DNA of 64,000 nt, taken from Onthophagus taurus (Eukaryota; Arthropoda; Insecta; Coleoptera; Scarabaeidae). The stretch lies in NCBI RefSeq assembly GCF_036711975.1, contig NC_091976.1:19282001-19346000 (forward strand). The letters run 5' to 3'. Below the pieces are notes generated by a model. The model was not told the origin of the DNA. It ran no database searches and was given only the letters and a program-made list of their open reading frames with translations. Positions within the stretch are counted from its first letter, which is position 1. The number at the start of each line of letters is the position of its first letter. The translations under genes were made by a program, and so were the position numbers. Below are positions 1-64,000 of this stretch, in pieces.

Positions 1-3000
1 CAATAGATTTAATTACAATAAATAAAATAAAAAAACCGGCCAAACATTGGTGTTAGACGTTTCTTGATGGAAAAATGTTGATCTTGTTACCATTTTGCTA
101 GCAATTAGAGACGAAACTGTAACTTTGGCTGGCACCACAAGGCTTTAAGGTTCCTATCTGAAACGTCAATTTTCTTGTGCTGGCATCAGGATTTTCCACG
201 GGTTTTAGCACTCTTTCCTCATTAACCACGTCTCTTACGAGTCGTTTTGCTCCAAGTTTGCTTTTTGGTGTCTTTATTTCAATGGTATCTCTAAAAGCTT
301 GTAGGGAGCACGATAAGGACCATACCCATAAAAACTTTTCTTAATATTTTTTGATGCAGAATGTCATTTCCAGATACGAGAGCATAAATAGTGAATCGCT
401 ATGTACTTTGTATCCTCCTTTGTTTTTTGTTGGAATATTTATTATCCAATCTTCAACTGATAAGTTTGTGTACCAAAAACATTCAAATTCTATCCTCAAC
501 ATGTCTAAGATTCATTTCAAATTTTGACATTAACTTCTACATTTTCGTTCAGATTTTCCACATTTATTAATGAAACACAAATTCACTGTGACTCAAAAAC
601 AACCTTAAATTTTATAAAAAAAAGCAATAATAAATTAAAGTGGTTTTGTATGCATTGAAGTGATATTGTGGTATTCATTGCAGTAAAAAAAACAATTTCA
701 TTTTGAAATTTGATATTATCTACATTTGAAGAGATTAGCATCGTGATTTTTATTTAATATGATATGTTATGTAAATTAGAGTCATTTATCACATTTCAGA
801 GATAATAAAATTCTGGCAAAATAATTTCAAATGTAGAAATAAAGCATTCAAAGTAAAATGAACACTTATTAATCTGCAACGTTAGCCAAAATATTTTTAT
901 AAAAATAAACACGATTTCACACTTTGCATAATTTATCAAGAACTATAAAATAAAGTGTTGTAGCTAATATCCTACTTACTTATACAGTTTTGTGTAATAT
1001 CCCCAGATTATAAAATTTCTAAAAGATTTTTTATAAATTAATACAATATTTAGAGTGTTAAGATTGAATAAGATATAGTTATTTATACAAGTAAGTGATT
1101 TGGTCGTGGGATCTCATTGGCGCCCGTCATCCAACTCATTTAAATGATTAACCTAACTGGTTAATGTTTATTACTTGTCGCCTACCTTGTCTATGGTCAC
1201 GCGTGTTGCACTTTCTTGGCATCCGCCCACGTGTCCTCCTCCTTCATTCATACAAAATCTCTTCTCGGTTCACCGTCCGGTTACTTCCCAGAAGAAATTT
1301 GCGATTGGACACGTTCCAAATTTGTATAACGATAAACAAACCTCACAAAGAAACAATTTGTATACAAAATAAAATAATAATAATGATATGATTTATCAGC
1401 AAAAAATGTTTTCTTAACCACTTCTTTTTACATTCTAATTAATTGCGTAATTACTACCTTCGAGAGAGTAGAAAAAATCTTTCTGCTTGACGTAGAGTTT
1501 CAAAGAAAAGAGCGGAAATATGCACGTGCAACAAACCACGACTTAAACGTTAAGTTAATCCGGTCTAAAAATGCCTACATTTAGCTTTGCATGCATGCAA
1601 ATCCGGAATTTATCGTTCGTCTGTTTAAGGACAAAGTCGATCAAAGGCTTACTTTATTATTGATTTATTCAAAGAATTTACGAACTAGAACGAACAAAAC
1701 GTACAAAATGCCATTTATGTAGTTAAGATGAAATAAGAAAAAAATATTTTTTTAAAAAATTTATTGAAACCACCTTGAAAAAGAAAAGTATTTTACAATT
1801 CAGTATTTTTTTAATTACTTTTTTGATTTTACAGAAGCAAAACATTTTTTAGTGTAGTGTTTTATACTTTTTTTCTTAGTATAAGGACAGTACAGTTCCT
1901 ACTATTTTAAGCCATACTAGAAGGATAATCGCATGTATGTACTTATTAAGTGTACTTTAATTTATTTGTGTACCAAGTAAAGTTATTTTAATTATATCAA
2001 ATTAGAAATGTAGATTTCAGAATGAATGAAAACTAAGTATGTTATTTGTTTATAAATGATTTTCTTTATAAAACTTAATTTTTATAATTTATTAACTTAT
2101 CTATAACAATTTTAATTATTATGTACTATTTTACAAGAATAAAAGAATTTACAAAACAATTTTATTTTCTCGTTTTCTTTAAACGAACGAATTAAGATTC
2201 CAAAAATAAATAGTGAACTAATCCATTCACCACACTTATAACTCACTATCGCATTTAATTTCCAACAATCACACTCAATAGCTATAATAATCGATCCAGT
2301 TTAGTTCTTTATACGTTTATACCAAGTGACATAAGTGGGAAAATAACCAATGTCGGGCAAATCGATGGCATCATTTCTATAAATATTACACCTTCATTGT
2401 GAAACAATCACAATGCCAAGGCTTTTGAGGCCGCGGCTCATTTCTCAACCTTGATCTTGATTTCCTCGTTCCGTTCGACCTCACAATTTAAACAAATTTT
2501 AACAATTGGGTAATATAAAAAAAATGTTTTGCTAAATTATCAAATCAAATTTAAATCTTAATTATCCCTTATTATTGATTGTTTGTAACGCAAAAATATA
2601 TAATATATATTTTTAATTAGTAGTTTTATTTAATTAATTTTTGTATCCAGTTAAGATTTTTTTTTTCATTTCTAATTTTAATAATGATCTTACTAAAGAA
2701 CTATGTCACTTAATTAAAATCGATTGGAAAAAGTTATCGTGAGATTATTGAAGTGGAATTAAAACTTGAATAATATTTATTTGTTTTTGTCGTTTTTGAA
2801 TAAATCTTAAAAGGCCTTCAAACTTATAACTGTAATTAAATCAAAAGCAACCACGACGTTGTTTACGTTTACATTCTATATCGACGATTTTAAAATAGTT
2901 CTTACGTCGTTGAAGATGGTGAAGGCGCCGGTTTTAAATAACATTTTATTTTTCGAAACGATCACATCAAATATAATGAAAAGGAGGATTTAAAGACGTA

Positions 3001-3186
3001 ATATTTCAAAAAAAATGTTCGAATTTTATTTACTTTAAACTAATAACTTTAATAAACAAAGATTTTCTTAATTTATGTAGTTAGCTATGATTATAGAATA
3101 TTCTTTGATTAAATTATTCCAACCAGAGTTATATTTGTTTATTTAATTAAAATTAATACAGAAAATGTTCAACTAATAATAAAAGA
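1..3186. other. AT-rich intergenic stretch, no gene recognised
   Basis: I see no supported gene here. Homopolymer runs and AT-rich simple sequence dominate. A minus-strand stretch (about 330 down to 110) stays open for roughly 70 codons, but it has no clear start, no splice sites I trust and no family I recognise; it may be the end of an exon or a chance opening. Short forward reading frames near 1164-1391 look random. Confidence 0.5.
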
Positions 3187-3194
3187 GTATGGAG

Positions 3195-4396
3195 TAGTGG
3201 TTGAACGGATATCCGGCAACTATCCGATATCTTAAACCTTATTACTTAGTACTCCACCATTCACAGGAATTAGTATCTCTTTTAGGTGTTGGACAGTGCA
3301 GATAATAATCAAGTTTAACCCCAATAGGACTTTTTTTATTGAATATAATTTTATTTATCATTAACAACCTCATTATAACAATCCCAATACGATATATAAA
3401 ATCTCTTGTTGCAGTTTCGTCTAGTTTTCTTCTCTTCGCTTGTAATTCATCATCACATTCATTACTAACAGAACTGTCGCTGTTATCATTTTGTATTATA
3501 AATTAAAGTATCCTCTTGTTAATGCAAAAAGCCATTTTGAAAAATCACTTTAAGTTCTTGAGAAATACATTTTTGAAATGATTTTTCGAATTTTGCAATT
3601 TTCGCCCATTAAGTTTTAAAAATTCGTATAAAATCGGTTTCTTGGAATATGAGTATGAAAATTTCCCAAAATGTTAATAAAAGTGTCCTCTTTCCAATGA
3701 ATCAACCCGTTTTGATAAAATTTTCGATGTTGCAATTTTCATCGATAATTTTCAAAATTCGCTATAAAATTAATTTCTTGAAGGATCCCTGTGGAAATAT
3801 CACTAATTATTAATTAAAGTGTCCTCTTTTTAATGCAAAAAATCGTTTTAAAAAATCACTTTCAGTTCTTGAAAATAAATTTTTGAAATAATTGACAATT
3901 TTTTCGAATTTTGCAATTTTCGCTGATTAAGTTTTAAAAATTCGTATAAAATACATTTCTTGGAGTATGAGCATGAAAATTTCACAAAACATTAATAAAA
4001 GTGTCCTCTTTCCAACGAACCAACCCGTTTTGAAAACTAACTTTTAGTTTTTGAGAAATCAATATTTGATGTTTTGATAAAATTTTCGATGTATTTTCAT
4101 CGATAATTTTCAAAATTCGCTATAAAATTCATTTCTTGAAGGATCCTTGTGAAAATATCACCAATTATTAATTAAAGTATCCTCTTTTTAGAGTTGCTTC
4201 GTTAGTTAAATCAGCATCAAAGAAGTTCATTTTGTATCTTGGATCCAAATAAGTTGACATTACACTTATCAGCTTTCTTATTAATTTCATTTTTATTCAA
4301 ATATCGCAATAATGTGGCAATATATCCACACACCATATATCCGGCCGAATATCCGGTATCCGACCCTTCGTTAAATCACTATCCGTTCCATCACTA
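3195..4396. mobile_element. hAT-like non-autonomous DNA transposon with 8-bp target duplication
   Basis: The element begins TAGTGGTTGAACGGAT at 3195 and ends with ATCCGTTCCATCACTA at 4396, giving imperfect 16-bp terminal inverted repeats. The 8-bp word GTATGGAG lies immediately outside each end (3187-3194 and 4397-4404). An 8-bp target duplication and TAGTG-type ends are hallmarks of the hAT superfamily. Further GGATATCCGG-like words repeat in the subterminal regions. No transposase frame is present, so this is a deletion derivative or MITE-like copy. Because the target duplication is perfect, the insertion is probably not very old. Confidence 0.8.
3501..4170. repeat. two tandem copies of a ~310-360 bp unit inside the hAT-like element
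   Basis: Unit 1 runs from about 3501 to 3812 and unit 2 from about 3813 to 4170. Both open with ATTAAAGTRTCCTCTT and contain the same ordered blocks: TTTTCGAATTTTGCAATTTTCG, then ATTCGTATAAAATC, then GTGTCCTCTTTCCAA, then CATCGATAATTTTC. A third start of the unit appears at about 4171. Unit 2 carries about 35 extra bases. The duplication is internal to the transposon. Confidence 0.65.
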
Positions 4397-4692
4397 GTAT
4401 GGAGAATAGGTTAGGCTTTTTTAATCTCCCTTTTGGCTTTGTTAAGCCAACGAAAAATTACAAAGAGGTAAATAGGAATGCAAAAAAGACGGGAAAAGGA
4501 CTCCATCCTACCTCTCTCTGTGAGTTATGGTTAGGTTTTGATTTCAAGATTGATTTGTCTTATGACTTTTTATCAATATTTCTTAATGTACATATTCATG
4601 AAAATTTTAGAAATAAGACAAATTTGTTTTAGAAGAAAGTTCTGGATAGCTAAAATGTATATTGGAGTACACAATAATTCATTGTTTAATTT

Positions 4693-4875
4693 TCAATCGT
4701 TAGTGAGATGAATACTAAAACAGAAACACAGGGAAAACAATAAGAAGTCATAAAATCCAGAATAAACTTTACGTCTTGGCTTCGTAATGACATAATCAAT
4801 AATAGATTTCAATCCGCATGTTGGTTGTATCCATATCTTAAGTTGGTGTTGTTGGCATAGCTCTAGAAGTCTCAT
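4693..4875 (-). pseudogene. LINE endonuclease fragment (RTE/craniofacial-type EEP domain relic)
   Basis: The minus-strand frame contains the block QPTCGLKSIIDYVITKPRR, which resembles the C-terminal part of the exonuclease-endonuclease-phosphatase domain of RTE-like non-LTR retrotransposons (pattern TxPTxxLKSIIDYVITK). The preceding sequence (up to about 5150) shows faint endonuclease-like similarity broken by stops. There is no reverse transcriptase attached, so this is a short dead fragment. Confidence 0.5.
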
Positions 4876-5165
4876 CTATTATTAATAAATTGGAAATTAT
4901 CGCCAATTAAGCAAAACCGTCAGAAATTCAAAATCAGGTTGAGAAACGTCTCAGAAGGAGGAATCCGGGAGTCAAGAAGAACAAATGAGGTGCAGGATTG
5001 CCATCTTGAACATATTACAAGAAAAGATGAAATCTGTTTAGCAGATCAGTTGCCGGTGATTGTTTATGTAGCGAAGGTCGTCCATTGAACAATTTCCTGC
5101 AGCATCAGAGCTTTCTGTTTGCAGTCGTATTTGCCGTATATGTGTTACCATAACGACTCAACAAC

Positions 5166-5521
5166 AACGTTTTGTTTGAATTATAAAATCATGCCTCCTT
5201 AATTGTGTTTGAGGCAAAATTTCTTGGTAATGTCGTATTGTTTAATTTTCTGTCACGTGGCATGATCACCAAACTATTTGGATTATGGCATAGGATATTA
5301 TAACTTTTACTCTGCTTTTGCACAAACACAAATTTCACCAGCTTGATTGGTTTGATCTCTTGAGTCTTCTGATCTGGTTCGGAACGTCGATGATTCGGAT
5401 GTTCGTGACTTTTCGCGAATTTGCTAATGGCTTGACTCTCTCTATAGCTTTTTACATGTATAGCCTCCTCCATAAACGTTATAGCCTTAAATCGCCATGA
5501 CAAGGGGTCAGTTTTGGTCAA
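5166..5521 (-). pseudogene. BEL/Pao-type retrotransposon gag fragment with decayed zinc knuckle
   Basis: The minus-strand frame reads as a charged linker, then FVFVQKQSKSYNILC (a decayed CxFC...H...C knuckle), then NSLVIMPRDRKL and a second knuckle-like stretch. In another frame near 5185-5210 the bases encode LKHN-GG, matching the CLKxxHxGG second knuckle of BEL/Pao gag, so a frameshift has occurred. The order knuckle, NSL...R, knuckle is typical of BEL/Pao. No pol domain was found next to it. Confidence 0.45.
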
Positions 5522-6247
5522 ATGGCTTGACTAATGGTGACTATTTCCATGTCTCTATGTAAATTTTGCAATACCAAGAAGTATTGACAACACCACTTTG
5601 TTTCCACACATTCCAAGCCTTATCATTTAAAAATGTCCGCTATCATAGTGGTCTTAAGCATGTTATAGACATGCTCTTCCATATCACTATATTTAATTCT
5701 TTTGTTGACTCTTAGTTATATGTATAGTATTTGTTTCCCTTTTCGGATCTACTTTATTTTTCCATCAATTAATATAAGTTACTTTTTACGTGGGTGAAGC
5801 GTGGTAGGGAAAATGGCAATATTCGATCTAGGCTTGGGTAACATCGAGGAGCAGATAGACTTGTACACATGATCAACCTCGAGAAGAAGGTTTTGAATGT
5901 CGTGGAAGAGCAGCCTGGCATAAGCACTACTTAGGATACTAGCAGAACAACATGGGGTATCACAATTCACAATTTGGCAAACTCCATCCATATCACGTAC
6001 TACCAGAGGATCATCCCCCTCGAGTACATTTTTGCGAGTGGTTGCTACATCAGCACCAGTTTCGTAAATCGTTTTATAAATACATCAATCATTTTTATAC
6101 AGTATATATTTATACATTTATTTTCAAAATTACAGATAAAAACAACACCAGAATGTATATTACGTTTGATACATATCCTTTACTATAATTCAGAAAATTT
6201 ATAGATTTACAGATTTGTGATATTTTTGTTATCATCACACCTTTCTT
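5522..6247. other. intergenic stretch, nothing recognised
   Basis: Some 700 bases between the gag fragment and the 3' end of the first GTPase gene. A 70-codon minus frame at 5779-5991 matches no family I know. The part next to 6248 is presumably the 3' UTR of the GTPase gene, but no AATAAA signal is seen on the minus strand within about 150 bases of the stop. Confidence 0.4.
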
Positions 6248-8044
6248 TCAATCTTGCCCAGTTTTTGGGTCGATTACATCAACAGTTTTCAATTTTACTT
6301 GTGACTGCGGCTTAGCATTATCGATATTAACACTTTCTTCTCCCGACTTGATTTCTGGTTTTTTCTCGCCATCAATTTCCAATTTTTGTTTCAATATAGG
6401 CCCCGAATATTTTAAATTAAGCATATTTTTTATAGTTTCGTCAATCTCTTCCAATCTAACGGCATAAATCGATGCTTTTTTAGCTTTGTACTTTTTCAAA
6501 ATAGATTTGTACATATTAACATCATCATTATCGTTTAGGATTTCGCTCCTAAAATCAAAAAAATTATTTTAGAATTATATTTTTGTGGAAACTTACTCTT
6601 TTTTCATTTTCTCAAGATAAACTTGAACTTCATCTAAAGTATTAAATGGAACATTTTCTTTTAAAAATTGGTAAAATTGCGCCGATGCGTGTAATAAAGT
6701 AGCAAACTCGTCATCTAAATCTTTAATTTCGGTTTCAATGTCTTCGCGTTCTTGTTTTGCTTTGTTGAGATGTCTTTCATTTTCGCTCAATTTGGCTTTC
6801 ACATCCGGATCTTCAACTTTTTTTTCTAAAACGACCGTATTTGTCGTATCTCGTTCATTAAATTCTGTACTTATATCTTCATTGTAATTAACACCCAGAA
6901 ATCCACCAATTTTTGTTGTTGTTGTAGTTTGATGGGTGCTTACTCTGGTTAACTAAAATATTAATATAATAAGATATAATAAAATATTTTTATAAACTGC
7001 TTTTACTTGTTCTGCTGGTACTTTTACATCAACCATTAACTCGCCTTCTAACTGTTTTTTTGTACTTGAAATGACTTCGGTTTTTATGGTAGCGGTATTA
7101 AGTCGTATCCAGTTTTTTCTTTGCGTAGTTAAACAAGAAGCGATTGTTGACGATAATCGACGTATTAAACGTTTAGCCTCGTTAACCGATAATAATCCTT
7201 TGATTTGTCGTGGCGGTGCTGATTTAATATATTTTATCATTCTACAAAGACAAAAAAGTTTTTAAAATTCCAAGCTCTAAAAATATTTTTTTAAATACCT
7301 TTTAACTTCTTCAGATGATTTTTTAAAACTATCCTCAAAATTAGAAACTTGATTATGAGCAAATTTAACTTGGGCTGATTTCGCAGCAATATACCTAAAC
7401 CAATCACTTTCAATGCAAAAAGTATTTTGATAATCAAAAGGAACGGGATTCCTTCTGGTTATATCCACCGATTTTAAAACTTTTTCTAAAGGTATTTGAG
7501 TATCACCTGGTGTATAAAAACTCGACCGCCCATTTGAAAATATGAAAATAACGTTTTTACGAATGTTTTCATCCAATTGACCCAAAATAGTTTTGATACA
7601 ATACTCAAAAATCACGCTTAATCGTGAATTATTCGGCTTCATCATTATACAAATTCCGTGTAAATATTCCATTTCTGATATAAATTCTAAAACTTTTTCG
7701 ACGTTTTTGTAATCGGTCTCAATACCTTGGGTATCTCCTAATCCGGGAGTATCGATTATATTTAAAATTGAACCATCTTGTAAATCAATACGATGCATTT
7801 GTGGTCGTTTCGTTGCCGATTTTCCCACTTGATGCTCTTCATTACTATCATGATCAACCACAATCGTTCGTTCTGTAAAATCGTCATCCATTACTGTAAA
7901 TCTTACCCCGATGGAATATTTTAATTGTTTTATATCCGATAATTCATTATAAGCGATGTAATTTAAAACGGTGTTTATAAATGTTGACTTCCCAACACCT
8001 GTTTCACCCAATAAAAGAACATTATATATTTTTTGGGACTCCAT
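6248..8044 (-). CDS. GIMAP/AIG1-like P-loop GTPase with coiled-coil tail, copy 1
   Basis: Four exons: 8044-7299, 7241-7007, 6952-6597 and 6548-6248; all junctions are GT-AG and keep frame, giving about 545 residues. The G domain (about residues 1-248) has the P-loop GETGVGKS at 13-20 and the Walker B/G3 box DTPGLGD at 98-104. A second conserved block is KPNNSR at 136-141. NGRSSFYTPGDT at 171-182 stands where the G4 box would be, and no NKxD is visible. After the first intron comes a basic helical region (MIKYIK...QIKGLLSVNEAKR), then a charged coiled coil ending FLKENVPF...LEKMKKE, then a Lys/Glu-rich tail. The family is related to AIG1/GIMAP GTPases; its substrate is presumably GTP. Cellular role is unknown; an immune or stress role is inference from the family. 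Start chosen at MESQK because copy 2 shares it and a TATA box lies about 75 bases upstream. Confidence 0.85.
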
Positions 8045-8114
8045 TTTCTTTACTTTTGTTTATAAGTTTGCAATGGTAATGTAAAAACTAAAAAGAAAAT
8101 ATTTGAAATAGGTT

Positions 8115-8180
8115 CTATATAAATCCTTTTAAAGAAAAACAAACGTTAGTTCAGATATAGAATTGTGGTTTATTTAATAA
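8115..8180 (-). promoter_or_regulatory. promoter of GTPase copy 1: TATA box and Runx-like site
   Basis: Reading the minus strand toward the gene, a Runx-type word AAACCACA (TGTGGTTT on plus, 8164-8171) lies about 120 bases upstream of the ATG and a TATA-like TTTATATAG at 8115-8123. Between them is TTTTTCTTTAAAA. The same order is found upstream of copy 2, and weak upstream similarity extends about 250 bases. Transcription start is expected near 8085. Confidence 0.5.
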
Positions 8181-8939
8181 ATAATAAATTTAAAAAATAG
8201 GCAATTCTGGTCAATAACAATTTGCAACAATAATAACAAGTTGATAACGGTTATATCTTTTACTTTAATAAAAACAAGTTATTTGAGAATGTTTCCTTAT
8301 TTTTTATGAAAAATATTTTTTGTTTTTGAGAAAAATGTTTACATGTTCTAATAGAAAAACAAGGTAGTATTTTGATTATAACATGACAACCTCTCAATTT
8401 CGGAATTGGGAACGTTTTAGAAAAAACTTTTAGTATAAAAGTTGTTACAAATTTTATTCTTAACGATTGCTTTTTTACACTTTTTCTCTCAGATGTATAA
8501 GTACCTCGAATACCTCGAATTATTGGAGATGTACACTAATTTTTCGTTTATTTGTTTTATTTTGTACGTAAATTTAATTTACGGTAATAATTTGAGATCT
8601 CGGATATCTAGATTAATGTTATTGATTTTTTTTATTAATAAACAATTTTTACATTTTTTTCAAAAACTTTCTAATGTAAGGGTACAAACATTTTACGCCA
8701 TCGTAATGAGGAAAGTAATCTCTATCAAATGAGCCTAACGAAAGAATACATTGCCATTTAAAATAATTTAAGTATTATTCGTTACTCATTTGTTTTCTGA
8801 ATTAAAAACAATTGAATGCAGTCTTATTATGGCAAATAAAATATTAAACAACCTTTGTATAAAATGTTTTTTTTATAAAGTTGATAATTACCAAGATATA
8901 TGCTATATTCCATACATAATGGGCACCCTGTATATACCT

Positions 8940-9290
8940 CAAGATCCTCTACCTTCCTACCCCCATTCCACACCTCTTCGCCTCCTCGCCCCCATCAGCT
9001 CCCTCATCCATCTTTTGCCCTCGCCCATCTCTCCCAAAATCTGCTTCCTGTCCATTGCCTCCTCCCTTAGCTCACTACACCCTCTCAGCATGTGTTCCAG
9101 CGTCTCCCAATCCTCTCCACACAACCTACACCACCTCTCCACATCATCCGCCCAGTACATATTCCCCCTCACCTCATTGCCACAGCTGAATCTGGCAACC
9201 AATCTCTTCCCTTCATCATCCCTCTCCATCAACAAATACTTTGGCAGTTCCTCTATCACTATCTCCTTATCTCCTTTCCACGAACCCATA
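8940..9290 (-). pseudogene. 3' end of a non-LTR retrotransposon (C-terminal zinc-binding region)
   Basis: The minus-strand frame contains PKYLLMERDDEGKRL, then RFSCGNEVRGNMYW, then CRLCGEDWETLEHMLRGCSE, the CxxC...H...C region found at the C terminus of a non-LTR retrotransposon family common in insect genomes. It ends in a Glu/Arg-rich tail (MRELMGARRRR). No stop interrupts the 110 codons, so the fragment is fairly young, but the rest of ORF2 is absent. A fragment from the middle of a similar element lies at 33230-33765. Base composition (GC-rich, purine-rich) differs sharply from the flanks. Confidence 0.7.
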
Positions 9291-9299
9291 TCCCAGGAA

Positions 9300-10990
9300 C
9301 GTGTACTCTTTCACATGCTCTATCTCTCTTCCAACACAACCCCAACCCTAAATATTTCTATCCTCTCCCACATTCCTTGGTCCACTACCACATAATCTAT
9401 CACCGATGCATCCGACTTATGACCACATAACATAGGTAATTTTTGTGTTAGTTTCTTGTAACATTTTCGCGTTTTAGCGAAATTGGAATTATACTTTTAG
9501 TTGTATGCTTCGCAAAGAGAGCTTCCTAAGTTTTTCGATCTGAGAAGCGAAAATTTTCTGGTACTATTACTACCTCCGTATTGTTTGCAGATTGAAAAAC
9601 TTCCGTCTTGGTTCATTGTAGCCTGGAGAATCTCTTGGTATAACTTCGTCCACTCTTCTCATATTGGAAACTTTATCTTTAATCATCACTTGAAAGTACC
9701 TATTCATCAGAAATCAAACTGTTCTTATCAAAATTCCTTCCAAAAGGCTCACTTCTATAATACTTTTCAGCAAGCCATTTTGGCAGACGGAATCGTAAGC
9801 ATTTTTGATGTATAATAACCCCTCCATAGTATACTAACTTTTTTCTGGGTAAGGTCCAAAGTGCTAGTGAGATTCGTAACGTGGTGAATCCAACTGATTT
9901 TTTGGGAGTAGGCCTTTTCTTCACGATTTTACAACATATTTCTTTCTGTAATTATCGATAACTCGCTCACCGCACTGATTTGAGTCCTCATCTTCATTAG
10001 AAGCTTTCACAATTGGTTTTTCGGCTCAATTTCTTTTCTTTGCAGTATTTTTCTCTCTTCCTTCCATAAAATTCAATTTATTTTCCATTGTTAACCGGAG
10101 CACCTTTGTTTCCGTAATTGCTTTCATAAAAAAATTAAAAACCGAAACTGTTACAAGCTGCTAGATACTATCAATGGTAGACTAGATAGTGATGGCGGAA
10201 GACTTCTTACTGCTTACAGAAGACTTGATACTGTTGAGAGATAACTAGATACAGCTTGCAAAAACTAGATACTGCAATCAGAAGTCAAAATATTCCGAAT
10301 GGAAGATTCCTCCTTATTACACCCTGCTGGTAGACCAACCATAGCATTAAAGTACCCAGCAATTATTTGGTATACATGAGATGTATACCCAGTAATTGCA
10401 AATAATAATACAACAACATAAATATCGTATCTTTATTCATCTTAATTATTTCAAATCTCTTTATGGATTCCAAAAAGGTTCTCCCTTATTCATACCCTCT
10501 GTATACCATAATATGATATTCAAGCCCAAACGTTTTCAACTCTATGATCTATCTCCCCCATGATAACAATCAAGAATTCTTCTCTCACTCACCCAGACAC
10601 CTCAATGTCATAATTTACGTTGTATTACGTTTTGTGCAAGTTTTACAAACTCAAAGTAACAGTAACTTAAGATCCCTCGTTTAAGTTCTTTTTCCAAACC
10701 TATTTTATTACGTCTTGTTCCGTCTTTAATTGCATTTACTTCCTTGATTGATTTTCCTTCCACAATTACCTTGTGAATTTTGCATAAAATTTTAACTAAA
10801 TGTCTCAAGAATAATGCAATGCGTGAACAAAATTTGTATTATTAAACCGTTGATTTAATAAATGATTTCCAAACATTTATGTTCAATTTAGATAGGAATA
10901 CATAATGTTTATATTATGTTAGTAATCCAAGTGCTTTTGAAGGAGGTTTATATTTTTTTTTTAATAAACAATAGTTAGGGCAAAACTTTT
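9300..10990. other. intergenic repeats between GTPase copies 1 and 2, no gene
   Basis: No gene recognised. The stretch 10140-10300 holds several degenerate copies of CTAGATACTG/CTAGATAGTG, suggesting a decayed short repeat. Minus frames at 9700-9924 and 10608-10808 match nothing I recognise and have no splice context. Confidence 0.4.
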
Positions 10991-10999
10991 TAAGGCAAT

Positions 11000-11005
11000 T
11001 TTATT
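11000..11005 (-). promoter_or_regulatory. polyadenylation signal of GTPase copy 2
   Basis: AATAAA on the minus strand about 65 bases beyond the copy 2 stop codon, a normal distance for a short insect 3' UTR. Confidence 0.55.
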
Positions 11006-11067
11006 TTCTAAATTACATTAATCTTTTTACAAACAATATATTATTGTGTACTTTAATAACTTTAAAC

Positions 11068-13036
11068 TCACTCGGGTAAAGAAACTTTTGGTTTAGAACC
11101 CGAAAATAATATGCATCTGGTATTCTCCGGATTTTGCTCAGTTTTTGGTTCAACCACATCATCACTTTGCTTTTGCTCAGACTTTTTGATTGTATGATGA
11201 ACTTCAATATCTTCGGACCTCGTTTCTAACGCTTGTTTATTATCAACTTCCAATTCTCCCTGCGCTTTTGGTTCAGGTTTTTTTACGTTAATTGTATCTT
11301 TCTCGTTTTGTTCAGTTTCCGTTTTTTTCTCATCATCAATTCCTAATTTTTTTTTCAATGAAGGCCCCGAATGTTTTAAATTAAACAATTTTTTGATGGT
11401 TTCATCGATATCTTTCAGAGTAACACCAATAATAGATTTCTTTTTAACCTCATACTTTTTCAAAATATTGTGGTACATAGTAACATTTTGTTTATCATTG
11501 AGAGTTTCGCTCCTAAAATGAAAGAAAAGTAATTGTTTTTGTATTTTATGTTGGTTGAACCTCACTCTTTTTTCATCTTCTCAAGGTGATCTTGAATTTC
11601 ATCCAAAGGGTTAAATGGAACGTTTTCTTTTAAAAATATGTTAAATTGAGCCGCTGCATGTAATAATGTAATAAACTCGTGATTTAAACCGTCAATGTCG
11701 TCCTGTTCTTGTTTTGCTTTGTTTGTATCTGTTTCATTTTCATTCTGATTGGTTTTCACATCAGGATCTTCATCAATTTTTACTTCTAAGGTGATTGTCG
11801 GTTCAACACCTTGCTCATAAAATTTTGATTGATGGTTATGATTACAATTTCTATCAGAAGATCCACCAAGTTTTGTTGTTGCTGGAGATTGATGGGTTCT
11901 TACTCTTGGTGGCTAAAATATTATTTTTTTATTTTTTAAAATAAAAGAAAATTTAAAAAATATATTAATCCTACTTGATTTCCTGGTAATTTTCTTCCAG
12001 GCTTCAAATTTTCTTCGGGTTTTTTATTGGTATTTGAATTATTTTTCTTAACGGCGTTAAGTTGTCTCCAGTTTTTTCTTTGAGTTGCTAAATTAGATGC
12101 GATCGTTGCTGACAATCGACGTATTATACGTTTAGCCTCGTTAATCGATAACAATCCTTTAATTTGTTGTGGAGCTAACGATTTAATATATTTTATCATT
12201 CTATAAAAAATTAATTAATTTCTATTATTTTTTAATTTTACTTTATGTTTATTTAAAAATGTTCAATAATCAAAAGTGTTTTCTTAATACCTTATAACTT
12301 CTTCCGATGATTTTTTAAAACTATCCTCAAAATTAGAAACTTGATTATCGTTAAACTTAACCTGAGCTGATTTAGCAGCAACATATCTGAACCAATCACT
12401 TTCAACACAAAAAGTATTTTGTTTATTAAAAGGAATAGGATTTCTGCTTGTTGTATCCGCCGATTTTAAAACTTCTTCTAAAGGTATTTGAGTATCTCCT
12501 GGTGTATAAAAACTCGAACGCCCATTTGAGAAAAGAAAAATTATATTTTTACGAATATTTTCATCCAGTTGACCCAAAATAGTTGTGAGGCAATACTCAA
12601 ATATCACGCTTAATCTTGAATTGTTTGGTTTCAGCATTATACAGATTCCGTGTAAATATTCCATTTCTGATATAAATTCTAAGACTTTTTCGAAGTTTTT
12701 GTGGTCATTTTCAATACCTTGATTATCTCCTAATCCAGGGGTATCAATTATATTTAAAATTGAACCATCTGGTAAAGGAATACGATGGTTTTGTGCTTGT
12801 ATCGTAGCAGATTTTCCAGCATAACGCCCTTCATTGCTATCTTCACCAATCACAATTCTTCTTTCTGTAAAATCATCATCCATTAATGTAAATCTTACCC
12901 CGACTGAATGTTTTAACTGGTTTATATCTGATAATTTATCGTAAGCCAGGTAATTAAAAATGGTGTTTATAAATGTTGACTTGCCAACACCGGTTTCACC
13001 CACCAAAAGAACATTATATGTTTTTTGGGATTCCAT
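11068..13036 (-). CDS. GIMAP/AIG1-like P-loop GTPase with coiled-coil tail, copy 2
   Basis: Four exons: 13036-12291, 12200-11975, 11912-11566 and 11512-11068, all GT-AG and in frame, giving about 587 residues. The intron positions and phases equal those of copy 1. The first exon has exactly the same length (746 nt), and the G domain is about four-fifths identical by eye. Motifs: GETGVGKS, DTPGLGD, KPNNSR and NGRSSFYTPGDT. The tail keeps the MIKYIK...QIKGLLSINEAKR start and the FLKENVPFNPLDE...LEKMKKE block. The final exon is longer and rich in Lys, Glu and Pro, with repeated EPK/EQ words, ending GSKPKVSLPE. The duplication included the promoter. Likely cytosolic; no signal peptide or membrane segment is evident. 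Function is not known. Confidence 0.85.
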
Positions 13037-13110
13037 TTATCTGTACTTTTTTGTTCGTAAGTTTACAATATCACTGAAATGAACTGAAATGAAAACATTT
13101 CAAATGGAAT

Positions 13111-13160
13111 TTTATACCATTTTTTTAAAGAAAAATAAATGATTGTGGTTTATTTGATAA
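13111..13160 (-). promoter_or_regulatory. promoter of GTPase copy 2: TATA box and Runx-like site
   Basis: On the minus strand GGTATAAAATTCC places a TATA box at 13111-13116, about 75 bases upstream of the ATG. TGTGGTTT (plus, 13144-13151) lies in a 19-bp word, ATTGTGGTTTATTTGATAA, that differs from the copy 1 word by one base. Confidence 0.55.
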
Positions 13161-13169
13161 TGGTAAATT

Positions 13170-14140
13170 TATAACAAAATAGGAAATCACGCAAATAACA
13201 GTTTGTTATCGTTTATATTTTTTTATTCTAAATAAACAAAGTTATTCGAGAATTTTCCTTATTTTGAATAAATTCTTTATTATTTATGTTTTTGAAAAAA
13301 ATATTTACACATCTTTATGATTACAATGAATTGAATGATTTATATTTGTTAAATAACGTCCATAATCTTGTGCCTAGGAAGCAGAGCAAATCCATATTTT
13401 CTTCATATATGATCTTATGTATTCATTTAGGCGGTTTAATTGTCTTTTCTACATAGACTTTTCCTCCAGTTTTAAATAACGTTTCTTTAGTCTTGAACTA
13501 ATGGTTTTTTCTTCTTTCCTTTTCTTGTAACATCTTCATTTTTTATGCTGAGTACACATTTTCATTTGTACTTTATATTTTGTAATCATATCTTAAATAT
13601 TTTTTATGTCAGAATAGAAATCCATAAATCACTATAACGTATCAGTGTACAAATATATCAAGTTCATCTGTAAGACATGTCTATAAAATTCCAACGTGAT
13701 GTACAAGATAGTCCAAAAAGTATACGCTAAGCTCTAGATATCACGGAGATCCCTTCAGGCAACTTTAGCTACATTGTATATATATCCACATAAGGTCTAG
13801 ATCGTACAAATATTGAACCTGATAGATGAGTTGCAATTGAAGGATTATACCATTACATCACAATATGATAATAGACTCTAATACTATAAGATATGTGTCC
13901 TCGAATTTATAGAAAATTAACTTGCTCACTTTGAAAATGAACAATGTATTTAAAACAACAAAGACCTCCTAAAATTCCGAAAAATACAACACATAATTAC
14001 AGCCATTAAATTCGTTCAAAGAAACCTGGTACGAACCAGTATAGAGAAGTTCAGGTTTGAGAGAAAACCAGTCAATTAGATTGGGTTGGGTTAGATTATC
14101 TGTATAGAAATAAACTTCAAAGGTTAAATCGGAAGCTCGC
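13170..14140. other. intergenic stretch upstream of copy 2, nothing recognised
   Basis: About the first 130 bases resemble the upstream region of copy 1 (words such as TTATTCGAGAATTTTCCTTATTTT compared with TTATTTGAGAATGTTTCCTTATTTT), so they belong to the duplicated block. Beyond that I see no gene and no clear repeat. Confidence 0.4.
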
Positions 14141-14600
14141 AATAAGGAGTATCATGGCGAAACTATCTCGGCGGCGAGTTCTGATTGGATTGCCACCTCT
14201 GAACTGGCTGGCTGATGAAAAATATCAAATCTATAGAGGAGGTAGAAAGTATAGAACCGAAGCCAGAGAGCAGGTGCTCACTAAATTACAGGATAAGATG
14301 GGAAGGCTATATGGGTTCTGCCGGACAGCTGATAATAAGCATCAAGTAATGGAACGATCTACGTGATCCGAAGATGAACGGGCCATGGAGTGTTTGGGAG
14401 TTATCTGAAGATCAAAAAAGCGAGAGAAAAGCTAAAGCTGAAGATATCTGCGGATGTTAACATATGGTGGCACTAATGTTGGAAACTGAGACATAATAGT
14501 AGTGGCTGATTGCTTGAGGAAGATTATCAGTAAGAAGGACTAGGATGAAAGGCGGCGCCTAAAGCCCGAAGAGGCATTTTCATATAGGAGACGCGGAAAG
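14140..14600 (+). pseudogene. R1-like non-LTR retrotransposon 3' fragment
   Basis: A plus-strand frame reads VLIGLPPLNWLADEKYQIY, matching the conserved G(I/L)PPxxLLAxE motif that follows the reverse transcriptase in R1-clade elements, then a region with REQVLTKLQDK. After frameshifts and stops the sequence continues with VADCLRKIISKKD and DERRRLKPEEAF, the usual extreme C terminus of such elements. It is broken and lacks RT and endonuclease. Confidence 0.6.
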
Positions 14601-14639
14601 AAGAGGAATTTTTAGTGGGTTGGGTTGGATACAATCAAC

Positions 14640-16697
14640 TCTATGTGAAACTGTAAAATCGCTAGTTGATAATAGTGTTGTCAAAGGTCAGGTGGTGATA
14701 AGCAAAGTAGGAAAATCCAATATACTAAGTTTTATACTTTGCTGAATAGAAAACACAAACTCATTCCTACATCTAAAACCCAGAATCCTCCAAATCGCCG
14801 AAGACTAACAATGCTGCCACAATCTGATCATCGCTCATAAGCAATTCACGAACATAAGAAGTTTAATATAAATTTCGTCTTACTTAGAAGCCGGACATGT
14901 AGATTTTATAATTCCGTACAACAAAAGTTTGCAAATTCTTATAACCTCAATGACACTGCCTCAATGTACTTACATCAACTATGAAGATATTGCACGATAG
15001 GGTAAAATGATGTTATATCCATGCTATTACATGGTACTTACATGGCACCTTGTCCTTTTCAGTGGCGGATCTTCTTGATAACACAAACATTACATCATGT
15101 TGCACTTCCTGTACAAGATATTTCATTGTTAAGATATTTAATGACGTAACGTATTCTTTTCCAATTAGGGACCACTTGTTTCTTCCGTGCGTATATCCTT
15201 ACTTGAAAATACGGCATAATTACAAAAATACCACAGCATTGGGATAAATTATCACAAAGTCATCACTATATAAATTCGTTAGCATGTACCAGCGAAAATT
15301 GACAACTGATATTTTTTTAAGAACTTTAAAGAAGTCTCATCGAATGTATTGGATTCAGGAATGTAATCAATGTATGACAGTGATAAATATTTACGTTAGC
15401 GTTTGAAGACAATGCACTCCTAGAAACAAAACTGTCTAAATGGTCGAACAATGTAGAATATGGAATATGTGGCGATCTGAATGAAACCAAAAGTTCCTCT
15501 GTAAAATGGTTTAATTCCAAATAAATTTGTTGCATTAGAAACAAAGCAAAAGACATGTGTTGGTCCAGTTGTAAAAGAATAATCAAACAACAACAAATGC
15601 AAAAACCTCTTGAAAAGGTCTAATCATCGTACTAGATTACTAGACGCATAGACAGAAGTAAAGGCAGTATTCAAAAATACCAGTTCTAAATTCCTCAGGT
15701 TACGACGTAATTCTATACACAGCATTAAAACTTCTCCCGCGCAAAATCATTCTAATCTGCCTATTAATAGTGCTGGAAGTTAAACAAGAGGGGTTTGCTT
15801 AGACGTTTCGTTATGCTGCCACTTATCAGCTGCTATTTCTTATTGAACATTGCGCCGAAGAGTTCCATTCTCATGAATTCACTACCACTGCGATAGTGAA
15901 TTCTGAATGTTCCATAAGCACTCTAACTACCATGACACCACGCATTGTTGTAAAAAGTACACCAACCTGGTCAACGATCGATCCACAATACAAACCATGA
16001 CAGCAGATATTCCATACTTGTCGTCTTACTACATAATACATTTACTTAGGACTTTCTTGAACTCGGAATAAACCTTAACGTAGCCATCTGTAAGAAATTG
16101 TCTCCACTTTTGCATTTAACCAGAAAGTTTGCCAAGGTAAATACGCAACAGGTACTCTGCTAATTCTGCATCTTCTATCTTTATATTCTTTACATTCCTC
16201 AAAAAGAAAGCTACTGTCTACTCTTCTTTTTTACTAAGCAAGATTTTCACCCTGTAGTATCCAAATAAAGTGATATCACAGAAAAATCGTATGTTCTGGC
16301 CTGTCGATATCTTCTTTATATTTCTTTTTATGATATGTACTAAGCACATCATATCGTTTTAGGTAATGATCCATTACTCTCTATTATCATTTAAATATCG
16401 CTAAATACAAAGTAATCGATAATCGAATTTTGTATACACTCTGTTTATAGTACTTGAACGATTATTCCGCATTGATTGGTTAGAAAATAAATCAAATTTT
16501 GTTAAACGTCCACTCTCGAATAAGAAATATAGAAACATTTAATAAACATAAAATTACTTTAATTTTGTTTAGGTTCGGATTCACTCTATTTTTAGGAAAG
16601 TTTTGTAAATGAAAAATAAATTTCTTCTAAGATTTAGATGTTTAATTTGTTTTGCAAAAAAACATTTAAAAAAAAATTACTTATTTCAAAACTAATT
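14640..16697. other. intergenic stretch between copies 2 and 3, nothing recognised
   Basis: No gene supported. Short frames at 15050-15247 and 15326-15602 are not recognisable. The final few hundred bases should contain the 3' UTR of GTPase copy 3, but I see no clear AATAAA on the minus strand. Confidence 0.4.
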
Positions 16698-18417
16698 TTA
16701 ATTTATGGTTGTATCATTTGCTAAAACGTCTAATTCATAGTAATATTTCAAAATGTCTCCAAAATGTTTCTGTTTTAATAATTCCGTTTTAACGTCGTCA
16801 ACATCTTGAGGAGTAACATTTGAAACATTAGCGATTTCATCTAGATAGGTTGATAAAAGGTTTTCATAGCTTTCCAATCGTCGCGGATTTATTTTAATTT
16901 CTCTCTCCCTGAAAAAAGAAATAATTATTAAATGTGTAAAATAAGCGATAAGTTTTCTTACTTTTTAATCAATGTGGTTAAATCATTTTTAAATATATCA
17001 GCCCCCATTAGAAAAGCATTTTCTTTTAAGAATACCGTAAATTTAACGAGGGCAGTCAAAATAAGATTTTCCTCCTTTTCGAGATCTTCAAGACTCTTTT
17101 TTAGTTGCTGTTTGATTTCAACCATCGTTGCTTTTGCTCGTTCTTTTTCATCAATCGTTGATTTAATATTACTAGCTTCCACGTACAAAACGTAAGGGGT
17201 CTGAATAGTAGTCACAACTATTTTACGCCTTGTAGTTGTTTTCACGCCAACCGAAATGAATGGAGGTGTCCATGACAAATCCAGATAAGGCTTTATTGTA
17301 CCTTTTTTATGCTCAACATCTCTCTTCTCTTCTATTTTATGTTTAACAACTGGAATATATAAATAGGGTTTTAATTTTTCTAAATTATTTTCATTTTCAT
17401 TTATTTTTCGTTCGTGTTCAATTAAAATATCTTTCGCATCTTCGCATTTTTCCATTACGTCTATCATTGGTATTGCTAATTTAAAAATTATTCTTCGAGA
17501 ATCATTTATTGATAATGTATCTTTCATTGAAGCTGGTGATAAAGTTTTAATGTAGTCGATCATTCTAATAAAATTAATTAAAAATATTAAAAAAGAAATT
17601 ATTAATATTTTTTTATTTACCTCTTAATTGAATTTGAAGATATTTGATAACTTTCTTGGTAATCTTTTTCAACATTATCATTAATCTTAATTCCTTTATT
17701 TTTAATAGCTAAATATCGTATGGATTCGTTATCGATGCAAAAAATGTTGTCACGATCAAATTTTATTTTGTGTGGTTCAGATGCAATTCCTTCGAGAAGT
17801 ATTTGTAGAGGTAAAAAGGTGTCTCCGGGGGTAAAAAAGCTCGATCTAGCGTTTGTAAAGATGAAAACAAAATTCTCAAAGACTTTCTTATCCAATTTGG
17901 AAAATAAATGCTTCATGCAATGTTCAAAAAGCACCGTAATTCGAGAATTATTTGGTTTTACCAGTACACAAAAAGCGTTTACATGATTCAATTCCCCCAA
18001 TAGAGCTAAAATCTTTTCCATGTTTTCTTCGTCGAATTTTAAACCTCGAGTATCGCCAATCCCTGGTGTATCAATTAGTCTTATCTTCAAATTTTTTTCT
18101 GGTATTTCTAATAAGTAACTTTTCGGATGTTGAGTTGATGAAACGCCCGGATCTGTTTTTTCATTTTCACTTTTACCGATTTGTATAACTTTTTCTTGAA
18201 AATTTTCATCCATCACCGTAAATTTTATGGGTACAGGAGCCAATAATTCTCCATTAGAAGCCGCAATCAACGTATCGTATTTTAAATAATTTGCGAAAGC
18301 ATTCACAAAAGTTGATTTACCTACACCTGTTTCACCAAAAAGAACAATATTTAATATATTTTTATCGCCGAGGGACACTTTATTCTCAGATTCAGACATT
18401 GTGTAACAATCGTTCAA
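16698..18417 (-). CDS. GIMAP/AIG1-like P-loop GTPase with coiled-coil tail, copy 3 (divergent)
   Basis: Three exons: 18417-17621, 17564-16962 and 16908-16698, all GT-AG and in frame, giving about 536 residues (about 530 if the second Met, MSESEN, is used). Motifs: GETGVGKS, DTPGIGDTRG, KPNNSR and NARSSFFTPGDT, so the domain order equals that of copies 1 and 2. The first intron sits at the same place and phase, directly after the G domain. The second exon (603 nt) covers what copies 1 and 2 split into two exons, so an intron was lost here or gained in the other lineage. The middle region starts MIDYIKTLSP..., contains a long predicted coiled coil and ends with the FLKEN block. The tail is short and different. 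G-domain similarity to copies 1 and 2 is clearly lower than between those two. Confidence 0.85.
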
Positions 18418-18477
18418 TTAATTAAAGGAGTGGGAAAGAAAAATTTGTGTTTTGAAGAAAATCTAAAAGAGGATTAG

Positions 18478-18500
18478 TTTTTATACTAATTTTATTGTGG
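18478..18500 (-). promoter_or_regulatory. TATA box of GTPase copy 3
   Basis: The minus strand reads AGTATAAAAACTAATCC; the TATAAAAA word is at 18478-18485, about 60 bases upstream of the ATG. A TTGTGGATTTT word on plus (18495 onward) resembles, but does not match, the Runx-like word of copies 1 and 2. Confidence 0.5.
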
Positions 18501-19018
18501 ATTTTCAAAAACAGAAAGATAAATTGCGGATATTGACTGCGGTTGTGTGACAGAAACATCCTGTTTCGTTTAATCATAATTTTCATAAACAAAAAAATAT
18601 GTTTTTATAATAAATAAGTTAGATTATACAACCACATCTACTTCCATAAAAATTAAAAAAAAATCTTTGTTCCCCACTGATTTCCTACCCAATGTCCTTG
18701 TAGGCATATAAAACACATACTTAAAGAATAAAATCATCCATCATATCTGGTTGAAAGAAAGTGTGAAAAAGCACAATGTATTAATCCATATTTCTGCCAT
18801 ATACTTCCAGGAACGCCTTTAACATAGCATTTTGGGATGAGATCCTGTTGGGATTAGAACATTTTGCACGTCGAATTCCCTGGTAAGATTTCTGAAAGAC
18901 AACACACAATCAATGAATGGGTTTGGGGTTCGAGCAGGTGAGCCTTTTAACCCAAAGGCCAGGTAAGTGGCTAACCTTACCTGTTAGAAAAAGTTCCACA
19001 TCTTTTTAGACTAATTAA
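18501..19018. other. intergenic stretch, nothing recognised
   Basis: No gene seen. A short palindromic region around 18960-18990 (AGGTAAGTGGCTAACCTTACCT) can form a hairpin. Confidence 0.35.
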
Positions 19019-19545
19019 CAAAAAGATACAACCTCGTCCATGAAATACTGTCATTAATCGTAGGCGCCCATAAAATAAATCGTAAGTAAAGCAGTAAAGC
19101 AATAAGTCATATTAATGGTCATCAATAAAAAGTATTTTTTCTAAACACGCAGCATCAATATTACATTTTTCCATCATAGTATGATCAACACTGATCAACA
19201 ATTTTTAATTCTTGTACTGTCGACAAGTGGTATGGATGCAATTGCTGTTCGTATGGCACACGTCAAGAAGTACTTTTGGATATTAAAAATTTGTCGGAAC
19301 TGTTGATATTAACAGTATTATCAGTTATTTGCAATATCATCTTATCACTGCGTTAGCATTGCCTAAATACTTTTCCAACGTTAAAAGTAAAGTTTGCTCA
19401 CTAAAACTGTAACTATTTGTCATTTTAAACAACTATTACTGACTGGCGAATGTTGGGTAATCATTTGACAGTTGCTGTACTGCTCCAGTTACAATTTGCT
19501 TACGATTAATGAAAACATTTCATAATCGAGGTTGTATCTTTTTGC
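19019..19545. mobile_element. MITE with ~45-bp terminal inverted repeats
   Basis: The left end AAAAAGATACAACCTCG, followed by ATGAAATACTGTCATTAATCG, is mirrored at the right end (19500-19545) by CGATTAATGAAAACATTTCAT followed by CGAGGTTGTATCTTTTTG. There is no internal reading frame. The family is not assigned; I could not define a clean target duplication. Confidence 0.65.
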
Positions 19546-19910
19546 AAATAACTCGAAAACAATACGTCTAAACAAAAATTTCTAAGAGTGCAAATAATTT
19601 TAGAATGAAATAGGATTTTAGAATAAGTTGGAAAATTTAAAGGTTTATGACATAATAAAAAAGTTTTAAGGAATTAACCTTTATGAACACCTGTATAGCA
19701 TTGATCTCGTGGCTGTATATTTGAAAAAGTGATATTAACCGATTTTTCATGATGAAATTGCACTGTTTACCAAATTTTATCTTTCTAAAACAAACCGTAT
19801 TGAAAATATTTAAGAAAATGTTTAAATAATTTAATGTTTAATATTTGTGATTAAAATTATGCCACGACTTACAGGAACACCTGTATAGATTTAATTCTCC
19901 GTAACAGATC

Positions 19911-21535
19911 CTGTATGTACAGGTGTCCCGCAAGGGTACGGAGCGGCTGTATCTCGACAACGGTAAGGCCTAGAGGTTTGAGGAAAAAATCCTTATGCGC
20001 AAAGTGGACAACGATTACATTTTTTCTGATTTTTAAATAAAGTTAAACGGAACGGTACTATTTACTGTACAGACTCTTAGTCACCATAAAATACTAGTGA
20101 AAACCGCATCTCGATATCTCCATCCATTCTTGAATTATAGAAGAAAATGTTAAAAATTCGTATATTTTAACCGGATCAAGATACCATAGCAAACAAATAA
20201 GAGAGCACAAAAATGTTATTACCTAGAAGCATCGTGCGCACTTTATCCAAGCTTAGAACTGGTTCAAAACTACTTTTGAGGCGTGTTTAAAAACCAACGG
20301 ATCAATGAAACATTAACAATGATAATAGAACAAAATAAAAAACACTTAGAATTACTCCAATTTTTGGCAAAAATAACTCACAAATGTTCGAAATGCCTTG
20401 CATAAACCCCGATGCATTTATTTAATCTAGTTTCGACGAAAAAAAAATGCTGTTTAAGTCTCAGTCCTGGACACCTTTCTAATGGCATTTACTGTTTTGT
20501 CATATTTTCCCTGATTATTGGTTTTTCTTGAAAAGTCAGGTCGTTTAGTAAAAGCCCCATAGATAAAGGGGTGAAAGCAATGTGGGTTTTGCTCGAACCA
20601 AGAATGCATATTATGCAAGTTTATACCAGCTTATTGAAAGATGCTTCATGCATCCATTTGTGATAAAAGGTTTGGATTTGCCCGAATCATATTTAAAGGT
20701 TAATGATAGTAGTTGTGTCTGTTATCATAATCGGTATCTGTTAAGGCCTGATGTAAAACAATGTAGTGGGGATACATATTATTCTCTTAAGGAATCATGT
20801 GGACAATTGTTTTCGAGGTTCCCAGATTATGCAGGATCGCATTGCTCAGCAATGTGATTTACGAATTCATAGAGATGTGACAATAGGCTACACGTCGCCA
20901 GTTTCCCGTAATCGCTAAGCCAATCTTAAAAACACTTCTAGAGAAAAATGTCTTTCTTTGTCGTAATTGCATTGCAGATTTTTGCCATGCAGTCTACGCC
21001 ATGCCATATGCTCTATGATACGCTTCTGCGTTGGTAAATGACATATTCACAGTTACCATGGTTATATGATTTGCTTTTTTCGATGAGGTAACTGGAAACT
21101 AGATACGATTGATGGCAGCGGAGTTTTCAACATTTTCTTCTATCATACGGGAACGTATGATAGCATAAAATGCTCTTTCAAACAAGACCAAAAATATTCA
21201 AATCGGTAGAATGGTCCAGGAGATATTAAAATGTAAACATTTGAAAACGCATTGGCCTCACCTTCCCTTATTATGACAGACATGAGAAATATCGCAAAAT
21301 AAAAGCGATGCGGTATTATAAAAGCTGTTAAATGATGTTGTCAAAGTTATAGCTCATCGTCTAACTTTCTGAGATAGCGGGAATTTTATGTTGCGGTAGA
21401 ATTACGAATTTCAAAATAATTTCCAGCTATATCTCTTGCTCACCTTGCCTATAAGGATTTTGTCCCAAACCTCTGGGCCTTACCGTTGTCGAGATCCAGC
21501 CACTCCGTACCCTTAACGGGACATTCTGTATAGAC
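19911..21535. mobile_element. ~1.6-kb TIR element, TACAGG-GTCCC type ends
   Basis: The left arm (19911-20015) and the reverse complement of the right arm (21435-21535) share GTACGGAG, then CTCGACAACGGTAAGGCC, then AGAGGTTTG and AAAATCCTTAT, so the inverted repeats are about 90-100 bp with a few mismatches. The outer ends are of the TACAGGGTGTCCC kind common in insect Tc1/mariner-like elements. Inside is a plus frame at 20582-20857 with no recognisable domain. No transposase remains. Confidence 0.65.
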
Positions 21536-21555
21536 TTAGCTCGTAGTAACAGACA

Positions 21556-23804
21556 CTGTATGTACAGAGTTTCCCAAAACTCCCGGGACGGAGCTATAAG
21601 TTTTGAACGGGTGGAGAAAAAAATTTGAAAATTTGGGGATCACTAAAGAGTCATAAAAGCTACAGTCTTAGATAGTTTAGAACTTTCATGCAATTTGAAG
21701 TTTTTTTGAGGGGATGACCACCCCTACATTTTTAAATAGCAACCCCTGTCGAGTTTTACCTTATTTTAAAGGTAATGAAAAAAGAAACAACCCCATAAAC
21801 TAAAACCCGATATCTTAATTCTTTCAAGAATTATGAGGGGTCGACTACCAAATGGAAAAATAAAATGTTTTCATGTTTTTTTACACGTTTATTAGGATTT
21901 TTAGAACAAATGTTCAAATTGTCGACCTTCTTCGGTCTCGCAGTGACCCAAACGCTCATAGATAGAATTTTGAACCATCAGGAGCATGTCCCTACTATCC
22001 GTGCAAAAAGTCAAGGCCCCTCACTTTAGATATCGATATTTTGGTAACCGCTCGATGAAAAAAAAATGTGGTAAAGTTTATTGTAATCAGTCAACATTTC
22101 TGCGTATCACGTGTTAAATTGGAATTTTTCTGGTCCACGGTTTTTCTTTCCGCGAGTTAAGTGAAAAAAGTACCCGATTTTTGAAAGTGTTTTTGACAGG
22201 TGGTAGTCTGATGAGTTCTTAATAAGGGGCATATTTTATTTTTACGATATTCCATATAGTTTCACGGAAAATCGCGATTTAGTTGGACGCCTTTATATCG
22301 AAAACGGCTGGGTGGATTTCAACACAGTTGAAAATATGTTGACAGAAATTTTCCAAACCGTTGGCTTGGTAGTAGAGGTGAAATTGAGGGGCACCACGAT
22401 CTCCTGATCTAACACCACTCGATTTTTTCTTTTGGGGATTTCTGAAAAGTAAAGTGTATGCAACAAAACCAGGTTTTCTTTTATCGCGAGTTATGTGAAA
22501 AAAGTGCCCGATTTTTGAGAGCAACTTTGTCTACTTTGCGATTTCTTTTCTCAAAACTATTTGACGAAAAAATTGTTCAAATTTGAACTGGTAGTAAACG
22601 CGTGTCTTCTTAATGTGGGGCATATTTTATTTTTACGATATTCCATATAGTTTCACGGAAAATCGCGATTTAGTTGGACGCCTTTATATCGAAAACGGCT
22701 GGGTGGATTTCAACACAGTTTTAACCAAAATGTGTCAAATAATCGCATTTGTCAGATACTGTTATCAGCTTTTCAAAGTTATGTCTCTCTAATTTTTTTT
22801 AATTTTTTGAGCAGAAATAAGTCATACTGAGAGAGGAGAGTTTCGTCCAATCGGAAAAGATGGTCCTGGTGTGTGTTCCAGAGACAGAACGGCGCGCCTT
22901 ATTTCTTTATATAGGTAAGATAAAGGCGCGACGTACTGTCTGGAACGCAGCACCTCTTCCGATCGGACGGAACCCCCCTCTACCCGCATGGCTTATTTCT
23001 GTTTCTCTTTAATTTGTAATTCCATTAAATCAGTCTTAAAAAATTAGGCAGCCCTAATATTCAAAAACTGATAACGGAATCCAACAACCGACATTATTTG
23101 ATAAATTTTAGTAAAAACCGCGTTGAAATCCGCCAGGGTGTTTTCGAAATAACCGCATCCTACTAAACCACAGTTTTCCGCGAAACTACATGGAATATCG
23201 ATAAAATAAAATATGCCCCACATTAAGAACACACGCGTTTACCACCAGTTCAAATTTGAACAATTTTTTCGTCAAATAGTTTTGAGAAAAGAAATCGCAA
23301 AGTAGACAAAGTTGCTCTCAAAAATCGGGCACTTTTTTCACATAACTCGCGATAAAAGAAAACCTGGTTTTGTTGCATACACTTTACTTTTCAGAAATCC
23401 CCAAAAGAAAAAATCGAGTGGTGTTAGATCAGGAGATCGTGGTGCCCCTCAATTTCACCTCTACTACCAAGCCAACGGTTTGGAAAATTTCTGTCAACAT
23501 ATTTTTCCATTTGGTGGTTAACCCCTCATAATTTTTAAAAGAATAGAGATATCGGGTTTTGGTTTATGGGGTTGTGTTTCTTTTTTCATTAGCTTTAAAA
23601 TAAGGTAAAACCCGACAGGGGTTGCTATTGAAAAATGTAGGGGCAATCATCCCCTAAAAAAACTCCACATTGCATGGAAGTTCTAAACTATCTAAGAATG
23701 TAGTTTTTGTGACCCTTTAGTGATCCCCAAATTTTCAAATTTTTTTCTTCACTCGATCAAAACTTATAGCTACGTCCCGGGAGTTTTGGGAAGCCCTGTA
23801 TATG
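21556..23804. mobile_element. fold-back/TIR element with ~300-bp outer inverted repeats and nested inner palindromes
   Basis: The outer arms 21556-21865 and 23500-23804 are inverted copies (blocks TTTCCCAAAACTCCCGGGACG, GATCCCCAAATTTTCAAATTT, ACCCGATATC). Inner arms 22330-22635 and 23200-23505 are a second, almost identical inverted pair. A third inverted pair surrounds about 22905, with GCGCGCCTTA facing TAAAGGCGCGAC. A 103-bp segment, 22227-22329, is repeated directly and apparently without change at 22618-22720. The left side carries about 465 extra bases. Both the outer ends and the transposase pieces inside point to a Tc1/mariner/IS630-related origin. Confidence 0.7.
21905..22505. pseudogene. 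IS630/mariner-like transposase pieces inside the fold-back element
   Basis: On the minus strand at about 21905-22010 the sequence encodes QNSIYERLGHCETEEG then RQFEHLF and a stop, a typical C-terminal end of an insect IS630-type transposase. On the plus strand at about 22360-22475 it encodes NRWLGSRGEIE, then, after a one-base deletion that removes the Trp codon, APRSPDLTPLDFFFWG and FLKSKVYATKPG, the catalytic SPDLxPxD region. The second piece is present again, inverted, at about 23345-23480. None can make an active enzyme. Confidence 0.65.
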
Positions 23805-24600
23805 AACAAATATTTTATAATGCAACCCAACATACACCTGAGACTGTCATAAAAATATAATATAAAATAAGCATGAAATAATTAATATAATATAAAAATT
23901 AATCTGTAAAATTAAAACGTTTATAATCTTTTCATATTGAAAATAAATAAAGTTAAAAAAAAGTTTTTATTTGAAACTCATCCTATAGACTCGTAATTTT
24001 TGTAATCAAATTAACACAAAACTTTTGCTACTAAATAATTGTAATGAGTAAAGATTAATTAATTAAAATTAAAAAGTATTTCATTAAATATATAAATGTT
24101 TTTTAATGAATCTAAAATAAGATGTAAAATTAAACAAATACTTAAAAAGTTTAAATGCAACCCAATATACATCAAACTCTTTTAATCGTATCAAACCCAC
24201 AAAAGATGTCGCCACGTTCATTTATTGTTCAGTCAACCGGTTAGTCCGCCATATTTATTGCTAGTGTTGTGTGTGTCCTGTCAAAATTAACAATAATCCC
24301 GAAGAAAAAACCATCCAGGTCGGTTAAAACCCAAAAAACTTAATTCGTTAATTGATTACTAATCCCTTTACGTACACTATGACTCAATTTTAACAGGACA
24401 CCAGCTTTTTTTCGCTTTTCCACCTTGCTCATCTCTTTCATCGTATCTCTTTACCTGCTTTTTTTATAAACTTTACTATTGTATTTATAACATTCCTTGG
24501 GCGTATGAATAATACCAGGTCGTATTCGGTTTTTCAGGTGGAATATGTTCTTGTGAAAACCACTTTTCTTTAAATTCTTTGGGAAGTGGTCTGGATTAAT
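23805..24600. other. AT-rich region upstream of kinesin light chain
   Basis: No gene recognised. It includes the likely upstream promoter area of the first candidate KLC exon; around 24230-24320 the sequence is less AT-rich, with AACCGGTTAGTCCGCCATATTT. Confidence 0.35.
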
Positions 24601-24625
24601 TTTTTATTTATTTTAGTGAAGGGTT

Positions 24626-24642
24626 ATGGAAGATCGACCAAA
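24626..24642 (+). other. candidate alternative first coding exon A of kinesin light chain
   Basis: ATGGAAGATCGACCAAA is followed by the consensus donor GTAAGT. Its 17 nt (five codons plus two bases), joined to the acceptor at 25634, run in frame through KKIESYGK into the usual KLC start MTAMSQEE. This would give an N-terminal extension beginning MEDRPNKK. The upstream end of the exon is unknown. It is unproven without RNA. Confidence 0.4.
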
Positions 24643-24844
24643 GTAAGTAACATTTTTATTTTATTGGTTTATATTATTTATATTTATCATTTAGTGGTTT
24701 TTTTAAGAAAATGTAAATAAAAAGTTGATTAAATTTAATAGTTGTGGTCTAGTTACTTAATTGATGTTGTAATATTTTAAGAAATCTCTCAATAGAAAAC
24801 TCTTTATTTTTTATTTTTTTTCTTGGTTAATACTTTTTTTTTCG

Positions 24845-24960
24845 AAATCGATTAAACAACGGCGCATGCGTCTTTTTTTTAGAGGCGCCCGCATTGGGAC
24901 TGTAGTGCAGGCGTCGCGACGTCACTTCAGTAGACGCCCCGTAACATCAACTACAACCTT
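24845..24960 (+). promoter_or_regulatory. GC-rich promoter with NRF-1/Ewg-like and CRE-like sites
   Basis: A local GC-rich island in AT-rich sequence contains GGCGCATGCGTC (matches the NRF-1/Erect-wing palindrome GCGCATGCGC except the last base) near 24860 and GCGACGTCACTTC (CRE-like TGACGTCA core with one mismatch) near 24918. It lies between candidate first exons A and B of KLC, so it may drive the downstream first exon. Confidence 0.45.
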
Positions 24961-25417
24961 CACATTCACACACTAACCAACCAAAAAACGAACTATTTTC
25001 GTTAAAATGTAATCCGTACACCGTTCAGTTTTGTAGTGATTAAGTTTTTTTCCAAACTACAAGTTTTAATCCGGTATTATTAAAAAGTTTCACCTCTTTA
25101 GTGAAAATAAGTTAAAATATTGATTGACGTCGCCATTGATATAAAACTTTTCGTTATTTTCCTTAACGTCTGCTACATAATAAGAAGTTAACAAGCAAAT
25201 AAGAATACGCCCGCTTTTTTAAGCTTAAACTATAGAAACGTGCTGTATAACTCAAGAAGATAATAATAAAAATACATAGATAATCAAAAAAAATCAGAAC
25301 AGCCACAAAAATATTCTATTCTTCCTATGCTCAATTATTAAACGTGGTTTTACGATTTTTAGAAAACGTATTTTTAAACTTGTTTACAACGTGATATGTT
25401 AAATAGATCAAAAAACG

Positions 25418-25446
25418 ATGAGTAAAGCCATCAACGCTTACAGGAT
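25418..25446 (+). other. candidate alternative first coding exon B of kinesin light chain
   Basis: ATGAGTAAAGCCATCAACGC begins a 29-nt stretch (nine codons plus two bases) that ends at a consensus donor GTAAGT. Spliced to the acceptor at 25634 it runs in frame as MSKAINAYRI then KKIESYGK into MTAMSQEE. It is the second upstream ATG exon in the right phase; otherwise the exon is simply 5' UTR and translation starts at 25660. Confidence 0.4.
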
Positions 25447-25659
25447 GTAAGTTAATCACATCATTTATTAAATTAATTTTTTAATGTAAATCTATCTCCT
25501 TGTACACATATGATTTTTCAATTACATTTTCTATTCGCACGCGTTACGCAAGCAAAATTAATCTTTTTTATTCATTTGCTATTTAGCTGTTAATGAGGTC
25601 GTTTCATTTTCAATTTTTTTTTTCTTAACGTTAGCAAGAAAATCGAAAGTTACGGAAAG

Positions 25660-41763
<16,104 letters not shown>

Positions 41764-44220
41764 GTTCTAATTAAAAAAAAACCATCTCGTTTGAGTTTCT
41801 ACCGACTGCTACTTATTATATCGATTCTACCCATTTTATAACAAAAAGATATACGAAAATGGTGATTTTAATCCTTCACTCGATGTTCATTAACTTATTT
41901 AAGTAATTGTTTTTTTTTTCTGGTTAATTCTTTTTGATTTTTTTACTTTTTAACTTTGCGATTTTGTTTTATTTGAGTACATTCCAAACAATGATGAGTA
42001 ATGCTTTTATTAAAAGGCGAAATAAAAATGAGATGAAGGAATTTTTAAAATATAATAATAACGTTCCTAAAATGATTAATCAATGATTTATATAAAGAAT
42101 AATATCGAAGGGGTTAACAATTTTGAAGTGTGTTCAAAAAATTGTTTTAATCATGTAATTTTTAATTTTTTAAAAGCATTTATGTGCACAGAATTTTTTA
42201 AACAATGGTATTATATTGAAATTAATTTTTACAGTATTGAGGGGTTTAAATGAGCTTAACATAAAAAATTGATTAAAAGAATTAAGAAAAAATTTAGTTA
42301 TTATTTAATTATTTTAAGGTATTTCGGTTGTGCACACACACAAAAAAGCCTATATAATATAATTTATTTTAATTAGTCTCAATTATTATACTGAATAATG
42401 CAATTTAAATTAAAAAAATAATAATGTTATTGATAGTGTGATAGCTTCCATATTTTTTTGCTTTTCTTTAGATACTTCTAAAGATAAAAAATTTAAAAAA
42501 ATATCTTTATTTATTATAGAATCTGTATTATAAAATCAATTTTAACTTAACGATGGAAATTACAATGTCAATTAATTAAAAGAAAAAAAATACAAAAAAA
42601 AAATTAATTAAAAAGAAAATCGAATCCGTGCAATTTCTGTTCTGTAACAAAGATTTCCAACATTCTAAGATTTAACTAAAAATAGTCTTCTCTAAAACTT
42701 AAGTGGCGAATACATTTGAGTTTTCGGAAATCTTAAAAAACAAACTGAATCAGACGGCTTCCAATTGAAAGAAAACGTTCGTTTCGTAAAGAAAAGATTT
42801 TAAAAAAACAATACGCTGCATGTGATAGAAATGTAGTAGGCATTTCGTATTATAAGATGTTTTAAAAATAAAAAAGAATATATTAAAATGAAAGTATAAG
42901 TATACAGATAAAGATCACAACGAACACATTTGGTTCTTCCAAATAAAACATTAACTTTTTACTTTTTACTGAAACCATTTTTGCACATTAAAAAAGATAA
43001 GATAAAACATAGAGGTAACTGCAATGTTAGCGAGATTTTTAAAAAAACAAAGAAAATTAAGGACTATGTTTGTTAACTTTTGTTTAAATAAATATCTTTA
43101 TTAGAAAAAAATTTAAAGTTGTTTTCTTTTTTTACCTTTCATCATCAAGCCATTTATATTTTGTTATTTCTTATTTAATTTACCTTTATTTTAGTATTAT
43201 TTAGCATGTATTGTATATTTTGGTTTATTTTTAAATTTATTTTTATTTTTTAATTCATCATTAACTTCATGGAGTTGATAAAATTTAACACTTTTTCAGC
43301 TTCTTGTTCACGTATAAATGTATTTGAAAGTTTGTTTCGTGTCGTTTTACGCTTTTTAATCACTTTTACATTATTTTTATATATAGGATGTTTGGGAATT
43401 TCTTTATCAAATTTTAGAAGATTGAGACGTTTAATTTGTTGACACTGGATTTACCATTTTTTGTTAATAATCCACTTCAAAATAAACGGCTTAATTTTAT
43501 ATTGCAAAAACTTCGGAAAAAATTGTTTTGGATCAGCTCTTTTCTCTGCTTCCTTTTATACTAAAAAGTAAATGCGCTTACTTTCACTCTAAGGAAAAGA
43601 AAAGATATTTCTCGCATTAATCTCTAATTATACTATATAAATATTAAAAATGGTTTAATACTTTAATTACTGTAACTAACATAACACATAGAGTTGACTA
43701 ATTATGCCACTTTATTATAAAAAGGACCAGAACAAAAAAGATTGCAGTGGTAAAACTTCAAAAGAAATGGAAAGAATACTTTAATACCGTAAAATCTATG
43801 AAATAAGAGGATAATGTTTATCTCAAGAGGATTGTTTCAATAAAATTGAAAATGGCTATGAAATATTTAGTCAGAAAAAATGAATATGATTGACTGAGCT
43901 ATCTGAGCTCATGAATCCTTCAAATTCTTGAAGAGAAGAGGAAAAATTGGATCACATTGAAAAAAAAAGTTATTTCATTAATTATACTAGCTAGATGTTT
44001 CAACATTGTAGCACAAACTGCGTAAACATTAAGGTGGAAATGAACTTCATCGTTCTCATGACATGGTGACTTCATGATAAGGTGTTGACAATCTTCAATT
44101 CTTCTACTAATTAAATGTAGTTTCTGATTAATACATGTCTCAATAATTTTAATTAAAAATTTAGGACAGCATAACTTTTCTGTTGATAAAGCAGAACGAA
44201 ATTTTATTCAAAAATTAACA
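41764..44220. other. 3' UTR of KLC and AT-rich intergenic sequence
   Basis: No second gene seen. AATAAA words on the plus strand at about 42026, 42938 and 43087 are candidate polyadenylation sites; a long 3' UTR is plausible but cannot be proved. Confidence 0.4.
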
Positions 44221-44224
44221 TACA

Positions 44225-45115
44225 ACTATGCACAATCAAAGTTCGAAGTATCCACCCTTCACCTTTATATAGACTTGCAGACGCTTGGAGAACGTAGCGT
44301 GGTGGAGAGGTACCCATGCCTTCTGAAGGACGCGCTTCAGACTGTCAAGATTCTTGTGGTACATGCCTTACTCTCAAGGACCGACCACATGGCAAAGTCA
44401 AGGTTCAAATCAGACATCAGTGCTGAACCTTAGCCTTCTGCGTGGGCGTTGGTACTTACCTGCTAGAACGTCCAGGGGCGTCTGTTGAAGTGAGATTGAC
44501 TCCAAAGAAGCACTTCTTTTATCAGAATGTCATCAAGGTAGTTCTGGGAATTGATCTTGATCTTGTCCTCACTAAAGTCAGCGGTGTCTTCCCAGTCGAA
44601 GTCACTCCGACCCAAATTATGAGGTTCCTGAATCATTTGCGCCAGTTATGTTGTTTTGGCAGTTGTATGTTTGCTCAATAGTGAATAACTTCTCGTCGGT
44701 GAAGAGGATGCCGGTGAGAAGCATTTCAGAAGTTCGCGACATCTCTGTTTAGGTTTCCTTCATAGTGCGAGTCTTTTACATCTTGATGCTAATAAGGTCC
44801 AAATGATGTTACACAATCCTGTGCGCAGGATCAATTTACGGTTGATATTTAGCTCCTTAGCCTTTTTTCGGAATGATCTATGGTCTTCTACTTTTGGGAC
44901 GGTCCTCGAAACTACCGGACCCCCGAATACTACGGATTGTGCATTGGATTGGCCTCTACGTTAAACGAACAAAGGAATTCTTTGGATTTTTGGGGGAGTC
45001 TTATAACAATAAGAAAAATATGCAAGGAAAAATTCACATTCGTTCAAGAAAAGCGAACAAAGTTACAACATCGCAAAGTTAGGTTCCTGGATTTCTGTTC
45101 CACCCTGTATGGCAT
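44225..45115 (-). pseudogene. mariner/IS630-like transposase relic
   Basis: With frameshifts corrected by eye only as short words, the minus strand shows FRKKAKELNINRK (HTH region), RKPKQRCRELLKCFS, then a stretch matching FTDEKLFTIEQTYN, then WVGVTSTGKTPL, WSVLESKACTT and LQASASLYK at the C terminus. An end of the TACAGGGTG type lies at about 45092-45113 (CCACCCTGTATGG on plus). The matching left end near 44160 is weak. Many stops and frameshifts are present. Confidence 0.6.
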
Positions 45116-45491
45116 AAACAATACCAATGTTTCTGGCGAAAATATTTTTCTTTGTGTAAATTTCATACTTTTAATAAACGAATCTGAGCTTAAAATTAGC
45201 TTTTAATTAATTCGAATTATGATTCTGGTTGTGTGACTCAAAAGGTGGCAGAAAAGATTTGCTGATATAGTCCAAAATGTTAGTTACAACTTCTTGGGCA
45301 ATGCTTGAACAGCATCGTTTCTAGCAAATCAAGTTTGTATAGACACAAGACTGCATATTATTGCGTTTGGATCAATACTCAAAATCTATTATGTCTCCTA
45401 ACTTGATAGATGCATTCATCTCCTGTTCTAAAACTCTGCTTTTCATTAAAATTACATCTTATCATTCTCGGCTTTATATAAAACTGCATCT

Positions 45492-46064
45492 ATGGGTGTA
45501 TCAAAACTTCAAAACCACATAAAATCTCCATATATTCTTTATAAAATCTGCATTGAGTTTATGAAATATGAATCAATCCATAACGAAATTTCCATTATGC
45601 CTAATGTCTTAATAGATGCAGCAAGTCTACATGATGTTTGCATCAGGACAATTCCATACAAAGCGTATGTCACCTCTGTATCAAGTGTATACGATGTTTC
45701 TATTAAGTCAAACTCGTGTAGAGTGAAGACTGTCAAGTCGTCATCGACATTGCAACATGTCTACTACAAATGCTGCAAATCTGGGTCTACGAGTGTACCA
45801 AAACTCCAAGACCGAATAAAAAATTCGTGCAGCCTTCCACTTCATCAGCATTATACTTCAATTATATGTCACACCTGCAAGAAGTCTCCATCATGTCTTG
45901 ATGAACTCGAAGGAAATCAAATGTCTATCAATTACACATCAAAACGATATGTAGGTGTGGAAATATACACCTCTATCAAGTCTACTTTATACTTTTATCA
46001 AACTGGCATCGAGACGATTCCGCATAAAGTCTACATTGTCACTTCATCAAGTCGTCATCACTGA
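45492..46064 (+). other. 190-codon open frame over a degenerate repeat, coding status unknown
   Basis: The frame is unusually long for this AT-rich region, rich in Ser, Thr, Lys, Ile, Tyr and Cys, and matches no family I know. The DNA contains recurring words related to ATCAAGTCTACAT / GTGTATCAAAACTTC. For example, GGGTGTATCAAAACTTCAAAA at 45493 and GAGTGTACCAAAACTCCAAGA at 45801 are 308 bases apart. The frame may therefore be a by-product of a decayed repeat lacking stops in one phase. No signal peptide or domain is visible. Confidence 0.25.
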
Positions 46065-47250
46065 AATCATCAAATCTGATTCCGCTTAACTTGCTATTCA
46101 CAGAAAATTGTCAGGTAAGATGGTCAAAATCGTTTCTGTCAATCTGTGAAGGTGCATAATTTACACATTTAACTTAATTCAAGAATCACAAAAAAATGTT
46201 CTTTCATGTTTCGTAATAAAAATGATGAAATGGTACAAAAGAGTACGAAAAATGAAGATTATGAATAATGCTATGCCTTTTTATCTTTTGGCGAGGGCTA
46301 CAAGAACGAAAAAATTTTCTCTTTGCATTTCTTATTATTCCATAGTATTCTTGTGAGATTAGTTTCCTCAAAAATTGATAACATTCATTAGTTTCTGTGG
46401 TATTTGTTGATTTATCTTATAAACTGTTTGTTTATATCTTACTGCCTGTTATGGAGAAGTTTTTTTTTTTATTGTATTTCCTAGCCTTTGTTATTTCATT
46501 TGAGCCACATGCACCATAACGTCTTCGCCACCATCACAACGTCTTTCATTTCAACTTCCGTTGGCGATATTTCCATTGCTACATTTAGCCTCTTACATTT
46601 TAGTGCTAGAAATGATTTTTCATTCCTACTTAAGTTGAACACTTCTACCTCGTATCTTTGAATTGTTATTGCCAATTGGACTCAATATTTCGTTACGAGT
46701 GTTTTAAGTATATCTGAGTCATCAAGTTGTTGTTGAAGCAACATTTATTTTGTTTTGATCTATTCTAGTAGGCGAGAAGTTCCTGCTATATCTGAGCCTC
46801 ATTAAACACAAACTAGGGATTCTGCAAAGGCTTCTGATCCAATCGTGCACTTATCTTTAAGATACATATATATATTATTTATGGCCTTCAGAGTGTTGCA
46901 ATAACACAAGATATATTTCATCGCCTCGTCTCTTCGTCGGGTACACAAAGAAGATATTTAGGCTATTCCAACTAAATGCTACAATATGTTAGAAATGTCA
47001 TGCAAAGCTGATACAATCTCAAGTATCCGTAAATCTTGGCGTAAAATTTAGACAAAGGAAATTTCCAAACACCTATATGTATAATCTGATTTTAAGATCT
47101 CGTTTTCAATAACAATCTTTTTACTAGTTGGAGATCTAAATGTTTTAAACTTCAAATTAATATCTATATTCATATTTGAAAACGGGTTTTAAAAAAAGGT
47201 TATTACTTTTATTTGCGTATTTGTCTTTAAAATTGATATATATCGGTATA
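46065..47250. other. intergenic stretch, nothing recognised
   Basis: No gene supported. The segment 46460-46960 is less AT-rich; its minus strand has a broken protein-like frame (QLAITIQRYEVEVFNLSRNE) that may be old retroelement gag, too decayed to name. Confidence 0.35.
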
Positions 47251-47279
47251 GAGCACGAAACTTGCAAGTACACTGAACT

Positions 47280-48355
47280 ATATCAAACACACTCTACCTG
47301 TATCTGTGGTCAACTTACTTAGTGTCCTTTCGGGAAAGAAGGAAAAACCGGGAAAAGACAGGTAAGTATTTGAAATGCACATTTATTATTATTCGTGCAT
47401 GTTTTTGTGCAGTCGGCAAGTATTGTTTTAATTATTTTTGTGTTACTTGAGCAATTTGGCTATCTTATTAATTTATTAAGGAAAAAATCTTCAAATTTAA
47501 AAAATGTTTATGAAAGATTTTCAGAGACATAAAAGAAGATTGTTTTTTCTTCTAGATGATGTCTTTAAATTTTGGCTTTCTAAATGTTGCTTTAAAATCA
47601 AGACAAAAATTCAAGGAATTATTTAATTTAATTAAATAAATTAATTTCTATTTTTTATAATTGTTTTGTAAATTCTTTTTTTACAGAACGAAACAAGAAA
47701 GGCCCAAGTCAGAGCACATTAAATACTCGAAAATGTCTCCACAATCTGGCCAAGTTTCCTTTCACATTTAATCTTATTAATATTTATTCCATTAACGGTA
47801 TTATTATTGTACATTATAATTACAACATAAACTAAAGGTGTGTGGATATTTCAAGTTATTTTTTATCTTTTTTTTTTAGTTTTAAAATAACTTTTGGCCG
47901 GTATAGAACAATTTTTTACTTCAACATTTTTTTATATTGCATTTTCTTAAGATTTTCATATCAAGAAGATACACAAAAAAACGAAAACAAACTATTAAGA
48001 TATACTATCAACTGTAAACTTAAAAATTCACAAGTTATTACAAAAAAAAACGTTCGCTACAAAGCTCGTTGTATTTTCCAGCTTCTCAAAAATAAAATAA
48101 GATGTGGTAAGCTTGTGATGTACTGATGATAATAATAATTAAAGTTAATTTAGCTTCACCATTTCACTTTTACATTTTTTTAATTATTATTTTATTGTAC
48201 TCATAAGTAATTTATTTATAATCATAGTATTAGGAAAGGTCTAGGTTTTGTAGTTATTTTGTATTTTATTGTTAATAATGTTAATATTATTAAGGAAAGA
48301 AAATGGGATATTTGTAGTGCTTCTTTTTTGCTAATGTATTATTTATGGATAATAA
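47280..48355 (+). ncRNA. putative two-exon transcript, possibly encoding a very short peptide
   Basis: Exon 1 would end at 47362 with AAAAGACAG before the strong donor GTAAGTATT. Exon 2 begins at 47686 after TTTTTTTACAG. An AATAAA at about 48350 could end it. The first ATG of exon 2 opens a 12-codon frame (MSPQSGQVSFHI). In another phase, without its own ATG, a hydrophobic run follows (ILLIFIPLTVLLLYIII). The spliced frame ahead of MSPQ stays open back through exon 1 to a TAG near 47252, so a C-terminal exon of something longer is also possible. This is only a splice-site prediction. Confidence 0.3.
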
Positions 48356-48643
48356 AACAATATATAAGAATAATTATAGTGTTTTTAATAAGGTTATTAA
48401 TTCATAAACTGTTTAAATGAATAATTTTAATGCACACAAATCTCAACAGCTATCCACATCGTTGCGTTGTCCAAGAACAGTAAAATCTAAGAGGCCCGTT
48501 CGTGACGTCACGCATAGGATAGCAACAACTATTTCACTACTTCTTGGAAAAATACTAATATACCATATGATTATAACAATATTTCCTTTCATAAATATTA
48601 GGATAGTGTAAATAACAAACTACAATATTTACAAAAAATATAA

Positions 48644-48649
48644 TTTATT
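48644..48649 (-). promoter_or_regulatory. polyadenylation signal of the ATRIP-like gene
   Basis: AATAAA on the minus strand about 95 bases past the stop codon at 48743. Confidence 0.55.
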
Positions 48650-48742
48650 TCCAAATTGGCATTTTACTTATTATAGATCCATCTATATTCTTCTTTTCAT
48701 CATTATGATTTAATTCTTTAAAAACGTTTGCTAAAAAAGATT

Positions 48743-51700
48743 TCAAATTGTTTTTCTCTTAATCAAAAAAAAAAGCAATGATAACAATAATAACATACTC
48801 TCCTGGTCGTTGAGTTTCAATTCATTGACATTATCCATTAATGTTTTTAAAACAAATTTGTACTGACAAAATATTGATTGTTTATTGAAAACATCCACAC
48901 ATTTAAACTTTATTAGATGAAGAAAATTGATCGATTCTTTTAAGATTAATTTGTAATCTTCTAAACATTCTAATAAAAAGTATTTAAAAAATTTAAACAA
49001 TTAAAAATAACATTTAACAACTCACCTTGACTTACGATTTTGTTTATTTCAATTAAAAACGATTTTGTTATTTTATGGATAATTTGTATTCCTATTTCTG
49101 TGATTTTCCTGAGACAATTACACCTTAAAATAAGTAAAATAAGGATGTATAAAATTAATTATTTAATCTCTTACTCATTATTATCTGAATTATAATACAT
49201 CCACACTAAGTTATAATCAAAAATTTTATTCAGAAATGTTATTAAATCCAAAACACTCTTTATATTTTCGAATTTTTCGTTTTTATTAAAACGCTCTTTA
49301 TAAATGAAGGAGAAAATATTTAATAAACAAGCATCTAAAAAAATTGTAATCATTATGATGCGATTCAATAATGTTAAGAAATAAAACCTTCATTGCAACG
49401 TAAAACTAATTGATCACTACTTCTAGAATAACTTCTTTGTGATGTTCTTGTACACAAGTTTTGAACGAAATCTTCATTAAAAACGGATTCTTTTAAAAAT
49501 TCGCAAATGTATTCTAACGTTTTTAATGTGGGACGTGTAAAAATAATTTCTTTGATAATTTCTTTAACACAAAGATGTCGTTCAGAAAATTCAGGTGTAG
49601 ACGTAATTTTTGTCATAAACAACACAATTGAGGACAAATAACCTGTACACTTTTCAGAGATACGCTAAAATAAATTTAAAAAATTAAAAGTCAATAAATC
49701 TTAATCTTAAAACAATTTACCAACACCCCAATAATTTTTATTGTTGATTTGATCAATATAAAAATATCATCATTATCATCAATCCTTTGAAAGATTGATT
49801 TGCGTAAATGTGGTGAATAAGGTACGATTTCGGAAAGAACGGCTATTATTCTTCGGCATTTTATGCCAATTTCTTTTTTATACCACTCCCTAAAAGTAGA
49901 TAACAGCCAAAATCAATTAATTAATTAAAAAAAAATTAATTACTCGTTCCCGAAAATAGAAGAATTTTTAGATAATTCCTCCTGCTTTAAATCTAAATAA
50001 AGACGATCTCTTTGTCTAATTGTTTCTTCTTGAACATCTTGTTCTAAAACATCCAAATTTTTTAAGAAACTTTTTATTAATTGCAATGTAGAAGAAAAGA
50101 TCTAAAAACAATATGAGTATTCTTATTTTTATTTCTTATTACTATAGATGTCCACAAATGATCTCGATATAAGATAAAATTTTGTTTAATGTATACTGAA
50201 TGTGAGAAAATTATATTGTCAATATAATTAAAGTATCATACAGGAGAACACTTTGTTTCTGATTGTCGTAACCTAAGCAGAAACAATAACAAATTTATTG
50301 TAAACATTCTGTCCACACCAAGAAAACTCATTTCTACATATCTACATCAGGTTAGTGTATGTCATCATATTCAGTATTTGAATACAATGTGGTTCGATGA
50401 TGATTTACAGGCGTCAGTAGCTGCAATTATTATTGTTTTGCAAAACCAGACCCGGCAGACTCTTTTAGAAAGAAATAGATATGGTAGCATGCGCCTTATG
50501 AGTCCATTAATCGATAATGGAAATATAAAGATATTTTATTTTTCTATTTATTTCATCAATATCAGCGCCAATCGCTTTACTAATTTCCACCGACAAATCT
50601 TGTTTTGTGTAACGATCTTTAAAATTATTGTCACGTGGGTTCCACAAACACTCGACATTTTTGTATATCTTAATTAAATGTGTAAATATATTCGGTAGAC
50701 CACTGGAACGACATAGTTTCTGCTTTTCACAGATGATTAACCAAGTTACAGCGTGTCCACACTACGTCTGAAACAAACATGTTTCTAAATTTCCTAATGA
50801 TATTTATCGCTAAACACGGAAACAAGCAACTTGTACATTTTGTAACATTTGTTTCTGCAACCAACAATAAGGAACATCCAGAAACTTTGAGATAAAAGTT
50901 CCAGGAACAAGCAACATAAACACAATGTTCTTTCAGACATCAGTTCTGGTCAGGCATCAATTTCAGTTACCATCCGTTTGCTTTCTTCTCGTGATTCTGT
51001 TTATGGTTATTAATCAGTTTCCTCACATAAGGAGCGCGGTACATCGCTTTAAGGTCACACGCATATAAACATTTTCAGGCATTTCCAAGCAGAGCACCCC
51101 TTCATAACCAACCCAACCCCGTTTTGTCGTAAATGAGCATCCTTTCTGTGAAATAGTTTCACTAAAAGTATTGCATATGCCTTAATGACTTGAATGACCA
51201 AGATCACAATGAGTCTAGAGTAGTGATTTATAAGTTAGGCCTCAGCAAAGGTGTTTACAATTTCGAAGGCAGCGCCGATTGTCAATCCAGAAGACGTATT
51301 GTTGGTTAATTGTTGGATAACCCGCCTGAAGTTTTAATAGCGTCACTTAGCCTACGGCGTAAAACCCTCTCTTAGAGTTTCCCTGCAGGGTTTTACAAGC
51401 GCAAAGGTCTTAATGACACAACTTTCACAGAAGATGCCTTCCCTCAGAGAGCTTCTATGAATAAGGGAATACCGTTCGCCTTGGCATTACTTCACATAGC
51501 TTCTTAAAGCTTTTATGTTCTGGATTTCTACGTCTAACACCGGCGAGAGTCCTTTTTTGTAGGCTTATTTTTTGATGGTCTACAATCTCGGCTGTTCACC
51601 ATTAACCTGCTAATTTATTGGTGAATCACAAGCTTTTTTTAATAATGCCGTTAGTGGTCTCCACTGGGCAAGTTATGCGTGTCATCATGTTACAGCTCGA

Positions 51701-54700
51701 GAATATCGCGACGTTCAGTCGGTTTGCAATATTCCAATTCTCTTCGTGCTTGAGACCATAATCCGGCAATCGTTTACCGTGAAACGGATGTATTGGTGGT
51801 CACTATCAGAGTATTCTTCCAATACTTTCAAATGTTGTATAAATTCTCCATGAACTAACGCCAAAAGTGGATTCCCTTAAGTACGCGAGGTTGGGACAGT
51901 CACAAACAATATGAATTACCGGTTCGGCTTCCATTTCACACCCTCTACAGAGGGTTGTATTTGCCAGGTTCATGTACAACATCTGCTTACGTAACCTGCA
52001 GTGTCCTGCAAAAAGCTGAATGGGAGATAGAGTTGATCAACTTTGATGCTGTATTACAAGTTAAAGGTACAACCGGTTCAGGGGAGGCCGGAGACTTTTT
52101 AGCCGCCCGTTTCGCCAACCTGTCCCTTATTTCCGGTACGTCTTTTCCGCCACTTTATCGTGACGTTGTTATAAACGTTAACCTCTTCAAGTGATTGCCG
52201 ACAGAACTTCACTAACAATGATGTAGCTCGATGCCTCCTAACCGCCAGCATACCGTCTGCTATCTGTGCAGATTATAACGTTTCTGCTAACTTTTTTGGA
52301 GTCGATAATCACATTGGCTGCTATCTTTATAGTAGTTATTTCGGCCTAAGCAGTCGTGCAGTACGATCCTAACGAAGTGAAACGGTGTAGCTGGAGTTCG
52401 TGCGAGAAAATTCCCGCTCTAGAGCATCCAGTCCTCTTTGATCTATCAGTGTAGATGGTCAGCGATTTGCCAGTGCTTAAGTTGCTCCAGATATCGTTTC
52501 AAGGAGGGTGGGTGTCGATCTCATGACGAACGTAATTAACAGGCAAGCCACTCTTTGCAATTGATGCAGCAATTTAGCCTTATAGGCATGTTTCAGTGCT
52601 GAGCAACAAACTATCCGTGAGCTACCATGGGTTTTATCACAGACGTGTAGATCCACATTGTAAACTTCAGATTTAATTCCCTAGTATTCCCAATTGCACT
52701 TCCACACTAAGTAGTAAGAGTAAGACTTAAAAATATTTTGTTTTAATGAGGTCTGTAATATTGAAGTATTACTGTATCTAATTTTAGTCGCTCATCACCG
52801 AGTTGTCGCAAAAAGAAACTTTTCGTCTACATCAGGTTAGTGTATGTTTCAGTATTTCAATACAATGTGCGATGATAATTTATAGGCATTAGTGGCTGCA
52901 ATTATTATTGTTTTGCAAAAACAGAAAAAGAAATTTCGTGAATGTTGGACTACTAGGCAGACTCTTTTAGAAAGAAATACACATGGTAGCATGCGCCTTA
53001 TGAGTCCATTAAAAAAAGATGATTTAATAGCAGAATCCAGGATAGAGAATGGAAATATAAAGAACTTTTGTCGTAAGCAAACCATTTCTTAATAACCATT
53101 ATATTTTTCTTTTCCTGTAATACTTAGCAACTACATATTTTATTTTTCTATTTACTATTATAACGTTTCTGCTAACTTTTTTAGAGTCGATGATCACATT
53201 GGCTGCTATCTTTATAGCAGTTATTTCGACCTGAGCTGTCGTGCAGTACGACCCTAGCGAAGTGGAATGGTGTAGCTGGACATTATACGAGAAAATTCCC
53301 GCTCTAAAGCCTCCAGTCTTCTTTGACCCATCAGTGTAGATGGTCAGCGTTTTGCCAGAGCTTAAGTTGCTCCAGGTATAGTTTCAAGGAGGGTGGATGT
53401 CTATCTCATGGCGAACGTAATTAACAGGCAGGCCACTTTTTGCAATTGATGCAGCTATTTAGCCTTATAGGCATGCTTCAGTACTCAGCAGCAAACTATG
53501 GTTCCATGAGCTACCATGGGTTTTATCACAGATGTGTAGATCCACATTGTAACCCTCAGATTTAATTGCCCTTCGACACTGGGTGGGTAGAATTGTTGCT
53601 TTTTTTGGTTTTGCAACTAATGTGTGATTTCCAAGTCAGTCCTTTGCCCAAGATAACAGCAAGATATTTCACCTCTGGAGCAAAGGTTAATGGACTGTTG
53701 CAGCAATGGGGTGGTGTTAAGTATCCCAGTTTCCTCTCTTTAGTGAAGAGAACAATCTCAGTCTTTTTATCTTACTGATGTATTAAATAGATAAGACTTA
53801 AAAATATTTTGTTCTAATGAGGTCTGTTTTACTGTATCTAATTTTAAATGAATGAATTAATGAATGATTGATAAAATCATTCATGTGCTCAGCAAGCTAC
53901 ACTTATAAGGAGATAATTTATGGACATACTTTACAAGAATATGATAAAAATCTTACTTTATCAATAATTTCTGTATAACAATCATTATTTAAATCGTTTT
54001 GGGTACAATTTAACAAAACAGAAAACGAAGAAAACAAATCGTCAAATTTAAAGTGATTATATTCGCAACTTGCTTTATATTGTTGATGAATTTTTTGTTC
54101 ATCTTGAACATTGTATTTATTTAAATTCAATTTGAAATCATAGAAATGTTCGATTTTTGATAGTTTAAATATATCCTCATCAATCTTATTTCTTAAAGGA
54201 TAATCTATAAGTTCCCCACAATAGTTATTAAGCTTTAAATCATCATCTCGAATATTTTTATTCTTCACATTTTGAGATAAACTCAATATTCCATTTAAAG
54301 TAACATCCCCGTGTTTGGTAACTTCACTGATTTTATGCTTTAAATTAACAACTTCTAAGTTTTTAAAATCTAAATCACTTTTTGTTGAAAGTAATTCTTT
54401 ATTTATCAGTTGTATTTTCTCCATCCATTCCTTTTCTTTTTTTTGATGCTCACCGGTCAGGTTTAAACGAACCTGCTTTAATTGTTCCCTTAGCATAGTT
54501 ATTTCACCTTCTTTTATTGTATAATCAGTTTTTAACTTTTTAATTTCGTCTTGTAAGTCTTCCGAATTAATAGGCTTTGTTTTAAGGGGGTTTGACACTC
54601 CATTTGAGGTAGTTTGAGTGGATGTAATAATATCATTTTGTTGAAAAAAACTGTAGTTGGGAAGAATTGAAACGTTATTTCTTTGAATAGGCCCAGGAGT

Positions 54701-54902
54701 GTTCTTAAATTTTTATTATTTATTATGATTTATAACCTCAAAAAAATTAACTTACTTGTTCGCAAACTTGTGAAGCTAATAAAAGGCAATCTTCAAGGTC
54801 GTCCGGGTTTAAATCTTCGCCCCATAAAGCGTCAATATTCGTTTCTTCTAATTTAAGTTTTTTTGAAGCACTTTCTTGATATACATTACTTCGTTTTGTC
54901 AT
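48743..54902 (-). CDS. ATRIP / mus304-like (ATR-interacting protein)
   Basis: Eight exons: 54902-54756, 54703-53957, 50101-49944, 49889-49721, 49664-49388, 49334-49175, 49123-49026 and 48969-48743. All are GT-AG with matching phases, giving about 660 residues. The N terminus has the acidic WGEDLNPDDLEDCLLLASQ block typical of ATRIP (the RPA-contact region is near the N terminus). It is followed by a coiled coil (KEGEITMLREQLKQ...NKELLSTKSDLDFKNLE) that in ATRIP mediates oligomerisation. The C-terminal part is helical and poorly conserved, as in other ATRIPs, and should bind ATR. Role: brings ATR kinase to RPA-coated single-stranded DNA in the checkpoint, in the nucleus. Identification rests on the first 300 residues; a different coiled-coil protein is possible. 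The gene appears intact despite a 3.85-kb intron loaded with repeats. Confidence 0.7.
50378..50545 (+). pseudogene. PIF/Harbinger transposase N-terminal relic (copy a)
   Basis: The frame SVAAIIIVLQNQTRQTLLER then NRYGSMRLMSPL equals the second copy at 52890-53090 but lacks about 20 codons. It is part of the repeat filling ATRIP intron 2. Confidence 0.5.
51870..52720 (-). pseudogene. non-LTR retrotransposon fragment: RNase H and C-terminal region (copy a)
   Basis: The minus strand gives LTIYTDRSKRTG (RNase H start, TDGSK), SYCTTA.AEITTIKIAANVII and RNVIICTDSRRYA (second Asp block TDSQ), then a frameshifted C-terminal region with the word CEMEAEPVIHIVCDCPNL, a CxxC-like end. Stops and frameshifts are common. 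Upstream, the first part of the RT end is also visible. Confidence 0.65.
52866..53095 (+). pseudogene. PIF/Harbinger transposase N-terminal relic (copy b)
   Basis: The plus strand encodes VLQKQKKKFRECWTTRQTLL, ERNTHGSMRLMSPLKKDD and NGNIKNFCR, matching the start of Harbinger transposases (RxxWxxPxLxxRxxxGxxxxLxxELxxDD...NFxRM). The same 5' word, CTACATCAGGTTAGTGTATG, starts both copies (50341 region and 52830). Confidence 0.55.
53150..53780 (-). pseudogene. non-LTR retrotransposon fragment: RT end and RNase H (copy b)
   Basis: The minus strand reads KKTEIVLFTKERKLGYLTPP, EVKYLAVILGKGLTWKSHIS (the GxxLDxxLxWxxHI motif after the RT palm), CKTKK, then a frameshifted middle and the RNase H start. 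It overlaps copy a in content (53155-53560 equals 52275-52680) with small differences. Confidence 0.65.
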
Positions 54903-55284
54903 AGCTAAAAATGTTTGGCGGTTTTTATATCACTTATGCGATAGTACATATATTTTAAAGTTAATTAATTTATTAAAAGTAGCTAACAAACATAAAGTAC
55001 ACTTAAAGTAGTTTTTTTTAAACACTTAATACATATTTAACAAAATTGTTGTTTATGACACTTAAATTTTTTTTAGGTTATGTTGAAACGTCAATATTAT
55101 TCTATTTTATGATGTATAATGACAGAAAAAAGTTTTTGAACGTTACAATATAAAGTTGCACTTTTTTGAGTTTTTTTATGAGACAATATTATTTTATTAT
55201 TATTTATAAAACAACCTTACTATTCTGAAGGAATGAAACACGCTAACCTCAAAAAATACTTTTGGCTTTATATCACAAAATGTA

Positions 55285-55400
55285 TAATTAGGCCTGTTTT
55301 GGTTCAAGAAGGATGAATGCTAAGACAGTTAAACATTTAATTTTTCTTTATTTTCAAATCAACATTATCCAATTTCTTACTACAACTTTTAAAATGTACA
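55285..55400 (-). repeat. partial duplicate of the 3' end of the zinc-finger gene
   Basis: About 115 bases match 58840-58955: on the minus strand VHFKSCSKKLDNVDL, the last codons of the zinc-finger gene, then AATAAAG and the short 3' flank. The copy lacks eight bases at the stop codon. It lies outside the left end of the transposon cluster at 55.8-58.8 kb. Confidence 0.7.
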
Positions 55401-57016
55401 GGAATGTACAGTCTCGGAAACTATAGAGTTAGAAAAAAAGTAGCTTACATGTCATTCTCGTTTTTCGAAAAACTGCTAATGCCAGAAACCTCAAAGCGAG
55501 GTCAGAATTGAAAATATCGTAAAACCAGCAAGTGCAATTATCGTGGTTATTTTATTATTGTAGGTAGAGTATTATAATTTATAACTAAGACGTTATATAG
55601 ACACTTTTTTTTAAATTAAAGCAACCACTGATTATTTGCTTATTAAATTTCTGATTACAAAAATATGGGGTAAGATAGGTCTATTTCTTATTGTTGTAGA
55701 ATAAAGCTAAGAATAAACTTTTTTTTAGTGTCGTCAAAGAAATGAAATTTACAGAGTCCTGTAAATTATAACTAAAAATTTAAAAAACATAGCTTAATTT
55801 TTTGATTTTTAAATATTTCATTGTTGTTCTAGATTGTTCTAGAGTTGTTCTACATTGTTCCAAAGCGGCAAGCAGAGAAAATAAAAACTCGGCGAGAAAA
55901 ACCGAAAATATTGGTTTTTTGACTAGCCCCCCATTTTTGGAAAAATCAAATTTTCTTTGTTGTTCTGGGTTTTTCTAAAATAGGTTTGGCTGCCAAAATG
56001 TCTAGTTGATTGCTGTGACCATAGTTTTTCTATTTTCAATTCCATATTACAAATATACACTTATTATACCTAAAGCAATCTGGTACAGCTATTATTTTCA
56101 GTAGAGCAACTCTATAAGGGACACTTTACTCTTTGAAAATTAAATTAGTTAATTAGTTTTTGGAAGTTTCAGTCAGTAATTCTTGCGTTAGCGGTTTTAA
56201 ATTACACAATAAGAATTAATACACATAGAACAATCTAAAATAACTCAAACTTTGCTGATTCAAATTGTTTTAGATGTGTTTTACCTTTAAAGTAGGAAAA
56301 AAATGTTTTTCTGGCTACACAGACATTAATTATGCAAAATCGTATCTTCTTAAAAATACAGCAAAATGCAGACCTAACACGAAAAATGATAAATCAACAA
56401 ATGAATAATCCAACTATTCGATCAGCAAACAAAAATACACTCGTTAATTTCTCACTTTCTTGCAACTCAATCAGTAAGTGGTAAAATCACTGGGTAAAAC
56501 GCTTCTTTGCAGATACCAAGGTTTGCACCAACGTACACGGCATTTTTTTCTTTTTTCTTCTTCTAGCAACACTGCTGCAATTATGTAACAAACTGCGGCT
56601 CTTCTTTTTCTGTCACCCATTGAACTTCAATTATTTTAGAACACACATAGAACCAAACTTGTCGAATGAAAGGGGAGAACTGAGTAAAAATTGAAAGTAT
56701 ACTACACATCTGCAGTTCAGATAACTAATAGATTTTCACACAGTTATTTTCGACAGATAACTGAGCTGATAAACGGAAGATTAAGATTAAGGATTTATAT
56801 TTCTTGCAATATTTTGGTATAGTTTTCAAATTTTTTCCGCCATTTTTAAACAAGTTGTGACATCATCGCTATTTTTTTCAAATAGCCCCATTTTATTATG
56901 GAATATGAAAGAGGATTTTTACTGAATTTGGTACCGCCAAAATTGATATTAGCTACATAATAAAATTTTCGAGAAGTATTGCCTTGAAGTTTCATGATTT
57001 CCCATTCATTTGAGGT

Positions 57017-57138
57017 AGAAAAATAGCAGTAGCCATACGTAACCATGGCAACCAGTTGTTTCAGATACTTTATTAAGACAATTATTAATTTTTGATATCT
57101 GAAACTGTTGGTTGCCATTGTTAGCTACTGCTATTTTG
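57017..57138. repeat. ~120-bp palindrome (small MITE-like hairpin)
   Basis: AAAATAGCAGTAG...CCATGGCAACCAGTTGTTTCAGATA is mirrored by TATCTGAAACTGTTGGTTGCCAT...CTACTGCTATTTT around a short loop near 57077. It adjoins the broken 3' end of the Tc1 transposase and may mark the insertion that truncated it. Confidence 0.6.
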
Positions 57139-57143
57139 CTAAC

Positions 57144-57985
57144 TCAATTGAATAGGACATGTTCAATAGGATTGAGGTCAGGACTTAACGCCGGGCATTC
57201 CATGATCTGAATTCCACGTTCTTGCAAAAAGTTTCTGGTAATGCCGGCGGTATGCGACTTTGCATTGTTCTGCATTAGGATGAAATTTTGAACGACCCCA
57301 TATGAAGCAGGCACAACATGGTTCTCCAAGATATTTTCGATGTAATTCATGGCATTTAGTATACCAGGAACAACAACAAGATCAGTTTTGTTGTCTATAG
57401 TGATTCCAGCCCAAACCATAACAGATCCCCGACCAAATCTATCCACTTCCTGTATAGTAACGGCTGCGTAGCGTTCACCAGGACGTTTATATACACGTAC
57501 TCGACCGTCGTAACGAGTTAATCGAAATCTGGACTCGTCTGTAAACAGTATAGGCGTCCAGTGACGAAGTTGCCAATCTCTGTGATCCAGAGCAAAACTC
57601 ATTCGCGACGCTTTGTGTTGCTGCGTAAGGCGTCGTTCGCAGACAGGTCTTCTAGGTTTCAAAATCGCTTCTTTTAATCTGTTTCTAACAGTTTGATCAG
57701 AAATTTCTATTCAATGTGCTCGTCTTAGGTGGTTTAGGAGGTCTCGTGCTGTGGCAGTACGCGTACGTAGACAGGAAAGGTCAAGAAATCGGTCTTAATT
57801 TGGAGTAGTTTTTCGATTTCGCCCTTGTCCAGCTCTTCTAAAATGTTGGCCAGTCTTTCGAAACCGATTCCATAAACGCTGAATAACAGAAGGGGAAACT
57901 CGAAGATCCGTGCTAACATGTCGAGTGGCCATGCTGAATAAGGACGACAGCACGAGCAACTTGCACTTTACTAAGATGCCTCATG
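57144..57985 (-). pseudogene. dead Tc1-like transposase
   Basis: The minus strand starts MRHLSKVQVARAVVLIQHG at 57985, passes several stops in the HTH region (VIQRLWNRFRKTGQHFRRAG; DQTVRNRLKEAILKPRRPVC), then stays open from 57662: PILFTDESRFRLTRYDGRVR (first catalytic Asp), GSVMVWAGITIDNKTDLVVV, and FILMQNNAKSHTA where the second catalytic Asp (DNA) has become Asn, then CPALSPDLNPIEH with the third catalytic residue (Glu). It is cut off at 57144, a few residues after the Glu. It is a DD34E Tc1 type. The right end near 58200 has a GCAGGGTATA word. Confidence 0.85.
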
Positions 57986-58250
57986 ACGGTTCTAATTAAC
58001 GAAAATTGACAACTGAATTCATTTGTCATCTTTAGTAGGCTTTCATTCGCAAATTCAAAGCATACTTGACATTTTTCCACTTTGTTTTGCGTTATTAATT
58101 TACATTTTTAAGTATAACTTAGAAGTAACTGAGAGTTGTAACATTGTTTTTGTAATTTTCTTTAGTTAAATATATGCCGTTGAAGTAATTTCGAAAAGTG
58201 TTCTCCTAATTTTTTTGAGCAGGGTATATAAATATCTGTATAGTATATAT

Positions 58251-58287
58251 AAATATCTCTCTGTGTGGGTGGGACACAGAGATATTT
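58251..58287. other. short perfect-stem hairpin
   Basis: AAATATCTCTCTGTGT, GGGTGGG loop, ACACAGAGATATTT. It lies between the Tc1 right end and the right arm of the long-inverted-repeat element; role unknown. Confidence 0.6.
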
Positions 58288-58890
58288 AGTTTTTAATACA
58301 TAATGTATAATACAGATAGTGTATTTTTGTTTGCTGATCGAATAGTTGTATTATTCATTTGTTGATTTATTATTTTTCTTGTTAGGTCTGCATTTTGCTG
58401 TATTTTTAAGAAGATATGATTTTGCAAAATTAATGTCCCTGTAACCAGAAAAACCTTTTTTTTTTCCTAGTTTAAACGTAAAACACATTTAGAACCATTT
58501 GAATCAGCAGAGTTTGAGTTATTTTAGATTGTTCTATGTGTTTTAATTCTTATTTTGTAATTTAAAACCACTGACGCACGAATTATTGACTGAAACTTCC
58601 AAAAACTTTAATTTCCAAAGAGTAAAGTGTCCTTTATAGAGTTGTTCTAGTGAAAATAGTAGCTGTTCCAGATTACTTTAGGGTTAATAAGTATAATATT
58701 GAATTTCATATTTGTAATATGAAATTCAAAACTAGACATTTTGGCAGCCAAACCTATTTTTAGTTATAACTTTGTAATGATGTATCCCATAATTTTGAAT
58801 TTCTAGAACAACTAGAACAACCCAGAACAACAAAGAAGCTTATTTTGGTTGAAGAGGGGTGAAGGAAAAAAGTTAAACAATTAATTTCTC

Positions 58891-58896
58891 TTTATT
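58891..58896 (-). promoter_or_regulatory. polyadenylation signal abutting the zinc-finger stop codon
   Basis: AATAAA on the minus strand one base after the TGA. A transposon end lies about 50 bases farther on, leaving little room for any other 3' UTR. Confidence 0.6.
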
Positions 58897-58897
58897 T

Positions 58898-60025
58898 TCA
58901 ATTATCCAAATCAACATTATCCAATTTTTTACTACAACTTTTAAAATGTACATCCCTATTTCCTTTTCGAGCAAATTTTTTATGGCACAACAAACACTCA
59001 TAACGTTTTTCACCACTATGCACTGCTAAGTGTCGATTTAAATCACTTTTGGTAGCAAACCTTTTACTACACATATGACAAAACCAAGGTTTTTCTCCGG
59101 TATGTATTCTTAAATGTTGATCTAACTTACTTTGTATAACAAAACATTTCCCGCAATACGAACACATTAATCTCTTATAATCCAAGCTGTGAGCTATTCG
59201 CATATGATAAGTGTATTGTCCACGAACTGGAAATCCTCTTGCACAAATTTCACAAATAAAAGGGCGATCTTTTGAGTGAACCGAACGGATATGAGTTGTA
59301 ACTGAACTGCTTTGTGTGAATGATTTTGGACAAAATTTACATTTATAAGGACGTTCGCCAGTATGAACACGCATATGTTCGGTTAATTGAAATTTTAAAT
59401 TCTTACGAACACCACAAACATTGCATTCAAAGTATCTTTGGTTATTTTCATGATGACAATTACGGAGATGTTTGTTTAAAACAGTTTTGTACAAGAATTT
59501 TTTATTGCATTTCTGGCATTCATAACCAACACAAGCATGTTTTTTATGAGCAGTTAAATTGATACGGTTTGAAAATTGTTTGAAACAAATTTGACATGTG
59601 TATTTTGAATATGATTTGGTTTTATCAGATTCATCATTTGTATTAATGTTTAAATTATCTATACTAGGTTTCAAGTCATTTACTTCTTCGTATAAATCAT
59701 AATTTGATTCAATAATAATTGTTTCAAAATCTGTTTTGCAAGAAAGAGCTTCGTTAACTTTTTCTTTCAGTTCTTCTTCCGTTTTTAGACAATTGTTTTT
59801 AAAATTAACTGCTGTTAATAACAGATCTAAACATTTTGAACAGATTACCGGGTTCGAAGTTAAATTAACATCCTAAAATTACACAAATATGAATAAGTAG
59901 TGTGAATTCGTTAAAATCTTTCTTACCAATTCAGGTAAAATAAAATTAATATCATTTAAATACACACTCATATCTTCATAACATTCTTCAGGACTGTTTA
60001 AACACAATCTACAAGCCTCAGTCAT
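58898..60025 (-). CDS. ZAD-C2H2 zinc-finger protein
   Basis: Two exons, 60025-59927 and 59872-58898, GT-AG, in frame, about 357 residues. The N-terminal ZAD dimerisation domain has its cysteine pairs split by the intron: CRLCL in exon 1 and ICSKCLDLL in exon 2. Then an acidic linker, then eight fingers in a row. Fingers 1 and 8 are C2HC variants ending in Cys instead of the last His; fingers 3-7 are classical, with linkers TGERPYK, SKDRPF, TGEKPWF and SGEKRYE. Such proteins are insect-specific, sequence-specific DNA-binding nuclear factors; target and biology of this one are not known. The stop codon is followed after only one base by an AATAAA signal (58896-58891), so the 3' UTR should be very short. 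Confidence 0.9.
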
Positions 60026-60495
60026 TTTTATTAATCATTTAAACCAATTTTTAACGTTTTAACCTCAAAAATCCTTTGACTTTTAACTTTGACAGTTATT
60101 ATCAGAGTCGCCAACTTATAAGCACTTATAATTATAGAAGTAATTATTACAATTGAGTTAATATCAAACTGCGAATGAAGTTAAAACGGATTTAATATAT
60201 TATTATATTATTTATATTTTGTAAATTAAATATATTTATTATTTTATTAAAAATTAAAATAAATTATAATTATAGAAACCTGCATGATGTCATGAAGCGC
60301 CATCTAAAATTCTAAACTGTTTTATATTTCAAAAAAGAACTAACCTTACCTAATCTAATCTATCCTATTACTTAATAAGATCCATTTATTCAAGATCGTT
60401 TGAGATACGCCTGCGTTATAACTACTTTCCTTATTATAGGAAAATTGCATACATCATTCCAGTTTAGTTCACATCAGTCTTTTAAAAGAACTAAA
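60026..60495. promoter_or_regulatory. divergent intergenic region between zinc-finger and AGA genes
   Basis: Only 470 bases separate the two start codons. The sequence is AT-rich with no clear TATA box. Both promoters must lie here or one gene has a further upstream exon. Confidence 0.5.
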
Positions 60496-61678
60496 ATGTA
60501 TAGGTTAATAATACTTTTTGGTTTGATCAATGCTACTTTTGCGGCAAAACCAATTGTTGTAGGTACTTGGGTCTTTTCTTTAGGAGGGACACAATCGGGT
60601 AAATATTCACATAAAACGATTTATTAGTTATTAGTATTCAATTTAGATTTTATTTAATTTGACGTTTTAAATGTCATTTTGATTTTTGACATTTTTGACA
60701 AGTAATTGACATTTAAGTTGATAATTTAAATTTAGCTTGGAATGATTTGAAAAATGGAGCTGACGGTGTCGATTCCTTAGTTAGTGGTTGTTCATATTGC
60801 GAACAAGGAAATTGCGGATTAACTGTAGGTTTTGGAGGAAGTCCCGACGAATCTGGGGAAACAACTTTGGATGCTTTGATTTATGATGGGTAAGAATTAA
60901 AAAGAACGATAAATAAGGGATTACTAATTGGTTGGTTTAGAAAAACCATGGATGTTGGTGCTGTTGCTGATTTGAGACGTGTTAAAAACGCTGTTGGTGT
61001 CGCAAAGCACGTTTTGCAACACACCAAGCATTCTATTTTGGCTGGCGATCAAGCCACTGAATTTGCAAAACAAATGGGATTTACAGAAGAATCATTATCG
61101 ACGAACGTTTCAACGGATATGTGGGAAACTTGGAGGAATGGAAATTGCCAACCTAATTATTGGAAGGTAAGAGAGATTAAGGATAATATGAGTTAATCCT
61201 TAGATAAAAATTATTGAGGGTTTAGATGATTATTTATTGCATTTATTTTTAATCAAGGATTTAAAATTATAGCAATCGTTATCAAATTTGTTTATATACA
61301 TTATAGAATGTTGATCCCGATCCAACACAATATTGCGGCCCATATACTCCTTTAAATAGAAATAACATTCGTTTTCATAACATAGTATCAGATTCTGAAA
61401 TCGATATACATTTAACTCATGATACTATAGGAATGGTTGTTATTGACAACGATGATAATATTGTAGCGGGAACTTCAACGAACGGTTTAAGACATAAAAT
61501 CGCTGGGTATAACAAAAATCTCCTCTTTTAATTTAATTTTAAAACGAATGTATTTTCTTTAATTTCGTAGACGCGTTGGTGATTCTCCCATAGCGGGATC
61601 TGGAGCTTATGCAGATAATGAAGTTGGCGGAGCTTGCGCGACAGGAGATGGAGATACTATGTTAAGATTTGTACCGAG
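60496..61678 (+). CDS. N(4)-(beta-N-acetylglucosaminyl)-L-asparaginase (glycosylasparaginase, AGA), 5' part
   Basis: Exons in the window: 60496-60598, 60736-60889, 60941-61166, 61307-61506 and 61571-61678, all GT-AG and in frame; 263 codons, and the last donor (GTAGG at 61679) leads out. A signal peptide is evident ([16 protein letters not shown], cut before AKPIVV), then GTWVFS, the [25 protein letters not shown]-type substrate block and [19 protein letters not shown]. The autocleavage site is HDTIGM, with the catalytic nucleophile Thr at about residue 201, very close to its place in human AGA (206), then GTSTNG and [16 protein letters not shown]. The enzyme removes asparagine from N-glycans in lysosomes after self-cleavage into alpha and beta chains. 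The final quarter of the beta chain (about 100 residues) is not in the window, so completeness cannot be judged. Confidence 0.92.
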
Positions 61679-64000
61679 GTAGGTATTAATATCTTACAGG
61701 ATGTGTCTACCTTTAGTTGTCTCAATGTTAGAAGGAAAAATTGCATTTTCATATATTATACAACAAGATAAATTCATCGAAAATACTCGATAATACGAGA
61801 CGTATTGCCTAATACACCACGAGACCGAAGGTCGAGCGGTGTTTTTTAAGCCAATATGTCGATTTCGTCATTTGCTTTTCTATGCTCTCTAGTTTCTTGA
61901 AAATCAAATCGAAGGCAAAAAAAGGATGAATAAAAAGGGATAAACAAAAGCACGGATAATATTGAGACCAGTACTATCGCTAGCAAACAAGCTGGTTACA
62001 TCTTTTCGTGCAAAATTCATAGTTCCCAATAAATACAGTAAAACAATGAACGCTTTTAGTTCGATTTTATTCAGTGGTTCATAAGTTGTATGTAGGTTGC
62101 GATGGCTTGAATTTTATTTTTTCATTTTGAATTTTAGTATGTGCATGTACTACCATAATATCCAGTAAACTGTTTGAAATAAATAAGCTATACAGATAAA
62201 ATGTTTTAAAAATCAATGTTTTAAGCCTGGACTCCACCAGAACAGTGAAGGGTTGATGGAGTATGTTTTTCTGCTTCATTGTGAGTACTCTCCCTATATA
62301 CCTTATTACAATTGCATCTTCAGGTGCATTGCATATATTCAAAGCAGAGTTTTGAATTTAATTAATGAATGGTAAAATTGGCAATAAAGATATCACGCGA
62401 ATTTGTGAAAGATCTTTCTAGAACAAATATTAGACAACCTGGACTACGAAACCAGCAACAGAATTAACTATTCTAGTTGCATCGTTGTGAAAACACTTTT
62501 CAACGCTCTATAAATTGTGATCTACCCACTACGTAAATAAAGTAACAACCTACAAATTCATAAATCAACACATCGTCAACACAGGATATTTAGTCTACAA
62601 TTCCTAACTAATCTTCAGTCTCACTCCTTTTTATTATATTTCCGAGCAACGGGGTGAATGGTACTATTATAGAGCACGCCATCTTACAAAATATCAACCC
62701 AATCGCCTTAGATGAATTTTTTTCAGATTAATCTCTAAGATCTTTCTAATAAAGTTAGGTTCTAAACTATCCTGCAGCAAGTTAACCACATCTAAAAGTG
62801 CAATTCAAGAAATCTATCCAAGTCACTACCAACATTGACATAATTTCTGCACTAATGTGCACTTATCGCTAAAGACACATACCAACTCCTTCCATCATAA
62901 CCGTAATAAGACAAAATTGTATCCAATACCAAAAGATTATAAGATATATTTCCATCCCACAAGAAATAAAACTTCTAGGTACCCGCAATTCCGTAGTGCG
63001 CGAAATCCGGGAAATTAAAAACTAATGCAAAATTATCCACATAATGACTTTCCCATTTTTTCAATTCTGAAAAAGCTTACCTCTTTACAACTTAACGCTA
63101 CTATTAATGAATCAGAACTGGGCTCCACTGACAAATATAGCAAACAAAACAGTTCATAGTTAGCCAATTATCCCTTTGTACATGTGGAATGTACAACTAG
63201 CGGTAATATACCGTTTCTTCATGCAGGCTAAAATGAAGCTTAATTACAATTTTTGAGAATAAGTTAAATATATTTCAGTAGCACATTTAAACAACGTACA
63301 CGAAATACAAATTAATGTTACGATTCTGCTACATTCTGCACTTAAATGTTAAGTGTAGCTAGAATAAACGAATATAAATAAGACTGCAACAGAAAAACTT
63401 GTATGACATTGCGACGCATGTGTGTCATGAATCATTTGACTAGTTTTATTATTTTTACCATTACTTCGTCAGTCAAAATGATGGACAGTTTTTACCTTAC
63501 TGGTTTGGAATGTTGTTAGTTTAGTCGATTCTACCGTTTCTTATTTGAACTGAATAGTTTAGATGCATCAAAATGAGTAGGTCTTCTATACAATTAGGAT
63601 ATTGTTGAACCCCAAAAAGAATCGCTACTATTTTTATATAGAATAGAATCCATTAGAGAGTTTGCGTTCCTTCAGAATTTTAATTTTCTACGTATAGTAA
63701 TTCACTCCGTAAATTGGTTTCTGCTAAGCAGAATATGTATTATTTTTATAAAAAATCTCATATTTATTTGCTCCCTCCACCTTAAACCGGAAATACGAAC
63801 CCGTCATATGCAAATGCCGTCTTGAGATACGCTCGAATTGTCGTGGGATGCTTTCTCTTATATATTATAAGGAATATTCCTAAAATCAGGAACTCCAACC
63901 TTGTACCTGTCGGCACTAAGATGTGCTACGGTTGCACTAAATATCTCGACGATATTAATTTCAAGATATGATGAAAACTAAAAACATTTCATCAAATTTT
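61679..64000. other. AGA intron, no further exon found
   Basis: After the donor at 61679 I found no segment encoding the expected end of AGA (PSYQAVExMR...). The intron therefore exceeds 2.3 kb, unlike the 41-140-bp introns before it, suggesting transposon growth. A palindromic word TAATACGAGACGTATTG lies near 61792. Short frames such as 62079-62342 are not recognisable. Confidence 0.5.

Follow-up and report, generated by a model that had tools for sequence, protein, structure and literature searches.

Extracts of PMC8201404 describe GTP binding as leading to dimers of GIMAP2, and dimerisation with an arginine finger is given as the mode of action of GIMAP7 in the available part of PMC8066113. 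Arginine fingers are known from both Toc34/Toc159 and AIG1/GIMAP GTPases (PMC11238149, in extract), and no paper on Arg103 of GIMAP7 was found in the openly licensed PMC literature. An AIG1-like group has been reported from Halicephalobus mephisto, other chromadorean nematodes and Rhizophagus irregularis, in a source whose excerpted text places this group outside the human/plant GIMAP cluster in its tree and mentions in one sentence that arthropods also give matches of 250–300 aa (PMC6872716). An extract of a 2013 survey gives AIG1 as absent from all ecdysozoan genomes of that date (PMC3723955). Given this survey and that single sentence, the judgement of the earlier note that such genes are poorly described in insects is a fair one, and among the matches listed from the openly licensed PMC literature, as far as their excerpted text goes, we found no insect genes of the kind described here.

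The genes analysed here resemble the Halicephalobus/Rhizophagus group as the excerpted publication describes it: that group was assigned to AIG1 at low identity, is separated from GIMAPs in the published tree and is expanded in one species (PMC6872716). They share with the GIMAP/IAN/AIG1 family (PF04548) a P-loop, a switch-I Thr, DTPG, an Arg before G4, a helical tail and an arrangement in tandem copies. They differ from it in having no Asp at the presumed G4 and no strongly hydrophobic stretch, and in their long tail, where an insert separates two modelled helices.

Gene models and family members in the genome

The window (the whole stretch of Onthophagus taurus DNA analysed, 64,000 nucleotides) contains three intact genes on one strand (minus), spanning 18399–6248. 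Splicing predicted from the sequence gives g1 (8044–6248, minus, four exons, 545 aa), g2 (13036–11068, minus, four exons, 587 aa) and g3 (18399–16698, minus, three exons, 530 aa). All three have an ATG start, open frames, GT-AG introns of 48–90 bp and a stop codon, which bears out the earlier claim of three complete same-strand genes; the lengths previously given for g1 and g2 hold under this splicing, but the roughly 536 residues proposed for g3 are replaced by 530. Both motifs reported previously, GETGVGKS and DTPG(L/I)GD, were found in g1, g2 and g3. The features are as follows.

7299..8044, minus strand: g1 exon 1, AIG1-like GTPase domain, residues 1–249
7007..7241, minus strand: g1 exon 2, first part of the tail and start of the variable region
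6597..6952, minus strand: g1 exon 3, remainder of the variable region, then helical part
6248..6548, minus strand: g1 exon 4, C-terminal part with the stop codon
6803..7096, minus strand: g1 variable region, residues 298–377, split by the intron at 6953–7006; Ka/Ks against g2 1.03
12291..13036, minus strand: g2 exon 1, AIG1-like GTPase domain
11975..12200, minus strand: g2 exon 2, tail
11566..11912, minus strand: g2 exon 3, tail
11068..11512, minus strand: g2 exon 4, C-terminal part and an extension absent from g1 and g3
17621..18399, minus strand: g3 exon 1, AIG1-like GTPase domain
16962..17564, minus strand: g3 exon 2, tail, with helices modelled at about 17509–17375 and 17164–17006, low-confidence strands at about 17260–17201
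16698..16908, minus strand: g3 exon 3, C-terminal part with the stop codon

The genome holds at least eight GTPase domains of this AIG1-like family at five loci, together with one tail-only copy (C7:5.307M), and one family copy is a fused, two-headed form. Two tail types occur: some paralogs, among them the C2:10.72M copy, carry a Cys/His-rich insert, which is absent from the trio, and the trio has a shorter segment. A search of the beetle's own genome with the AIG1 model gave two matches, both inside this family. The sequence also bears out an insect host, with 134 matches to the insect odorant-receptor family 7tm_6, and a search for the telomere pattern TCAGG gave no match, which is uninformative.

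We also searched for a foreign origin. Viral contigs yielded no relatives (80 motif-bearing stretches, none confirmed), and a viral origin was rejected. There is likewise no case for bacterial transfer: 595 candidate stretches in bacterial contigs gave at least one relative (the count is a lower bound), at 21% identity in a Nostoc contig, where a 292-aa open reading frame appears by eye to combine a GTPase with repeats.

Relation to AIG1, GIMAP and other GTPases

All three full proteins exceed the Pfam gathering cut-off for AIG1 (PF04548, 27 bits), with 39.5 bits for g1, 37.3 for g2 and 29.5 for g3. The best stretches cover model positions 32–127, 20–127 and 46–127, respectively (82–108 of 212 positions), with the P-loop outside them; g1 and g2 each have a second stretch. 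No Pfam family outscores AIG1 in g1 and g2, but the profile search that had been suggested for the spliced proteins is less clear for g3, in which MMR_HSR1, at 31.2 bits, ranks above AIG1 at 29.5. Scores alone do not dismiss an ordinary housekeeping GTPase (MMR_HSR1, RsgA or septin), because MMR_HSR1 is above its own cut-off in g1, g2 and g3. We set that reading aside on coverage: the best MMR_HSR1 stretch is 21 residues of P-loop, and AIG1 is the only Pfam family that matches all eight family GTPase domains (at E ≤ 0.1, with two of the eight represented without their P-loop exon). Above its cut-off, AIG1 was found in two of five paralog GTPase frames scanned, and two of the three failing frames were without the P-loop exon.

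The septin model (PF00735, cut-off 26.2 bits) is passed by g1 (27.2 bits) and g2 (36.1), but g3 falls below it (21.0) and the matches cover part of the domain (71–88 of 280 model positions). Toc34 and Toc159 models match three and two of the eight members, respectively, at E of about 0.001, far under their own cut-offs. For IRG (PF05049, IIGP, cut-off 24 bits), g3 reached 22.9 bits over 30 residues and full-length g1 and g2 were not matched; the IRG-type resemblance is confined to 25–30 residues around the P-loop. The top seven Foldseek matches were to Toc34, septins and GIMAP7, at TM-scores of 0.3–0.4 and from a poor query model. The fold search in VIA returned generic P-loop GTPases, from which the branch is not assignable; neither IRG nor GIMAP was among the 50 matches listed there, which is uninformative as to branch. 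When the family profile without its P-loop was searched against solved structures, GIMAP4 was the first match, a weak one (E 0.035), and GIMAP7 was also matched in such searches. In the alignment to GIMAP4 the switch-I Thr and DTPG correspond, as does the Arg of its GRYT box, though this last pairing has a low posterior.

The P-loop GxxGxGKS/T is present in all six members whose P-loop exon was aligned, the two C7 exons reading GETGVGKS and GAPGVGKS, and the G3 motif DTPG is kept in 3/3 trio genes and 7/8 family members (C7:27.93M has DTPS). A canonical G4 motif is (T/N)(K/R)xD, including the Asp. At the presumed G4, placed through the GIMAP4 alignment, which stops at the first G4 residue, all eight members lack the Asp and read SNGRS, TNARS, TNSRG, TNSRA, TRTRG or THGRM; a conserved Asp lies about 8–9 residues further on. 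The GIMAP arginine finger is the Arg of a box between G3 and G4, and an Arg in that interval (R141 in g1) is kept in 8/8 members.

Could g1, g2 and g3 be true orthologs of vertebrate and plant GIMAPs, with GIMAP function? The AIG1 cut-off passed in 3/3 proteins and the GIMAP4 and GIMAP7 matches would fit. We nevertheless consider such orthology very unlikely: the proteins also have no strong hydrophobic stretch (highest 19-residue hydropathy 1.46), unlike membrane-anchored GIMAPs, a point tempered by an extract of PMC8201404 in which some GIMAPs also lack an anchor. The sequences support reading g1, g2 and g3 as AIG1-like GTPases and do not support GIMAPs proper, because the Asp is absent at the presumed G4 in 8/8 members, the AIG1 match is partial, and the published tree, in which the trio is not included, separates an AIG1-like group (PMC6872716, in extract). 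Of the GIMAP/AIG1 label given previously, the AIG1-like part stands and the strict GIMAP part is unsupported.

Divergence of the copies and the variable tail

Identity is 68% between g1 and g2 and 31–32% between g1 and g3. This supports the description of g1 and g2 as duplicates, but with Ks = 0.52 they are recent only in a relative sense. Their Ka/Ks is 0.36 overall (bootstrap 0.27–0.46) and 0.21 in the GTPase domain of exon 1 (interval 0.13–0.34), and because of these values we do not regard the open frames of g1 and g2 as chance. The same constraint bears on whether the trio might be decaying or non-expressed duplicates. Damaged-looking relatives, such as the tail-only copy and the DTPS-bearing copy noted above, are in keeping with decay, but the frames of g1, g2 and g3 are open, their splice sites are consistent and the GTPase domain is under constraint, and we regard decay of the trio as improbable in the extreme.

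The middle of the tail appears from these comparisons to be the most changeable part. Ka/Ks is 1.03 in the insert region (about 0.6–1.9, with boundaries picked after a sliding-window scan), compared with 0.26 in helix 1, 0.38 in helix 2 and 0.31 at the C-terminus. Ka in the tail exceeds that in the GTPase domain 2.9-fold, a ratio reached by 0/5000 permutations, and tail Ka/Ks is 2.3 times the GTPase value (7/5000 permutations).

No Pfam family matched the tail or the Cys/His-rich part above cut-off. The best of five single-sequence models of g3 exon 2 (mean pLDDT 52; the other four 28.5–35.7) consists of two long helices separated by a pair of strands (pLDDT < 50 in the strand stretch); the Cys/His-rich insert found in some paralogs falls between these two helices in the alignment. 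On this model, with its low-confidence strand pair, the helical/coiled-coil tail proposed previously is perhaps more than a coiled coil.

A candidate GTPase switch and its setting

We propose, tentatively, that the products of the trio are 'paraseptin' GTPase switches, like septins, Toc34 and AIG1, and belong to a divergent AIG1-like family. GTP would bring G domains together as face-to-face dimers, and an arginine finger (R141 of g1) would aid hydrolysis in trans. The tail may fold back as a helical hairpin whose small tip module binds a partner or target; in some paralogs the Cys/His-rich tip is probably metal-binding, with the shorter segment taking its place in the trio. Duplication and fast change of the tip could then yield paralogs that share an engine but differ in target, the likeliest setting being cell-autonomous defence or a stress response. 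A defence role is plausible.

The same GTPase family might instead serve a non-immune function, as a scaffold or a switch in trafficking, in the manner of septins or Toc proteins, with drifting copy number and a relaxed insert region. The authors of the nematode study read the AIG1 expansion as adaptation to a warm habitat and not to infection (PMC6872716, in extract). Relaxation would also suit an insert-region Ka/Ks near 1 and not clearly above it, and kB-like motifs are absent upstream of five of six genes, including g1, g2 and g3 (C2:23.76M is the sole match). By general analogy, the patchy published distribution of this family, its tandem, tail-only and fused copies and its differing inserts speak against a non-immune switch, such features being commoner in defence families. 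We regard the dimerising defence or stress switch and its non-immune counterpart as equally possible, neither being more likely than not; the former is held back by the higher score of MMR_HSR1 than of AIG1 in g3, by low confidence in the tail strands and by the low posterior of the Arg alignment. Rather doubtful is the broader proposal of beetle defence GTPases that combine a dimerising head with interchangeable hairpin tips, either Cys/His-rich and metal-binding or fast-changing, and include a two-headed fused form.

Insect AIG1-like genes contrast with the ecdysozoan absence reported in 2013 (PMC3723955, in extract). Intact and constrained, with varied tail inserts, they offer a system for testing a defence role and binding by the tail.

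Gene models and family placement

The three neighbouring genes g1, g2 and g3 lie in a window (C11:19282001-19346000) from a 291-Mb genome and were predicted from sequence as follows:

8044-6248, minus strand: g1, 545 aa, four exons, intact
13036-11068, minus strand: g2, 587 aa, four exons, intact
18399-16698, minus strand: g3, 530 aa, three exons, intact

All exon-intron junctions, placed by sequence, had GT-AG boundaries and an unbroken frame. The three genes share an intron of identical phase directly after the GTPase domain (..R|M..), and g3 has three exons rather than four because one tail-internal intron is missing. These models bear out the earlier description of the trio except for the length of g3, which had been given as about 536 residues. 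Elsewhere in the window are a TPR open frame (34917-35480, plus; TPR_12 match), which we take to resemble kinesin light chain, transposase remnants of DDE_Tnp_1_7 type (39655-40191, minus) and Tc1/Tc3 type (57144-57710, minus), and a C2H2 zinc-finger protein exon (58898-59872, minus).

The earlier note had called the trio GIMAP/AIG1-like. Pfam AIG1 exceeded its cut-off of 27 bits in all three spliced proteins (g1 39.5, g2 37.3, g3 29.5) and was the top family in g1 and g2; MMR_HSR1 was top in g3 (g1 32.4, g2 32.2, g3 31.2; cut-off 21.9), its best stretch in each protein being 21 P-loop residues. Septin scored 27.2, 36.1 and 21.0 bits in g1, g2 and g3 (cut-off 26.2). In single scans of the family's eight GTPase domains, two of which lack the P-loop exon, AIG1 was the sole Pfam family with E ≤ 0.1 in all eight, and MMR_HSR1 matched seven. 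Among NCBIfam models, general GTPases came top (best E 2.4e-5), followed by Toc34 and Toc159 (E about 0.001, far under their cut-offs). Against solved structures, an eight-domain profile matched septins (5.9e-5), Midasin (1.1e-4), GIMAP7 (5.5e-4) and GIMAP4 (8.7e-4). With the P-loop removed, GIMAP4 was top at E 0.035; next, at 0.2-0.3, came septins together with a poly(A)-binding protein that is unrelated, so the GIMAP4 signal without the P-loop is weak. Together, these matches favour the septin/Toc/AIG1 branch and do not put the trio inside GIMAP.

The GTPase model built from the three window sequences had a mean pLDDT of 47; Foldseek placed Toc34, septins and GIMAP7 top (TM-scores 0.3-0.4), and VIA ranked Rab and Arl chains ahead of septins. 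From these models we take the predicted fold to be that of a P-loop GTPase, and nothing finer.

GTPase motifs and a possible mechanism

The switch-I Thr is kept in all eight domains and DTPG in seven. The presumed G4 lacks Asp in 8/8, which speaks against a place inside GIMAP. G4 may be shifted, since the alignment that set its position stops at the first G4 residue and there is a conserved Asp some 8-9 residues downstream. An Arg in the box preceding G4 is present in all eight.

Excerpts of published work report that GTP binding leads to dimerisation in GIMAP2 (PMC8201404), that hydrolysis by GIMAP7 is stimulated through dimerisation and an arginine finger (PMC8066113), and that paraseptin GTPases have arginine fingers (PMC11238149). 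Because the Arg is invariant, the dimerisation and arginine-finger hydrolysis scheme of GIMAP/paraseptin GTPases would plausibly apply to the trio family, and we lean slightly towards it.

Copies and tails across the genome

Four queries (g3, C2:23.76M, g1 and C2:10.72M), concordant on the domain set, recovered at least eight GTPase domains at at least five loci: the trio, C11:31.92M, C2:23.76M, C2:10.72M and two at C7:27.92-27.94M (paralogs are named by position in the genome). Copy counts are lower bounds from the best-scoring candidates. At C7:27.92-27.94M, the two copies appear, from sequence, to be fused into a two-headed protein, because a single exon, meeting a GTAAGT donor, carries both the C-terminal part of the first copy and the second copy's P-loop:

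L016:5313-5867, L015:2710-4098, L016:6829-7812, L017:2579-2800 (sequence pieces), minus strand: C7 pair, apparently fused

A tail-only Cys/His-rich copy lies at C7:5.307M (piece L025:5999-7338, plus), with no GTPase domain found in 9.5 kb of sequence at that locus. The C2:10.72M copy has a long Asn/Gln/Pro-rich low-complexity C-terminus (piece L014:7040-8001, plus), none of which was seen in the trio. A Nostoc GTPase (piece L020:2953-3831, plus; 21% identity to the query) seems by eye to be fused to repeats.

The eight-domain tree has a split (support 95/94) with g1, g2, C11:31.92M and C2:23.76M on one side and g3, C2:10.72M and the C7 pair on the other; the trio is therefore not a clade but a later pair, g1/g2, beside an old neighbour, g3. 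Tail and gene structure link g3 to g1/g2, and the GTPase tree links it to the Cys-rich copies.

Tails are Cys/His-rich (9-11 Cys, 10-11 His) in C2:10.72M, C7:27.92M and C7:5.307M, with Cx4C, CHDPC, C(A/S)AM and HMH in all three and CxxCxC in two, and Cys-poor (1-3 Cys) in g1, g2, g3, C11:31.92M, C2:23.76M and C7:27.93M, the last lacking the tail insert altogether. The Cys/His-rich stretch aligns, in a gap-laden alignment, between two modelled helices of g3 (exon 2 tail, best of five single-sequence models; pLDDT mean 52, helix blocks about 60-75, strands about 30-36). LYIPV immediately precedes the insert position in both g3 and C2:10.72M, which suggests that the insert was lost or replaced in the trio-type tail; we infer this direction.

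Between g1 and g2, Ka/Ks was 0.36 overall (Ks 0.52): 0.21 (0.13-0.34) in the GTPase, 0.26 (0.09-0.78) in helix 1, 1.03 (about 0.6-1.9) in the insert region between the helices, 0.38 (0.16-1.10) in helix 2 and 0.31 (0.14-0.58) in the C-terminus, with region bounds chosen after sliding windows. The regional values were unchanged across four alignment settings. Tail Ka was 2.9 times GTPase Ka (reached in 0/5000 permutations) and tail Ka/Ks 2.3 times (7/5000). A value near 1 in the insert region fits relaxed constraint as well as selection for change.

Elsewhere in the host genome (G000), Coleoptericin had ten matches, all above cut-off, in antimicrobial peptide gene clusters at C7:31367123-31450021 (six) and C7:2235617-2249779 (four), and the odorant-receptor family 7tm_6 had 134; neither matched any of 14 control genomes, at least 12 of them prokaryotes. 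To our knowledge, Coleoptericin is restricted to beetles and 7tm_6 to insects. On that basis the 7tm_6 matches identify the host as an insect, and the Coleoptericin matches suggest that it is probably a beetle.

Implications for the family

AIG1 was reported, in an excerpt, as missing from Drosophila, Caenorhabditis and every other ecdysozoan genome available in 2013 (PMC3723955), and a passage of a later paper repeats its absence from Drosophila and C. elegans (PMC7053062). A 2019 excerpt describes an AIG1-like group in nematodes and Rhizophagus, with uncharacterised arthropod and Giardia matches (PMC6872716). Among the matches listed by our literature search, no paper on insect genes of the trio kind was found. 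Given the architecture, the rate of change and how copy number behaves, the tail tip may contact a target, a reading we hold at a little under even, and a role in defence is possible, more tentatively. The trio is a real, apparently little-described member of a known superfamily, whose tail inserts differ among paralogs.
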